Shown here: in pieces, positions 1 through 63,289 of the stretch
Layout of the letters: every line of letters starts with the position of its first letter
Numbering within the stretch: position 1 is the stretch's first letter
Origin: an uncultured Christensenella sp.
Lineage (GTDB): Bacteria; Bacillota; Clostridia; Christensenellales; Borkfalkiaceae
Direction of reading: 5' to 3'
Assembly (NCBI GenBank): GCA_949878495.1
Contig: CATLAR010000002.1
Location: 1-63,289, forward strand
Length of the DNA: 63,289 nucleotides
Position numbers and translations under genes: made by a program
Notes under the pieces: generated by a model
Database searches by the model: none
Seen by the model: the letters and a program-made list of their open reading frames with translations, nothing else
What the model was told of the DNA's origin: nothing

Positions 1-459
1 GCAAAGGGCGACAAGGCGGACGCGGCAACGGCGGCTGGCGCCGATTACGTAGGCGCGGAAGAGACCATTCAGCGCATTCAGTCGCAGAACTGGTTCGACT
101 TCGACGTTATGATTACCACCCCCGATATGATGGGTATGGTAGGTAGAATAGGTCGTATCCTCGGACCTAAGGGCTTAATGCCCAACCCCAAATCGGGCAC
201 GGTTACGATGGACGTTGCAAAAGCGGTTAAGGAAGTTAAGGCAGGTAAAGTTGAATACCGTCTTGATAAAACGGCTATTATCCACGTTCCCATCGGCAAG
301 AAGTCTTTCGGCGCCGAAAAAATCAACGAAAACTTCAACGCGCTTATGGACGCTATCGTCAAGGCGAAACCCGCCGCGGCGAAAGGTCAGTACATTAAGA
401 GCGTAACTATGTCGGCGACTATGGGACCCGGCGTAAAAGTAACCTATAATAAGGGCTAA
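1..459 (+). CDS. rplA: 50S ribosomal protein L1 (5' truncated by window edge)
   Basis: Frame 1 open from base 1; [22 protein letters not shown] and [20 protein letters not shown] are L1 signatures. Confidence 0.97.
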
Positions 460-466
460 AAGAATC

Positions 467-494
467 ACCCCGCGGACTTCCGTCCGCGGGGTGG
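467..494 (+). terminator. GC-rich hairpin downstream of rplA
   Basis: caccccgcggacttccgtccgcggggtg inverted repeat; no strong U-tract. Confidence 0.45.
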
Positions 495-594
495 ATACGA
501 TTTGTCGCCCGAAAGATTCAATTTCGTTGAAAACGACCTTAAATTGATCAAAAAACTTGCCGAAAAGCGGTAAAAAGTATCGGGTAAAAAAATT

Positions 595-627
595 AAAGCG
601 GCTCGCGTCCAGCGAGTCGCTTTTTTC
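595..627. terminator. Intrinsic terminator between rplA and the HTH gene
   Basis: aaagcggctcgcgtccagcgagtcgctttttt. Confidence 0.7.
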
Positions 628-851
628 TATTCAAAAATATCTTCGTAATTTGCTTGAAGAATTTGTTTAATTAAAATTATTTCGTCGGGATAAAGGTGTC
701 GCTGTCCGACCTCGATTTTTGCGACGGCGCTCCGCGTTAAATCGCAGCCGCTCAGCTGCAACTTTACAGCCAAGCCTTCCTGCGTTAGTCCCGCTTTTTC
801 CCTTAACGCTTTTATATTTTGACCGATACGCTTTTCAATTTCAAAATTCAT
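627..851 (-). CDS. Cro/C1-type HTH regulator
   Basis: MNFEIEKRIGQNIKALREKAGLTQEGLAVKLQLSGCDLTRSAVAKIEVGQRHLYPDE; HTH_3 pattern. Confidence 0.85.
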   Translation of the reverse strand: MNFEIEKRIGQNIKALREKAGLTQEGLAVKLQLSGCDLTRSAVAKIEVGQRHLYPDEIILIKQILQANYEDIFE

Positions 852-884
852 AGATATAAATGCACCCAATTAAGCACAAAATGC

Positions 885-913
885 TTGACACAATTATACG
901 TTCTGATTATAAT
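885..913 (+). promoter_or_regulatory. Consensus sigma-A promoter, divergent from HTH gene
   Basis: TTGACA (885-890), 17 bp, TATAAT (908-913). Confidence 0.8.
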
Positions 914-962
914 AAGTACGCACCTATATAAGCGCAAAATGAAAATTATGGAAGAATATATT

Positions 963-1166
963 ATGAGTAAAAAACCATTGAACGATGAAGTAATTGCAAA
1001 TTTAATCGAAAGCATAGAAAATTCAGAAAAAAGACAACTAATCCACGATTATATTAGCGAAGTAACGCAAACTTGTGTAAGTCTCTGTAGCAAAGGGGAA
1101 AACGTAAGGGTTTTAAACGAATACAAAATTATGATTAAAAACATAAGAAAGCATTTAAATTTTTAA
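963..1166 (+). CDS. Small protein of unknown function (paralogue of 40622-40903)
   Basis: MSKKPLNDEVIANLIESIENSEKRQLIHDYISEVTQTCVSLCSKGENVRVLNEYKIMIKNIRKHLNF; start could also be 939 or 948. Confidence 0.65.
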   Translation: MSKKPLNDEVIANLIESIENSEKRQLIHDYISEVTQTCVSLCSKGENVRVLNEYKIMIKNIRKHLNF

Positions 1167-1193
1167 AATCTTGCCGAAACGCTGTAAAAAGCG

Positions 1194-1222
1194 TTGACAA
1201 AGCCGCGAGAAAAATATATACT
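1194..1222 (+). promoter_or_regulatory. Promoter of rplJ-rplL
   Basis: TTGACA (1194-1199), 17 bp, TATACT (1217-1222). Confidence 0.8.
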
Positions 1223-1234
1223 AATCGGGTAAAA

Positions 1235-1370
1235 AGATTTGTGTGCCAAAGACGGCGGGCGCTTAAACGGCTTAATTTCCCGCTCAGGTGACGGGTTTAT
1301 TCTTACTTAGAGTTTTTCTATTCCCTGTGTCACTATGCGCACGGGGAATTTTTTTAACGTTTCCGCACGT
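1235..1370 (+). ncRNA. Ribosomal protein L10 leader
   Basis: AAAGACGGCGGGCGC ... CCCGCTCAGGTGACGGG followed by a terminator-like hairpin upstream of rplJ; matches the known L10-leader layout. Confidence 0.75.
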
Positions 1371-1397
1371 TAAGCGTACGGTAAAGGAGGTAAAAAT

Positions 1398-1925
1398 TTG
1401 TCAGCTAATTTCGAAGCTAAAAAAGTAGTGGTAGAAGAAATTACCCAAAAAATCAAAGAAAGCAAATCGGTCGTGCTCGTTGATTACAACAGGCTTACGG
1501 TTGCGGAAGTTTCCGCGCTCAGAAAGAAGTGCAAGGAAGCTAACTGCGAATACAAAGTCTATAAAAACACGCTCGTAAGAAAGGCTTTGAACGATTTGGG
1601 TTACAAAGATTTCGACGCGGACCTCAACGGACCTACGGCGGTTACGTTCGGCGCGGACGAAACGGGCGCGGCTAAGGTGATGGTTGCGGCGGCTAAGGAT
1701 TACGAAGATAAAGTCGTAATCAAGAGCGCGTTCGTGGACAACGCTTATGTGGACAAGGCGGGGGTCAAAGCGCTCGCTTCCATGCCTTCGAGAGAGGAAC
1801 TCGTTGCAAAGATGCTTGGCTCTATGCAGGCTCCCCTTTCCAATTTTGTCGGAGTGCTTAACAACCTCGTTGCAGGGGTCGTTCGCGTACTCGGCGCAAT
1901 AGCGGACCAAAAGTCGGCAAACTGA
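1398..1925 (+). CDS. rplJ: 50S ribosomal protein L10 (TTG start)
   Basis: VVLVDYNRLTVAEVSALRKKCKEA...EYKVYKNTLVRKAL; SD aaaggagg. Confidence 0.97.
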   Translation: MSANFEAKKVVVEEITQKIKESKSVVLVDYNRLTVAEVSALRKKCKEANCEYKVYKNTLVRKALNDLGYKDFDADLNGPTAVTFGADETGAAKVMVAAAKDYEDKVVIKSAFVDNAYVDKAGVKALASMPSREELVAKMLGSMQAPLSNFVGVLNNLVAGVVRVLGAIADQKSAN

Positions 1926-2012
1926 TTGAGTTTCCGCTCTTAAAACGGAAGTGGCGGGCGAGGCCTTTAAGCGCAAATTAAAAATTTTTAAAAATTCAGG
2001 AGAATAAATAAA

Positions 2013-2390
2013 ATGGCAGACGTTAAAAAGTATATTGACGAAATCAAAAACATGACGGTTTTGGAACTCAACGAGCTCGTTAAGGCTCTCGAAGAAGAAT
2101 TCGGCGTAAGCGCGGCAGCTCCCGTAGCGGTTGCGGCAGCTCCCGCAGCAGGCGCAGCTCCCGCAGCAGCGGCTGAAGAAAAGACGGAATTCAACGTCGT
2201 TCTTAAAGACGCAGGCGCTAAGAAAATCGACGTTATCAAAGTTGTTCGCGCTTTCACGGGTCTTGGACTTGTTGAAGCTAAAGCGGCAGTTGAAAAGGGC
2301 GGCGTTCTTAAAGAGAACGTTGCTAAAGAAGACGCTGACAAAATCGTTGCAGACCTCAAGGCTGCAGGCGCTACCGCGGTTTTGGAGTAA
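2013..2390 (+). CDS. rplL: 50S ribosomal protein L7/L12
   Basis: [40 protein letters not shown]. Confidence 0.98.
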
Positions 2391-2400
2391 TTTAAAAACC

Positions 2401-2436
2401 AACCGCCCCCGACTTACCGTCGGGGGCGGTTTTTTC
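2401..2436 (+). terminator. Intrinsic terminator after rplL
   Basis: aaccgcccccgacttaccgtcgggggcggtttttt. Confidence 0.9.
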
Positions 2437-2584
2437 GTGCAACGGCTAAAAATGCCTGTCGTGCCGCAAGCGGTTCTATCGTCTGGAAGGAAAAATTGCT
2501 TGTCGCAGTGCAAGCATTTTTCGTCTTGAGACGAAAAATGCTTGACTTGCCCGTATTTTCAAAGTAAAATAAAGTAGTATAATT

Positions 2585-3526
2585 ATGAAACGTTTTAAAT
2601 TAGGAAAAATTGCAGTATGCATTGCGTCGGCAGTCGCTATGACTTTCGCGGTATCTGCGGCGAGCGCGTGCAATATCGAAACCGCCCACCCCGAAGCTGA
2701 AATAACCTACTCGTTCAACGGAAAGACTTACGCCGTCAAGTACACCCTTTACAGGAATATGTACCCGCACACCGTAAGGCATTTTATCGAGCTTGCGAAC
2801 AACGGTTTTTACGATAACACCGTAGTTCACAGCTATACGACCAACGATTGGTTCACGGGCGGCTATTCTTACGACGCGGACGACTACTCGGCTAAAATGT
2901 CTAGCGGCAGCCAGATGTCGGAATACTTCGACGGACAGTCCAAAGAGGACGCTTACGTTCAGCTTTTCAACGAAGGCAAGCTCTCGCGTTCGGTATACGC
3001 CAACCTCAACTATTCGGGCGAGGATCAGACGGTAAACAAGGACAGCGCGCTTTACACGGTAATGGGCGAGTTCTACAACAATATCCATCAGACGATCGAA
3101 AAAGGCAAGCTGACCGCGGAATACGGTTGTCTTAAAATGTACTATTACGAAAAGGAAACCACCAAAAAAGTAATAGTAACGCCCACCGAGGACCAGCCCA
3201 CGCTTGCCGACTACAAGTACAACAGCGCGACTTCCGTCTACGCCGTTCAGGTAGGAACGAGTTCGTCTTACAACGAAAATAACTACACCGTGTTTGCAAG
3301 GCTGAGTTCGACGGATACTTTCGATTCGTTCGTAACGGCTATCCGCAACTATATTTCCGATAACCACGGCGGCACGACGAGCGAGTTCTACACCGAAACG
3401 AGCGTGCGTGTAGACAATAACGAGAATTTCTCCGACAAGCTCGAAGCGGACAAGGGCACTACGGTTACGTTCAACGCGCCGAAAACGCCCGTCGTAATCG
3501 AGTCGGTTAAAATAACCAAGTACTGA
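2585..3526 (+). CDS. Cyclophilin-like (peptidyl-prolyl isomerase family) lipoprotein, divergent
   Basis: N-terminal signal with AASAC lipobox; YPHTVRHFIELANNGFYDNTVVHSY resembles the cyclophilin core. Confidence 0.7.
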   Translation: MKRFKLGKIAVCIASAVAMTFAVSAASACNIETAHPEAEITYSFNGKTYAVKYTLYRNMYPHTVRHFIELANNGFYDNTVVHSYTTNDWFTGGYSYDADDYSAKMSSGSQMSEYFDGQSKEDAYVQLFNEGKLSRSVYANLNYSGEDQTVNKDSALYTVMGEFYNNIHQTIEKGKLTAEYGCLKMYYYEKETTKKVIVTPTEDQPTLADYKYNSATSVYAVQVGTSSSYNENNYTVFARLSSTDTFDSFVTAIRNYISDNHGGTTSEFYTETSVRVDNNENFSDKLEADKGTTVTFNAPKTPVVIESVKITKY

Positions 3527-3537
3527 TACCAATTAAA

Positions 3538-3575
3538 CGCGCCGCGCTCCCGAATACGGGGGCGCGGATTTTTCG
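3538..3575 (+). terminator. Intrinsic terminator
   Basis: cgcgctcccgaatacgggggcgcggattttt. Confidence 0.7.
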
Positions 3576-3655
3576 TGATTTTATAATTTTACTTGCTTTT
3601 AGAGTGTTTTTGTTATACAATACTGGGTATAAATATAGTAAATATGAGGTGTTAA

Positions 3656-4186
3656 ATGCATTTGCTGTTCAGTTTTTCCGAAATACCGCTCTGGTCGTGG
3701 ATAACCGCCGCCGTAATAATCGTTTTAGCGGTAATAGCTATCGTCTGTATCGTTTTGTGGGCGAACAAAAACTCCGCAAAGTCCAAAAAAGAACAGGCTG
3801 CGCCCGCAAAGCGCGAACAGTCGGAATCCGTGGAAACCAAACCGGCGGCAAAGCCCGTTGAGAAGAAAACCGAGCCTAAGCCAGCAGAAACCAAGCCCGC
3901 GGCTAAACCTGCGGAAGCCAAACCGGCGGCAAAGCCCGCGCAAAAACCCGTTGCCGGAAAAGAGGAGCTTTCGAACACTATGCCCAAAGCCGACAAGGTA
4001 TACCATATTTCCAAGCGCAAGCAGGACGGCAAGTGGCAGGTCAAGGCAGCGGGCGGCGCAAAGGCGATAAAACTTTTCGATACCCAGAAAGAGGCTATCG
4101 CGTACGCAAAAACGCTTGCGGACAATCAGGACGCGCGCGTAGTCGTACATAAAATGGACGGTTCGTTCAAAAAAGACAGTTATTAA
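3656..4186 (+). CDS. Membrane-anchored protein with K/P/A-rich linker and C-terminal DUF2188-like domain
   Basis: N-terminal TM WITAAVIIVLAVIAIVCIVLW; YHISKRKQDGKWQVKAAGGAKAIKLFDTQKEAIAYAKTLA. Confidence 0.75.
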   Translation: MHLLFSFSEIPLWSWITAAVIIVLAVIAIVCIVLWANKNSAKSKKEQAAPAKREQSESVETKPAAKPVEKKTEPKPAETKPAAKPAEAKPAAKPAQKPVAGKEELSNTMPKADKVYHISKRKQDGKWQVKAAGGAKAIKLFDTQKEAIAYAKTLADNQDARVVVHKMDGSFKKDSY

Positions 4187-4196
4187 GAGGTGAATT

Positions 4197-5297
4197 ATGA
4201 CTAAAATAGATATATTTTCGGGTTTTCTCGGCGCGGGTAAAACCACGCTAATAAAAAAACTCATTGCCGAAGCGTACGCGGGCGAGAAGCTCGTTCTTAT
4301 CGAAAACGAATTCGGCGAAATCGGCATAGACGGCGGCTTTTTGCAGGACGCGGGCATTAAGGTAAACGAGCTTAACTCGGGTTGCATTTGCTGTTCGCTC
4401 GTCGGCGATTTTTCCAACGCGCTCAAAAAGGTTTACGACGAATACCGCCCCGACAGAATTTTAATCGAGCCGTCGGGCGTGGGCAAACTTTCCGACGTTA
4501 TCCGCGCGGTCGAGAACGCGAACTTGCCCGACTGTAAAATCAATTCGTATACCGCCGTCGTAGACGCGGCGAAATGTAAGTCGTATATGAAAAACTTCGG
4601 AGAATTTTTCAACGACCAGATAGACAGCGCGGCGTGTATCGTATTCAGTCACGCCGACGTCGCAGGTTCGGACAAGCTGGCTGCCGCGGTCGAACTCGTC
4701 CGCAAGCGTAACCCCGCCGCAACGGTCGTAACCACGGAATGGGACAAGCTCGGCGGCAAAGAAATTCAGGCGGCTATGGAGCATTCCCATACCCTCGAAT
4801 CCGAGCTTGACGAGCTTGAGCAAGAGCATCACGGCGAATGCGGTTGCGGACATCACCACCACGAGCACGAACACGACGGCGAATGCGGCTGCGGACATCA
4901 CCACCACGAACACGGGCACGACGGCGAATGCGGTTGCGGACATCACCACCACGAACACGGGCACGACGGCGAATGCGGTTGCGGTCACCATCACCATGAC
5001 CACGAGCATCACCACCACGCCGACGAAGTGTTTACGAGCTGGGGCGTTGAAACGAGCAAAACTTTCACGCGCGAGGGTTTGAAAGCCGCTCTCGGCGCGC
5101 TGTCCGACGAAAAGAAATTCGGCACGGTTCTGCGCGCAAAGGGCATTGTGCCCTGCGAATGCGGAAAGTGGTTGCATTTCGACTATATCCCCGGACAAAT
5201 CGATATTCGCGAGGGCTCGGCTCTGTATACGGGCAGACTTTGCGTAATCGGCGCTAAGCTTAACGAAACGGCGCTCGCAGAATTATTCGAAGTATAA
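4197..5297 (+). CDS. CobW/G3E-family GTPase (metallochaperone-like) with His/Cys repeat region
   Basis: GFLGAGKTTLIKKL Walker A, NSGCICCSL motif, GECGCGHHHHEHGHD repeats, CobW C-terminal domain. Confidence 0.93.
   Translation: MTKIDIFSGFLGAGKTTLIKKLIAEAYAGEKLVLIENEFGEIGIDGGFLQDAGIKVNELNSGCICCSLVGDFSNALKKVYDEYRPDRILIEPSGVGKLSDVIRAVENANLPDCKINSYTAVVDAAKCKSYMKNFGEFFNDQIDSAACIVFSHADVAGSDKLAAAVELVRKRNPAATVVTTEWDKLGGKEIQAAMEHSHTLESELDELEQEHHGECGCGHHHHEHEHDGECGCGHHHHEHGHDGECGCGHHHHEHGHDGECGCGHHHHDHEHHHHADEVFTSWGVETSKTFTREGLKAALGALSDEKKFGTVLRAKGIVPCECGKWLHFDYIPGQIDIREGSALYTGRLCVIGAKLNETALAELFEV
4833..5021 (+). repeat. 45-bp in-frame tandem repeats encoding GECGCGHHHHEHxHD
   Basis: ggcgaatgcgg... 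at 4833, 4878, 4923, 4968. Confidence 0.95.
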
Positions 5298-5299
5298 TC

Positions 5300-5400
5300 G
5301 CCTCATCGGTCCGAAAACGGACAGCTTCCCCTTAAGGGGAAGTCAAGGGGGTTAATAAATATTTATCTTGCTCTCCCCTTGAGGGGAGGGGTAGGGGTGA
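5300..5400. repeat. Dispersed palindromic intergenic repeat family A
   Basis: cctcatcggtccg..cggacagcttccccttaaggggaagtcaag and cttgctctccccttgaggggaggggtaggggtga. Confidence 0.75.
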
Positions 5401-5403
5401 TGT

Positions 5404-6351
5404 GTGGAAGATATATCCGTCTATTTGTTTCTCGGTTTTCTCGACTCGGGAAAGACTAAATTCATACAGGAAACGCTTGAAGACCCGAGAATGGATACGG
5501 GCGAAAACGCGTTGCTTTTAGTGTGTGAAGAGGGCGACGAGGAATACTCGCCCGAAAAATTCAAGGTGCGCAAAGTCACGAAAGTCACCCTTGAAAGCGA
5601 GGACGAGCTGACGATAGAAAACCTTCGGACCGTCACCGAAAAGCACGGTATACAGAGAGTCGTCGTAGAATACAACGGAACTTGGACGTTGCAGAAGTTT
5701 TTCGACGCAATGCCCGAAAGCTGGGTTATAAACCAGATTATGACTTTCTTCGACGCGTCGACTTTCCTCAACTATAATAAAAATATGCGCCAGCTCGTAT
5801 TCGATAAGATACAGATGACGCAAATGGTCGTTTTTAACCGTTTCAAGGGCGAAAACGAGAAAATCGAGTTTCATAAAGCTGTGCGCGGAATTTCGCGCCG
5901 CCCCGATATAGTTTACGAGTATATCGGCGGCAAAGTCGAGTACGACGAAATCGAGGACCCGATGCCGTTCGACGTGAACGCGCCCGTAATCGAGGTCGAC
6001 GACCGTGATTTTGCTTGGTTCTACCGCGACCTTGCCGAGAAAACCGACGAGTATATCGGCAAAAAAGTTAAGTTCAAGGGTATGGCGGCGGTTTCAAAGC
6101 GCGTGCCTAAGGGTTGTATAGTACTCGGCAGACACATTATGACCTGTTGCGAAGCCGATATCGCTTACGACGGATTCGCCGTCAAGATCGGCAATCTCAT
6201 AAGCGGCGTAAAAACCCGCGATTGGCTAACCGTTACCGCAAAAATTGCGTTCGAGTACAACGACGTTTACCGTGCGGCGGGACCCGTGTTGATTGCGGAG
6301 GAAGTGGAGAGGGCGGAGGCGCCCGAGCAAGCCGTGGTTACTTACTACTGA
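5404..6351 (+). CDS. G3E-like GTPase fused to a C-terminal YcgQ/TIGR03943-like domain
   Basis: GFLDSGKTKFIQE P-loop; C-terminal KGMAAVSKRVPKGCIVLGRHIMTCCEADIAYDGFAVKI. Confidence 0.75.
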   Translation: MEDISVYLFLGFLDSGKTKFIQETLEDPRMDTGENALLLVCEEGDEEYSPEKFKVRKVTKVTLESEDELTIENLRTVTEKHGIQRVVVEYNGTWTLQKFFDAMPESWVINQIMTFFDASTFLNYNKNMRQLVFDKIQMTQMVVFNRFKGENEKIEFHKAVRGISRRPDIVYEYIGGKVEYDEIEDPMPFDVNAPVIEVDDRDFAWFYRDLAEKTDEYIGKKVKFKGMAAVSKRVPKGCIVLGRHIMTCCEADIAYDGFAVKIGNLISGVKTRDWLTVTAKIAFEYNDVYRAAGPVLIAEEVERAEAPEQAVVTYY

Positions 6352-6363
6352 GTTACGCTTGGC

Positions 6364-6395
6364 TTATAAGCGGCGCATTACTTCGTTGCGCTCCG
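6364..6395 (+). repeat. Dispersed repeat family B (REP-like)
   Basis: ttataagcggcgcattacttcgttgcgctccg, just after a stop codon. Confidence 0.7.
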
Positions 6396-6397
6396 CA

Positions 6398-6498
6398 TCG
6401 CCTCGGTCACCGTTCGCGCGTAGAAATGCGCTCGCTCATCTCGCGTTGAAGCGACGGCGCACCGTGCCGTCGCAAAGAAATCAATGCTCGTCCTCAAG
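6398..6498 (+). repeat. Long inverted-repeat partner of 58683-58783
   Basis: About 93 of 101 bases match the reverse complement of 58683-58783 by eye. Confidence 0.85.
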
Positions 6499-6775
6499 GT
6501 GAAGCCAAGAGAATGCTCGCGCGAGGTGAAGCCAACGGGAGTAGCCACGCTCGTTTTCAAAGGGAAACCAAGACTTGCCTTTCCCCCTTGGGGGAAGGTG
6601 GACCGACCGTAAGGTCGGTACGGATGAGGGGGGTAGAATAACTCGCCGATATTTAAAAAACCTCTTTTCGGAGGTTTTTTTGTTTTTGCTATTGAAATGC
6701 TTTGAATTATATATTATAATGTTTATAATCACCGCCCGCGGGCAAACTTCGCGCGGCGGTACGGGGGACACTATT

Positions 6776-8824
6776 ATGATTACTTCAAAGGAAATTAGGA
6801 ATATCGCCGTCATCGGACACAGCGGCGAGGGCAAAACGACGCTTTGCGAGGCAATGCTGTTTAACGGCGGTGTTATAGACCGAATGGGCAAAGTCGAGGA
6901 CGGCACGACCGTAATGGACTTCGACGAGCTGGAAAAAGCCAAGAAAACGTCCGTGTACACTTCGGTCGCGTATCTTATGTGGCGCGGAGTTAAGATAAAT
7001 CTTATCGATTTGCCCGGTTTTTACGACTTCGAGGGCGAGCGCCACGAGGGGCTTGCGGCTTGCGGCGGCGCGATACTCGTTATCGGTGCGAACGGCGTTT
7101 TGCCGATAGGCGCGGAAAGCGTAGTCGAATATTGCCTAAAACTCGGCAAACCGCTGATTATTTTTATTAACGGAATGGACAAACAGAACGCCGACTACGC
7201 GGGCACGTTGCGCGCGCTCCGCGAAAAGTACGCCGGCAGGCTCGCGCCCATTCAGCTTCCCATAATTTCGGGCGGGAAAATGACGGGCTATGTCAACGCC
7301 ATTCAGGAAAAAGCCTATAAATTCTCCACGCAGGGACCGCAGGAAACGGAAATTCCCGCCGAACTCAAAGCGCAAATGGATGAAATGCAGGCAAGCCTTA
7401 TGGAAACCGCTGCCGAAAACGACGAAATTTTGCTTGATAAATACTTTGAAACGGGCAAGCTCACCAAGGACGAAGCCGTTCACGGCGTAAGAAAGGGTAT
7501 TGCGACGGGCAACGTTATCCCCGTAATGGCGGGCAGCGCGTTGCAGAACAGGGGCGTTATCAACCTGCTTGACGAAATCGTCCGTTATATGCCCACCGCG
7601 AACGAGCGCAGAAACACGCTTGCGACCGACCTTCTTGCCGACGAACTTATAAACGTCGAATGCGAGGAGGACGGCGCGTTTGCCGCGCAGGTTTTCAAGA
7701 CCGTTTACGACGCGTATTCGGGCAAGCTCAACTACATAAAGATTTTCCGCGGCGGGCTTAAAACGGGTCAGGTCGTCTACAACGCCAACTCGGGCGCGGT
7801 AGAGAGAATAGGTCAGATTTTCGCGCTCCGCGGCAAGAAATGCGAGCTTGTGAACGAGCTTTCGGCGGGCGATATAGGCGCGGTCAACAAACTCACTTCC
7901 ACCGACACCAACCATACCCTCTGCGCTACGGGCACGTCGATAGTTTTCGATCCCATCCGTTTCCCGCACCCGACTATTTCTCTTGCGGTCAAAGCCGTCA
8001 ACAAGGGCGACGAGGATAAGATTTTTGCGGGCTTCAATAAAATGCGTGAGGAGGACTACGCTTTCACCGTCGGCAAGAACGCCGAAACGGGCGAAATGAT
8101 TTTAAGCGGTCAGGGCGAAGTCCACCTTGAAATGCTCGCCAAAAAGCTAAAACAACGCACGGGCGTGGACGTGATTTTGTCCGAGCCGAGAATACCCTAC
8201 CGCGAAACTATCCGCGCAACCGCCGTTGCCGAGGGCAAGCACAAAAAACAGTCGGGCGGTCACGGTCAGTACGGACATTGCAAGGTTCGTTTCGAGCCGT
8301 GCGAAGCCGAGTTCGAGTTCGGCGACGAAGTAGTCGGCGGAGCGGTGCCCCGCCAATACATTCTCGCGGTAGAAAAGGGTCTTAAAGAATGCACCGTCAA
8401 GGGCGTACTTGCGGGCTATCCCGTAACGGGCGTGCGCGCCGTGCTCTTCGACGGCAGTTATCACGACGTCGACTCGTCCGAAATGGCGTTTAAAGCCGCA
8501 GCCGCGCTGGCGTATAAAGAGGGTATGAAAAACGCTAAGCCCGTGCTTCTGGAGCCCGTCGTCAAACTTAAAGCGTTGGTCGCGGGCGAGTACCTCGGTG
8601 CGGTTATGGGCGATATTTCAAAGCGCCGCGGAAGAATTTCGGACAGCGCCCAGGACGGCGCACTGACTACGGTTACCGCCGAAGTGCCGCTTGCCGAAAT
8701 AACCAAGTACGCTACCGACCTGCGCGGAATGACCCGCGGTCAGGGCAGGTTCTCAACCGAGTTTTTAAGATACGAGGAAGTTCCCCCTCAGATAGCCGAA
8801 AAAATAATCAGCGAGAATAAATAA
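6776..8824 (+). CDS. Elongation factor G-like GTPase (EF-G paralogue)
   Basis: RNIAVIGHSGEGKTTL, NLIDLPGFYDF, INGMDKQNADY, GQGEVHLEMLAKKLK, HGQYGHCKV. Confidence 0.92.
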   Translation: MITSKEIRNIAVIGHSGEGKTTLCEAMLFNGGVIDRMGKVEDGTTVMDFDELEKAKKTSVYTSVAYLMWRGVKINLIDLPGFYDFEGERHEGLAACGGAILVIGANGVLPIGAESVVEYCLKLGKPLIIFINGMDKQNADYAGTLRALREKYAGRLAPIQLPIISGGKMTGYVNAIQEKAYKFSTQGPQETEIPAELKAQMDEMQASLMETAAENDEILLDKYFETGKLTKDEAVHGVRKGIATGNVIPVMAGSALQNRGVINLLDEIVRYMPTANERRNTLATDLLADELINVECEEDGAFAAQVFKTVYDAYSGKLNYIKIFRGGLKTGQVVYNANSGAVERIGQIFALRGKKCELVNELSAGDIGAVNKLTSTDTNHTLCATGTSIVFDPIRFPHPTISLAVKAVNKGDEDKIFAGFNKMREEDYAFTVGKNAETGEMILSGQGEVHLEMLAKKLKQRTGVDVILSEPRIPYRETIRATAVAEGKHKKQSGGHGQYGHCKVRFEPCEAEFEFGDEVVGGAVPRQYILAVEKGLKECTVKGVLAGYPVTGVRAVLFDGSYHDVDSSEMAFKAAAALAYKEGMKNAKPVLLEPVVKLKALVAGEYLGAVMGDISKRRGRISDSAQDGALTTVTAEVPLAEITKYATDLRGMTRGQGRFSTEFLRYEEVPPQIAEKIISENK

Positions 8825-8831
8825 ATACCTG

Positions 8832-8860
8832 AAACGCCCGCGTTATCGCGGGCGCTTTTA
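8832..8860. terminator. Intrinsic terminator
   Basis: aaacgcccgcgttatcgcgggcgctttt. Confidence 0.85.
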
Positions 8861-9067
8861 CACACCCAGAATGTAATAAAGGGTTACGTTAAAGTAATCG
8901 GCAAAATTTACGATATACAATGATTTTGCACGTTTGATTTTGCCTTTTTCCCATCGCTGTAAGGTCGCGGCGGAAATTCCCAATTCTTTGGCAAGTTCCG
9001 CTTGCGTTAAATTACGGCTTAATCTTAATTCTTTCATAGTTTTGCCTATTTCTTCATACGGTTTCAT
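8858..9067 (-). CDS. Cro/C1-type HTH regulator
   Basis: MKELRLSRNLTQAELAKELGISAATLQRWEKGKIKR. Confidence 0.88.
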   Translation of the reverse strand: MKPYEEIGKTMKELRLSRNLTQAELAKELGISAATLQRWEKGKIKRAKSLYIVNFADYFNVTLYYILGV

Positions 9068-9079
9068 AATTCACCTCAA

Positions 9080-9130
9080 TTACGCTTATTAAGCGTAAGT
9101 CAAGCATTTTACGCGCATTAGGTGTAAAAT
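9080..9130. promoter_or_regulatory. Candidate operators between the divergent HTH genes
   Basis: Perfect palindrome TTACGCTTATTAAGCGTAA (9080-9098) and ATTTTAC-N11-GTAAAAT (9106-9130). Confidence 0.6.
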
Positions 9131-9147
9131 GGTTATGAGGTGTTTTA

Positions 9148-9360
9148 ATGGCAGAAATAGGTGTTATAAAAAAACGTATTGCTGAAGTAATCAATAATTG
9201 TGGTTATTCCCAAACAGCTTTAGCGAAAATGATTGGTGTTTCTCAACAGACAGTTTCACATTATTCTAAGGGGGATATAACTCCGTCGCTTGAAACTTTG
9301 TCTAAATTGTGTAAAATTTTAGATGTTGACGGTAATTATATTCTTGGGTTAACGGAATAA
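9148..9360 (+). CDS. Cro/C1-type HTH regulator
   Basis: IKKRIAEVINNCGYSQTALAKMIGVSQQTVSHYSKGDITPSLETLSKLCKILDV. Confidence 0.9.
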   Translation: MAEIGVIKKRIAEVINNCGYSQTALAKMIGVSQQTVSHYSKGDITPSLETLSKLCKILDVDGNYILGLTE

Positions 9361-9400
9361 AGGTACAACGAAAAAACCGTTAAAGAAAATAAGTAACTAT

Positions 9401-9432
9401 AAAAGCGCCCGCGTTTACGCGGGCGCTTTTCT
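9401..9432 (+). terminator. Intrinsic terminator
   Basis: aaaagcgcccgcgtttacgcgggcgctttt. Confidence 0.85.
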
Positions 9433-9466
9433 TGCCTTCCATTGCGTGAGCGTTAGCAACCACTTT

Positions 9467-9565
9467 CTTGCCCTCCCCTTGAGGGGAGGGGTAGGGGTGA
9501 GGTGTTAAATTATCACCTCATCAGTCTGCTACGCAGACAGCTTCCCCTGAGAGGGGGAGCCAAGG
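9467..9565. repeat. Dispersed palindromic intergenic repeat family A (both halves)
   Basis: cttgccctccccttgaggggaggggtaggggtgaggtg ... cacctcatcagtctgc..gcagacagcttcccctgagagggggagccaag. Confidence 0.8.
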
Positions 9566-9642
9566 AATGCAACGGTTTACATACAAAATGCGGGAAAAAG
9601 CGCAAAAAGATTAAAAAAGTGCGAAATTCGGGCGTATTTCCG

Positions 9643-9671
9643 TTGACTTTTACGTTTTATGTCTTTATAAT
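9643..9671 (+). promoter_or_regulatory. Promoter of the S10 operon
   Basis: TTGACT (9643-9648), 17 bp, TATAAT (9666-9671). Confidence 0.8.
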
Positions 9672-9906
9672 TAAAAGGCGCGTTTAATGCGGGCGTATTG
9701 GGATGAAGTGCGAAGTTACTGAAAAATCGCGGCTCCGCGACAGATAATTTGCACCGACAACTGTGAGGGCGCGACCCTTGCGACTAACCGTGGCTTACCT
9801 ATTTTAAATCGCCGCCATGCGGTGTTTTTTAACGGGGGTCCGCGATACGCCCGGTAAAGTTGACGTGAAAATTAAATTTTTTTGTTAGGAAAAAGGAGTT
9901 AAAAAA

Positions 9907-10206
9907 ATGGCAGGACAGAAAATCAGAATCAAACTTGCGGCTTACGATCACGAGTTGGTAGATTTGGCGGCTTCGAGAATCGTTGAAACGATGAAAAAAA
10001 GCGGCGCTAAAATTTCGGGACCTATTCCCCTTCCCACCGAGAGAGAAATCGTAACTATTCTCCGCTCGCCCCACAAATACAAGGATTCCCGCGAGCAGTT
10101 CGAGCAGAGAACTTATAAGAGAATTATCGACATCTACACCCCCAACGCTAAACTTTTGGATACGGTTCATCTTCCCGCGGGCGTAGATATTAAGATTAAA
10201 CTGTAA
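9907..10206 (+). CDS. rpsJ: 30S ribosomal protein S10
   Basis: [42 protein letters not shown]. Confidence 0.99.
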
Positions 10207-10313
10207 CACCTCATCAGTCCGCAAGCGGACAGCTTCCTCTTTGCGTAATATAATCTGAAACCTATTATAATAAGGTGCGCAAAGCGTCGCTACGCTCGCG
10301 CGAGGGGAAGCCA
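10207..10313. repeat. Family A repeat, interrupted copy, between rpsJ and rplC
   Basis: acacctcatcagtccgcaagcggacagcttcctc ... gaggggaagccaag with an internal AT-rich segment. Confidence 0.7.
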
Positions 10314-10455
10314 AGTTCTATACCATATAATATATATAATATAAAATTGATTTCTCGATACTCTACGGCGGGCAGACGACGGCTTGATTAAATGGTCGGC
10401 GGGACGGCGCGGCGCGGTATCACAAAATAAAAATTTATCCGGAGGAACTTTATCA

Positions 10456-11085
10456 ATGAATAAAGCAATCATCGGCCGTAAAGCGGGTATGACCCAGATA
10501 TTTACGGCGGAGGGCAAGGTCATTCCCGTAACCGTAATCGAAGCGGGTCCCTGCCCCGTAGTACAAATCAAAACTGTTGAAAAAGACGGCTACGCCGCAT
10601 TGAAACTCGGTTTTGACGAAGCGAAAGAAAAGGCTTTGACCAAGCCCGAACTCGGACAGTTCAAAAAAGCCGGCGTTAAGCCCTGCAAAGTGCTTAAAGA
10701 ATTCCGTCTTGACAACGCGGCTACCTACACGGTAGGCGGCGAAATCAAGGCAGACGTTTTTGCGGCGGGCGACAAGGTAGACGTTCACGGCGTATCCAAA
10801 GGTCACGGTTACAGCGGCGTTATCAAGCGCTGGAACCAGCACCGTCTTAAAGAAACCCACGGCGTCGGCCCCGTGCACAGAGAGCCGGGTTCTATGGGCG
10901 CAAACAGCTCGCCTTCGCGCGTGTTCAAAAACAAACACCTCGCAGGTCAGTACGGCGTCGAGAACGTTACCGTTCAGAACCTCGAAATCGTAAGAGTAGA
11001 CGCAGAGAGGAACTGCCTGCTTATAAAGGGTTCCGTTCCCGGACCCAACGGTAGCGTAGTTACCATAAACGACACCGTTAAATAA
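10456..11085 (+). CDS. rplC: 50S ribosomal protein L3
   Basis: [16 protein letters not shown]...[18 protein letters not shown] ggaggaac. Confidence 0.98.
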
Positions 11086-11096
11086 GGAGTACGAAG

Positions 11097-11723
11097 ATGC
11101 CAAACGTAAAAGTGTATAAAATGGACGGCACTCAGGCCGGAACTATAAAACTGAGCGACAAGGTATTCGGAGTAGAGTACAACGAACCGCTCATTCATCA
11201 GGCAGTCGTAACCCGTCTTGCAAACGAAAGACAGGGCACGAAATCCACGCTTACGCGTACGGAAGTCCGCGGCGGCGGCAGAAAGCCCTGGAGACAGAAG
11301 GGCACGGGCAACGCGCGTCAGGGCTCTATCAGGGCTCCGCAGTGGATTAAGGGCGGCGTAGTATTCGCACCCAAGAGCCGCGACTTCTCGAAAGATATGA
11401 ACAAAAAGGCGAAAATCGCCGCGCTTTTGTCCGCGCTTTCCAAGAAACTTGCAGACGGCGAGATCGTCATAGTAGACGCGCTCGAAGTCAAAGACGGCAA
11501 GACCAAGGAAATGGTGGCGTTCCAGAAGGCGCTCGGTCTGGACAAGACCGCCGTGCTCGTAATGGATAACAGCGACCAGAAAGTTATCCTTGCAGCGAGA
11601 AACGTTCCCGAGCTTTCCACTCTGCCCGTAGCGCAGATTTCGACTTACGAAGTCGTTAAAAACGCAAAAGTCGTCCTTACCAAGGCGGCTGTCAAGAAAA
11701 TCGAGGAGGTCTACGGAGAATAA
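11097..11723 (+). CDS. rplD: 50S ribosomal protein L4
   Basis: RQGTKSTLTRTEVRGGGRKPWRQKGTGNARQGSIRAPQWIKGGVVFAP. Confidence 0.98.
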   Translation: MPNVKVYKMDGTQAGTIKLSDKVFGVEYNEPLIHQAVVTRLANERQGTKSTLTRTEVRGGGRKPWRQKGTGNARQGSIRAPQWIKGGVVFAPKSRDFSKDMNKKAKIAALLSALSKKLADGEIVIVDALEVKDGKTKEMVAFQKALGLDKTAVLVMDNSDQKVILAARNVPELSTLPVAQISTYEVVKNAKVVLTKAAVKKIEEVYGE

Positions 11724-12013
11724 TGTTTGCCGAAGATATAATTTTGAAACCTCTTTTGACTGAAAAAGGTTACGACGGTATTGCTACCAAAAAATACACC
11801 TTCATAGTCAAAAAGACGGCTGATAAGACGCAGATCAAATCCGCAGTCGAAAAACTTTTCGGCGTCAAGGTGGCGAGCGTTAACACCGTAAACTGCCGCG
11901 GAAAGAAGAAGAGAATGGGCAGAAACGAAGGATATACGCCCGCATACAAGAAGGCGATCGTTCAGCTTACGGCTGATTCCAAAACGATTGAGTACTTCGA
12001 CTCGTTATCGTAA
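11723..12013 (+). CDS. rplW: 50S ribosomal protein L23
   Basis: [51 protein letters not shown]. Confidence 0.98.
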
Positions 12014-12024
12014 GGAGGAACACA

Positions 12025-12852
12025 ATGGCTATTAAGAGATATAAACCCACCTCCCCCGCGCGCCGTTTTATGACGGTAAGCGCTTACACGGAGCTTACGG
12101 GCGACAAGCCCGAGAGATCGCTCCTGCACGACAAGCGCAAATCGGGCGGCAGAAATAATCAGGGTAAAATTTCCGTTCGTCACATCGGCGGCGGCAACAG
12201 AATCAAATACAGAATTATCGACTTCAAGCGTAACAAGGACGGCATTCCCGCGACGGTCAAGTCCATTCAGTACGACCCCAACCGTTCGGCTAACATCGCG
12301 CTTCTTGCATACGCAGACGGCGAAAAGAGATACATTCTCGCTCCCGTCGGTCTTAACGTCGGCGACAAGGTAGTCTCGGGAGCAGGCGCGGACATCAAGT
12401 CGGGCAACAGCCTTCCCCTTTCGGATATTCCCGTAGGTACCGTCGTTCACGCAATCGAGCTTCAGCCCGGCAGGGGCGCGCAAATCGCAAGGTCGGCGGG
12501 TATGTCGGCTCAGATTATGGCAAAAGAGGGCGCTTACGCGACCATCAAAATGCCTTCCGGCGAAATGCGTCTTATTTCCGTCAAATGCAAGGCGACCGTA
12601 GGTCAGGTCGGCAACCTCGAGCACGAAATCGTGCGCGTAGGTAAAGCCGGTAAAACCAGACACTTCGGTATCCGTCCTACCGTTCGCGGTTCGGTTATGA
12701 ACCCTAACGACCACCCCCACGGCGGTGGCGAGGGTAAGAGCCCGGTGGGCCATGCCGGTCCTATGACGCCTTGGGGCAAGCCCGCGCTTGGTTACAAGAC
12801 GAGAAAGAAGAAGAATCCCACTTCCAAATTCATTTTGAAGAGAATCAATTAA
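12025..12852 (+). CDS. rplB: 50S ribosomal protein L2
   Basis: [47 protein letters not shown]. Confidence 0.99.
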
Positions 12853-12865
12853 GGAGGAATAGACT

Positions 12866-13138
12866 ATGTCAAGAAGCATTAAGAAAGGCCCTTACGCCGA
12901 AGAAAGACTTATGTCGAGAATACTTGCCATGAACGAGGCGGGCGAGAAAAAGGTCGTAAAAACCTGGTCGCGCGCAACGACGATATTCCCCCAGATGGTA
13001 GGACATACTATTGCGGTTTACGACGGCAGAAAGCACGTTCCCGTGTACGTTACCGAGGATATGGTAGGCTGCAAACTCGGTGAATTCGCTCCTACGAGAA
13101 CGTTCAAGGGTCACGCGGCGAAAACCGCTAAGAAGTAA
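12866..13138 (+). CDS. rpsS: 30S ribosomal protein S19
   Basis: [14 protein letters not shown]...[28 protein letters not shown]. Confidence 0.99.
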
Positions 13139-13149
13139 GGAGCAGGACT

Positions 13150-13539
13150 ATGGCAAAGAATATGAACTTAAAAAAGGAAAGAATCGAAGCAACCAAGGAC
13201 AGACGTCCCTATGCTACGGCTAAATACCTCAGAATTTCCCCCTATAAAATAAGAACCGTTCTTGCGCTTATCCGCGGCAAATCCGTTGACGAAGCGGCGG
13301 GAATTCTCACTTATTGCAATAAAGGCGGCAGCGAAGAGGTTAAAAAAGTACTTTTATCCGCTGCGGCTAACGCAGAGCATAATCAGGGAATGGACAGAAG
13401 CGATTTAATCGTCGCCGAAGCGTTCGCAAACGGCGGACCTCATTTGAAGAGAATGCAGCCCGTTTCCAAGGGCCGCGGTCACGCGATATTAAAGAGAACG
13501 AGCCACGTTACCGTGATACTCGACGCGAAGAAGGTTTAA
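13150..13539 (+). CDS. rplV: 50S ribosomal protein L22
   Basis: ATAKYLRISPYKIRTVLALIRGKSVDEA; GRGHAILKRTSHVTVIL. Confidence 0.98.
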   Translation: MAKNMNLKKERIEATKDRRPYATAKYLRISPYKIRTVLALIRGKSVDEAAGILTYCNKGGSEEVKKVLLSAAANAEHNQGMDRSDLIVAEAFANGGPHLKRMQPVSKGRGHAILKRTSHVTVILDAKKV

Positions 13540-13549
13540 GGAGAGAGTT

Positions 13550-14221
13550 ATGGGACAGAAAGTTAATCCTCACGGTTTAAGAGTCGGCGTCATTTCCGCT
13601 TGGGACACTCAGTGGTATGCCGACAAAAAGAACTTTTCCGCGTTCATTAAGGAAGACAACGAAATCCGTACCTTCTTAAAGAAGAAGTATTACGACGCGG
13701 CAATCAGCAAAATCACGATTATCAGAGCTGCCAACAAAATCGAAATCGGCATTTACACGGGTCGTCCCGGCGTGCTTATCGGTAAGGCGGGCTCGGAAAT
13801 CGAAGTCATCAAGAAAGACCTTGCGAAACTCACCAAAGGTAAGGTCATCGTTATCAACGTTAAGAAAATCGACAAAATCGATCAGGACGCACAGCTTATA
13901 GCCGAAGCGGTCGCTTCTCAGCTTGAAAAGCGCGTATCTTACAGAAGGGCGGTCAAACAGCAAATCGCAAAAGTTTCCAAAACGGGCGTTAAGGGTGTCA
14001 AAATCACCGTAAGCGGACGTCTTGACGGACGCGAAATCGCGGGCACCGAAAGTTATCACGACGGTTCCATCCCCCTTCAGACTATCCGTGCGGACATCGA
14101 TTACGGCTTCGCGGAAGCGCACACGACGTTCGGCGTTCTCGGCATTAAATGCTGGGTATACAAGGGCGAAGTGCTCGACACGGCTAAACGTCTGATTATA
14201 TCGGAGGGAGGCGAAGAGTAA
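13550..14221 (+). CDS. rpsC: 30S ribosomal protein S3
   Basis: [36 protein letters not shown]. Confidence 0.99.
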
Positions 14222-14223
14222 AT

Positions 14224-14664
14224 ATGTTAATTCCCAAGAGAGTAAAAAGAAGAATGCAGCACCGCGGCAAAATCCGCGGCAAGGCTCAGAAGGGCAATAA
14301 AATCGCTTACGGCGAATACGGTCTCGTAGCGGAAGAGGGCGCAAGAATCACTTCCAACCAAATCGAGGCTGCGCGTATCGCAATGACGAGATTTATCAAG
14401 CGCGGCGGTAAAGTCTGGATAGATATTTTCCCGCACAAGCCCATCACCAAACACCCCGCCGAGTCCCGTATGGGTTCCGGTAAAGGTTCGGTAGAATACT
14501 GGGTGGCAATCGTTAAACCCGGCAGAGTAATGTTCGAAATGGCGGGTGTAAACGAGGATATAGCACGCGAGGCAATGCGTCTTGCAAGCCATAAGCTCCC
14601 CGTAAAATGCAAATTCATTAAAAAAGAAGTAGTCGAAGAAGGCGGTGAAGCCAATGAAAGCTAA
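14224..14664 (+). CDS. rplP: 50S ribosomal protein L16
   Basis: [60 protein letters not shown]. Confidence 0.99.
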
Positions 14665-14848
14665 GGAAATTATAAATTTGAGCGACGAAGAACTCGTAAA
14701 GAAGCTTCAGGAGCTTAAAACCGAACTGTTCAATCTGCGCTTTCGCCACGCCGGCGGTCAGCTTGAAAACCCTCTTGCAATTAACCTCGTCAAAAAGGAC
14801 ATTGCAAGGGTCAACACCGTAATCCGCGCAAGGCAGTTAAAGGCGTAA
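14654..14848 (+). CDS. rpmC: 50S ribosomal protein L29
   Basis: [40 protein letters not shown]; overlaps rplP end. Confidence 0.96.
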
Positions 14849-14860
14849 GGGAGGTTAGAA

Positions 14861-15118
14861 ATGGAAAGAACTACGCTCAGAAAGGAAAGAGTAGGACTTG
14901 TAGTTTCCGACAAAATGGATAAGACGGTAGTCGTCGCAGTCGTGGAAAAGAGCAAGCACCCCCTCTACAAAAAGACCATAACCAAAACCACCCGTTTCAA
15001 GGCGCACGATGAAAACAACGAGTGCTGCGAGGGCGATAAGGTAAGAATAGTCGAAACCCGCAAACTGTCCAAGGATAAGAATTGGCGTGTGGCGGAGATT
15101 ATCGAAAAAGCCAAGTAA
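14861..15118 (+). CDS. rpsQ: 30S ribosomal protein S17
   Basis: [57 protein letters not shown]. Confidence 0.98.
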
Positions 15119-15120
15119 TA

Positions 15121-15240
15121 CGCTTGATTTATAAGCGGCGTAATACGGTGTCGCGCTCCGCTTTCCTCGGGTCGTTTACGCTAAGTAAACTCCCTGTCGG
15201 AAGTGCTCGCGCTCCTTGTCTTGCTTGCTTCTGAACCAAG
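15121..15240 (+). repeat. Family B repeat within the operon between rpsQ and rplN
   Basis: ttataagcggcgtaatacggtgtcgcgctccgctttcctcgg, starting 3 nt after rpsQ. Confidence 0.65.
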
Positions 15241-15398
15241 GGCGAAACCCGGAAGGGTTAAATATTAAAACTCAAGATTATTGCGTTTCGGTAATGGAGA
15301 GCAGAGCGCTCATCTTTGCTTATGTGCCGAAAGAATAATCCTCTGTGACGGTCGGAAAATCCGGCAGTTGTAAGTAAACATAATAGGAGAGATATTAT

Positions 15399-15767
15399 AT
15401 GATACAACCTCAGACGAGGCTCAAAGCCGCGGACAACAGCGGCGCGAAAGAGCTTATGTGCATAAAGGTGCTCGGCGGATCGTTCAGAAGAACGGCCAAT
15501 ATCGGCGACGTTATCGTATGTTCGGTCAAGACCGCCGCCCCCGGCGGCGCGGTTAAGAAGGGCGAAGTCGTCAAAGCCGTAATAGTCCGCACCAGAAAGG
15601 GCATCAGACGCGACGACGGAACGTATATCCGTTTCGACGAAAACGCGGCTGTTATTATCAACACCAACAAGGAACCGCGCGGAACGCGTATCTTCGGACC
15701 AATTGCAAGAGAACTTCGTGAAAAGAACTATATGAAGATAATTTCCCTTGCTCCCGAAGTGCTTTAA
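15399..15767 (+). CDS. rplN: 50S ribosomal protein L14
   Basis: [40 protein letters not shown]. Confidence 0.99.
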
Positions 15768-15783
15768 TTAAAGGAGAAAAGCT

Positions 15784-16212
15784 ATGAACGTAAAATTAAA
15801 TGATAATGTATTAGTTATCTCCGGCAAGTATGCGGGAAAGCAGGGCAAAGTTATCGCCACTTCCCCCAAGCGCGGAACGGTAACGGTCGAAGGCGTAAAC
15901 ATTCACAAGAAAGCCAAGAAAGCAAGAAAGGCTAACGAGGTATCGGAAATCGTTGAAATTCCCGCGCCCCTCGACGCGTCCAACGTAATGGTCGTCTGCT
16001 CGGCTTGCGACAAGGCAGTAAGAGTAAAGCATTCCGTAGTCGACGGAAAAAAAGTAAGGGTTTGCCCCAAGTGCAACGCCGTACTCGACGGCGCTTACGG
16101 CGGCAAGTCCAAGAAAGCGGCGAAGAAGGAAGAGGCTCCCAAAAAGCGTGAAAGAAAGCGCGCGAAGAAAGCCGAAACCGTTGAAACGCCCGCTGAGGAC
16201 AAGGCTGAATAA
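15784..16212 (+). CDS. rplX: 50S ribosomal protein L24 with long Lys-rich C-terminal tail
   Basis: [48 protein letters not shown]; tail [33 protein letters not shown]. Confidence 0.96.
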
Positions 16213-16223
16213 GGAGGGTAACT

Positions 16224-16802
16224 ATGGCTACGAAGAAAGCATTGAAAAACGAAAAAGTATACAAAACGAGAGTTTTGGAAGCGTACGACAAAGAAGTAGT
16301 TCCCGCCCTCACCGAAAAGTTCGGCTACAAGAACCCTATGCAGGTGCCCAAGCTCGTTAAAATCATTTTAAGCTCGGGTCTCGGCGATATAAAGGACAAC
16401 GCAAAGTCTATTCAGATTGCCCAGAATGAAATGAAGATCATTTCGGGTCAGCAACCCGTCGTCTGCAAAGCGAAAAAGTCGGTTGCAAACTTTAAAGTCC
16501 GCGAGGGAATGCCCATCGGACTTAAAGTAACTCTGCGCGGCAAGATGATGTACGACTTCTTCGATAAATTCATCTCCATAGCTCTTCCCCGCGTTCGCGA
16601 CTTCCGCGGCGTACCCCGCGACAGTTTCGACGGCAAGGGCAACTACTGTATGGGCATTAAGGAACAGCTTATATTCCCCGAAATTCAATACGATCAGGTA
16701 GAGAAAATCCGCGGTATGGATATTTGCTTCGTAACGACTGCCAAGACGGACGAAGAAGCCAGAGAGCTTTTAAGGGCGCTCGGAATGCCCTTCAAGAAGT
16801 AA
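16224..16802 (+). CDS. rplE: 50S ribosomal protein L5
   Basis: [41 protein letters not shown]. Confidence 0.98.
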
Positions 16803-16812
16803 GGAGATAATT

Positions 16813-16998
16813 ATGGCAAAGAAAGCAATGATCAATAAGCAGCAGAAGCCTGCTAAATACTCTACGAGAGAATATACGAGATGCTCGATTTGCGGCAGAC
16901 CCCACGCGGTGCTCCGTAAATACGGCGTTTGCCGTATTTGTTTCAGAAATCTCGCATACAAGGGACAGATTCCCGGCGTGAAGAAATCGAGTTGGTAA
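16813..16998 (+). CDS. rpsZ: 30S ribosomal protein S14 type Z (zinc-binding)
   Basis: [48 protein letters not shown]. Confidence 0.98.
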
Positions 16999-17011
16999 GG
17001 AGAAGATAGAA

Positions 17012-17404
17012 ATGACAGATCCCATTGCAGATATGCTCACCCGCATCAGGAATGCGATAAGAGCAAATAAGGAAACGGTTGAAATTCCTTCGTCGAACAT
17101 GAAAAAAGCGATTGCCGATATACTCCTTTCCGAGGGCTATATTTCCGGCGTAGAGCTTGTAGAGGACGGTTTCAACGGCAAACTCGTCGTCACCCTTAAA
17201 TACGCGGGCAGAAAGAACCCCGTCATCCACAGCCTTAAAAGAGTATCCCGTCCCGGACTTCGCGTCTATTCGGACGTGGAAACTATGCCCAGGGTTATGG
17301 ACGGTTTGGGTATAGCTATCCTTTCCACCAACAAGGGAATTTTGACGGACAGACAGGCAAAAGCTCAGAACGTAGGCGGCGAAGTGCTGTGTTACGTTTG
17401 GTAA
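17012..17404 (+). CDS. rpsH: 30S ribosomal protein S8
   Basis: [44 protein letters not shown]. Confidence 0.99.
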
Positions 17405-17418
17405 GGAGGTAATTTTAT

Positions 17419-17967
17419 ATGTCGAGAATAGGTAAATTACCCGTTGCCATTCCCGCGGGCGTAACCGTTACTTTCGAGAACGGCGTAGTTACGGTCAAAG
17501 GAAGCAAGGGCACGCTCACCCAGCAAATCGTGGGCGATATCGAAATTAAAGTAAACGGCGCCGAAGCTACCGTCGAGAAGACTTCGAACGCGGTCGGCAC
17601 CGACGCTAAGCACGGACTTTACCGCGCGCTTCTTCACAATATGGTAGTAGGCGTTTCTCAGGGCTACACCAAGGCGCTGAAGGTCAACGGCGTAGGCTGG
17701 AAGGTCGCTAAACAGGGCAACAAGCTCGTTATGAACGTAGGCTTCTCGCACCCCGTAGAGTTCGTAGAACCCGCGGGCGTTACGCTTGCTTGTCCCGCTC
17801 CCAACGAAATCACCGTTTCGGGCATCGATAAGGCGCTCGTCGGACAGATCGCGGCGGACATCCGCACCATCAGAAAACCCGAACCCTATCACGGCTACGG
17901 TATCGCGTACAAAGACGAGGTTATCGAGCGTAAGGAAGGCAAGACGGGAGGTAAAGGCAAGAAGTAA
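17419..17967 (+). CDS. rplF: 50S ribosomal protein L6
   Basis: MSRIGKLPVAIPAGVTV; PEPYHGYGIAYKDEVIERKEGKTGGKGKK. Confidence 0.99.
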   Translation: MSRIGKLPVAIPAGVTVTFENGVVTVKGSKGTLTQQIVGDIEIKVNGAEATVEKTSNAVGTDAKHGLYRALLHNMVVGVSQGYTKALKVNGVGWKVAKQGNKLVMNVGFSHPVEFVEPAGVTLACPAPNEITVSGIDKALVGQIAADIRTIRKPEPYHGYGIAYKDEVIERKEGKTGGKGKK

Positions 17968-18033
17968 TTCCGTGCGCCGCGCGGCGTAACGGAGGAGTGT
18001 TCCCGATAAGGGACGCTTGCCGAAGGAGATATT

Positions 18034-18402
18034 ATGATTAAAATGATAGATAAAAACGAGGAACGTGTAAGACGTCACGCGAGAGTGCGTAAAAAGATTT
18101 CGGGTACTGCCGAAACTCCCCGTCTTTGCGTTTACCGCAGTTTAAATCACATCTATGCTCAGGTCATCGACGATACGAAGGGCGTGACCCTTTGCTCGGC
18201 TTCGACTTTGGAGAAGGACGTCAAGGCTAAAACGGCCAAAATGACCAAGACGGACGCGGCTAAGGAAGTAGGCAAAGCGGTTGCCGAGAAAGCTAAGGCT
18301 CTTAAAATCGAGAGCGTAGTTTTCGACAGAGGCGGCTACATCTACACGGGACGCGTACAGGCAGTGGCAGACGGCGCAAGGGAAGCCGGACTCAATTTCT
18401 AA
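18034..18402 (+). CDS. rplR: 50S ribosomal protein L18
   Basis: [63 protein letters not shown]. Confidence 0.99.
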
Positions 18403-18412
18403 GGAGCGTATT

Positions 18413-18943
18413 ATGGAAGAAAAGAGAGAAAGACCTGCAAGAAGAGATAACAGAAGAAGGCAGGAAGACGACGGACTCATCAAAAAGCTTATCCAGGTAA
18501 ACAGGGTATCCAAGACCGTTAAGGGCGGACGCAATATGCGTTTCGCAGCGCTCGTAGTAGTCGGCGACGGCAAAGGTTCCGTAGGTTACGGTATGGCTAA
18601 GTCGAAAGAAGTTCCCGAGGCTATCGAAAAGGCAAACGCTCAGGCTAAGAAAAATATGAAGAAAGTCGCGCTTCAGGGCACGACCCTTCCCCACGGCGTA
18701 ATGGGCGTGTTCGGCAGAGGCTCCGTACTTATGATGCCCGCTGCGGAAGGTACCGGCGTTATAGCAGGCGGTCCCGTCCGTGCGGTAATGGAAGCCGCGG
18801 GCGTAAAGGACGTAAGAACCAAGTCGCACGGCACTTCCAACCCCATCAACTGCGTAAAGGCGGCTATCTGCGGACTTTACGACCTTAAATCGCCCGAAGA
18901 AATCGCGGCGGCGCGCGGCAAAGACGTCAGCGAGCTTAGATAA
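18413..18943 (+). CDS. rpsE: 30S ribosomal protein S5
   Basis: [45 protein letters not shown]. Confidence 0.99.
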
Positions 18944-18957
18944 CAGGGAGGCTAAAT

Positions 18958-19131
18958 ATGGTAAAAGTAACGTTAGTTAAGAGCACGAACGGCGAAATTG
19001 CTTCCGTAAAAGCTACGGTTGCCGCCCTCGGACTCAAAAAAATCCGTCAATCTAAAACTTTAGAGGAGAACGCTTGCAACCTCGGACAAATCGCCAAGGT
19101 CGCGCACCTCGTAAAGGTTGAGAAGGTTTAA
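18958..19131 (+). CDS. rpmD: 50S ribosomal protein L30 (missing from the ORF track)
   Basis: Translated by hand: MVKVTLVKSTNGEIASVKATVAALGLKKIRQSKTLEENACNLGQIAKVAHLVKVEKV. Confidence 0.96.
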   Translation: MVKVTLVKSTNGEIASVKATVAALGLKKIRQSKTLEENACNLGQIAKVAHLVKVEKV

Positions 19132-19142
19132 GGAGAAATACA

Positions 19143-19589
19143 ATGAGAATTGATACTTTATCGCCCGCAGAGGGCGCTAATACGCCCGCCAAAAGACTTG
19201 GCAGAGGCATTGGCTCGGGACTCGGCAAAACGTCGGGCAAGGGTCACAAAGGTCAGTGGGCGCGTTCGGGCGGCGGCGTTCGTCCCGGTTTCGAGGGCGG
19301 TCAGATGCCTCTCGCAAGAAGAATCCCCAAGCGCGGTTTCCACAACAAGTGGGCTACGAACTATACGATTATCAACCTTAGCCAGCTTGAGAACGTTCCC
19401 GCCGGCACGGTAGTAGACTTCGGTTACGTAAGACTTAACGGTCTTTGCAAGGAAGTCAAAAACTCGGCAGGTCTCAAAGTTCTCGGCACAGGCGAGCTTA
19501 AAGTCGCACTTACCGTAAAAGCAGCTAAATTCTCCGCAACCGCAAAGGAAGCTATCGAAAAAGCGGGCGGCACGGCAGAGCAGGTATAA
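19143..19589 (+). CDS. rplO: 50S ribosomal protein L15
   Basis: AKRLGRGIGSGLGKTSGKGHKGQWARSGGGVRPGFEGGQMPLARRIPKRGF. Confidence 0.99.
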   Translation: MRIDTLSPAEGANTPAKRLGRGIGSGLGKTSGKGHKGQWARSGGGVRPGFEGGQMPLARRIPKRGFHNKWATNYTIINLSQLENVPAGTVVDFGYVRLNGLCKEVKNSAGLKVLGTGELKVALTVKAAKFSATAKEAIEKAGGTAEQV

Positions 19590-19675
19590 ACAGCTTAAAC
19601 CGCGCATAGCGGTTATGCTCCCCAAAAAATTCACCGCATACGCGCTTCGGCGCGCGTGCGTGAGGAGTTATCTTT

Positions 19676-21034
19676 ATGTTTGAAACAATAAAAAATTGTT
19701 TTAAGGTCAAGGAAATACGAAAAAAGATTTGGATAACCCTGCTTTTGTTGCTCGTATTCAGACTTGGCTGTTATATCCCCGTTCCGGGCATTGACCCCAA
19801 ACAGTTCAGCGAAGCTATCGGTACCAACGATTTCCTCGGCATTATGTCGTCGATAACGGGCGGATCGCTTGCCAACGCCACGCTGTTTGCCTTGGGAATT
19901 AGCCCGTATATCAACGCGTCGATTATAATTCAGCTTCTTACCGTTGGTATTCCCGCCCTGGAACGTCTTTCCAAACAGGGTGAGGACGGCAGGAAGAAAA
20001 TCGCGCAGATTACCCGTTATGTGACTATCGCGCTTGCGGTTGCGCAGGCGATTGGTATAATCGTCAACTTCGGTATTCAGGGCGACGCGCTCCGTCTCTC
20101 GCTTTTTGGTGCAGGCGAAGTCAACGTATTGTCTGAAACAGCGGCAAAATGGGTTGCGGGGATTTTCCTCACCGTCGTCTATACTGCGGGTGCAATGCTC
20201 GTTATGTGGATAGGCGAGAGAATTACCGAGTACGGTATTTCCAACGGTATTTCGCTTATAATCTTCATCGGTATACTTTCGACCGCGGGACTTAACATCG
20301 TTGAAAACTTCAAGCAGGGTTTCAGCGGCGATTATTCGAGGTTCTGGGAACTTCTCGGTTTCGTTATCCTTACGGTTGTCGAATTTGCGGCAATCGTAAC
20401 CGTAGACCTTTCCGAAAGAAGAATCCCCGTTCAGTATGCAAAGCAGGTAAAGGGCAGAAGAATGTACGGCGGTCAGTCGTCCGTCATTCCCATCAGAATC
20501 GCGGGTTCGGGCGTTATGCCTCTTATCTTCGCGTTCGCGCTCATTTCCTTCCCCCAGATGATAATCAGCTTGTTCTGGCCCAACAGCGGCGCAAACACGG
20601 GTATCACCAACTGGTTCTCGGGTTCGTCCCCCTATTGGTACGGACAGCTCATCTATATGGTTGCGCTTTGCTTGCTCATCTTCGCGTTTGCATTCTTCTA
20701 TGCGTCGATGCAGTTCAACCCCGAGGACGTTTCCAAGACCATTCAGCAGAACGGCGGCTTTATTCAGGGTATCAGACCTGGCAAACCGACTTCGGACTAT
20801 TTAAAGAAGATTTCCAACAGAATTACGTTGTTCGGAGCGATCTATCTTTCGATCGTAGCGTTTATCCCTTCTATACTGTCGATGGTGCTTTCGTCGCTGG
20901 GAATGGACAATCTCACGCTGCTTTCGGTATTCTCCACGACGGGTATTCTGATCGTCGTTTCGGTTGCGCTCGAGCTTGACAAGCAGCTTGAATCGCAGCT
21001 TATGATGAAGAATTATAAGGGCTTCCTTAAATAA
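19676..21034 (+). CDS. secY: Preprotein translocase subunit SecY
   Basis: RLGCYIPVPGID; LFALGISPYINASIIIQLLTVGIP; ISNGISLIIFIGI. Confidence 0.99.
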   Translation: MFETIKNCFKVKEIRKKIWITLLLLLVFRLGCYIPVPGIDPKQFSEAIGTNDFLGIMSSITGGSLANATLFALGISPYINASIIIQLLTVGIPALERLSKQGEDGRKKIAQITRYVTIALAVAQAIGIIVNFGIQGDALRLSLFGAGEVNVLSETAAKWVAGIFLTVVYTAGAMLVMWIGERITEYGISNGISLIIFIGILSTAGLNIVENFKQGFSGDYSRFWELLGFVILTVVEFAAIVTVDLSERRIPVQYAKQVKGRRMYGGQSSVIPIRIAGSGVMPLIFAFALISFPQMIISLFWPNSGANTGITNWFSGSSPYWYGQLIYMVALCLLIFAFAFFYASMQFNPEDVSKTIQQNGGFIQGIRPGKPTSDYLKKISNRITLFGAIYLSIVAFIPSILSMVLSSLGMDNLTLLSVFSTTGILIVVSVALELDKQLESQLMMKNYKGFLK

Positions 21035-21044
21035 TATTTCAACG

Positions 21045-21077
21045 CATATAAGCGGCGCAATACTTCGTTGCGCTCCG
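21045..21077 (+). repeat. Family B repeat downstream of secY
   Basis: catataagcggcgcaatacttcgttgcgctccg. Confidence 0.75.
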
Positions 21078-21092
21078 TACAGAGAGCAACCA

Positions 21093-21307
21093 TTGATAGA
21101 GGAACGGCAGTTCTTTCTATTGACAAGAAACTAAGAAATTTAGTTAAGCGGAACGCTTACGTTTGATTGGAACGGCAGTTCGTTCTATTGACAAGAAACT
21201 AAGAAATTTGGTTAAGCGGAACGCTTACGGAACGCTTACGTTTGATTGGAACGGCAGTTCGTTCTATTGACAAGAAATTAAGATACGAGGTTAAGCGGAA
21301 CGCTTAT
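21093..21307 (+). repeat. Tandem ~68-bp repeat, three copies, ending at the adk start codon
   Basis: tttgattggaacggcagttcgttctattgacaagaaactaagaaatttggttaagcggaacgcttacg at ~21093, 21162 and 21241, with an extra gaacgcttacg at 21230-21240. Confidence 0.95.
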
Positions 21308-21926
21308 GAACATTATTCTTTTAGGCGCGCCCGGCGCAGGCAAGGGCACGCAGGCAAGCAAAATTGCCGCAAAGTACAATCTTTTGCATATCTCCACGGG
21401 CGACATTTTCCGCGCTAACATCAAAAACGGAACAGAAATCGGCAAGCTCGCAAAATCGTATATCGACGCGGGCAAGCTCGTCCCCGACGAGGTAACCTGC
21501 AAAATAGTCGAAGACAGACTGACCTGGGACGACGCCAAAAACGGCTATATGCTCGACGGATTCCCCCGCAACCTGTTTCAGGCTAAAGAGCTTGACAAGT
21601 TCGCAAAGGTCGACCTTTGCCTTAATATCAACGTCGACGAAGGACTGCTTATGGACAGAATTTGCGGCAGACGCGTTTGCGCTTGCGGCGAGAGCTACCA
21701 TATCACTACTCTTAACGGCGCGACGACTTGCGCAAAGTGCGGCGGCGAACTCTATCAGCGTGCGGACGACAACCCCGAGACGGTCAAGTCCCGCCTCGAT
21801 ACTTACAACACCCAGACGGCTCCGCTCATCGATTATTATCAGAAACAGGGCAAGCTCGCTACCGTTACCAGCGGCGAAGGCTCTCCCGACGAAGTGTTCG
21901 CACAAATAGTCAAAATCCTTAAATAA
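21306..21926 (+). CDS. adk: Adenylate kinase (zinc-lid type)
   Basis: MNIILLGAPGAGKGTQASKIAAKYNLLHISTGDIFR; CACGESYH...CAKCGGELYQRADDN. Confidence 0.99.
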   Translation: MNIILLGAPGAGKGTQASKIAAKYNLLHISTGDIFRANIKNGTEIGKLAKSYIDAGKLVPDEVTCKIVEDRLTWDDAKNGYMLDGFPRNLFQAKELDKFAKVDLCLNINVDEGLLMDRICGRRVCACGESYHITTLNGATTCAKCGGELYQRADDNPETVKSRLDTYNTQTAPLIDYYQKQGKLATVTSGEGSPDEVFAQIVKILK

Positions 21927-21932
21927 TAAGGC

Positions 21933-21978
21933 TCATTCTTGCCCTCTCCTTGAGGAGAGGGATAGGGGTGAGGTGTCA
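21933..21978. repeat. Family A repeat half between adk and map
   Basis: cttgccctctccttgaggagagggataggggtgaggtgt. Confidence 0.7.
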
Positions 21979-22040
21979 ATTCCCGAGGGGAACCAAGTAA
22001 TTGCTTGCTTCTCCGCGTTGGGTAGCATGATTCGGTTAAA

Positions 22041-22787
22041 ATGATAACTATCAAAAACGACAAAGAAATCGAATATATGCGTGAAAGCTGCCGAATTGCC
22101 AAGGAAACTCTGGAATTCGTCGGCAGACACATTCACGCGGGTATGACAACCAAGGAAGTCGACGAACTCGTCTATAAATATATAACTTCCTGCGGCGCGT
22201 ACCCTTCCGAACTCGGCTACGAGGGCTACCCCGCGAGTTCGTGCGTATCCGTAAACGAAGTCGTCGTCCACGGCATTCCGTCGGACAGAGTTATCCTTGA
22301 CGGAGATATCGTCAGCGTAGACATAGTAGCCGAGAAAAACGGCTACCACGGCGATGCGGCAAGAACGTTTCTTATCGGTAACGTTTCCGAAGAAAAAAGA
22401 CGCCTCGTCAAAGTAACCGAGGAATGCTTTTTCAAAGCGTTGGAGGACCTGCGCGAAGGCTCGCGCATCGGCGATATAGGCGCCGCAGTCCAAGCGCACG
22501 CCGAGAGCCACGGCTACGGAGTAGTTCGGGCGCTCACGGGTCACGGTATAGGCAAAAGTATGCACGAGGATCCGTCGGTTCCCAATTACGGCAAGCGCGG
22601 CACGGGCGTACGGCTCAGAGCGGGCACAACTATCTGTATCGAGCCGATGATCAATATGGGCACTTACAGGGTGTATATGGACGAGCAGGACGGCTGGACT
22701 ATCGTCACCGCAGACGGCAAACCCGCAGCGCATTACGAAAATACCGTGCTTATAACCAAGGACGGAGTGGAGATATTGACTTTATGA
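22041..22787 (+). CDS. map: Methionine aminopeptidase, type I
   Basis: YPSELGYEGYPASSCVSVNEVVVHGIPSDR; HGIGKSMHEDPSVPNYG; IEPMINMG. Confidence 0.98.
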   Translation: MITIKNDKEIEYMRESCRIAKETLEFVGRHIHAGMTTKEVDELVYKYITSCGAYPSELGYEGYPASSCVSVNEVVVHGIPSDRVILDGDIVSVDIVAEKNGYHGDAARTFLIGNVSEEKRRLVKVTEECFFKALEDLREGSRIGDIGAAVQAHAESHGYGVVRALTGHGIGKSMHEDPSVPNYGKRGTGVRLRAGTTICIEPMINMGTYRVYMDEQDGWTIVTADGKPAAHYENTVLITKDGVEILTL

Positions 22788-23092
22788 GAGTTACGACTCC
22801 CGAAATCGGAGCAATATGCCAAAGCAGACAGGGCAGGGACAAGGACAGATATTATATAATCTCCGAAGTGCTTTCCGAAGAAAGCGTGCTCGTCACCGAC
22901 GGCAACTTCAAGCGCCTCGCTTCGCCCAAGAAAAAGAACGTCAAGCACCTTAAACTGCTCCCCGAAAAAGCCGAGAGCATCGCGCTCAAACTGATCGGCG
23001 GCGAAAAGGTGTTCGACACGGAAATATATTCCGCGCTCAAAAATTATAATTATCCCAAACCTGCCGAAGAAAATTCGGACGATAAAAAATAA
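22784..23092 (+). CDS. KOW-like RNA-binding protein of ribosomal operons
   Basis: [53 protein letters not shown] overlap with map. Confidence 0.8.
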
Positions 23093-23102
23093 GAGGTATC
23101 TG

Positions 23103-23324
23103 ATGTCCAAAGACGACGTTATCGAAACGGAAGGCAAAGTAATAGAATGCCTTCCCAACGCAACTTTCAAAGTAAAATTGTCTAACGGTCACGTTATAAC
23201 GGCTTATATATCCGGCAAACTCCGCCTAAACTATATAAGAATAATCGAGGGCGACAACGTAAAACTCGAAATCAGCCCCTACGACCTCACTAAGGGACGG
23301 ATAATCTGGCGTTCCAAGAATTAA
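23103..23324 (+). CDS. infA: Translation initiation factor IF-1
   Basis: [52 protein letters not shown]. Confidence 0.98.
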
Positions 23325-23382
23325 AATTCAACTACGAAAAGCGGTATCACCGCCCTAAAATAAGTTATTTTGGAGAAAAATT

Positions 23383-23499
23383 ATGAAAGTAAGACCTTCC
23401 GTTAAACCTATGTGCGACAAATGCAAAGTAATCAAAAGAAACGGCAAAGTAATGGTTATTTGCAGCAAAAATAAGAGCCATAAACAAAGACAGGGTTAA
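23383..23499 (+). CDS. rpmJ: 50S ribosomal protein L36 (missing from the ORF track)
   Basis: Translated by hand: [38 protein letters not shown]. Confidence 0.97.
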
Positions 23500-23514
23500 A
23501 CTCTTTATTTACGT

Positions 23515-23565
23515 TTCAACGCATATAAGCGTCGCAATTCAACGTCAGGCTCGCGCCGCCTCGGT
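23515..23565 (+). repeat. Family B repeat downstream of rpmJ
   Basis: tcaacgcatataagcgtcgcaattcaacgtcaggctcgcgccgcctcgg. Confidence 0.65.
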
Positions 23566-23756
23566 AAGGCTGACGCCTTCGGTACGACACTTACGCATAG
23601 TAAGCTCGCTTGGCGGTGTTCGCTTTCCTTGACTTGCTCGCTTCTCTGCGTTGGGGGAACTCGGGTATGCGCAAACCGGGTGCGTTTGTAAAAAATGTGA
23701 TTTTTGCGCGCTCAGTAAATATTTATAATTTTATTATCGCGCGCCCTTAAAATCGT

Positions 23757-23785
23757 TTGCAAACGCAAAAAGTTTGTGGTATAAT
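23757..23785 (+). promoter_or_regulatory. Promoter of the alpha operon (rpsM-rplQ)
   Basis: TTGCAA (23757-23762), 17 bp, TATAAT (23780-23785) with TG extension. Confidence 0.75.
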
Positions 23786-23955
23786 TTACCATAGCATTTT
23801 GTGCAAAAAAGCACGGAATTCCGCTCCGAAACGGGGCAAATGAAAACAATCACGCATTCAATCTCCGCCTGCATTCCAAATTTTAGGGCGGGGATTTAAC
23901 GCGGTTTACACATATAATCACACATTATTAAAGGAATTGGAGGAAATAAATCAAT

Positions 23956-24330
23956 ATGGCACGTATTGCCGGTGTAGATTTACCCAGAGAAAAGAGAGTC
24001 GAAATCGGACTCACCTATATCTACGGTATCGGTTTAAAAACCTCGCAGCAGATCCTCAAAGCGACGGGCGTAGACCCCGACACGCGCGTTAAGGACCTCG
24101 ACGAGCAGACCGTATCGAAATTAAGAGAATATATCGATCACAATATCAGAGTAGAAGGCGAACTCCGCACGGAAGTTTCGCTGAATATCAAGCGTCTTAT
24201 GGAAATAGGCTGCTACCGCGGAATCCGTCACAGAAAGGGCTTGCCCGTCCGCGGTCAATCCACCAAGACCAACGCAAGGACGAGAAAAGGTCCCCGCCGC
24301 ACCGTAGCCAAGAAGAAGGGCGCGAAGTAA
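23956..24330 (+). CDS. rpsM: 30S ribosomal protein S13
   Basis: [49 protein letters not shown]. Confidence 0.99.
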
Positions 24331-24342
24331 GGAGGATAGAAT

Positions 24343-24741
24343 ATGGCAGCACAGAAAAGACAAGCTACTACGAGAAAGCGCAGAGAGCTTAAAAAGGTTG
24401 ACAGAGGTCAGGTTCACATTCAGTCCTCTTTCAACAATACGCTCGTTACCGTTACCGATTTACAGGGTAACGCAATAAGCTGGTGTTCGGCAGGCAGCCT
24501 CGGCTTCAAGGGTTCGAGAAAAGGCACGCCGTTCGCAGCGCAGCAGGCAACCGAAACCGCTGTTAAAGCGGCTAAGGAACACGGACTGCGTTCTGCGGAA
24601 GTTTACGTAAAGGGTCCCGGAGCGGGCAGAGAGTCGGCAATCCGCGCAATCGGCGCGTGCGAAGTAGAAATCACGCTTATTTCCGACGTTTCCCCCATTC
24701 CCCACAACGGTTGCAGACCGCCCAAGCGCCGCAGAGTATAA
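24343..24741 (+). CDS. rpsK: 30S ribosomal protein S11
   Basis: [43 protein letters not shown]. Confidence 0.99.
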
Positions 24742-24755
24742 GGAGGTATTGATTT

Positions 24756-25385
24756 ATGGCAACTTACAGAGAGGCTAAATGCCGCCTTTGCAGAAGAGAG
24801 GGCGGAAAGCTGTTTTTAAAAGGCGATAAATGTTTCAACGGCAAGTGCCCGTTCGAGAAGAGACCCGTAGCGCCCGGCGCGCACGGTCTTGCATCCGCAA
24901 GAAAGAAGGTTTCGGAATACGGCAAACAGCTCCGCGAGAAACAGAAGGTCAAGAGAATTTACGGCGTTCAGGAAGGTCAGTTCCGCGCTTGTTACGAGAA
25001 AGCCGACAGAATGAAGGGCATTACCGGTGAAAATATGCTCTCCCTTCTCGAGCGCAGACTCGACAACGTAATCTACCGTATGGGCGTAGGCGTAAGCCGC
25101 GCGCAGTCCCGCCAGCTCGTTAATCACGGACATTTCCTCGTAAACGGAAAGAAAGTAAACGTTCCGTCGTACGTAGTCAAGGTAGGCGACGTAATCACCG
25201 TTAAAGAAAGCAAGTCGTCCAACAAATATTTCGAGGCGTTGAAGTCCGTTAAAGGCGGCAACACCCCCAAATGGTTGGAATTCAATCTTGAAAAATTACA
25301 GGGAAAGATTTTGGCATTGCCCGCAAGAGAAGATATTGACAGTCAGATTTCAGAGCATATGATTGTCGAGCTGTACTCCAAGTAA
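24756..25385 (+). CDS. rpsD: 30S ribosomal protein S4 (zinc-binding form)
   Basis: [62 protein letters not shown]. Confidence 0.99.
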
Positions 25386-25411
25386 AAAGTAAATAAAAAG
25401 GAGGAAGTTTT

Positions 25412-26365
25412 ATGATCGAAATGGATATGCCCAAAATCGAGGTAACGGAGTCGGACGACAGAGCTTACGCGAAAGTCGTCGTCGAACCGCTTGAAAAGGG
25501 CTTCGGTCTTACGATAGGCAACTGCCTTAGAAGAATACTCTTGTCCGCGCTCCCCGGAGCCGCGGCGCAGGGGATAAGGTTTTTGGACGGCAGTGTCAAG
25601 CACGAATTTTCGGCAATTCCCGGCGTTAAAGAGGACGTTACGGAAATAATCCTTAACATCAAAACGCTTGCTATCAAAACGGCTGTGACCGACGCGGATT
25701 ACGTAAAGGTCGTTCACCTGTACAAGGAAGGTCCTTGCGAAGTAAAGGCAAGCGACGTTTCCGACGACGCGGAGATTGAAATCATCAACGGCGACGCCCA
25801 CATCTGCACCGTGGACGAAGGCGGCAAGATAGATATGGAAATAACGATAGGCAGGGGGCGCGGCTACAAAGGCGCGGATCACACCAAAACGGAGCTTATC
25901 GATTATATTCCCATAGACAGCATTTACACGCCCGTCAAAAAGGTAAACTACTCGGTTGAAAATACCCGCGTAGGACAGAACACCGACTTTGACAAACTTA
26001 CGCTCGAAGTCTGGACGAACGGCGCGTTTGCGGCAAAAGAGATAGTATCTCTCGCGGCAAAGATAATGCAGGACCACATTACGCTTTTCGTAGACCTTTC
26101 TGACACGATCAGGGGACTTGACATTCTCGTTAAAAACGAGGACGACAAGCAGGCGAAAATTCTTGCTATGGCAATCGAGGATATGGACCTTTCCGTCCGT
26201 TCCTACAACTGCTTAAAGCGCGCAAACATACACACTGTGGAAGACCTTACGAAGAAAACCGAAGACGAAATGTTGAAGGTAAGAAACCTTGGCAGAAAGT
26301 CTTTGGACGAGGTAATTCTCAAACTCGAATCGTACGGACTTTCGTTATCAAACAAGGAGGACTAA
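25412..26365 (+). CDS. rpoA: RNA polymerase alpha subunit
   Basis: [33 protein letters not shown]; alpha[44 protein letters not shown]. Confidence 0.99.
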
Positions 26366-26368
26366 AAA

Positions 26369-26875
26369 ATGCCCGGCAAATTAGGAAGAACAGCGGAGCA
26401 GAGAGAAGCTCTTTTGAGAAATCAGGCGTCGGAACTTCTGTGGTACGGAAAAATCACCACCACTAAGGCAAAGGCGAAAGAACTTCAACCTTACGTTGAA
26501 AAAATAATCACCAAGGCTATTCGCGTTTACGACGACAATATCGCTTTCGAAGTCGTTAAAACGGACAAGAAGGGTAAGGAAGTCAAGGAAAAGAGCACGA
26601 AAGACAGCCCCAGGAAGCTTGCGGTTCGCCGCCAGCTTATGGGCAAACTCCGCGACTTGCAGGAAGTTAAACCCTTCGGTGAGAAGAAGTCTGAATTCAA
26701 GGCGAGGACTGCGGATATCCAGCACCCCCTTATGGAGAAACTTTTCAACGAAATCGCGCCTAAATATGCGACTCGCGCACAGGAAAGCGGCCAGGGCGGC
26801 GGCTACACGAGAATTTATCTTCTCGGACAGCGTCGCGGCGACGGTGCGGAAGAAGCTATCATCGAATTAATCTAA
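26369..26875 (+). CDS. rplQ: 50S ribosomal protein L17
   Basis: KLGRTAEQREALLRNQASELLWYGKITTTKAKAKE; GGGYTRIYLLGQRRGDGAEEAIIELI. Confidence 0.98.
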   Translation: MPGKLGRTAEQREALLRNQASELLWYGKITTTKAKAKELQPYVEKIITKAIRVYDDNIAFEVVKTDKKGKEVKEKSTKDSPRKLAVRRQLMGKLRDLQEVKPFGEKKSEFKARTADIQHPLMEKLFNEIAPKYATRAQESGQGGGYTRIYLLGQRRGDGAEEAIIELI

Positions 26876-26886
26876 AATTACTCAAA

Positions 26887-26919
26887 AATCGGCTCTTTAA
26901 CGGAGTCGATTTTTTTTGC
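26887..26919 (+). terminator. Terminator at end of alpha operon
   Basis: aatcggctctttaacggagtcgattttttt. Confidence 0.8.
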
Positions 26920-26926
26920 ACAGGTG

Positions 26927-26954
26927 TTGACATATTTATTTTGTATGGTATAAT
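26927..26954 (+). promoter_or_regulatory. Promoter of small membrane protein
   Basis: TTGACA (26927-26932), 16 bp, TATAAT (26949-26954). Confidence 0.8.
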
Positions 26955-26986
26955 ATATATAGTAATAAAAAAAGGAGCATTTGGAA

Positions 26987-27208
26987 ATGGCATCTAGGAA
27001 AGGCGATTATTTCGGTCTTAGCTACATCGTCAGCTTGATTCTTGCTATCATTCCCTTTACCGCTTGGATTTGCGGAATGATCACGAGATTCTCCGAGGGT
27101 AAAATCGTTGCCGGTATCATTCGTATATTCGGCGGCTGGCTTATCTGGATTTTTGACTTGATCTGCATGATCGTTAGCAAGCACATTTGCAGAATTTTGC
27201 CCGTTTAA
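26987..27208 (+). CDS. Small membrane protein, two predicted TM segments
   Basis: MASRKGDYFGLSYIVSLILAIIPFTAWICGMITRFSEGKIVAGIIRIFGGWLIWIFDLICMIVSKHICRILPV; SD aaaggag; own promoter and terminator. Confidence 0.75.
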   Translation: MASRKGDYFGLSYIVSLILAIIPFTAWICGMITRFSEGKIVAGIIRIFGGWLIWIFDLICMIVSKHICRILPV

Positions 27209-27220
27209 TCAAGGACGAAA

Positions 27221-27253
27221 AAATTCCTTCGGTTGTTCCGAAGGAATTTTTTT
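27221..27253 (+). terminator. Intrinsic terminator
   Basis: aaattccttcggttgttccgaaggaattttttt. Confidence 0.9.
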
Positions 27254-27273
27254 ATTTAATAACACCTTAATAA

Positions 27274-27453
27274 AGTTCGGTAAAACACCGTTCTTTCAGG
27301 GCGGCGGTCCGATTTAAAGACGGCTGGTTGCGTTCCGGCGCTTATAACAAGGCTGAATTGGTATGTAATTTTTATACTACGGGCGATTCTACTAACAACA
27401 GTCCGACTGCTGCTTACGCCGTCCGTCCCGCGCTTCACTCGCTTACAAGTTAA
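27274..27453 (+). pseudogene. 3' remnant of a DUF6273-like domain gene
   Basis: Open frame without a start, ending FKDGWLRSGAYNKAELVCNFYTTGDSTNNSPTAAYAVRPALHSLTS*; matches the WLRS...VRPALH ends of the giant proteins. Confidence 0.7.
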
Positions 27454-27479
27454 AGTAAGTTTTCCCGTATTCCGTTATG

Positions 27480-27650
27480 CAAATCATTACGGAACAGATA
27501 AGAGTTATGAGATGAAGGGGATCGCCGTCCCGACCGAGCCGTTTTAGTTAATCGGCAAGGGCAAAACCTACTCAACCTTAACTTAACGGAGCCGCTTCAT
27601 ACGGCATCATTTAAGTTATGAGCTTGTATAAGCGGTTGAGTATTTTTTTG
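27480..27650 (+). ncRNA. Candidate structured RNA with multibranched 3' end and poly-U
   Basis: TACTCAACC (27569-27577)/GGTTGAGTA (27634-27642); TAACTTAA (27579-27586)/TTAAGTTA (27611-27618); GCCG/CGGC inner stem; TTTTTTT after. Confidence 0.45.
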
Positions 27651-27654
27651 CGCG

Positions 27655-28155
27655 TCATAAATTCTTAAATTCGAACTTCCCGTTATCGAAAAGAATATAC
27701 CCGTGCGCGCTGCCCTCTTTGGGGAGGGATACCGAGCCGGGGTTCAAATGCAAAAACCCCTCCGAACGGTCGTTGAGCGGCACGTGCGTGTGTCCCGTAA
27801 TATAAACGTCGTCCGCGCTAAGGGGCGGAACATCTCTGTGCCCGTGCGATAAGTAAATGTTTACGCCGTCGGCGTAAACGGCCGCGTAATCGGCGGTTAT
27901 CGGGAAAGGCAGAACCATTTGGTCGACCTCGCTGTCGCAATTCCCTCGCACGCAAAGAATTTCCGACTTAATTTCGCCGAGCATTTCGGCAACTGCTTTG
28001 GGGGAGTACTCGTCTGGAAGCGGGTTTCTCGGTCCGTGGTATAAAATATCCCCGAGAAGCAGAAGTTTTTCCGCGCCATCGCGCTTGTACGCCGCAATGA
28101 GTTTGCGGCACCATTTCGCCGAGCCGTGCACGTCGGAAGCAATCAAAATTTTCAT
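27655..28155 (-). CDS. yfcE: YfcE/MJ0936-family metallophosphoesterase
   Basis: MKILIASDVHGS; LLLGDILYHGPRN; VRGNCDSEVD; LSHGHR; YITGHTHVP; LNPGSVSLP. Confidence 0.92.
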   Translation of the reverse strand: MKILIASDVHGSAKWCRKLIAAYKRDGAEKLLLLGDILYHGPRNPLPDEYSPKAVAEMLGEIKSEILCVRGNCDSEVDQMVLPFPITADYAAVYADGVNIYLSHGHRDVPPLSADDVYITGHTHVPLNDRSEGFLHLNPGSVSLPKEGSAHGYILFDNGKFEFKNL

Positions 28156-28156
28156 A

Positions 28157-28951
28157 TCATTCACCCAAAATAACCTTTAATCTCTGCAAAACTCCGTGTT
28201 CCGCGTTTGACGGAATGCGGTTTTTAACTATCTTTTTAATGCCCTCGAACGCGTTTTCCGTCACGAACGGACGCCCGCATACGGACAGCATTTCCACGTC
28301 GTTCATATGGTCGCCGTAAGCCTCGCATTCGTCGGCGGCAACGCCAGCGGCTTGCATAAGCGCGGCAAGCGCCTTGCCCTTGTCGGCTTCGGAAGTAGAA
28401 ACGTCCAGCCAATCGTTGCCGGAAACTATCGTGCGCAAGCCCGTAAGCCGAGGGGCAAGCAACGGTCCGCCGTGCAACGCACAGGGCGGCTGTTTGTCCC
28501 ACACCGATATTTTCAGCACGCTTTCCGTGCGCGCGATTTCGTCAAGATCGGCTACATTTTTCGTGCTCGAATACGAGCCGTGCACCCGCGCTATAAATTC
28601 CTCGTCGTCGTCCTCGTAATAGGAACATTCGGCGCACGAAAGAAGCGGGAACAGCCCGTCCGCGCCGCGTATGACTTTCAGCGCGCGCATAACGTCGCCG
28701 CCGTCCGTAGGGTTGACGTAAATGATTTTTCCGCCGTATTTCACCAGCCCGCCGTTTTCAGCGATAATGGCTATTTTATCGAGCACGGGCGCAAACAGAG
28801 CTTCAAGGTTGGGTAGCTGTCTGCCGCTTGCGGGCGTGAACAGCACGCCCTTTTCGTGTAGTTTTTCAATGGCTTCGAAAATGCCGTCCGGCAGAGTGCG
28901 CTCGGGCGTGAGCAACGTGCCGTCGAGGTCGGAAGCTATAAGTTTTATCAT
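28157..28951 (-). CDS. Cof-type HAD-superfamily hydrolase
   Basis: MIKLIASDLDGTLLTPERTLP; DKGKALAALMQAAGVAADECEAYGDHMNDVEML. Confidence 0.93.
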   Translation of the reverse strand: MIKLIASDLDGTLLTPERTLPDGIFEAIEKLHEKGVLFTPASGRQLPNLEALFAPVLDKIAIIAENGGLVKYGGKIIYVNPTDGGDVMRALKVIRGADGLFPLLSCAECSYYEDDDEEFIARVHGSYSSTKNVADLDEIARTESVLKISVWDKQPPCALHGGPLLAPRLTGLRTIVSGNDWLDVSTSEADKGKALAALMQAAGVAADECEAYGDHMNDVEMLSVCGRPFVTENAFEGIKKIVKNRIPSNAEHGVLQRLKVILGE

Positions 28952-28957
28952 ACTCCG

Positions 28958-28986
28958 ATTATACCGCGTTTCGGCGCGGTTGTCAA
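28958..28986 (-). promoter_or_regulatory. Promoter of the HAD/yfcE pair
   Basis: Minus strand TTGACA, 17 bp, TATAAT, then only 6 nt to ATG. Confidence 0.8.
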
Positions 28987-28996
28987 CGCGGAGGGG

Positions 28997-30418
28997 CTAA
29001 ATGAGCGGCGCGAAAAAGCGCAGCAAAAAGCCGAGCACGCCTTTGCGCTTAGTCGGCGTAATCTGCGCGGAAAGCGCTAAACATTGGTTGAAATCGTTTA
29101 AAATCTCGTCGCAGACCGTGCCCGAAAGCATTACGCCGCATTCGTAATTGAAGTGGAATGAGCGGAAATCGAAGTTATAACTTCCCATAAACGCGTTACC
29201 GTCGCAGATTACGCATTTGGCATGCATAAACCCCGGCGAATATTCGTAAAATTTAACGCCGCTCGGCGCAAGGCTTGCGGCAAACGCCCGCGATACCGCA
29301 AACGCGTATTTTTTATCGGGAACGTGCGGGATAATCACCCTTACGTCTACGCCGCGTCGCGCGGCGAACGTAAGCGCCGCCGCCGTTTTTTCGCTCACGC
29401 AGAAGTATGGAGTGAGCACGCACACCCGTGTTTGAGCCGAATGTATCGCGTTGACCAACAGGTCCTCGCAAAACGCTTTCGCGCACGGGCTGTCGTAATA
29501 GGGCAGACAGGGCGTTTCTTCGGGCGCGATTTTCGGCGCGGACATCTCGTGCGAGCCGTTCCATACCGAGAGGAACATACCCTCGAAAATCTTCGCCGCG
29601 CTACCGTGCAACGCCACGCCCGTATCTTTCCAGAACCCGTGCGGGCTGGTGAGGTTTACGTATTCGTCGGCGAGGTTTACCCCGCCCGTGAACGCGGTTT
29701 TGCCGTCTACGACTATGATTTTGCGGTGGTCGCGCACGTTGATTTTCGAATGCGGCAGGGGCGTGAGGCGGTGAAAAGTCTTTACTTCGCCCAGCGATTT
29801 AAGCCTTTTTACGTCGCGTTTGGACAGTCTGAACGCCGAACCCACGCCGTCGAAAATAATCTTTATTTCCGCACCGTTTTTCTTTGCCTGTTCGAGCGAC
29901 TGCATTATCGTGTTCATTAAATGCCCCGCGGATATGATGAAAAACTCGATATATACGCTTTTTTTCGCGTTTTTTATCGAGACTTGCGCGGCGTTCCAGA
30001 ACTCGCTGCCCGTAGGGAAATAGGTTGCGTTCGCATATCCCGCCGCGCACGTTCCGCAAAGTTCGCCCGCGGCGGAGGAAAGCCCGTTTTTCGCGCCGTC
30101 CGTCACCGTCAGAACGCCGTAGGGCTTGCGCGGCAGCGAGGCGATAAGATAGACCAGCGCGCCCGCGACGGGCAACGCCGCTATAAACACCATCCACACG
30201 AGTTTTATTTCGGGGCAGCCCTTGCGCGCGAAGAGGATTACGGAGGAAATTGCCGAGAGCAGCCAGACGAGCAAAAGCGCCGCCGCGAGGTTTATCAGCG
30301 ACGGAATAAACAGGCATAAAAAAATAATTGCGGCAAACTGTGCCGCAATTAACGAAATTATCCAGAAATTCAATTTAAAGAAGGGTAAATTGCGCATAGG
30401 TTTTATGCGCGGGCTCAA
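28997..30418 (-). CDS. cls: Cardiolipin synthase-like phospholipase D family protein
   Basis: Two TM segments, two HxK motifs: HSKINVRDHRKIIVVDGKTAFTGGVNLADEY and HAKCVICDGNAFMGSYNFDFRSF. Confidence 0.93.
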   Translation of the reverse strand: MSPRIKPMRNLPFFKLNFWIISLIAAQFAAIIFLCLFIPSLINLAAALLLVWLLSAISSVILFARKGCPEIKLVWMVFIAALPVAGALVYLIASLPRKPYGVLTVTDGAKNGLSSAAGELCGTCAAGYANATYFPTGSEFWNAAQVSIKNAKKSVYIEFFIISAGHLMNTIMQSLEQAKKNGAEIKIIFDGVGSAFRLSKRDVKRLKSLGEVKTFHRLTPLPHSKINVRDHRKIIVVDGKTAFTGGVNLADEYVNLTSPHGFWKDTGVALHGSAAKIFEGMFLSVWNGSHEMSAPKIAPEETPCLPYYDSPCAKAFCEDLLVNAIHSAQTRVCVLTPYFCVSEKTAAALTFAARRGVDVRVIIPHVPDKKYAFAVSRAFAASLAPSGVKFYEYSPGFMHAKCVICDGNAFMGSYNFDFRSFHFNYECGVMLSGTVCDEILNDFNQCLALSAQITPTKRKGVLGFLLRFFAPLI

Positions 30419-31434
30419 AGAATCATTTTAAATACCGTCAGTTTGTTCTGGTATTTAGCGCGGTTTTCGCAAAACTCGTTCAAAATTTTGACGGGATCGT
30501 ACTCGGAAAGGACTTCCTTTTCAAACGGTTGCAGGTTGACCGCGTTATGCACGAGCATATTTATTACCGTGTTCGTGTAATCGTAAGCGTAAGCAACGCT
30601 CGTCACCGTCATATTTTTGCTTATTATATCGCTTGCCGAAAGCGAAGCGTTCATAAGCGAGTTAAAACACAGCACAACGGTTTTGCAGTCCCCTATGACG
30701 TCTTTTACGATTGAAAGGGGTAAAGGCGAAGTCGCGCAATACACCGCCGCGTCGCACATGTTGCCGCCCGTCGCGTTTACGAGGTTGGTTTTAAGCTCGT
30801 CGTCGGCGGGGAAAGCGTAATAAACGCCGCATTTTTTGGCTCTTTCGAGGTTCGCGGGGTTGTTATCTATGCAAATAGGCACTACCTTATGGTATAAAAG
30901 CACCTGCGCGATTAAAAGACCCGCCAAATCCGCGCCGATAACGGCGACTCTCTGACCCGCGGAGAGATTTAGTTTGTCGTAGGTATTTTCTGCAATTCCT
31001 ATTTTTTCTATGCACAAAGCGTAGTTTATGTCCACGGAATCGGGCAGGGGAGAAACGTCTTCCTGCTCGCACACCACGAAATCGCGCATAAACCCGTCGA
31101 AGTCCTTGCCTGCGGAAATGCAGGAAGTGCATTCTTTGGACTTTCCGCTCTTACAAGCGAGGCACTCGCCGCACGCGCGCGTGGGTTGGAGATATACGCG
31201 CATGCCTTTTTCTATTCCGTAGCATTTTTCGCCGACTTCGGTAACTATGCCGATAGCCGCTCTGCCGAGAATTTTGGGATACTTCGCGGATATCTTGCCC
31301 TCGTACAAAAGAGCGTCGGTTTCGGTCAAAAGCAGGTGCGAAACCTTGACTTTTACCTGTGTGGGTGAAGAAATGCTTACGCTTTGGGGTTCGTTGACAA
31401 GCGTTTTAACGCCTTTTAGGATCCAACTTTCCAT
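30415..31434 (-). CDS. Zinc-containing medium-chain alcohol dehydrogenase family protein
   Basis: CGECLACKSGKSKECTSC zinc cluster; GQRVAVIGADLAGLLIAQVL. Confidence 0.82.
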   Translation of the reverse strand: MESWILKGVKTLVNEPQSVSISSPTQVKVKVSHLLLTETDALLYEGKISAKYPKILGRAAIGIVTEVGEKCYGIEKGMRVYLQPTRACGECLACKSGKSKECTSCISAGKDFDGFMRDFVVCEQEDVSPLPDSVDINYALCIEKIGIAENTYDKLNLSAGQRVAVIGADLAGLLIAQVLLYHKVVPICIDNNPANLERAKKCGVYYAFPADDELKTNLVNATGGNMCDAAVYCATSPLPLSIVKDVIGDCKTVVLCFNSLMNASLSASDIISKNMTVTSVAYAYDYTNTVINMLVHNAVNLQPFEKEVLSEYDPVKILNEFCENRAKYQNKLTVFKMIL

Positions 31435-31566
31435 AAGTACTATGCATTATACGCCAAATAAACGCGATTTGCAACTGTTTTTCGGCGATTGAACGAAAAT
31501 TGCGGACGCGCCCCCGTCGGCGCCGGCTGCAAACAATTATTTTTTCGCTTTAAAGCCGAAAATTAA

Positions 31567-31595
31567 TTGACTATAATTTTCCGTTGTTATATAAT
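31567..31595 (+). promoter_or_regulatory. Promoter upstream of rpmE
   Basis: TTGACT (31567-31572), 17 bp, TATAAT (31590-31595). Confidence 0.75.
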
Positions 31596-31655
31596 AGTAG
31601 AGCTAACTATGGATTTTAGAGAGCCGAAATTATAATTTAAGCGAGGTGAATAGAT

Positions 31656-31859
31656 ATGAAACCCGAGATACATCCCGATTATCACGAGGTCGACGTCGTT
31701 TGCGCGTGCGGAGCCACGTTCAAAACGGGTACCACGAAAAAGGTAGAAACGTTAAAGGTCGATATCTGCAACAAATGCCACCCCTTCTTCACGGGCAAGC
31801 AGAAGTTGGTAGATACGGGCGGCCGTGTTGAAAAGTTCAACAAAAAGTACAATCTGTAA
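31656..31859 (+). CDS. rpmE: 50S ribosomal protein L31 (zinc-binding form)
   Basis: [29 protein letters not shown]...[26 protein letters not shown]. Confidence 0.98.
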
Positions 31860-31960
31860 TCCCGAAGCTCCAAATTCGTTTGGAGCTTTATTGCTAATAG
31901 GTTGAGTTTTATTATCGGGGATTGCCGCAAGGGCAATTCAAAGCGGTTGGAATCGGTATA

Positions 31961-33808
31961 ATGTCAGACAAGAAAGAAAAGAAAACTAAAAAATGCGGAA
32001 CTTACGTCGGCGGTCAGGCGGTTATTGAAGGCGTTATGATGATGGGCAAGACGTGTACGGCAACCGCCGTGCGCGACCCTAGCGGCGACGTCCAGCTCGA
32101 AGCCCAGCGCATTAAAAGAAGCCCCGCCGTTAAAAAAGCGTCGAAAATTCCCTTCGTGCGCGGAATAGTCAACCTCGTTTCGTCCCTGATTACGGGTACG
32201 AAAATTTTGATGCGCTCAGCCGCGGTTTACGGCGACGACGAAGAAGAGGGCGGAAAAATCCAGAAGTGGCTCGCCGAAAAGTTCAAAGTCAGCGCAATGG
32301 ACGTTGTGTCGATTATCTCCGTAATTCTCGGCGTTGCGCTCGCGGTGGGCATTTTTATTTTCATTCCCCGCCTTATCAGCGACGCGGTTATGAAGTTCAT
32401 TCCCGCCGAACACGCGGCGGCTTACGAATGGGTCAGGTACGTGCTTTTAGGCGTGCTCAAACTCGCCATTTTCGTGGGGTATCTCGCGCTTATACTGCTT
32501 TTAAAGGATATCCGCAGGTTATACCAGTACCACGGCGCGGAGCATAAGACCATCAACGCTTACGAGCACGGGCTGGAACTCACCGTCGAAAACGTGCGCG
32601 CAAGTTCGCGCATTCACGACAGATGCGGCACGTCCTTTCTGTTTATAGTGCTTTTCGTCAATATCGTCATAATTTCGGTCGTGACCTGGGCGTTCAAGCA
32701 CTATCTTTTACCCGACTATAACAACAGAATAGTTCTGTTTTTCATTAATATAGCCATAGAACTCGTGCTTTTGCCGCTTATCGCGGGAGTTTCTTACGAA
32801 ACGCTTAAATTTCTGGCTAAGTTCGACAATAAGTTCGTAAACTTTTTCAAAGCGCCGGGAATGCTTTTGCAGAAGACTATGACTACGCGCGAGCCAGACG
32901 ACGAAATGATAGAGGTTGCTATTACGGCTTTCAACAAAGTTCTGGAAATGGACGCCGACGAGAGCGTGCCCGAAACGACTTTCGTCACCGGCGGCATACT
33001 CTCCAAAATGCTTTCGAAAACCAAAGAACAGTTTGCCGAAAAGGGTATCGACGAGAGCGACGCCGAATGGATATATTCTATAGTTCTCGGCGTAAAACGC
33101 AGCGAACTTGCGCACGAACGCACGGTTAAGCCCTCGGAAAGCAAAAAAATACGTGAAATAAGCGAAAAACGCCTTGCGGGCAGACCGCTTTGGTACATAA
33201 TCGGCGACACGGAATTTTACGGTTGTAAAATCAAGGTCGACGAGCGCGCGCTCATTCCCCGCCCCGAAACGGAAATTCTTGCCGAAAGCGTAGTAAAAAG
33301 CGCGGAAGAGGGCGATAAAATTCTCGATATGTGCACGGGTTCGGGCTGTATCGCTGTTTCCGTGGCTAAAGCTCTCCGTAAAAAGCATTGTACGGTAACG
33401 GCGGCGGACCTTTCGGACGCGGCCATAATGCTCGCTCGGGAAAACGCGCGGCTCAACGACGTAAACGTCACTTTCGTGCAGAGCGATTTGTTTTCCAACG
33501 TGCGCGGACGGTTTAACATAATCGTGTGCAACCCGCCCTATATCAAGAGCGGCGAAATTCCCTATATTCAGAAGGAAGTGCGCGAGTACGAACCGCGCGT
33601 CGCTCTCGACGGCGGCGACGACGGGCTGGATTTCTACCGCAGAATCGCCGAAAACGTGAGGAGTTATCTTGCCAAAGACGGAATGCTGATAATGGAATGC
33701 GGCGAAGGTCAGGCTAACGATATATTGCAGATTTTCCACAAGCGCGACTACGCAATCGTTTTGAAGGATCTGGCGGGCGTAGACAGGTTTGTAAAAATCG
33801 CGTTTTAA
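31961..33808 (+). CDS. prmC: Fusion of DUF1385 (YqhQ-like) and PrmC release-factor glutamine methyltransferase
   Basis: GGQAVIEGVMMMG, YHGAEHKTINAYEHG, SRIHDRCGTSF (DUF1385); GSGCIAVSVAK, NPPYIKSGE (PrmC). Confidence 0.92.
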   Translation: MSDKKEKKTKKCGTYVGGQAVIEGVMMMGKTCTATAVRDPSGDVQLEAQRIKRSPAVKKASKIPFVRGIVNLVSSLITGTKILMRSAAVYGDDEEEGGKIQKWLAEKFKVSAMDVVSIISVILGVALAVGIFIFIPRLISDAVMKFIPAEHAAAYEWVRYVLLGVLKLAIFVGYLALILLLKDIRRLYQYHGAEHKTINAYEHGLELTVENVRASSRIHDRCGTSFLFIVLFVNIVIISVVTWAFKHYLLPDYNNRIVLFFINIAIELVLLPLIAGVSYETLKFLAKFDNKFVNFFKAPGMLLQKTMTTREPDDEMIEVAITAFNKVLEMDADESVPETTFVTGGILSKMLSKTKEQFAEKGIDESDAEWIYSIVLGVKRSELAHERTVKPSESKKIREISEKRLAGRPLWYIIGDTEFYGCKIKVDERALIPRPETEILAESVVKSAEEGDKILDMCTGSGCIAVSVAKALRKKHCTVTAADLSDAAIMLARENARLNDVNVTFVQSDLFSNVRGRFNIIVCNPPYIKSGEIPYIQKEVREYEPRVALDGGDDGLDFYRRIAENVRSYLAKDGMLIMECGEGQANDILQIFHKRDYAIVLKDLAGVDRFVKIAF

Positions 33809-33814
33809 TTGAAT

Positions 33815-34885
33815 ATGATTGAAAAGTTAAAGGATATTTACCGCAGATACGAAGAGCTTACCGCAAAACTCAGCGACCCCGCCGTTATTTCGGACAACGC
33901 CGAGTACACCAAGGCGGCGAAAGCGCAGTCGGAATTGGCCGAAACGGCGCAGAAATACGAGGAATACCGCGGGGTAGAGCTTCGCAAGACTCAGGCGGAA
34001 GAGGCTTTGGGGACGGAAACCGATCCCGAAATGAAGGAACTCTTGTACGCCGAGATCGAGGACTGCAAAAAGGAGCTTGCGGGGCTTACGGAAGAGCTTA
34101 AAATTCTGCTTTTGCCCAAGGACAAGAACGACGACAGGAACTGTATAGTCGAAATTCGCGGCGGCGCGGGCGGCGAAGAAGCCGCGCTGTTTGCATACGA
34201 GCTTTACAGAATGTACCTAAATTATTGCGAGAAACACCGCCTCAGAGCAGAGCTTGTGGACATAAACGAAACGGAGCTTGGCGGGATAAAGGAAGTCGTT
34301 TTCAACGTCAACGGCAGGGACGCGTACAAGCGGCTCAAATTCGAGAGCGGCGTTCACCGCGTTCAGCGCGTGCCCGAAACGGAATCGCAGGGGCGCGTGC
34401 ATACCTCGACGGCTACGGTAGCCGTTCTGCCCGAAGCGGAGGACGTGGACGTCGAAATCAGGGACGAGGATATCCGCGTGGACGTTTACCGTTCGTCGGG
34501 CGCTGGCGGGCAGAAGGTCAACAAAACCGAAACGGCGATACGCATTACGCATTTCCCCACGGGCTTGGTTGTCACCTGTCAGGACGAGAGAAGCCAGCTC
34601 AAAAACAAGGACAAGGCGTTCAAAGTGCTGCGGTCGCGTTTGTACGACTATTACAGTTCGCAAAACCGCTCGGCTTACGACGAGCACAGGAAGAGCCTCG
34701 TCGGCACGGGCGACAGAAGCGAGCGCATCCGCACGTATAATTTCCCGCAGGGGCGCGTGACCGACCACAGAATAGGTTTGTCGCAGTATAATCTCAACGA
34801 GTTTATAATGGGCGATATCGACGGTATGATAGAGGCTCTGACCATTGCCGACCGCGAGAGAATGCTTGCGGGCGGGGACGAGTGA
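33815..34885 (+). CDS. prfA: Peptide chain release factor 1
   Basis: EIRGGAGGEEAALFA; GVHRVQRVPETESQGRVHTSTATV; YRSSGAGGQKVNKTETAIRITH GGQ motif. Confidence 0.99.
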   Translation: MIEKLKDIYRRYEELTAKLSDPAVISDNAEYTKAAKAQSELAETAQKYEEYRGVELRKTQAEEALGTETDPEMKELLYAEIEDCKKELAGLTEELKILLLPKDKNDDRNCIVEIRGGAGGEEAALFAYELYRMYLNYCEKHRLRAELVDINETELGGIKEVVFNVNGRDAYKRLKFESGVHRVQRVPETESQGRVHTSTATVAVLPEAEDVDVEIRDEDIRVDVYRSSGAGGQKVNKTETAIRITHFPTGLVVTCQDERSQLKNKDKAFKVLRSRLYDYYSSQNRSAYDEHRKSLVGTGDRSERIRTYNFPQGRVTDHRIGLSQYNLNEFIMGDIDGMIEALTIADRERMLAGGDE

Positions 34886-34898
34886 GGCGTGTTTTAAT

Positions 34899-35261
34899 AT
34901 GAAACGCAATAAATCGGCAGAAGATTATCTTGAATGCATACTGCTTTTATCGCGGGAAAACGAGTTCGTGCACAGGGTTGACGTGGCGAGAAAGGTGGGA
35001 GTATCCCAGCCTGCCGTGCAGAAAGCCGTTAAAATTTTGCAGCACGGCGGTTTAGTCGAATGCGACGGTCTGCATATTTATCTTACCGCCGCGGGCGAGA
35101 GGTACGCTTCGCGCGTGTACGAGCGGCACTGCATTATCCGCGACTTTTTAAAAATGCACGGAGTAGACGCGATTGACGCGGACGACGACGCTTGCGAAAT
35201 GGAGCACGTAGTTTCAGAAGCGACTTTTGAAATGATGAAAAATTTCGTAAATAAAAAATAA
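34899..35261 (+). CDS. DtxR/MntR-type metal-dependent transcriptional regulator
   Basis: KSAEDYLECILLLSRENEFVHRVDVARKVGVSQPAVQKAVKIL; EMEHVVSEATFEMM. Confidence 0.88.
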   Translation: MKRNKSAEDYLECILLLSRENEFVHRVDVARKVGVSQPAVQKAVKILQHGGLVECDGLHIYLTAAGERYASRVYERHCIIRDFLKMHGVDAIDADDDACEMEHVVSEATFEMMKNFVNKK

Positions 35262-35298
35262 ACGGCGTCAGCCGTTTATTTTTTTAACTTAAAGTATT

Positions 35299-36228
35299 TT
35301 ATTCCACGGGATATACGTTGGATATTTTGTTGTCGCCGTCAAGGTCTACGGCAAAATATTTTACTTCGAAAAGGTTTTCGGCTTTGGGGTAAACCAGCCC
35401 CGCGGCGCGCTCGGCGGGGTGTTCGGAATAGAACTTCTCCGTCGGCACGGTCACGCTGACGAACCCGCCCAGATAGTCCTTCAAAGCGGCGGCTTTTCCT
35501 TTTAATTCGCCGTCGAGATAGTCGGCGTAATTGCCGTGCGTGAGCACGCTTTCAAAGAACGCGAAATGCAAAATCCCCTGCTCGGGCGGGCGCGTTTCAA
35601 CCGTCTTGCCGTCCGAAAGGGTCAGCTTCTCGCCGTCGTAGGAATAAGTGCAAACGGCTTTTGCGGCTGTGCAGGTTTCAAACGCCGCAACTATTTTAAG
35701 CTCGGTTGAGAACTCCGCGCTTTCCACTTCGTTGAGGAAAATTCTGTTGCCGCCCGCGTCGAGTATTTGCAGTATATTCCCGCCCCAAATCGCCAGAACG
35801 GGGTATCCGCCGAGCATTTTTTCCTCACACCGCGCCTGCGAGAATTTGTTATGTAAGGGAACGAGCGAATAGGAAGAGCCCTCTACCGACATATACACGC
35901 CGCCCTGCTCGAACACAGTCACGAGATTGCCGCAAAAGCGGGTTTGCGCAACTACTTTCAGGTTTACGTTTTTGTTGCCGTATTCGCGCACGAAAATTAG
36001 CGCTTCGCTCTGCATTAAGTATACGTCGAGGAAGGGCGGGGGGGAGGATAGCAGGTGTTCGTTAATGAAAAAATTGACGGGCTGGAGGTTGTCCCCGGGG
36101 ACGATTTCGGCGAGCAGGCTGTCCTTTAAATCTACGTTTATATGGCGTTCGAAAAGGTCTATGCCGCCGACGTAAAGTCCGTTGAGTTTCAAAATGGCGG
36201 GTTTATAGGATAAAAAGTAAATTCGCAT
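35299..36228 (-). CDS. Hypothetical protein (309 aa)
   Basis: Intact ORF, terminator between convergent genes, ordinary codon usage; family not recognised. Confidence 0.75.
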   Translation of the reverse strand: MRIYFLSYKPAILKLNGLYVGGIDLFERHINVDLKDSLLAEIVPGDNLQPVNFFINEHLLSSPPPFLDVYLMQSEALIFVREYGNKNVNLKVVAQTRFCGNLVTVFEQGGVYMSVEGSSYSLVPLHNKFSQARCEEKMLGGYPVLAIWGGNILQILDAGGNRIFLNEVESAEFSTELKIVAAFETCTAAKAVCTYSYDGEKLTLSDGKTVETRPPEQGILHFAFFESVLTHGNYADYLDGELKGKAAALKDYLGGFVSVTVPTEKFYSEHPAERAAGLVYPKAENLFEVKYFAVDLDGDNKISNVYPVE

Positions 36229-36323
36229 TTGCGTGCGCTCCTTGGCGGTTTAATATTATTTAATGTATATCTTCGCAAAATTATGTCAATAAGCCTAATA
36301 CAACTTTTTGCGGAGGTATTATT

Positions 36324-36917
36324 ATGAACAAAATAAACGGGTACACTGAAGAGGAAGCTAAACAGCTGGTGGAATACGTATCGTGCGGCAGGCGCGAGGG
36401 CAAGAGCCTTTCGGGGCTGTTCGCTTCTTACGCGCTCAAGTCGGGCAGGGCGAAGGGTAGCGTGCGCAACTATTATTACGCGCTTTTGCGCTCCACGGGG
36501 GACAACAGAGTGCGCGAAATGCTCAAAGACAAGGACCTTAAAGCAGAAAAAATCGTGCCTTTTTCCGACGAGGAAACGGACAGGATTTTAAAGGAGATTT
36601 TAAAGCGCAAATGCGACGGTATTTCCGTGCGCAAAGCCGTGCTGTCGCTTGCGGGCGGCGACGATAAACTGATGCTGAGGTATCAGAACAAGTACAGAAA
36701 CGTTCTTAACAAAGAGCCCGAGCGCATCGAACGACTTATGCGCGAATGCGGGTTTAAAAAGGACGGCGACGAGGCGCGTAAACGCATCGAGGACGAAATA
36801 AACGGGCTTTACGACAAACTGGCGGCGAGCTTAAAGGAAGAAAACAAGCGGCTGACCACGATTATCAAAAGATTGTCGGACGAAAACGCGCTTCTGAAAC
36901 TTCAACTCAGGAAATGA
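36324..36917 (+). CDS. Predicted Myb/SANT-like DNA-binding protein with C-terminal coiled coil
   Basis: YTEEEAKQLVEYVSCGRREGKSLSGLFASYALKSGRAKGSVRNYYYALL; C-terminal KEENKRLTTIIKRLSDENALLKLQLRK. Confidence 0.65.
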   Translation: MNKINGYTEEEAKQLVEYVSCGRREGKSLSGLFASYALKSGRAKGSVRNYYYALLRSTGDNRVREMLKDKDLKAEKIVPFSDEETDRILKEILKRKCDGISVRKAVLSLAGGDDKLMLRYQNKYRNVLNKEPERIERLMRECGFKKDGDEARKRIEDEINGLYDKLAASLKEENKRLTTIIKRLSDENALLKLQLRK

Positions 36918-36957
36918 GAAAACGCCCCCGCCGCGTGAAGCGGAGGGGCGCTTTTTC
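36918..36957 (+). terminator. Intrinsic terminator
   Basis: aacgcccccgccgcgtgaagcggaggggcgcttttt. Confidence 0.75.
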
Positions 36958-36965
36958 GTCGCCGG

Positions 36966-37172
36966 TTAGTCGGCGGATTTCTGAGCGGACTTCTTTTGTT
37001 TGTCGGAACCGCTCTGTTCGAGTTCGTCGAGCTTTTTGTCGATATAACTTTCGGCTTTTTGCATTATGTCTTCCTGATTTTTCTTGACTAAATTCAAAAG
37101 TTTGCAGTTATTAGCGACGAGAAGCGCGCCGCCTGCCATACCTATGGCAAGTCCGAGAATAAATTTTTCCAC
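36966..37172 (-). CDS. Small YtxH-like membrane protein
   Basis: MEKFILGLAIGMAGGALLVANNCKLLNLVKKNQEDIMQKAESYIDKKLDEL. Confidence 0.7.
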   Translation of the reverse strand: MEKFILGLAIGMAGGALLVANNCKLLNLVKKNQEDIMQKAESYIDKKLDELEQSGSDKQKKSAQKSAD

Positions 37173-37273
37173 TTTAATCTCCTTACGGGTTGTCCGTCCG
37201 TGCGGTTTTCCCTAAAATCAGTATGCGCGTATGCGGCGGGTTTATGAATGTAAAAAATTGGCTGCGTTATCGC

Positions 37274-37302
37274 TTGATAAGTTGCGCGGCGTGTGTTATA
37301 AT
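37274..37302 (+). promoter_or_regulatory. Promoter of ruvX
   Basis: TTGATA (37274-37279), 17 bp, TATAAT (37297-37302); ATG at 37312. Confidence 0.75.
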
Positions 37303-37311
37303 CAAACGGTA

Positions 37312-38016
37312 ATGAGGTACGTTGCTTTCGACATAGGCGATAAAAGAATAGGCGTTGCCGTTTCCGACCCGTTCAACACGTACGCGCTGCCTTCCGAAAC
37401 GTATTTCCGTAAGGGCTTCGCGCAGGACGTAGCGGCGCTTGCGAAAATCGCGAAGGACAAGGGCGCGACGCAGATAGTTTGCGGGCTTCCCGTCAATTTC
37501 GACGGCTCGGAAGCGTTGCAGACGGAAAAAACGCGCAGGTTCATTTCCGCGCTTGAAAGCGCGACGGATATTCCCGTCGTGTGCGAGGACGAGCGGTTCA
37601 CCACTAAAATGGCGCACGAAACGCTGATTTCCGAGGGGATGAGCCGCGAAAAACGCAAAAACCACGTGGACGCGCTTGCCGCCGCCAATATTCTTGACGG
37701 GTATCTTGCAAAACTTAAAAAACAAGGAGAAACCAAAATGAGCGAAGAACTTGAAGAAGAGCTTGACGACGAGCTCGTAGAACTCGTAGACGAAGAAGGT
37801 AACGTCATTAACTTCAAACTTCTCGACGTAACCGAGTATAAGGGCGTAAAATACGCGCTTTTGCTCGCCGCGGAACCCAACGAAGAAATCGCCGAGGACG
37901 AGGTTGTCATCTTCCGTTTAAGCGAGGACGGCACGGCTCTCGAGCCCGTCGAGGACGAGGCGCTTTTGGAGGAAGTTTTCGACTTTTACCAGAGCGAAAC
38001 CGAAGAAGACGAATAA
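37312..38016 (+). CDS. ruvX: RuvX/YqgF Holliday-junction resolvase-like protein fused to DUF1292
   Basis: MRYVAFDIGDKRIGVAVSDPF; CEDERFTTKMAHETL; KNHVDALAAANIL; then MSEELEEELDDELVELVDEEGNVINFKLLDVTEYKGVKYALL. Confidence 0.92.
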   Translation: MRYVAFDIGDKRIGVAVSDPFNTYALPSETYFRKGFAQDVAALAKIAKDKGATQIVCGLPVNFDGSEALQTEKTRRFISALESATDIPVVCEDERFTTKMAHETLISEGMSREKRKNHVDALAAANILDGYLAKLKKQGETKMSEELEEELDDELVELVDEEGNVINFKLLDVTEYKGVKYALLLAAEPNEEIAEDEVVIFRLSEDGTALEPVEDEALLEEVFDFYQSETEEDE

Positions 38017-38033
38017 TTTCAACCATAAAGAAT

Positions 38034-38071
38034 AAATCGGAGGCTCGGATTATGACCGAGCCTCCGATTTT
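38034..38071 (+). terminator. Strong intrinsic terminator
   Basis: aaatcggaggctcggattatgaccgagcctccgatttt. Confidence 0.9.
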
Positions 38072-38126
38072 CGTATGTCACGCGCGCGCGTTATCTATAA
38101 AATTTGATTTAAAACGCTTAAATCGC

Positions 38127-38155
38127 TTTACAAACGCGCGCGTTTCTGTTAAAAT
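38127..38155 (+). promoter_or_regulatory. Promoter of rpsB-tsf
   Basis: TTTACA (38127-38132), 17 bp, TAAAAT (38150-38155). Confidence 0.7.
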
Positions 38156-38269
38156 GTCATAGCTGTAAATTCACACCCGAGAAGCGGGCGCTCCGTGGCG
38201 GTAAATCTTTTATGCCGCTGATAAGCGCCGAATAGCCGCGTTTTCGGGGAGGTAAACGGAGGAATTAAA

Positions 38270-39046
38270 ATGGCAGTAATCACTATGAAACAACTGCTCG
38301 AAGCCGGCGTACACTTCGGGCACCAGACGAGGAAATGGAACCCCAAGATGGCTAAGTACATCTATGCTGCGCGCAACGATATTCATATTATCGATTTGCA
38401 GCTGACCGTAGATTACGTAGAACAGGCTTACAAATTCGTATGCGACAGCGTAAAAGAGGGCAAAACCGTACTTTTCGTCGGCACCAAAAAGCAGGCTCAG
38501 GAAGCCGTTAAGGAAGAAGCCGAACGCTGCGGTATGTACTATGTAAACAGCCGTTGGCTCGGCGGCACTCTGACCAACTTCAAGACCATTCGCACGCGTA
38601 TCGACAGAATGATTAAAATCGAGAAAATGGAGCAGAGCGGCGAATTCGATCTTCTTCCCAAAAAAGAAGTCGCTAAACTCAAAGAAGAGTACGAGAAATT
38701 GCAGACCAACCTCGGCGGTATCAGGGAAATGAACAGACTTCCCGGCGTTATGTTCGTCGTAGATCCCCATAACGAGGACATCGCCGTAGCCGAAGCCCGC
38801 AAACTCAACATTCCCATCGTCGCAATCACCGATACGAACTGCGACCCCGATCTTATAGATTACGTTATCCCCGGCAACGACGACGCTATCAGAGCCGTCA
38901 AACTCATTTCGTCGGTTATGGCAAACGCCGTTATCGAGGCAAATCAGGGTGAAACGCCCGTTCTCGAAGTGGAAGAGAGCGAGCCCGTTTCCATCGAAGA
39001 AGTAGTTGCTGCAAGCGAAGAGCGCGCAGAGGATAAGGCTGAATAA
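38270..39046 (+). CDS. rpsB: 30S ribosomal protein S2
   Basis: [39 protein letters not shown]. Confidence 0.99.
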
Positions 39047-39059
39047 GGAGATTAAAACT

Positions 39060-39962
39060 ATGGCATTCACGGCAAAAGACGTAATGGAGCTCCGCGAGAA
39101 GAGCGGAGCGGGTATGCTTGACTGCAAAAAGGCTTTGACCGACGCCGACGGCAATATGGAAAAAGCCGCCGAGCTTTTGAGAGAGCGCGGCATTGCAAAA
39201 GCCGTTAAAAAGGAAGGCAGAATTGCTGCGGAAGGCGCTGTCGGCGCATACGTTTGTGAAAAATGCGGCACGGGCGTGCTCGTTGAAATTAACTGCGAGA
39301 GCGATTTCGTTTCGCGCGGCGACAAATTCCAGGGCATCGTAGCGGCTATCGCCAAAGTTATCGCGGAAAACAAGCCCGCCGACGTAGACGCTTTGAACGC
39401 TTGCGCTTTCGAGGGTGCGACCGTTAAAGATTATATAACTAACCAGACTGCCGTTATCGGCGAAAAAATTTCCATCCGCCGTTTCGCTATTTACGAAACC
39501 GCAGGCAAAATCGAAACGTATATCCATATGGGCGGCAAAGTCGGCGTTATGGTCGACGCGCTCGATTTCATCGCGGGCAGCGAGGAAACGCTTCACGACG
39601 TAGCTTTGCAGATTGCGGCGGCTAAGCCCTCGTATCTGGTAGCGGCTGACGTTCCCGCAAGCGAGCTTGCAAAAGAAAAAGAGATTATGCTCGTTCAGAT
39701 GCAGAACGACGAGAAGAACAAGAACAAGCCCACGGCTATTCTTGAAAAGATTATCGACGGCAAAATGGGCAAGTACTATTCCGAAAACTGTCTTATGGAG
39801 CAGGCGTTCGTAAAGGACGATTCGCAAAAGGTTTCCGCGGTAATCGGCAACAAGTTCAAGGTGGCAAGATTCACGCGCTTCGAAATGGGTGAAGGCATCG
39901 CCAAAAAGAGCGAAAACCTTCAGGACGAAGTTGCAAAGCAAATCGAGGCTTTGAAGAAGTAA
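39060..39962 (+). CDS. tsf: Elongation factor Ts
   Basis: DVMELREKSGAGMLDCKKALTDADGNMEKAAELLRERGIAKA. Confidence 0.99.
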   Translation: MAFTAKDVMELREKSGAGMLDCKKALTDADGNMEKAAELLRERGIAKAVKKEGRIAAEGAVGAYVCEKCGTGVLVEINCESDFVSRGDKFQGIVAAIAKVIAENKPADVDALNACAFEGATVKDYITNQTAVIGEKISIRRFAIYETAGKIETYIHMGGKVGVMVDALDFIAGSEETLHDVALQIAAAKPSYLVAADVPASELAKEKEIMLVQMQNDEKNKNKPTAILEKIIDGKMGKYYSENCLMEQAFVKDDSQKVSAVIGNKFKVARFTRFEMGEGIAKKSENLQDEVAKQIEALKK

Positions 39963-39995
39963 TCGCGTTAATTAAAGCATATATGCGTACTAATT

Positions 39996-40027
39996 AAACG
40001 GCGCGGGCAATAGCCCGCGCCGTTTTT
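39996..40027. terminator. Intrinsic terminator after tsf
   Basis: aaacggcgcgggcaatagcccgcgccgttttt. Confidence 0.9.
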
Positions 40028-40230
40028 CATTTCGGCAAGTCCTCGTAAGACGCGCCGTAAAGTTTAGCAAGTTTTATAAAATTTTGCAAAGTCGGCACCG
40101 TTATCCCCGTTTCGTACGCCTGATACGACTGATAGGTAATGCCGAGTTTTTCGGCAATATACCTTTGCGTGTAGCCGAATTGCTTTCTTAAATCTTTTAA
40201 GTTTTTTGGTAAATTGTATAATTCTTGCAC
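40027..40230 (-). CDS. Cro/C1-type HTH regulator
   Basis: LKDLRKQFGYTQRYIAEKLGITYQSYQAYETGITVPTLQNFIKLAKLYGAS. Confidence 0.9.
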   Translation of the reverse strand: MQELYNLPKNLKDLRKQFGYTQRYIAEKLGITYQSYQAYETGITVPTLQNFIKLAKLYGASYEDLPK

Positions 40231-40236
40231 TGTATT

Positions 40237-40518
40237 TTAACTGTTTGATTGTAAGTCTTTAATTAATAAAACGATATGCGCCGTTTCTGATTCGGTAAGA
40301 CCGGTTGCGTCGATATAATTTTTGGTTTCAAGACCAAGCATACAGTCCGTCGACACTTTAAAATATGCGGCAAGTTTAACGAGCATTTCAATAGAAGGTT
40401 GAACGTTATCGTTTTCCCAATTAGAAACGCATTGTTTGCTTACGCCTATTGCATTGGCGAGTTCGATCTGGCTGATTCCCGCAGCTTTTCGCAAATCTTT
40501 TATTTTATCGTTTAACAT
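40237..40518 (-). CDS. Cro/C1-type HTH regulator
   Basis: IKDLRKAAGISQIELANAIGVSKQCVSNWENDNVQPSIEMLVKLAAYFKVSTDCMLG. Confidence 0.92.
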   Translation of the reverse strand: MLNDKIKDLRKAAGISQIELANAIGVSKQCVSNWENDNVQPSIEMLVKLAAYFKVSTDCMLGLETKNYIDATGLTESETAHIVLLIKDLQSNS

Positions 40519-40528
40519 AAAACACCTT

Positions 40529-40601
40529 GTCAATATTCTATTGACTATTATATAATTTTTGCTTGACAAATATTAAATATAAAAGTCAACTAATAGTTGA
40601 C
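40529..40601. promoter_or_regulatory. Promoter/operator region with two GTCAA-N7-TTGAC palindromes
   Basis: GTCAATATTCTATTGAC (40529-40545) and GTCAACTAATAGTTGAC (40585-40601), flanking a TATAAT at 40551-40556. Confidence 0.7.
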
Positions 40602-40621
40602 AAACGACAAAGGAGTAAGAT

Positions 40622-40903
40622 ATGGATAAAGAAAAAATCGTTTACGCGTTTTGCGGACGGGAAAAAGCAAATAAAAGCAGGTCAGACGCGATATATTCGG
40701 GGTGTAACTGTGAAAATTATAGGGATGCTGAACCTGAAGTCATAAATTGCGTTGAAAAATCGGATAAGAAAAAAGTTTACTGCGCTTATATAACCGAAGT
40801 TTTGGTGCGCTGTGAAAAACTATTGTCGAAAGGCAATAACGAAAGCGCGTTAATGGAATATAGATTTATGATAGACAATTTAAAAAAAGAATTTAATATA
40901 TAG
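40622..40903 (+). CDS. Small protein of unknown function (paralogue of 963-1166)
   Basis: C-terminal VYCAYITEVLVRCEKLLSKGNNESALMEYRFMIDNLKKEFNI aligns with IHDYISEVTQTCVSLCSKGENVRVLNEYKIMIKNIRKHLNF; SD aaaggag. Confidence 0.7.
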   Translation: MDKEKIVYAFCGREKANKSRSDAIYSGCNCENYRDAEPEVINCVEKSDKKKVYCAYITEVLVRCEKLLSKGNNESALMEYRFMIDNLKKEFNI

Positions 40904-40955
40904 CATTAATGCCCCCGCCGACTTGAAGTCGGCGGGGTTTATTTTACGGAAACGG

Positions 40956-40984
40956 TTGCATTTTCGGTAATCGTCTGTTATAAT
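40956..40984 (+). promoter_or_regulatory. Promoter of pyrH
   Basis: TTGCAT (40956-40961), 17 bp, TATAAT (40979-40984). Confidence 0.75.
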
Positions 40985-41017
40985 AAGACAGAATAGAAAA
41001 ATGCGGGGTGTTTTATC

Positions 41018-41728
41018 GTGACTCCAAAGTATAAACGCGTTCTTATCAAACTTTCGGGCGAGGCTCTCGCCGGTAAAAGCGGACACGGCATTGACGAAAA
41101 CGTAATTTCGGGCGTAGTTTCGCAGATAAAAGCCATTCACGATCTGGGCGTGCAGATTGCGCTCGTAATCGGCGGCGGCAATTTCTGGCGCGGGCGTCAG
41201 GGCAAGCAGATGGACAGGACTACCGCCGACCATATGGGAATGCTCGCCACGGTTATGAACTCGCTTGCGATGATGGACGCTCTCGAACAGCGCGGACTTC
41301 CCACCCGCGTTCAGACCGCGCTCATTATGACGAGCGTTGCCGAGCCTTACATTTTAAGAAAAGCCCTTCACCATTTCGAAAAGGGCAGGGTGGTAATTAT
41401 GGCTTGCGGTACGGGCAATCCTTACTGCTCGACGGATACCGCGGCGGCGCAGCGCGCTTGCGAAATTCAGGCGGATTTGCTGCTTATGGCAAAGAATATA
41501 GACGGCATTTACGACAGCGACCCCAAACTCAACCCCGCCGCCAAGAAATACGACCACGTTAAATATCTTGACATTATCAACAACGGCATTAAAGCGATGG
41601 ACACCACCGCTGCGACGATGTGTATGGAAAACGATATTCCCGTGCTTGCTTTCGGGCTTGACGAGGAAAACTCGATTATAAAAGCCGTCTGCGGCGAGCA
41701 TCTGGGCACGCTTATAGACAATAATTAG
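41018..41728 (+). CDS. pyrH: Uridylate kinase (GTG start)
   Basis: KRVLIKLSGEALAG; VIGGGNFWRGRQGKQMDRTTADHMGMLATVMN. Confidence 0.99.
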   Translation: MTPKYKRVLIKLSGEALAGKSGHGIDENVISGVVSQIKAIHDLGVQIALVIGGGNFWRGRQGKQMDRTTADHMGMLATVMNSLAMMDALEQRGLPTRVQTALIMTSVAEPYILRKALHHFEKGRVVIMACGTGNPYCSTDTAAAQRACEIQADLLLMAKNIDGIYDSDPKLNPAAKKYDHVKYLDIINNGIKAMDTTAATMCMENDIPVLAFGLDEENSIIKAVCGEHLGTLIDNN

Positions 41729-41765
41729 ACTTGTAAATATTTATTAATTTAAGGATATAATTTAT

Positions 41766-42332
41766 ATGATCGAACAGGTAGAAGAGATATTACTCGTACT
41801 CGACGACAAACTTTCCAAGACCGTCAGCGTGCTCAAAGAAGAGTATTCCGCTGTCCGCGCCGGCAGAGCCAACCCCCATATTCTCGATAAAGTTATGGTC
41901 GACTATTACGGCGCGCCCACGCCCGTTCCTCAAACGGCGAACATTTCCGTTCAGGAGGGCAGATGCCTCGTAATTTCACCTTGGGACGTTTCTTTGCTCA
42001 AAGGCATTGAAAAGGCGATTATGCAGTCGAATATCGGCATTAACCCGACCAACGACGGCAAGGTAATACGCCTTGCGTTCCCCCAGCTGACCGAAGAGCG
42101 CCGCCGCGAGCTTTCCAAGCAGGTGCGGAAAATGGGCGAAGATTCCAAGATAGCGGAGAGGAATATCCGCCGCGACGCGTTGGAACAACTCAAAAAACTT
42201 AAAAACGATAAAGCCGTTTCCGAGGACGAGTACGCTTCATACGAAAAGGACGTTGAAAAAGCAGTTGCCGACGCGGTAGCCGCAATCGACGCCGCCGTCG
42301 CCGCCAAGGAAAAGGAGATAATGACCGTTTAA
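41766..42332 (+). CDS. frr: Ribosome recycling factor
   Basis: SVLKEEYSAVRAGRANPHILDKVMVDYYGAPTPVPQTANISV. Confidence 0.99.
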   Translation: MIEQVEEILLVLDDKLSKTVSVLKEEYSAVRAGRANPHILDKVMVDYYGAPTPVPQTANISVQEGRCLVISPWDVSLLKGIEKAIMQSNIGINPTNDGKVIRLAFPQLTEERRRELSKQVRKMGEDSKIAERNIRRDALEQLKKLKNDKAVSEDEYASYEKDVEKAVADAVAAIDAAVAAKEKEIMTV

Positions 42333-43027
42333 TGAAGGCTTTCGACAAACTCCCCGTTCACGTAGGGCTGATAATGGACGGGAACGGCAGGTGGGCGCAA
42401 AAGAAGCATATGCCGCGCTCGTTCGGGCATAACGCGGGTATGAACACTATGATAAAACTCGCGGCGCACGCTTCGGGGCTGGGTATTAAATACCTCACCG
42501 TTTACACGCTGTCTACCGAAAATCTATCTCGCCCGCAGGACGAGTTGGACGGGTTGTTTGCGCTATTCCGCGGCTATTTCAAGACCAACGTAAAAAAGCT
42601 GTATAAAAAGGGCGCGGCGGTCAAAATCATAGGCGATATTTCGCCCCTGCCAGACGACGTTCAGACCCTTTTGAAAGAGGGCGAGAGCGGTTCGCCCGCA
42701 GACGCGGAGTTCACGCTCGTGTTTGCAATCAATTACGGCGCGCGTTCGGAAATCGTACGCGCAGTCAACCTTGCCGTAGAACGCGGCGAAAAGGTGACGG
42801 AAAGCGATTTTGCGGCTACGCTGTATACGGGAGGCATTCCCGATCCCGACCTGATTATCCGCACGGGCGGCGAAGTCCGTCTGTCGAACTTTTTAACCTA
42901 TCAGGCGGCTTATTCCGAACTGTATTTCACCGACGTGCTGTTCCCGGATTTCGGAACGAGGGAATTCGACAAAGCTCTCAAAGAATACGAGCGCAGGGAC
43001 AGGCGTTTCGGAAAAATAAAAAAATAA
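42332..43027 (+). CDS. uppS: Isoprenyl (undecaprenyl) diphosphate synthase
   Basis: PVHVGLIMDGNGRWAQKKHMPRSFGHNAGM; DPDLIIRTGGEVRLSNFLTYQAAYSELYF. Confidence 0.98.
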   Translation: MKAFDKLPVHVGLIMDGNGRWAQKKHMPRSFGHNAGMNTMIKLAAHASGLGIKYLTVYTLSTENLSRPQDELDGLFALFRGYFKTNVKKLYKKGAAVKIIGDISPLPDDVQTLLKEGESGSPADAEFTLVFAINYGARSEIVRAVNLAVERGEKVTESDFAATLYTGGIPDPDLIIRTGGEVRLSNFLTYQAAYSELYFTDVLFPDFGTREFDKALKEYERRDRRFGKIKK

Positions 43028-43036
43028 GGTAACAGA

Positions 43037-44047
43037 ATGACAGAACAGATACAAAACGGCGGGCAACCCGCCAATAAGAAGTTAACCACTCTTCATAAGC
43101 GCACGCTTACTTCGGTGGTGTACGTCGCCGTCCTTATCGGGCTTTGCGCGATGAAATGGCTCGTGCCCATCGGCAACGTCGCCGGTGGCTGGGGCTCGCT
43201 TGGATTCGACGCGGTTTTCTGTGCGATAGCCGTTATCGGCTCGTTTGAATTTTTGCGCGCGGTAGACGGCTCGAAGGGTTTTAATTGCAGCATATCCCTG
43301 CCCCAACGCGCTTTCACCATTGCTTTTTCGGCGCTCGTCGTGCCCCTTTACGTGATTATGGAAATGATTCCCGAAATGAGCGGCACGGGCTTTTTAGCCA
43401 TTGCCTGCGCGTTTGCGGTGTACGTAATTTTCCTTGCGGGAACTTCGGTTTTCGACCACGACAGAAGCTCCGTTAAGGGTATGATATACTGCGTTTTCTG
43501 TATGTTGTACTGCGGGGTTCTGCCTTGTATGCTCTCTTCGATAAACCATATACGCAACAACTCTATGGCGGCTATACTGTTCTTGTTTATCTGCTCGGTA
43601 TTCACCGACGCGGGCGCGTATCTTATAGGCTCGGGTTTTAAAAAATTCATACCTTTGAAACTCGCTCCCCAGCTTTCGCCCAACAAAACGGTTATCGGCG
43701 CGGTCGGCGGGCTTCTCGGCGGTATTCTCGGCGGTATAATCACCTATTATTTAATGTACGTATTCGGCGGGGTCAACGGCGAAATTTTCGTTTTCGGCAC
43801 CAACGGCGTTTACTTAACGTTCACCAGCGAAGCGATACACCCCGTAGTATCCTTTATTTTAGTGGGTCTGTTCACTTCGGTAGCCTGCCAGATAGGCGAC
43901 CTTTTCGAGAGCGCGGTCAAGCGCGAATGCGGTATTAAGGATATGGGCAACTGTCTGCCCGGACACGGCGGCGTGCTCGACAGGTTCGACAGTATGCTCT
44001 ATTGCAGCGTAGTCGTTCTGTTCTGCTTCGGCACTATAATTATATAA
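43037..44047 (+). CDS. cdsA: Phosphatidate cytidylyltransferase
   Basis: LSPNKTVIGAVGGLLGG; GDLFESAVKRECGIKDMGNCLPGHGGVLDRFDS. Confidence 0.98.
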   Translation: MTEQIQNGGQPANKKLTTLHKRTLTSVVYVAVLIGLCAMKWLVPIGNVAGGWGSLGFDAVFCAIAVIGSFEFLRAVDGSKGFNCSISLPQRAFTIAFSALVVPLYVIMEMIPEMSGTGFLAIACAFAVYVIFLAGTSVFDHDRSSVKGMIYCVFCMLYCGVLPCMLSSINHIRNNSMAAILFLFICSVFTDAGAYLIGSGFKKFIPLKLAPQLSPNKTVIGAVGGLLGGILGGIITYYLMYVFGGVNGEIFVFGTNGVYLTFTSEAIHPVVSFILVGLFTSVACQIGDLFESAVKRECGIKDMGNCLPGHGGVLDRFDSMLYCSVVVLFCFGTIII

Positions 44048-44304
44048 ACCGTTCAGGGAAATTGCCCGCTATTCTGCGCGGACAATTTCTCTTGATCTGA
44101 GGACTCCTCGTTCTCTTTCCGAAAACGTTAAGGGCAAACCAAAATATATTTTCGGGCATTGACCTCGCTGAGGTCGCGGTTTCGACAAATTGGGTGCGCA
44201 AGCAAAAATCGTGATTTTTGCTTGCGCAGTAATTTAATTAAATATTCCTGAGCCGCGGACGCGGCTTTTTGTCATTAAATAAAATTTTTAGGGTATAATA
44301 AATT

Positions 44305-45408
44305 ATGAAAAACGTTGCGCTTATCGGCAGTACCGGTTCAATCGGCGTTCAGGTCGTCAACGCGGTACGCCGTCATCCTAACACTTTCAAAATAGTCGCG
44401 CTTGTCGCAAACACCCGTTCCAAGGAGTTTGAACGGCAGGTCAAGGAGTTCGCTCCCGAGCTTTCGGCAGTCGCTTCCGAAAACCCCGCCAAGGCGCTTG
44501 CCTGCGCGGAATGTGCAAGCGCGGATATCGTATTTAACGCCGCGGGCGGTTTTGCAGGGCTGGAATACAGTTTAAGGGCGTTAAAAGCCAAAAAAACGCT
44601 TGCGCTTGCCAACAAGGAAACCCTCGTTTGCGGCGGAGAGCTGGTTACGCGGATTGCGGCGGCTAACGGCGTTGAGATTATCCCAGTCGACAGCGAGCAT
44701 TCGGCTATCTGGCAATGCCTCAACTTCAATACCCGCGCGTCGTTCAAAAAGCTGATACTTACCGCAAGCGGCGGCGCGTTCCGCGGCTACACGCGCGAAC
44801 AGCTTGAAAAGGTCACCCCCGCGCAAGCCGTAAATCACCCTAATTGGCATATGGGCAAGAAAATTACCGTAGACAGCGCAACCCTTCTAAACAAGGGTTA
44901 CGAGGTAATCGAGGCGCACGAGCTCTATAAAACGCCCTATTCCAAGATAGAAACGGTCATTCAGCCGACGAGCGTGGTACATTCTTTGGTCGAGTTTGCC
45001 GACGGCGCGGTGCTTGCGCAGATGGGCTCGCCCGATATGGAAGTGCCAATTCAACTTGCGCTGACCTATCCCAAGCGTATGACTACCGCGGCTAAACCGC
45101 TCAGCTTCAAGCAGGCAATGACTTTGGAATTTTTGCCGCTCAACAAAAAAGATTACCCGCTTTACGACCTTGCGTTGAAATGCGGCAAGGAGGGCGGCAC
45201 TCTGCCCTGCGCGCTGAACGCCGCCGACGAAGTAGCCGTGAAGGCTTTCCTTGACGGTAAAATCAGGTTCACAGATATTTATACTATGGTGGAACAGGTT
45301 GTTTCGGCGACCCCGCGCGACGAGATAGCGTCATTTAAACAGCTCGTCGAAGTAGACCGCGCGGCAAGGTGGAAGGCGCAAAAATTAATTTATAAACTCT
45401 CAAAATAA
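44305..45408 (+). CDS. dxr: 1-deoxy-D-xylulose 5-phosphate reductoisomerase
   Basis: VALIGSTGSIGVQVVNAVRRHPNTFKIVALVA; LTASGGAFRG; HPNWHMGKKITVDSATLLNKGYEVIEAHELY. Confidence 0.99.
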   Translation: MKNVALIGSTGSIGVQVVNAVRRHPNTFKIVALVANTRSKEFERQVKEFAPELSAVASENPAKALACAECASADIVFNAAGGFAGLEYSLRALKAKKTLALANKETLVCGGELVTRIAAANGVEIIPVDSEHSAIWQCLNFNTRASFKKLILTASGGAFRGYTREQLEKVTPAQAVNHPNWHMGKKITVDSATLLNKGYEVIEAHELYKTPYSKIETVIQPTSVVHSLVEFADGAVLAQMGSPDMEVPIQLALTYPKRMTTAAKPLSFKQAMTLEFLPLNKKDYPLYDLALKCGKEGGTLPCALNAADEVAVKAFLDGKIRFTDIYTMVEQVVSATPRDEIASFKQLVEVDRAARWKAQKLIYKLSK

Positions 45409-45417
45409 AAGGCTTTA

Positions 45418-46545
45418 ATGAATTTTCTTTCCGTTCAAACGGTAATGACCACGATAGGCTCGGTTTTGCTTGCTCTGCTTATTTTGCTTGCAATGATAAC
45501 CGTGCACGAGTTCGGGCATTATCTCGCCGGCAAGGCGCTCAAATTTAAAATCAACGAGTTTGCTATAGGTTTCGGGCCCAAGCTGTTCAAGCGCGCTTCC
45601 AAACGCACGGGCGAGCTGTTCTCGATCCGCGCCTTACCGCTCGGCGGTTTTTGCGCGTTTGAGGGCGAGGACGACGGCGAGGACGAAAACGAAAATTCTT
45701 TCACCCGCAAAGCCCCGTGGAAGCGCATTATCGTGCTTGTCGCGGGACCTTTGATGAACTACGTTCTCGCGCTTTTCCTCATAATAGTTTCAATGTTCGC
45801 GTTCGGTCAGCCCGTTTTCAAGGTCGGCAGCGTAGCCGAATACGAGGGCGACAACGCCGAAGTTTATGCCGAATACTCGCTTGAAGCGGGCGACGATATT
45901 TTAAAAATCAACGGCAAAACCGTGTATATGGTTACCGACGTGGTATCGGCGCTAAAAGGCAATTCGGCGGGGGATATAGTCGAAGTAACGGTGTCGCGCG
46001 GCGGCGAAACGGAGGTCTGCGAGGTAATGCTCCGCGTCGACTGCGATTTTCAGTCGTCGTCGGAAACGAGCAAGGCATGGCGCGCGCTCGGGCTTGGCAC
46101 GACCCTACGCGACGGCGTTGCGTATTGGGATATAAGCTCGGAAAACTATCGCTACGGATTTTTCGAAACGCTGGGGCATTCGTTCGTTTATTCGTTTAAA
46201 ATAGCGGGCACTATCTTCAACGTACTTGGCGAACTTCTTACGGGCAGGCTGGGACTTTCGGCGATGGGCGGACCCGTCACGACGATAAAACTGACTTCGC
46301 AAATAGCCGTGCAAAGTTTCCAGAGTTTCCTTGAAATCGCGGCATATATTGGGGTCAATCTGGCGGTTTTCAATCTTTTGCCCATTCCCGCGCTTGACGG
46401 AAGCAAGATAGTTTTCTGTCTTATAGAATGGATATTCCGCAAGCCCGTGCCGCGGAAAATCGAAGCTGTAATTCATTCCGTCGGGTTCATAATGATACTG
46501 CTTTTTGCGGTGCTCGTGGACGTTTTGCAGTTCGTGCATTGTTAA
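45418..46545 (+). CDS. rseP: RIP site-2 metalloprotease RseP/RasP
   Basis: MITVHEFGHYLAGK HExxH; PDZ region; NLAVFNLLPIPALDGSKIV. Confidence 0.97.
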   Translation: MNFLSVQTVMTTIGSVLLALLILLAMITVHEFGHYLAGKALKFKINEFAIGFGPKLFKRASKRTGELFSIRALPLGGFCAFEGEDDGEDENENSFTRKAPWKRIIVLVAGPLMNYVLALFLIIVSMFAFGQPVFKVGSVAEYEGDNAEVYAEYSLEAGDDILKINGKTVYMVTDVVSALKGNSAGDIVEVTVSRGGETEVCEVMLRVDCDFQSSSETSKAWRALGLGTTLRDGVAYWDISSENYRYGFFETLGHSFVYSFKIAGTIFNVLGELLTGRLGLSAMGGPVTTIKLTSQIAVQSFQSFLEIAAYIGVNLAVFNLLPIPALDGSKIVFCLIEWIFRKPVPRKIEAVIHSVGFIMILLFAVLVDVLQFVHC

Positions 46546-46582
46546 AAGATATAAATTTTTTCAAAAAATTTTGTTATTTTGA

Positions 46583-46611
46583 TTGAAATTGTAGAAACGG
46601 TGTGGTATAGT
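46583..46611 (+). promoter_or_regulatory. Promoter of giant protein gene
   Basis: TTGAAA (46583-46588), 17 bp, TATAGT (46606-46611), TG-extended. Confidence 0.65.
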
Positions 46612-46842
46612 AGGTGTACCACATCATTTCATTTTTCATATAACCGTTGTCTTTAACGGGCGTATTCTACCCAATTCGGGGTAGATTTTTGGCTATTGAA
46701 AAATAGTCGGCTTTTTTACGCGCGCCCGATTTTTGACTCATTGAAAAGGTGTGGTACTCGGTACTGCGCCTTTTTTTGATGTGGTTTTAAAACGGCAAGT
46801 ACCCGAATATGACAGACTTTCCAATTTTCAGAGGTGCTTGCT

Positions 46843-49800
46843 ATGAAAATAAAATTCAACAGGTTAAAATTTTCGGCGATAATTGCGCTTGCCGCAAGTT
46901 TCTTGTGCTGCGTTTGTGTAAGCGCGGCGGGACTGTTCGCCTCGCCCGCCAAGGCAAACGCCGTGGGTACGGCGTTTACGTATTCGTTCGGCGGCGACCA
47001 GAGTTCGCGCGTTACGACAGTACGCAATTTAATAACGCGTGTGAACGGCTCGTCAACGACGTACGGTACGTACGCCGAGTTTTCCCGCGCGTTCACGGCG
47101 GCGCGCAACGCCCAGCAAATAAACGCAAATATAAATCTCGGCGGTATTCAGTGGCAAATCGTGTATGCCGAAAAAGCGGCGCATTCTTACGGCAATACCG
47201 AAAAGGGCGACGTTGTAATCACTCTGTTTATGTCAAGTTCGGCTTCTACGCAAAACGCAGTATCGTATAGCCCTTTTACCAGCTCGGATAACACGCTCGC
47301 ATATCCCTCGGGAATGTATTCGTCCAGCTACGTAAGAAGCGTGCTTACGGGCAGTTCCTACGCGGCGAGCGTTGCCGACGCTCAGGCGGGAATACTTACC
47401 GACGGCGAGCAGGGTTCGATATTGTCGGCGCACGAAAGTTTGTACGGCAGGTTTTTAGCAGTGCCCGCAAATATGGGCTATCAGGAAACCGAAAGCGCAA
47501 AGGTGCAGTATAATGCGGCAAAAAACCACGAAAACGAATCCTGGGGAACGCAAACCAACTCCAATACAATACTGAATTACGGTTCCAAAAAGAGTAATAC
47601 CGATTGGAAATACGATAAATTCTGGATTCCGTCCAGAACGGAAACGGGCGGAACTTCCGATACGTCCGCCGGTTTCTGGAATTTAAGCGACTCTATGAGA
47701 AGCTCGACCGTCGGCGGCGATTTCTGGCAGAGAACGACCACTACCGCAGGCAACGCCCACGTTCTGAGTTATACGGGCGTTACAAACTCGAAGGCAACTA
47801 ACGTGACGGGAATGATCCGTCCCGCAATGCATTTGAATTTGCGGCTCTTGTACGAGGACGCGACGACGCAGGTTTCCGAGCTCTATAACGGCAGTTCTGT
47901 CAATCAAAGCGCGCTCTCCGATTTATTGTCGGCGCTAAACTCGGGCAACGGCGGCGACTATAACGCGCTTAAAGCGGCGGTCAACGCCCGCGGCGGCGCG
48001 ATGGACTACACGCAGATTAAAGCCAACAACGGCGGCAAAACGCTGACCGTCACGCTCGGCGGCAGACAGTGGTTCGTGCCCTATGTATCCAAGGATAAGA
48101 CGGGCAACCTTATAGCCACGCTCTGGCTTTCGGGCGGTTCGGACAACGCGCCCTATTCAGATAAATGGGCGTCTGCAAACTCTTCGGGCAGTATAGAGGT
48201 AGTAGGCAACTCGCCGAGAATTTCCTATCCCGCGAATATGTACGGAACAAGCTATCTGCGCTCTTTCCTCGTCGGCTCGCCTTTCGCTGCGGCAACGGGC
48301 GGCACTACGGATACAGACGCGGCATACGGCGATTATACGAAAATAACGGGCGACGGTCAATTATCTCTTAACTACTCGGGCGCGCAGTCGGGAGTGTGGA
48401 AAACCTTCCTTGACAGCGGCGTAACCGACTATCTCGTCAAACCCAAAAACGTAGGCTGGCAGGAGGACGAGGCTTACTGCATAGCCCACGGCAGCGGCAC
48501 TATACTTTGCCCCAACGAGGAGCTGGGCATTCCCGCCGCGGGCGTTCACGTAGGCGGAATGAACTATTCCGACCGCTACGGTTACTACGATTGGGGCGAG
48601 GACTATATCTGGATACCCTCTTTGTACGAAACCAAGCTCGACCAGCGCAACGACAGCGCGGTGACCGACAAAAACAGCGGTTTATGGGCTGCCGATCTTG
48701 CGCTTACCTGTCCCGACGGCGAAACGGGTACCTGGGTGCGCTCGGCGAACTCTCTCAGCGCGAACTTCGGCATTTACCACACCGATACGGGCATGTCGTA
48801 CACGGCGCGAGCGTGTTACGGCGAAGCCAAAGTCCGTCCCGCGTTACATTTCAATCTTACCAAAGCCGCGGGCGGCGACCCCGCGGAAAAAGCTCTTGCC
48901 GAGCTTTGGAACGAAGCCGTGCAGGACAGTATAGACTCGGGCAAACAAGTAGAGTTCATTCTCCCCGAAAACTGGTACGCTTTTGCTGACGAAGCTAACG
49001 GAACGTCGTTCGGCGCGGGCGTAGGCTTTAAAAACGGCGCGCTCTGCGTACCCGCGGGCGCGGACATAAAACTGCGCTTAAACGGCAGGGTTATCGACCG
49101 CAACCTCGCTTCGGCGCATTCGGGCGGCGGAGTAATCTACGTAAGCGGTAAACTCGAGGTAGTAGACCTCACCCACGCGCACAGCGGCAAAATCACGGGC
49201 GGCAACACGACCGAAAGCGGCGGCGGCGTTTGCGTTACGGACGGCGGCGAGTTCACGCTGACGGGAGGACAGATTACGGGCAACCGCTCCAATTCGGGCG
49301 GCGGCGTTTATGCCGCGGGCGCAAACTCCAAGGTAGTCATAAGCGGCGGCGTGATTTCGCAAAACGGCGTTGAAAACTTGGGTGGCGGACTCTTCATCGC
49401 CGACGGCGCGCATTTCGAGCTTAACGGCGGTACTCTAATGCGAAACAGTGCGAAAACGTACGGCGGCGCGGTGTTTATTAATGGCGTTTCGTTTAGAATG
49501 AGCGGCGGCGCGGTTTCCGAAAACCAAGCCGGGTACGGCGGCGGCATTTATATCAACGGTGGAAATGGCGAAGGCTCTAAGGGCACGGTCGAGCTTAACG
49601 GCGGCTTTATTTCGGCGAACAAGGTTACTAACGGTGGTGGCGGCATTGTAGTGGAAAAATGCGCGTTGACCATAGACGGTTGCAATATAGTCGGTAATCA
49701 GGCGGGTTCCAGCGGCGGCGGCTTGTCCGTTTTCGCCGCGACCGCGCGCTTAGTCAGCGGACATATTGACGACAATACGGCTGTCATTAACGGCGGCGGA

Positions 49801-52800
49801 GCGTTTGTCGACGGTATCAAAGTCGGTAGTGCGGAATTTATTGTCGACGGCGGCACCGTTTCGGGAAACAATGCCGCATCCGGCGGTGCAATTCACATTG
49901 CCGACGGCGGTAGCTCGGTAATAAACAACGGCGATATTTCTAATAATAACGCTCATTACGGCGGCGCGCTCCGCGTTGCGGGCTTGGGTTCGGCGCGTTT
50001 AACTTTAAACGGCGGCACCGTTTCGAACAACACGGGTGTTGACGGCGGCGCGCTTCATATCAATCCCGATAGTAACCCCGATGGTGTAGAAAACTTTACT
50101 ATGAACGGTGGGGAAGTTATCAACAACGTTGGCGAGATAGGCGGGGCGTTCTTGTTATGTCGACACACTATTGCGTCCATTAACGGCGGCGTTATATCTA
50201 ATAACACCGCAAAAGTCAGGGGAGGCAGCGTTTACGGCGTGCATTCCGTTGAACTTACTATAACGGGCGGCGAAATCATAGATAACCGTCTTACAGACGA
50301 TCTGTCTTACGGCGGAGGACTTTGTTTAATAGGTCAGTTGTGGGCGACGGAAACTTCGCATTCGGCTAAACTTATTATGTCGGGCGGGTTGATTGCCCAT
50401 AACAGCGCGGGCAGCGACGGCGGCGGTATTTACGTAAACGGCGCGCCCTTTACTATGACGGGCGGCGAAATTATTTATAACGAAACGCGCTTAAACCAAA
50501 ACGGCGGAGGAGGAGTGCGGCTTGCGTATAAAGCCGAAATGACTTTTTCCGGCGGACTCGTCGCGCACAATACTTCGGGCAGTTCGGGCGGCGGCATTTC
50601 GCTTACCGACGCTACGCTGAATATGAGCGGCGGCGTGATTACGGGCAACATGGCTATAGAAAACCGTGACAACCCCGTTAACCCGGGCGGCGGAGGCGGC
50701 GGCGTCAGTCTGTGGGAGTCAACGTTTAATATGACTGGCGGAGAAGTCTCCGACAACGAATCGGGGTGTTACGGCGGCGGAGTTATAATAAGCGGCGGCG
50801 GTACAATATTTTCTACTTTTAATCTCCAAGGCGGCAGGATAATCAACAACCGCACCACGGGACAAAGAGCGGGCGGCGGTATAGCCGTTTCTTGTTCGCG
50901 CGTGTCGGGAGTGTTTAACGGCGCGCCCAACGTTTTAAACGTTTCGGGCGGCGTGGTTACGGGGAATACCGCTATGGGCGGCAGGGTTTCAAACGTATAC
51001 CTCGACGGCACGACAAGCGCAAACCGCGCGAAAATCAATATCATAGGCGCGCTTGCGGACGCAAATGGCAAGACCACTTGCATAGGCGTTACTTCGGCGT
51101 TCTCGGGCGTGTTCACTGCGGGATATTCGGCGAATAACGCGGGCGTAAACGCTTTGACGTACTTCTTCTCGGACGACTCGAGTATGGGCGTTGCAATGAG
51201 CGGGAACGAAGCTGCGCTGAGCGGCTCGGTGGACAGAAAGACTTTAATATGGCAATACCGTGAAAACGGCGGAAGCTGGACGAATATAGAAAGCACGCAG
51301 TTTACGGCGGAGTATACGGGCGGGACTTTCGAGGTACAGGCGGTCTATAACGGCACCGTCGTTATAAGCGCGCCCACTTCCACGAGCGCGGCGGGGGGTG
51401 TTGCTTCGGCGTTCTCGGGCGTAGGCGTTTACGCGTTCACGCTTGCCAACGCGGAAAGCGGCGGCGTGGTGTTTGCCAACCCCGCTTTGATATTCGAAAT
51501 CGTGCCCGCGAGCATTAGCTGGCAGATTGCAGTAACCAAGGACATAGACGGCAACGCGGTTAATCCCGTCTGGGAAGAGGCGCAGGGCAACGCGCTTTTG
51601 TTCACGGGTTGCGAGTACACGGTGCGCGCCGTCAGCGGCGGGCATACGGTCGCGCTCGAAGGCTCGGCGGTAATGCTCGAAGCCAAGGATTACGAATTTA
51701 AAGTAGTCGGCGCGGACGGCGGAAACTACGACGGCGGAACGCTGAATTTCAAGGTAAACGCAAGATATATAGGGGTTAACTGGATTTTCGACGGTTTTAC
51801 GGGCAACGCTTACGCAGGCTATGAAAAGGTTTACGACGGCTTCGGTCACTCGCCGATATTCACCGTGAACAATATAGATAACGTTACCGTCGGTCAGTTA
51901 AAAGTACATAAAGAATACTCGTACAACGGCGGCGTTTACACAACGGCGGAACCGAGAAACGCGGGTGTTTACGATGTGCGCCTTGCGTTCGACGGCGACA
52001 GTCGATTCCTTAAACACCTCGGCAAAAGTATAATATTCACGGGCGAAAACGCACGTTTTAAAATAACGCCCGTATCCCTGCGCGTGGAGTGGCGCAACGG
52101 CGACGGCACGCCGCTTTCGGGCGACGCCGAGTACGTTTACAACGCGGCGGGGCAGGGGCTTTCGTTCAGGCTTTTAACGCCTATGGCGGGCGAGAGCGTG
52201 AACGGCGTGGTTAAGTATTATTACGCTTCGGGTTCGCCTTTAAACGGCGCGCCCGTCACCCCCGGCGAATACCTTGCCCGCGCGGATTTGCCTGCGGACT
52301 GCGTGAACTACGTACTTGCGGACAATTATTCGCATTCGCTCACGATAACGAGGGCTACCATTTCGCCCAAATTCACGGGCAACGCCGACAACGGCGGCGC
52401 GTTCGTATGGTACTATAACGGCAAGGCGCAGGCGCCTTCGGTAACGCTCGTCGGTGCGGACGGAATTGCTCTGGTTGCGGGCGTTGATTACGATATTACG
52501 GGCGACGACAATCTAAACGCCGCCGATTACGTTTTAAGCGTCGCGCTCAAAACCGACGCGGCGGAACTGTATATTTTAGAGGACGCGACGCGTTCGTTCA
52601 CCATAGCCAAAGCGCCCGTCGACGTAGAATGGTCGGGGTATACCGAGCGGGACGGCGCAACGGAAATTTCGGGCGAAAAACGCGTTGACGGCGGGATATA
52701 CTGGACTTACGACAAAAACGCGCACGGCGTTAAAGCCGTTGCCAGGCCCTTGAACGGGCTGGACGAATTCGAGCTTTCGCTCACCGACGCGGGCGGGCTT

Positions 52801-55800
52801 GTAAACGTAGGGTCGCGTACGGCTACGGCGGGGCCGGGCGAGTTTGCGACCAACTTCGAGTTTACCGCTTCGGCAAAACGCACGCAGAATTTCGCAGTTG
52901 AAAAGTTTATAATCGGCAACGTGGTATGGGAGCGCGACGGCAAGACCTATAACTCGGGCGACACTCCACGTTTCGCTTTCGGAAAGGTCACAAGCGAGGG
53001 ACCGGGCTTTACGGTAAGCGCGGTCGGCGCGGCGGGAGAAACGCTTTCGTTCACGGATAAGAGCTTCTCGTGGGCGGCTTCGGGCGAGGTTTACGATTTG
53101 CCCGAAAACACCGTCGACGGATACACGGTTACGGTAACGCTTGCGGACGGGAACTACGCGTTCGCGGCTGGTATTGCAAGCGATACGCAGAGAGTTAAAA
53201 CGCAGATTAAATTCTTTATAGACCCCGTTTATGCGGAAGTCGCCACCGTTGAAGTCGTGTGGTATACTCTCGACGGCGAGGGCAACCGCGTGCCGCTTTC
53301 GGATACTCCCGACAATAAATTCACCTTCGTTTACGACGGCGGCGAGCACGAGATTTACGCCTGGTTCTACGGCGAGGACGGGAATTGGGCTACGGGAGTT
53401 GCGGCGTTTCCCGACGACAGGTTCGACGTTATCTTTACGGGCGACAAGAAGAGCGCGGGCACGCACGTGGCGAGAATTACGCCAAGGCTTGGTTTCGAGT
53501 TCCACGGCTCGGTAGAATGCTCCTACGAAATTACCAAAAAACCGCTTACGATTGAATGGAAAGCGGACGGTAAATACGTTTACGGCGGCAGCGCTTCGGA
53601 AATTATCCCCCACTATACCGTCAAAGACGGCGACAAAACGCTGTTCGTGTACGACGGAACTTCCCTCCCGAACTCGGGCGAACTGTTCGAAGCGGGTTTC
53701 TACGTGACGGGCGCGTATAACGCGGGCCCTCACGAAGCGCTTACGCATATCAGCGATAATTACAGCATTATAAACGGCACGTTCGGGTTCACTATCAGCC
53801 CGTTTGAACTGACGGGCGACATTGTGTGGGATAACCTTGAAATTATTTACACGGGCGGCGTAGCGCAGCCTACGGCGAAGATAGAAACGCCGTACGACGG
53901 CGATCTCGTTCTGCGCGTGCTCGGCGGCGATTCCGCGCTGGGCGAACACACGGCTTTCGCGATTATCGACAGTACGGGCGCGGGGCACAATTACGTGCTG
54001 TCCCCGTCGGTCGATAACGAGAAAACGTTCGTAATCATTCTCAAAAAAATCGACGTCAACTCCGTCTATTGGACGGCGGAAGATAACGCCGACGGCGACA
54101 GAATAACTTACGGCGAGTATACTTTCGCGTTCGACGGCAACGGAGGCGCGGCAGCGGGCTTAACGCAGGGTCCGCACGCGTTCTTCGTGGACGGCGACAG
54201 GGCGTATAAACTCGAGGTCGTAGGGCACGCCTCGAACGCGGGCGGTTACGTTGCGTTCGTTGCGGCGGGTTACGACTTCCGCAACGGCGAAGCGCAAGCC
54301 GCCGCCCCGAGCTGTCCGTTCGTCATCAAGCCCAAAACCGTAACGGGCGCGTGGTCGGATACTACGGCGGTTTACGACGGCAAAGTTCACAAACCCAAGT
54401 TCACGCTCGCGCCTACGGGCAACGTTTTAGAGAGCGAGCAGCTCTCCGGGGCTATCGAAGTCACGGGCTTTGAGAACGCGGGCGTTTACACGGCTTCGGC
54501 TACGTTATCCGAGGGGTATTACCGCACCAATTACGTTTTCGACGACGGAAAAGGCGGCGCTTGCAACACGCTTTCAACGCCTTTCACCGTAAATAAATTC
54601 ACCGTCGGTTCCAAATATTTCGCGTGGAATGGCGAGGCGAGCTGGACTTACGGCGACGAAGTTACGCCGCCCGAGCTTTCGGCGACCGCGCTTTCCGTCG
54701 AGATCGACGGCGAAGCCGTTTCGTTCACTTTCGCGTACACGGGTTTCAGCGGCTACGCGGGCAGTCACAGCGTTACCGCGCGCATTGCTTCGGCAACGCT
54801 CGGCGGCGAGGACGTAAGCGGCAATTTCGCGCTGGATATAGCGGCGTTCGCTTACGTGGTCAACGCCAAAGAGGTTGAAATAGAATGGCGCTGGACGGGC
54901 GCGGACGAGAGCGGCGACAAACCGTCGTTCGCCTACAACGGTCTTGCGCGCGGTCCCGTCGTCGTTATGAAGGTCGGAAGCGACTACGTCACCGACGAAA
55001 ACGGCGAGGAAATCACCCTTAAAGTCCACGACCTCGGCACCACGGTCGGCGGGTATACGGCAAGGGTATTCGCGCCCGACAACTACGTGTTCAAGGGCGA
55101 CAAGTACTCCGCGGAAGCCGAGTACGTCATAGTCAAAGCCGAAATCACGCTCGTCTGGGATAAGAACGGCGGCGAGGAAATTTTCGCCGACGACGGCGTT
55201 ACGCTCACGGGCGTTAAATGGACTTACGACGGACAGTCGCACGCGCCCAAAGCCTTCGTTTACGACGCGGAAGCAGAGAACGGGCGGGGCGGCGAAGTAC
55301 GCGTTACGGGCTCGTCGACGGACGCGGGCACGTTCACGGCGTACGCCGAGGGCAACAACGAAAACTACGAAATCTCGGGCGGAAGCTCGTCGCTTAACTG
55401 CGTTATCGAGGCGGCGGTGGTCTACCTCGTCTGGCGCGGCAACGCCGAAGGCGGGTTCGAATGGCAGTACGACGACGGCAAGGAGTTCGCGCCTACGGCA
55501 GTGCTTGCAACCCGCGACGGCGAAACGGGCGACCTTACCCCGATTATCTCGGGCGGCGACTACCTGTTCGCAACCGTTACGGGCGCAATGGGCGTAGTCT
55601 GCGGCGAGGGCGAGAGCTATACCGCAACCGCCGTTCCCGACAAAAAGAATTACTCGTTCGCGGCGGACGCAGAAGTCACGCACGAGTTCAGAATCGTCCC
55701 CAAAGTCCTCAGCGGCGAGGGCTGGGAGTTCGAATGGAAGAGCGAAACTCAGCCTCAGCTTGGCGGCGAATACGCCGTTTACGGCTTCGTGTATAACGGC

Positions 55801-58614
55801 ACGGCGCAAGCCCCCGTTCCGCACGTCGCGCTGGGAATGCTGTTCGTCGTCGAGTACTACTCGGTCGCGGAGGACGGCACGCTCACTCCCGTATCCGAAT
55901 ACGCGCTCACCGAGGCGGGCAGATACCGCGTAACCGCTTCGTCGGCAGACGGCAACTACGCCGTTCCCGCAGATAAAGCGACGGTAGAGGTCGTAATCTC
56001 CCCCAAAACCGTAAAAGCGGTATGGAGTACGGAAGAAATTATTTATAAGGGCGCGGACGTCAACCAATCGCCTTCGGCGCATTTTTCGGACGTAAACGGC
56101 AACAAAATCATTTTAAACGTTTTGGTCGACGCGGCGGCGTATGCCGAGGTCGGCAAATATTCCGCGACCGCCGCGTTCGTATCCCCGAGCGCGAACTACG
56201 TTCTCGATACGGACAGCACGGCGACCGAGTATTCGATCAGCCCCCGCAAAATCCCCGTAGCGTGGGATTGGACGGGTTGGACGGATAAGTCCGCGGAATA
56301 CGACGGCAAACCCCATGCCCCCGCGGCAACCCCGTCAATGGATAACGCTTACGAAGCCGACCTCAAAGGCGGGCTGACGGTAAGCTCGGCTATAACTCTC
56401 GGCGGTAAAACGGTGGCTTCGGCGGTCAACGCGGGCGCGTACGTTATAACGCTCACTCTCGGCGGCTCGGCGGCGAAAAACTACTCGCTCACCGACGACA
56501 GCGCGGGCTTTACTATAACCAAGCGCGCGCTGATTATAACCGCGCAAAGCGACACGGTGGCTTACGGCTCGCCCGTGCCCTCGTACTCGGCAACGTTCTC
56601 GGGCTGGGCTGACGGCGAAAACGAAAACAGCTTCAACCTCTTAAACGGCGCGGTCAAGGGCAATTGGATTTCCTGCGCGTACAACCGCCGCTCGCAACCC
56701 GGCGAGTACCCCATACGCCTCAACCGCGTATGGCTGGAAAGCACGCTTAAAAACTACAAACTCACTTTAACCGACGGAACGCTCACCGTCACAGCCGTTG
56801 ACAAAACGGTAATCTGGCGGGGCGAGCTTGACGACGTTGGCGCGTATTACAGCGGCGCGGAGTATAAGCCCACTGCGGTTTACTACCCCAACGGCACTAC
56901 GGGCGCGCCCGCTCGGCTTCAGGTCGTTTACGCCGAGTACGACGAAAAAACGGGCGTTTACAAGCCTTTGAACGACCCCGACTTCAAAGCCGTCAAAGCG
57001 GGTACATACCACGTTATCGCGGTTGGCGGCGACGCGTCGGTAGAGCTTACCAACACGGGGCTTACCTACGAGATACATAAGCGCAAAATCACCGTCAATA
57101 TCGAGTCCGTGTCCGAAGAGGAGTTCGGCAGCGTTTATAAAGTAGTCGACGACGGCGAGGAAACCGTCCGTCACAAGTTCCTTGACTGGAGCTACGCCGA
57201 CGGAGTTCGTCCCGTTTCCGGCGACGACCTCGGCATTACGCTAAGCTGTTCGTTCGAGTTCGACGCGCACGGTTACGCACACGCCGGCGAGTATAAAATC
57301 GTAGGAGACTGGAACAGAGCGCAGTACGGTTTCGACTACGAGGTGGTTTTCGCAGGCGACGGCGTGGACGGCGACGGCAACGAAACGTGCGGTACGTACG
57401 AAATCGTCAAGGCGAAAATCAGCATTTTAAAGCGCGACGATATTATGTCCGAGGGCGACTTCACTTACCATATAGGCAACGTTTCCAGCGGCAAGGCGTG
57501 GTATATCCGCCTGGGCGACTACGGCACGGTCGACGGCGTTGAACAGTATCTCTTCATCGGCAGCAAGGGCTACCGCGGCAGGGATAACGTCAAGGTCGAA
57601 TACAGCTTCAAAGCCTATAATATGAACGAGCTCGACCCGTCCGTTCCGCTCACGCCCGAGGAAGAAACCAATTGGATAACCGAGCGCGTAGGGCTGAGGT
57701 TGATAGGTAAATATTTCATTCATTACAGAATAACCATTGAAAACCACGAAACCCTGCTCGGCACCTGGCGCGTGCTCATTCTTCCCGAAAACGAGGTTGT
57801 AAGAATTATCTTCAACAAGCCCTACGAAACGGAGTACGGCAAACCCGTACCCGAAGATCTGGCGCAGTACCTCTATAAAGAGGGTTACGTCACGTTCGAC
57901 AATATCGGCGTAGACGCTTACAACAACCGCGTTACGGCTTCGGTAGACGACGGTTACGGCGGTCGCGTAGACTCGAAAACGGGCGTAGGTAAATACACCG
58001 TAAACTTCAAAATCGACAACACGGGTTCGGATATCGAGTACCATATCGTGTATAACACCCTGCAATCGCTCGAAGAAACCAACGTCGGCGCGTACGTAAT
58101 CGCACCCAAGCGCATTTATATCGAGTGGGGCGAAACGAGTTACGAGTACGACGGCACGCTCAAAGCCCCGTCGTTCGTAATCAGCGGCTTTATCACGGCT
58201 AACAACTACACCGTAACGCCCGATAATCTTCGGTTCGTGACCGAGGGCGACGGCTACGAATACACCGCGATAAAAGTGACCGACAACGGCGCCGAAGTGA
58301 CGGTAATCGTCGCGGCGCGCGGCAACTTTACGGCGGTCGGCGGACATATGCTAAGGCTGACCGTGGAAAACTCCAATTACGATATTAAGACCACTGACGG
58401 CGAAACTGTAGTTTCGATAATTTCACCCGAAATCGAGCCGCCCGTTGTGGACCCTACACCCGCGGAAGGTTTGCCCAAATGGCTTATTTACGTGCTTATA
58501 GGCACGGGCTGCGTAATCGGTTTAATGTTTATTATCATAATTATTCTGGCGGCGCGTAAGCGCAAAGCGGCGGAATACGACGACGAAGGCTTCGGCGATT
58601 ATTACGATCAATAA
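46843..58614 (+). CDS. Giant surface protein (3923 aa): signal peptide, two DUF6273-like domains, beta-helix repeats, MBG-like repeats, C-terminal TM
   Basis: MKIKFNRLKFSAIIALAASFLCCVCVSAAGLFASPAKANA signal; VRPALHFNL; GGG..NxA..GGG repeats; YDGxxHxP repeats; PKWLIYVLIGTGCVIGLMFIIIIILAARKRK. Confidence 0.9.
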   Translation: MKIKFNRLKFSAIIALAASFLCCVCVSAAGLFASPAKANAVGTAFTYSFGGDQSSRVTTVRNLITRVNGSSTTYGTYAEFSRAFTAARNAQQINANINLGGIQWQIVYAEKAAHSYGNTEKGDVVITLFMSSSASTQNAVSYSPFTSSDNTLAYPSGMYSSSYVRSVLTGSSYAASVADAQAGILTDGEQGSILSAHESLYGRFLAVPANMGYQETESAKVQYNAAKNHENESWGTQTNSNTILNYGSKKSNTDWKYDKFWIPSRTETGGTSDTSAGFWNLSDSMRSSTVGGDFWQRTTTTAGNAHVLSYTGVTNSKATNVTGMIRPAMHLNLRLLYEDATTQVSELYNGSSVNQSALSDLLSALNSGNGGDYNALKAAVNARGGAMDYTQIKANNGGKTLTVTLGGRQWFVPYVSKDKTGNLIATLWLSGGSDNAPYSDKWASANSSGSIEVVGNSPRISYPANMYGTSYLRSFLVGSPFAAATGGTTDTDAAYGDYTKITGDGQLSLNYSGAQSGVWKTFLDSGVTDYLVKPKNVGWQEDEAYCIAHGSGTILCPNEELGIPAAGVHVGGMNYSDRYGYYDWGEDYIWIPSLYETKLDQRNDSAVTDKNSGLWAADLALTCPDGETGTWVRSANSLSANFGIYHTDTGMSYTARACYGEAKVRPALHFNLTKAAGGDPAEKALAELWNEAVQDSIDSGKQVEFILPENWYAFADEANGTSFGAGVGFKNGALCVPAGADIKLRLNGRVIDRNLASAHSGGGVIYVSGKLEVVDLTHAHSGKITGGNTTESGGGVCVTDGGEFTLTGGQITGNRSNSGGGVYAAGANSKVVISGGVISQNGVENLGGGLFIADGAHFELNGGTLMRNSAKTYGGAVFINGVSFRMSGGAVSENQAGYGGGIYINGGNGEGSKGTVELNGGFISANKVTNGGGGIVVEKCALTIDGCNIVGNQAGSSGGGLSVFAATARLVSGHIDDNTAVINGGGAFVDGIKVGSAEFIVDGGTVSGNNAASGGAIHIADGGSSVINNGDISNNNAHYGGALRVAGLGSARLTLNGGTVSNNTGVDGGALHINPDSNPDGVENFTMNGGEVINNVGEIGGAFLLCRHTIASINGGVISNNTAKVRGGSVYGVHSVELTITGGEIIDNRLTDDLSYGGGLCLIGQLWATETSHSAKLIMSGGLIAHNSAGSDGGGIYVNGAPFTMTGGEIIYNETRLNQNGGGGVRLAYKAEMTFSGGLVAHNTSGSSGGGISLTDATLNMSGGVITGNMAIENRDNPVNPGGGGGGVSLWESTFNMTGGEVSDNESGCYGGGVIISGGGTIFSTFNLQGGRIINNRTTGQRAGGGIAVSCSRVSGVFNGAPNVLNVSGGVVTGNTAMGGRVSNVYLDGTTSANRAKINIIGALADANGKTTCIGVTSAFSGVFTAGYSANNAGVNALTYFFSDDSSMGVAMSGNEAALSGSVDRKTLIWQYRENGGSWTNIESTQFTAEYTGGTFEVQAVYNGTVVISAPTSTSAAGGVASAFSGVGVYAFTLANAESGGVVFANPALIFEIVPASISWQIAVTKDIDGNAVNPVWEEAQGNALLFTGCEYTVRAVSGGHTVALEGSAVMLEAKDYEFKVVGADGGNYDGGTLNFKVNARYIGVNWIFDGFTGNAYAGYEKVYDGFGHSPIFTVNNIDNVTVGQLKVHKEYSYNGGVYTTAEPRNAGVYDVRLAFDGDSRFLKHLGKSIIFTGENARFKITPVSLRVEWRNGDGTPLSGDAEYVYNAAGQGLSFRLLTPMAGESVNGVVKYYYASGSPLNGAPVTPGEYLARADLPADCVNYVLADNYSHSLTITRATISPKFTGNADNGGAFVWYYNGKAQAPSVTLVGADGIALVAGVDYDITGDDNLNAADYVLSVALKTDAAELYILEDATRSFTIAKAPVDVEWSGYTERDGATEISGEKRVDGGIYWTYDKNAHGVKAVARPLNGLDEFELSLTDAGGLVNVGSRTATAGPGEFATNFEFTASAKRTQNFAVEKFIIGNVVWERDGKTYNSGDTPRFAFGKVTSEGPGFTVSAVGAAGETLSFTDKSFSWAASGEVYDLPENTVDGYTVTVTLADGNYAFAAGIASDTQRVKTQIKFFIDPVYAEVATVEVVWYTLDGEGNRVPLSDTPDNKFTFVYDGGEHEIYAWFYGEDGNWATGVAAFPDDRFDVIFTGDKKSAGTHVARITPRLGFEFHGSVECSYEITKKPLTIEWKADGKYVYGGSASEIIPHYTVKDGDKTLFVYDGTSLPNSGELFEAGFYVTGAYNAGPHEALTHISDNYSIINGTFGFTISPFELTGDIVWDNLEIIYTGGVAQPTAKIETPYDGDLVLRVLGGDSALGEHTAFAIIDSTGAGHNYVLSPSVDNEKTFVIILKKIDVNSVYWTAEDNADGDRITYGEYTFAFDGNGGAAAGLTQGPHAFFVDGDRAYKLEVVGHASNAGGYVAFVAAGYDFRNGEAQAAAPSCPFVIKPKTVTGAWSDTTAVYDGKVHKPKFTLAPTGNVLESEQLSGAIEVTGFENAGVYTASATLSEGYYRTNYVFDDGKGGACNTLSTPFTVNKFTVGSKYFAWNGEASWTYGDEVTPPELSATALSVEIDGEAVSFTFAYTGFSGYAGSHSVTARIASATLGGEDVSGNFALDIAAFAYVVNAKEVEIEWRWTGADESGDKPSFAYNGLARGPVVVMKVGSDYVTDENGEEITLKVHDLGTTVGGYTARVFAPDNYVFKGDKYSAEAEYVIVKAEITLVWDKNGGEEIFADDGVTLTGVKWTYDGQSHAPKAFVYDAEAENGRGGEVRVTGSSTDAGTFTAYAEGNNENYEISGGSSSLNCVIEAAVVYLVWRGNAEGGFEWQYDDGKEFAPTAVLATRDGETGDLTPIISGGDYLFATVTGAMGVVCGEGESYTATAVPDKKNYSFAADAEVTHEFRIVPKVLSGEGWEFEWKSETQPQLGGEYAVYGFVYNGTAQAPVPHVALGMLFVVEYYSVAEDGTLTPVSEYALTEAGRYRVTASSADGNYAVPADKATVEVVISPKTVKAVWSTEEIIYKGADVNQSPSAHFSDVNGNKIILNVLVDAAAYAEVGKYSATAAFVSPSANYVLDTDSTATEYSISPRKIPVAWDWTGWTDKSAEYDGKPHAPAATPSMDNAYEADLKGGLTVSSAITLGGKTVASAVNAGAYVITLTLGGSAAKNYSLTDDSAGFTITKRALIITAQSDTVAYGSPVPSYSATFSGWADGENENSFNLLNGAVKGNWISCAYNRRSQPGEYPIRLNRVWLESTLKNYKLTLTDGTLTVTAVDKTVIWRGELDDVGAYYSGAEYKPTAVYYPNGTTGAPARLQVVYAEYDEKTGVYKPLNDPDFKAVKAGTYHVIAVGGDASVELTNTGLTYEIHKRKITVNIESVSEEEFGSVYKVVDDGEETVRHKFLDWSYADGVRPVSGDDLGITLSCSFEFDAHGYAHAGEYKIVGDWNRAQYGFDYEVVFAGDGVDGDGNETCGTYEIVKAKISILKRDDIMSEGDFTYHIGNVSSGKAWYIRLGDYGTVDGVEQYLFIGSKGYRGRDNVKVEYSFKAYNMNELDPSVPLTPEEETNWITERVGLRLIGKYFIHYRITIENHETLLGTWRVLILPENEVVRIIFNKPYETEYGKPVPEDLAQYLYKEGYVTFDNIGVDAYNNRVTASVDDGYGGRVDSKTGVGKYTVNFKIDNTGSDIEYHIVYNTLQSLEETNVGAYVIAPKRIYIEWGETSYEYDGTLKAPSFVISGFITANNYTVTPDNLRFVTEGDGYEYTAIKVTDNGAEVTVIVAARGNFTAVGGHMLRLTVENSNYDIKTTDGETVVSIISPEIEPPVVDPTPAEGLPKWLIYVLIGTGCVIGLMFIIIIILAARKRKAAEYDDEGFGDYYDQ

Positions 58615-58617
58615 GTT

Positions 58618-58658
58618 AAAACACCTCACCCCTGCCCCTCCCCTCAAGGGGAGGGCAA
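58618..58658 (-). repeat. Family A repeat half, inverted, between the giant genes
   Basis: cacctcacccctgcccctcccctcaaggggagggcaag. Confidence 0.75.
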
Positions 58659-58682
58659 GAGAGGGGATAATCTTGATTTCTC

Positions 58683-58783
58683 CTTGAGGACGAGCGTTGA
58701 TTTCTTTGTGACGGCACGGTGCGCCGTCGCATCAACGCGAGATGAGTGAGCGCATTTTATCGCGCTAACGGTGACCGAGGCGA
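58683..58783 (-). repeat. Long inverted-repeat partner of 6398-6498
   Basis: See 6398-6498. Confidence 0.85.
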
Positions 58784-58883
58784 CGGGTTTTCCTTACCGT
58801 CGCCGAGCCAGCTGTCCCGTAGGGACTGATGAGGTGTGGAAACAACGGAAAGCAAAAAACTATCTTTAAAGAGGTAACGCTAT

Positions 58884-61800
58884 ATGAAAACATTCGGAGT
58901 TAAAAGAAAGCTGGCGATAGCATTTCTCACGGCAACGTGCGCGCTTACCGCGGCTTTCGGCGCGGGCGGTTTTTTCGGCTTTGAAAAAGCTTCCGCAACC
59001 GCGGACTATACTAACGACGGCTTTATCAAAACGGGCAGTCTTTTCACGGGCAGCACGATAAATAAAAGCACGCTTACCGCCCTTTACGACGGGTTGTCGC
59101 CCGAAAAACTTGGCGACTTCCGCGGCGTTGAAGCCGCGCTCGATACGAACGACGGTCACGTAACGGCTCGCAAACTGCGCGAGTACAATCAAAATAAAGA
59201 CCTTATCGTCACCGTTCAGGACAAAGAATGGACGGTGACCTACCTCTCGCGCGACAAGGACGGCAACGTAATAGCCACGCTCTGGCTCAACGACGCGGGG
59301 CATAAACTTGAAATAAGCAACGCTTACGCGCCTTATTCGGGCGGCTATACGGGCGGCTTAAGCACGGCATACCCGTCAAATTACTACGGTTCGGCGTTCA
59401 TTCGCGCTCTGCTTATCGGTGGCGTTTATTCGCACGGCGGCGCGGCTTCCGTGTATAACGGCGCGGTCAATTATACCGCATCAACAAACCCTTCAACTTC
59501 GGTGGTGTCGGCGACGACCACATGGATAACTTTCGGTCAAAGCTACGCCGACTATATTGTCAAGCCCGAAAACGTAAGCTGGCAGATTGCCCCCAAGGAC
59601 GGCTATTCCCAGTCAAAGCGTTGGGGCAACGCCGTTGACCACGCAAACGACTTTCTCGATACTTCGCGCTGTAAGTTCAACGAGGGACTCGATTACTCGG
59701 GCAAGGGCAGTACCTCTAACAAAACAGACTACACTGCCTGGGGAAGCGATTTGTTGTGGTTGCCCTCGTTCGACGAAACGGGCGGCGTAAATCCAAGCGG
59801 TACTACGCTGGCGGGTCTTTGGGGGACTTCCCTGCAGCAAAACCAGAACGACGGCGGAGTCAACAGCGGCAACCTAGATCCAAGCAAAGTAAACGGCACG
59901 TATAACGGAACCTGGCTTAGGTCTGCCGCCGTTGCGGGCGCTCACCCTGTTTATCTTAACGCGGACGGCACTTTCGGCTCGGGATATTCCTACGTTTGCC
60001 GTATGATGCGCCCCGCGTTCCACCTCAACTTAACCAAACTTTACGAGGAAACGAAAAGCGCCCCTTCAACCGAGAACGAGGACCGCATTTCGGCTTGGAA
60101 CGAGGCGATTGAAACCAGTCTCACCAACGACGGCGCACCCGTTACCTTCACGCTCGCGCACGACTGGACGGCTCGGCCCGACGAGGAATATTCAACGGCT
60201 TTCGGTCGCGGCGACAACTTCTTTAACGGCGGACTGCTCGTTCCCCGCGGCGCGAATATAAAACTCGACTTAAACGGCTGTATCCTCGACCGTAATATCA
60301 CCGAGGAAGACGGCGTGGCGGCGGGTCGTGTAATCAACGTAGACGGCGGCACGCTTGAAATTTGCGACGGCAAAACAGGCGGCAAAATTACGGGCGGATA
60401 CGCAAACCGTCCCAACGGCGAAGGCGAACAGCACGCCTACGGCGGCGGCATTTATGCATATAGCGGCGCGCGGCTTATCGTTTCGGGCGGAAGTATTTCG
60501 GGCAACCGAGGCGCGTGGGGCGGCGGCGTTTTCGTCCAGAATTGCACGTTAATAATGACGGGCGGCGCGATTTGCGATAACTATGCTTCTTACGGCGGCG
60601 GCGCGTTCGTTTACGCAAGTCAATTTAATTTGAAAGACGGCGCGGTATACGGCAACCGTTCTCGCAGCAGCGGCGGCGGTATGTATTTAAACCGCGGCAC
60701 TTGTATGACTTTGGACGGAGGCACCGTAAGCGATAACGAAGCCGAAGGCTCGGGCGGCGGTATTTTTGCCAACGCCGATAAAGAAGGCGTGTCCGTAACG
60801 TTTATTATGAACGACGGCAGTATTTCAAACAATAACGCCTCGCACGGCGGCGGTTTTTGCGGAAACGTTGAAAGAGAGGCAACCAAAGTTTCGGTAACGG
60901 TAAACGGCGGATATATACAGGGCAATAACGCTTCAAACTCGGGCGGCGGTATGCTCGTGAACGGCTTGAATACCGATTTTACAATCAACGGCGGGCATAT
61001 CGTCCGCAACTCGGCATACTATTACGGCGGCGGCGTATATTCGGAGTGTCACCTTCAAATGCGCGGCGGCGAAATATCCTACAACAAAATAACTGTCGTA
61101 ACCACTGCCCTCGTAGACGGGTATCTTTATAGCGGCGGAGGGATATACGTGCGAGGTGAGTTCGCCTCGTTCACGATGTATGGCGGTAAAGTCAGTCATA
61201 ACGAATCTTCAAAGAATTTGACTTATATTTTCGGCGGCGGCATTGCCGTTTCATCTGCCAAATTCACAATGTACGGCGGCGAAGTTTCCTACAATTACGC
61301 TTACCGCGCGGGCGGCGGAATTTACCTTGACGGTATTACAAAAGCCGTTATTTACGACGGATTTATTACGAAAAACAGTGTTACACAGGACGGCGGCGGC
61401 GCTATTTGCGCTTTTGGAAACGATGCGTCGGGCAGGGTTGATCTTACTATAAACGGCGGTACTTTTTCGGAGAACGTTGCATATTTTTGCGGTGGAGTAT
61501 ACAGCTATAACTACGCTTACATTAACTTAAACGGCGGCAGAATAATTAATAACGTGAGCACGGGAGATAATCTTAGGGCGGCAGGTTTGCATTTAGCAAG
61601 AGGTGGGACTGCCATCGATATGAAATTGACTATAACTGGCGGTATCGTAGTGGGTAACTTCTGTGTGGACGGTATTATATGTAACGTATCCACGGGTCAT
61701 AACGCAGCTCTATCGATTCCCATCACGATAGGCGGTAAATTAGCTTCCGATACCTGCATAGGACTTTCGGGGTGGACCAACGGCGCGGCGATAACTTCGG

Positions 61801-63289
61801 GGTTCGTGACATCCGGCAACGCGCTTGCGTCTTACTCCACGCATTTCTTTGCGGACAAAGGCTCGCTTGCGACCGCGGGCAACGAAGTAGTGTGGAGAAG
61901 CGGCGGGACTATCAGCATTCAGGAAAACCTGACCTGGACGGTGAGCGACGGCGTTTCTTCGCAGAGCTATAAAGACACGGCGTATTTTAATAAAGAATAT
62001 TCGCCCGCGAAGAACTACACGCTGTCCTGCTCGACCAATATTTATTATATCTGCGACGAAACGGGGCGCAACGTAACGACCATCAACAAAGTAGGCAAGT
62101 ACTACGCTATGAGTTATAACTCGGCTTCGTACGCTAACGGAAATATCGTTTTCGAGGTATTGCCTCTGTCGCTCGACGGCGCGGAGGTCAGTGTTGCAAA
62201 CGGCGTTTACGGCGGCGGCGGGATAAAGCCGAAAACCACGGTTAAGCTGGGCGGCAAAACTCTTACGGAAGGCGTTGATTATACGCCGGAGTATTTTAAC
62301 AACGTGCGTGCGGGCAGCGGGGCTTCGGTGTGTATCGTAGGCAAAGGCAATTACTCGGGCACGGTAAACGCGAGCTTCGAAATAGAGAGTAAGAACGTAA
62401 ACGTGCGCTGGGGCGATCTCACGAAAATGTACACGGGGGATACGCAAAGCGTTTCTGCGGTGCTCGAAGGCGTGGTTGCGGGCGATAACGCGGGCGTTGT
62501 AGTTTCGTATACGGACGCGGAGGGTAATTTCGTGGCCCGTCCCGTGGACGCGGGCGAGTACTACGCGTACGCCAAGCTCTACGCCGCCAACGACTATAAG
62601 TTTGCGGACGGTGCGGCGTACTACAAACTATTTACGATAGCGGCTAAGCCCGTTGATTTAAAGCTGGAAGAAAGTTCGGCGGAATATACGGGCGGCGCGC
62701 AGAGTGCCAAAGCGTATTATCTTGATATAAACGGCGAAAAGAATTACGAAAACAGACTGACTATGACGGGTCAGAACGGCGGCGTTGCCGCCGCGGGCGA
62801 CGCGGACGTTTACGAAGTTAAAATCACGGCTTCGGGGTCTGCGGACGGAAACTACGCTTACACCGCGGTAACGCGCACGCTGTATTACACTATAACGAAA
62901 GCGCCCGTTACGGCAAGCTGGGAAGAAAAAACTTACTCCTATAACGGCTCGGTTATAAAGCCGCAGCTTGTTCTTGACGGCGGCGACGGCGAGATAGTTT
63001 ACAAGTACTATACGGGCGGCGGCGTACGCGAGGAAGAGCGCGACCTCATTCCCGCTATAATCAACGCGGGGTCGTACGTGGTGCGCGCGTACCTCAACAG
63101 CAACAATTACGCGCTGTCAAACGGTTCGGGCGTTGTGGAATATCTGCAAACGACGGTTACGGTAGAAAAGGCGGTTTTCTCGCCCGAGAACTTCGCGCTT
63201 ACTCTCGAAAGGGAGTACACGGGCGGCGGATTGTCGGCGGAGAGTAGTTCAAATCCGCTTGAAAGTAACTTCAAAGTCGCGTACTATAC
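58884..63289 (+). CDS. Second giant surface protein (3' truncated by window edge), paralogue of the 46843 gene
   Basis: Translated by hand: MKTFGVKRKLAIAFLTATCALTAAFGAGGFFGFEKASATADYT signal; NGTWLRSAAVAGAHP...MMRPAFHLNLTKLYEE; beta-helix GGGIYAYSGARLIVSGGSISGNRGAWGGGVF; then Ig/MBG-like repeats; SD aagaggt. Not in the ORF track, apparently because it lacks a stop in the window. Confidence 0.88.
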   Translation, partial: MKTFGVKRKLAIAFLTATCALTAAFGAGGFFGFEKASATADYTNDGFIKTGSLFTGSTINKSTLTALYDGLSPEKLGDFRGVEAALDTNDGHVTARKLREYNQNKDLIVTVQDKEWTVTYLSRDKDGNVIATLWLNDAGHKLEISNAYAPYSGGYTGGLSTAYPSNYYGSAFIRALLIGGVYSHGGAASVYNGAVNYTASTNPSTSVVSATTTWITFGQSYADYIVKPENVSWQIAPKDGYSQSKRWGNAVDHANDFLDTSRCKFNEGLDYSGKGSTSNKTDYTAWGSDLLWLPSFDETGGVNPSGTTLAGLWGTSLQQNQNDGGVNSGNLDPSKVNGTYNGTWLRSAAVAGAHPVYLNADGTFGSGYSYVCRMMRPAFHLNLTKLYEETKSAPSTENEDRISAWNEAIETSLTNDGAPVTFTLAHDWTARPDEEYSTAFGRGDNFFNGGLLVPRGANIKLDLNGCILDRNITEEDGVAAGRVINVDGGTLEICDGKTGGKITGGYANRPNGEGEQHAYGGGIYAYSGARLIVSGGSISGNRGAWGGGVFVQNCTLIMTGGAICDNYASYGGGAFVYASQFNLKDGAVYGNRSRSSGGGMYLNRGTCMTLDGGTVSDNEAEGSGGGIFANADKEGVSVTFIMNDGSISNNNASHGGGFCGNVEREATKVSVTVNGGYIQGNNASNSGGGMLVNGLNTDFTINGGHIVRNSAYYYGGGVYSECHLQMRGGEISYNKITVVTTALVDGYLYSGGGIYVRGEFASFTMYGGKVSHNESSKNLTYIFGGGIAVSSAKFTMYGGEVSYNYAYRAGGGIYLDGITKAVIYDGFITKNSVTQDGGGAICAFGNDASGRVDLTINGGTFSENVAYFCGGVYSYNYAYINLNGGRIINNVSTGDNLRAAGLHLARGGTAIDMKLTITGGIVVGNFCVDGIICNVSTGHNAALSIPITIGGKLASDTCIGLSGWTNGAAITSGFVTSGNALASYSTHFFADKGSLATAGNEVVWRSGGTISIQENLTWTVSDGVSSQSYKDTAYFNKEYSPAKNYTLSCSTNIYYICDETGRNVTTINKVGKYYAMSYNSASYANGNIVFEVLPLSLDGAEVSVANGVYGGGGIKPKTTVKLGGKTLTEGVDYTPEYFNNVRAGSGASVCIVGKGNYSGTVNASFEIESKNVNVRWGDLTKMYTGDTQSVSAVLEGVVAGDNAGVVVSYTDAEGNFVARPVDAGEYYAYAKLYAANDYKFADGAAYYKLFTIAAKPVDLKLEESSAEYTGGAQSAKAYYLDINGEKNYENRLTMTGQNGGVAAAGDADVYEVKITASGSADGNYAYTAVTRTLYYTITKAPVTASWEEKTYSYNGSVIKPQLVLDGGDGEIVYKYYTGGGVREEERDLIPAIINAGSYVVRAYLNSNNYALSNGSGVVEYLQTTVTVEKAVFSPENFALTLEREYTGGGLSAESSSNPLESNFKVAYY

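Follow-up and report, generated by a model that had tools for sequence, protein, structure and literature searches.

Small XRE/Cro-CI autorepressors with divergent targets are represented by CI/Cro, RstR-rstA and ImmR. In Streptomyces, many chromosomal XRE-DUF397 pairs (Scr1/Scr2) were proposed to be toxin-antitoxin systems and were later found not to behave as such (PMC6262351). Here, we describe two cassettes of an uncultured Christensenella sp., both located in a stretch of 63,289 nucleotides that was analysed as a whole and is referred to as the window. A sequence-only reading of this DNA had placed small open reading frames at 963-1166 and 40622-40903, divergent from Cro/C1 HTH genes and surrounded by translation genes. 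Both reading frames are present, and the small gene of each cassette is divergent from one or more XRE genes passing the Pfam HTH_3 cut-off; cassette 1 lies between rplA and rplJ and cassette 2 between tsf and pyrH, in agreement with that reading. The features of both cassettes are the following:

551-594, plus strand: upstream member of the direct repeat flanking cassette 1, in two collinear parts (551-577, 24/27 identical; 579-594, 15/16 identical), without the rplJ-promoter part
627-851, minus strand: XRE repressor gene of the type named HTH-A, ATG at 851 (HTH_3 31.1 bits, cut-off 23)
862-880, no strand: operator 1, GCACCCAATTAAGCACAAA, matching the operator conserved upstream of HTH-A orthologues
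885-913, plus strand: sigma-70 promoter of the 67-aa gene, TTGACA-17-TATAAT (12/12, promoter scan)
920-938, no strand: operator 2, GCACCTATATAAGCGCAAA, just 3' of the -10 and of the conserved operator type
963-1166, plus strand: 67-aa free-standing CFI-box tail protein, three-helix (homology, AlphaFold, dN/dS)
1165-1239, plus strand: downstream repeat copy, whose two parts, 1165-1191 and 1224-1239, enclose the rplJ promoter at 1194-1222 (repeat comparison, promoter scan)
1228-1363, plus strand: L10 leader of rplJL, directly 3' of cassette 1 (Rfam RF00557, 58 bits)
40027-40230, minus strand: second XRE gene of cassette 2 (HTH_3 about 60 bits, cut-off 23)
40237-40518, minus strand: first XRE gene of cassette 2, adjoining the operators, ATG at 40518 (HTH_3 about 60.5 bits, cut-off 23)
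40529-40545, no strand: cassette 2 operator GTCAATATTCTATTGAC, over the -35 of the likely small-gene promoter
40585-40601, no strand: cassette 2 operator GTCAACTAATAGTTGAC, a palindrome over the -35 of a leftward promoter
40622-40903, plus strand: 93-aa CFI-box tail protein (homology), with the Shine-Dalgarno sequence AAGGAG upstream
40913-40937, plus strand: terminator of the 93-aa gene (promoter/terminator scan)

The 67-aa and 93-aa proteins are homologous, with 41% identity over 54 aa (E 1.1e-8), which bears out their proposed relationship; the homology excludes the N-terminal ~35 residues of the 93-aa protein. When the whole genome was searched in six frames with the 67-aa protein, only the protein itself and the 93-aa protein were matched. 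All three XRE genes exceed the HTH_3 gathering score (31.1, 60.4 and 60.5 bits versus 23), two of them standing in tandem in cassette 2. Comparison with orthologues indicates that the HTH-A gene most likely starts at the ATG at 851 and not at the TTG at 869. These orthologues are 70-81% identical in seven genomes of the genus and 51% identical in another family, and no second HTH-A match was found in its own genome at E<=1e-12. Since the XREs of the two cassettes belong to different subfamilies and their operators differ, only the small proteins are paralogous, and the suggestion that one cassette is a duplicated copy of the other holds for them alone. An XRE resembling the 40027-40230 gene was found upstream of pyrH in genome G067 (L098), beside a different small gene. 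The window also contains, at 8858-9067 (minus strand) and 9148-9360 (plus strand), two mutually divergent XRE genes separated by an 80-bp gap, a CI/Cro-like pair that adjoins a coding sequence resembling elongation factor G.

The cassette 1 operator has exactly two sites with no mismatch in the 1.21-Mb genome, and these flank the 12/12 promoter. No further site with fewer than three mismatches was found genome-wide, and matches with three were at the control level. Since the operator is confined to cassette 1 in its own genome, the HTH-A XRE probably acts locally. HTH-A orthologues in eight other genomes keep operators of the type TTTGCACYTATWTARGTGCAAA (nine genomes in all). The likely promoter of the 93-aa gene consists of TTGTCA at 40527 and TATAAT ending at 40556 (promoter scan). 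Over 16 divergent intergenic regions palindromes were enriched with a Fisher p of 1.6e-6, a value combined over 16 pairs among which several single operators are individually non-significant, and a TTGAC/T element is present in 15 of these regions. Usually, one palindrome lies upstream of the -35, and another covers the spacer or directly follows the -10. The operator sequence varies by XRE type, being TTACCAA-n5-TTGGTAA-like in G077, G317, G323 and G347, ACACTAAATTTAGTGT in G014, ATACGAA...TTCGTAT in G319, GCGGAAAATCCGC (present twice) in G420 and GTCAACTAATAGTTGAC in cassette 2 of the window. Paired palindromic operators in the shared intergenic region that are kept among orthologues are the sequence-level mark of an autoregulated divergent module, and such operators were found; the XRE of each window cassette probably binds its predicted pair.

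Cassette 1, with its small gene at 963, abuts the rplJ promoter (1194-1222), which scores 11/12. A terminator scan between the 67-aa gene, starting from its own promoter, and the rplJ promoter and L10 leader (963-1400) found no terminator, so that upon derepression transcripts could extend into rplJL. In G066, G050 and G067, too, the cassette ends just 5' of the rplJ promoter.

The family of the small proteins had not been recognised, and searches of Pfam, PHROGs, NCBIfam and PADLOC with them gave chance-level matches only. Their identity emerged from full-length homologues of ~150-195 aa in the same genus and in other families of the order, the end of which is the window-type stretch. These long forms have a Cys4 zinc-ribbon-like N-terminus (the pattern C-x2-C...C...C is present in the 15 long forms compared), followed by the CFI box, GCFLTSACV-YxGKxDDCxELTxLRxFRDxYM, and then by the tail. 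Three of three long relatives tested exceeded the 40-bit cut-off of NCBIfam NF041770 (CFI-box-CTERM), with 49.6-56.8 bits. The window proteins, which have neither zinc ribbon nor CFI motif and are homologous to the C-terminal region of these proteins, do not match this model at that cut-off; by homology, each is the free-standing tail of the CFI-box domain alone. In plasmid CFI-box-CTERM proteins of E. coli, Lysinibacillus and Pannonibacter, the alignment starts at the CFI box and continues to the end of the tail, which makes the tail a part of that domain beyond the end of the 69-position model. AlphaFold predicted a three-helix bundle for the 67-aa protein (mean pLDDT 89) and an all-helical fold for CFI box plus tail (pLDDT 84-95). 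Foldseek gave no match at E<=0.001 with either model, and in the PDB the tail profile matched designed PPR proteins over 20 residues of a repeated helical hairpin, matches that were judged convergent.

The tail was present in 23 of 396 genomes of the order and in 17 of 142 genera. At class level, the CFI-plus-tail block ends proteins with GTPase, PIN-kinase-zinc-finger or zinc-ribbon N-termini (named by eye), and it also occurs in phage-contig proteins; the viral contigs and phages searched contained distant CFI-box proteins only. In two viral contigs, CFI-box domains terminate long proteins or lie close to their ends (L148, 3159-4705, where they are found in two neighbouring genes, and L260, 1643-3937), and in L039 (1084-3447) the domain ends a PIN-kinase-zinc-like protein. 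The CFI-box gene of the Lysinibacillus plasmid adjoins VWA and PP2C phosphatase genes and that of the E. coli plasmid a dynamin gene (plasmid records L263, NZ_CP106864.1, and L264, NZ_CP148279.1). The VWA/PP2C, dynamin and PIN-kinase contexts are reminiscent of stress or conflict systems. A literature search found no study naming the CFI-box domain. We also asked whether the remaining half of the long form might be encoded separately, by zinc-ribbon proteins standing alone next to XRE genes; one match was clear (G420, E 2e-7), the others were weak, and the idea was dropped.

Linkage to HTH genes in other genomes had been set beforehand by the sequence-only reading as a point on which its module could fail. 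The tail was matched at 31 loci in the order, 15 of which have an immediately divergent XRE gene; these 15 come from genera belonging to several families (G066, G077, G014, G135, G420, G319, G317, G323, G347, G308 and five short forms), many of the compared genomes being draft assemblies. With a chance of an XRE neighbour of at most about 2.7% per locus, estimated from the own genome only (36 HTH_3 domains in 1.21 Mb), the binomial p was 3e-16 for 15/30 and 1.6e-7 for 7/17. Among the remaining loci, an HTH-like neighbour was recognised by eye in G408, two loci have a single intervening gene and one is convergent. All five short forms are linked to an XRE gene; roughly every second long form lacks an XRE next to it, so the CFI cargo does not depend on one. 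Outside the order, a GTPase-CFI gene (L136) is also accompanied by a divergent HTH gene. The recurring regulatory module of a small XRE and a small protein proposed by that reading is therefore seen in many genomes, and the sequences argue strongly for its autoregulation.

The cargo behind a given XRE is not constant. HTH-A is found with the short CFI protein in its own genome, a long CFI protein in G066, lipoproteins in G040 and G072, related proteins of 180 and 165 aa in G029 and G056, a 114-aa protein between tsf and pyrH in G008, and others besides. Conversely, CFI-tail genes occur behind several XRE/operator types, and one short-form clade stands beside at least three: HTH-A in the own genome (G000), another XRE in G050 and G067, and a third in G069. 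This exchange in both directions is the main evidence by which a promoter unit with exchangeable cargo is favoured over a toxin-antitoxin pair or a specific anti-repressor. The 165-180-aa cargo of G029 and G056 (L045, L046), one of which was tested and gave a weak SRA-domain match below the cut-off (E 2e-4), may possibly be readers of modified DNA. Other small genes were observed beside XRE genes. A previously undescribed family of 62-69 aa with an ...SFPNGQK-like end (L163, L164 and L174 in the own genome, L098 in G067) is repeatedly divergent from them, including upstream of pyrH in G067; a 51-aa protein, likely with a single membrane span and very similar in both copies, is divergent from an HTH-domain regulator at both L170 and L177 of the own genome; and DUF6809-like proteins (one tested, Pfam E 3e-8) are divergent from XRE in the tsf/pyrH gap of G022 (L108) and the rplA/rplJ gap of G123 (L198).

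We consider it probable that the cassettes are local self-regulated units expressing exchangeable effectors, here the CFI-box tail. From the sequences we infer repression, induction and a role of the tail as effector or adaptor. Each locus would combine a small XRE repressor with a divergent cargo gene whose promoter is framed by two operators; the XRE would occupy both and thereby repress its own gene and the cargo, until a signal relieved repression and the cargo was made at a high level. Its relatives are the zinc-ribbon/CFI-box/tail proteins encoded at the same position in related genomes, and the predicted three-helix tail would bind another protein rather than be the dedicated partner of one XRE.

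If the tail instead bound and inactivated its XRE, a bistable switch with positive feedback would result, as with phage antirepressors or SinI/SinR. The divergent genes with two operators, the free-standing small helical bundle and the constant XRE linkage of the short forms are in keeping with this, but contact with one specific XRE is made less probable by a clade that accompanies at least three types of XRE, and HTH-A retains its operators even where the cargo is an entirely different gene, so that an anti-repressor appears unlikely. The sequence-only reading had also offered a toxin-antitoxin-like pair, in which a toxic tail would be kept silent by the XRE. The consensus promoter under presumed local XRE control, with an operator that is only local, and weak scores of the XRE to antitoxin families speak for it; against it, the small proteins show no toxin fold or PADLOC match. 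Type II systems are defined by one operon and fixed partners, but the window genes are divergent and not co-operonic, and XREs and cargo swap partners. The pair does not hold in this strict sense, and we regard a toxin-antitoxin function as quite unlikely.

Repeated insertion of a mobile element had likewise been suggested. Among the linked gaps of the genus, 5 of 52 between rplA and rplJ and 5 of 35 between tsf and pyrH hold XRE cassettes, with varied cargo; this exceeds the ~2.7% background, but the gaps were chosen from the window's own cassettes and an insertion hot spot remains a lead. No integrase or transposase was seen at the occupied sites examined, and no flanking repeats or target-site duplications above chance were detected at seven of eight of them, the exception being cassette 1 with its partial duplication. 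Dedicated mobility of the cassettes is not supported. That duplication, and the absence of the zinc ribbon and of the domain-defining CFI motif from both window proteins, would suit truncated CFI-box genes that have lost their function in decaying islands. However, the 12/12 promoter and the operators are intact, the three-helix model is confident, and four short forms (window 963, G050, G067 and G069) constitute one clade (support 99/95) with frames open throughout and residues conserved. Pairwise dN among them is 0.37-0.60 and dS is saturated in most pairs; since residues were retained despite saturated synonymous sites, the short forms look like genuine genes, and degenerate remnants are very unlikely. 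The 93-aa protein may be a separate truncation, as it joins this clade weakly (67/73). No long form was seen in the genomes of the four short forms (draft assemblies); this speaks against the short form being a decoy for a long-form paralogue.

Self-regulated cassettes with exchangeable cargo thus remain our preferred reading. A wider possibility, tentative and rather doubtful, is that gut Clostridia of this order run combinatorial "plug-in" cassettes, in which XRE-operator promoter units and small effectors would recombine and become established in gaps of translation operons that are used repeatedly; the CFI-box tail would be a minimal adaptor for stress or conflict response, shared with kinase, dynamin-linked and GTPase proteins. 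In any case, two orphan small proteins are now assigned to a domain family that is widespread yet unstudied, and the CFI-box domain is reduced to a ~60-residue tail that is predicted to fold by itself and can be tested alone. As XRE-operator units keep their DNA sites while the cargo changes, the operator offers a handle for finding effector genes in gut bacteria of a large and mostly uncultured group.

Compared with CI/Cro, RstR-rstA and ImmR, the window units share the small HTH_3 regulator, the divergent promoter and the paired palindromic operators, but they are stand-alone units of two or three genes with no phage or ICE genes nearby, and window-type cargo varies between genomes. Like XRE-DUF397 (PMC6262351), they join an XRE to an uncharacterised small protein, pairs of which are numerous on the Streptomyces chromosome; DUF397 genes, however, lie downstream of the XRE, whereas the window genes are divergent and the small families are unrelated. 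Two-operator autoregulation and a weak match of HTH-A to PADLOC Control_protein (E 4e-7) recall the C (controller) proteins of restriction-modification systems, but no linked restriction endonuclease or methylase gene was found at the window cassettes, whose neighbours are ribosomal-protein and translation genes. As for CFI-box-CTERM (NF041770), the window proteins differ in comprising only the tail beyond the CFI motif, whereas their long relatives in the same genetic position belong to that family and carry, after the CFI box, the region that aligns with the window proteins.
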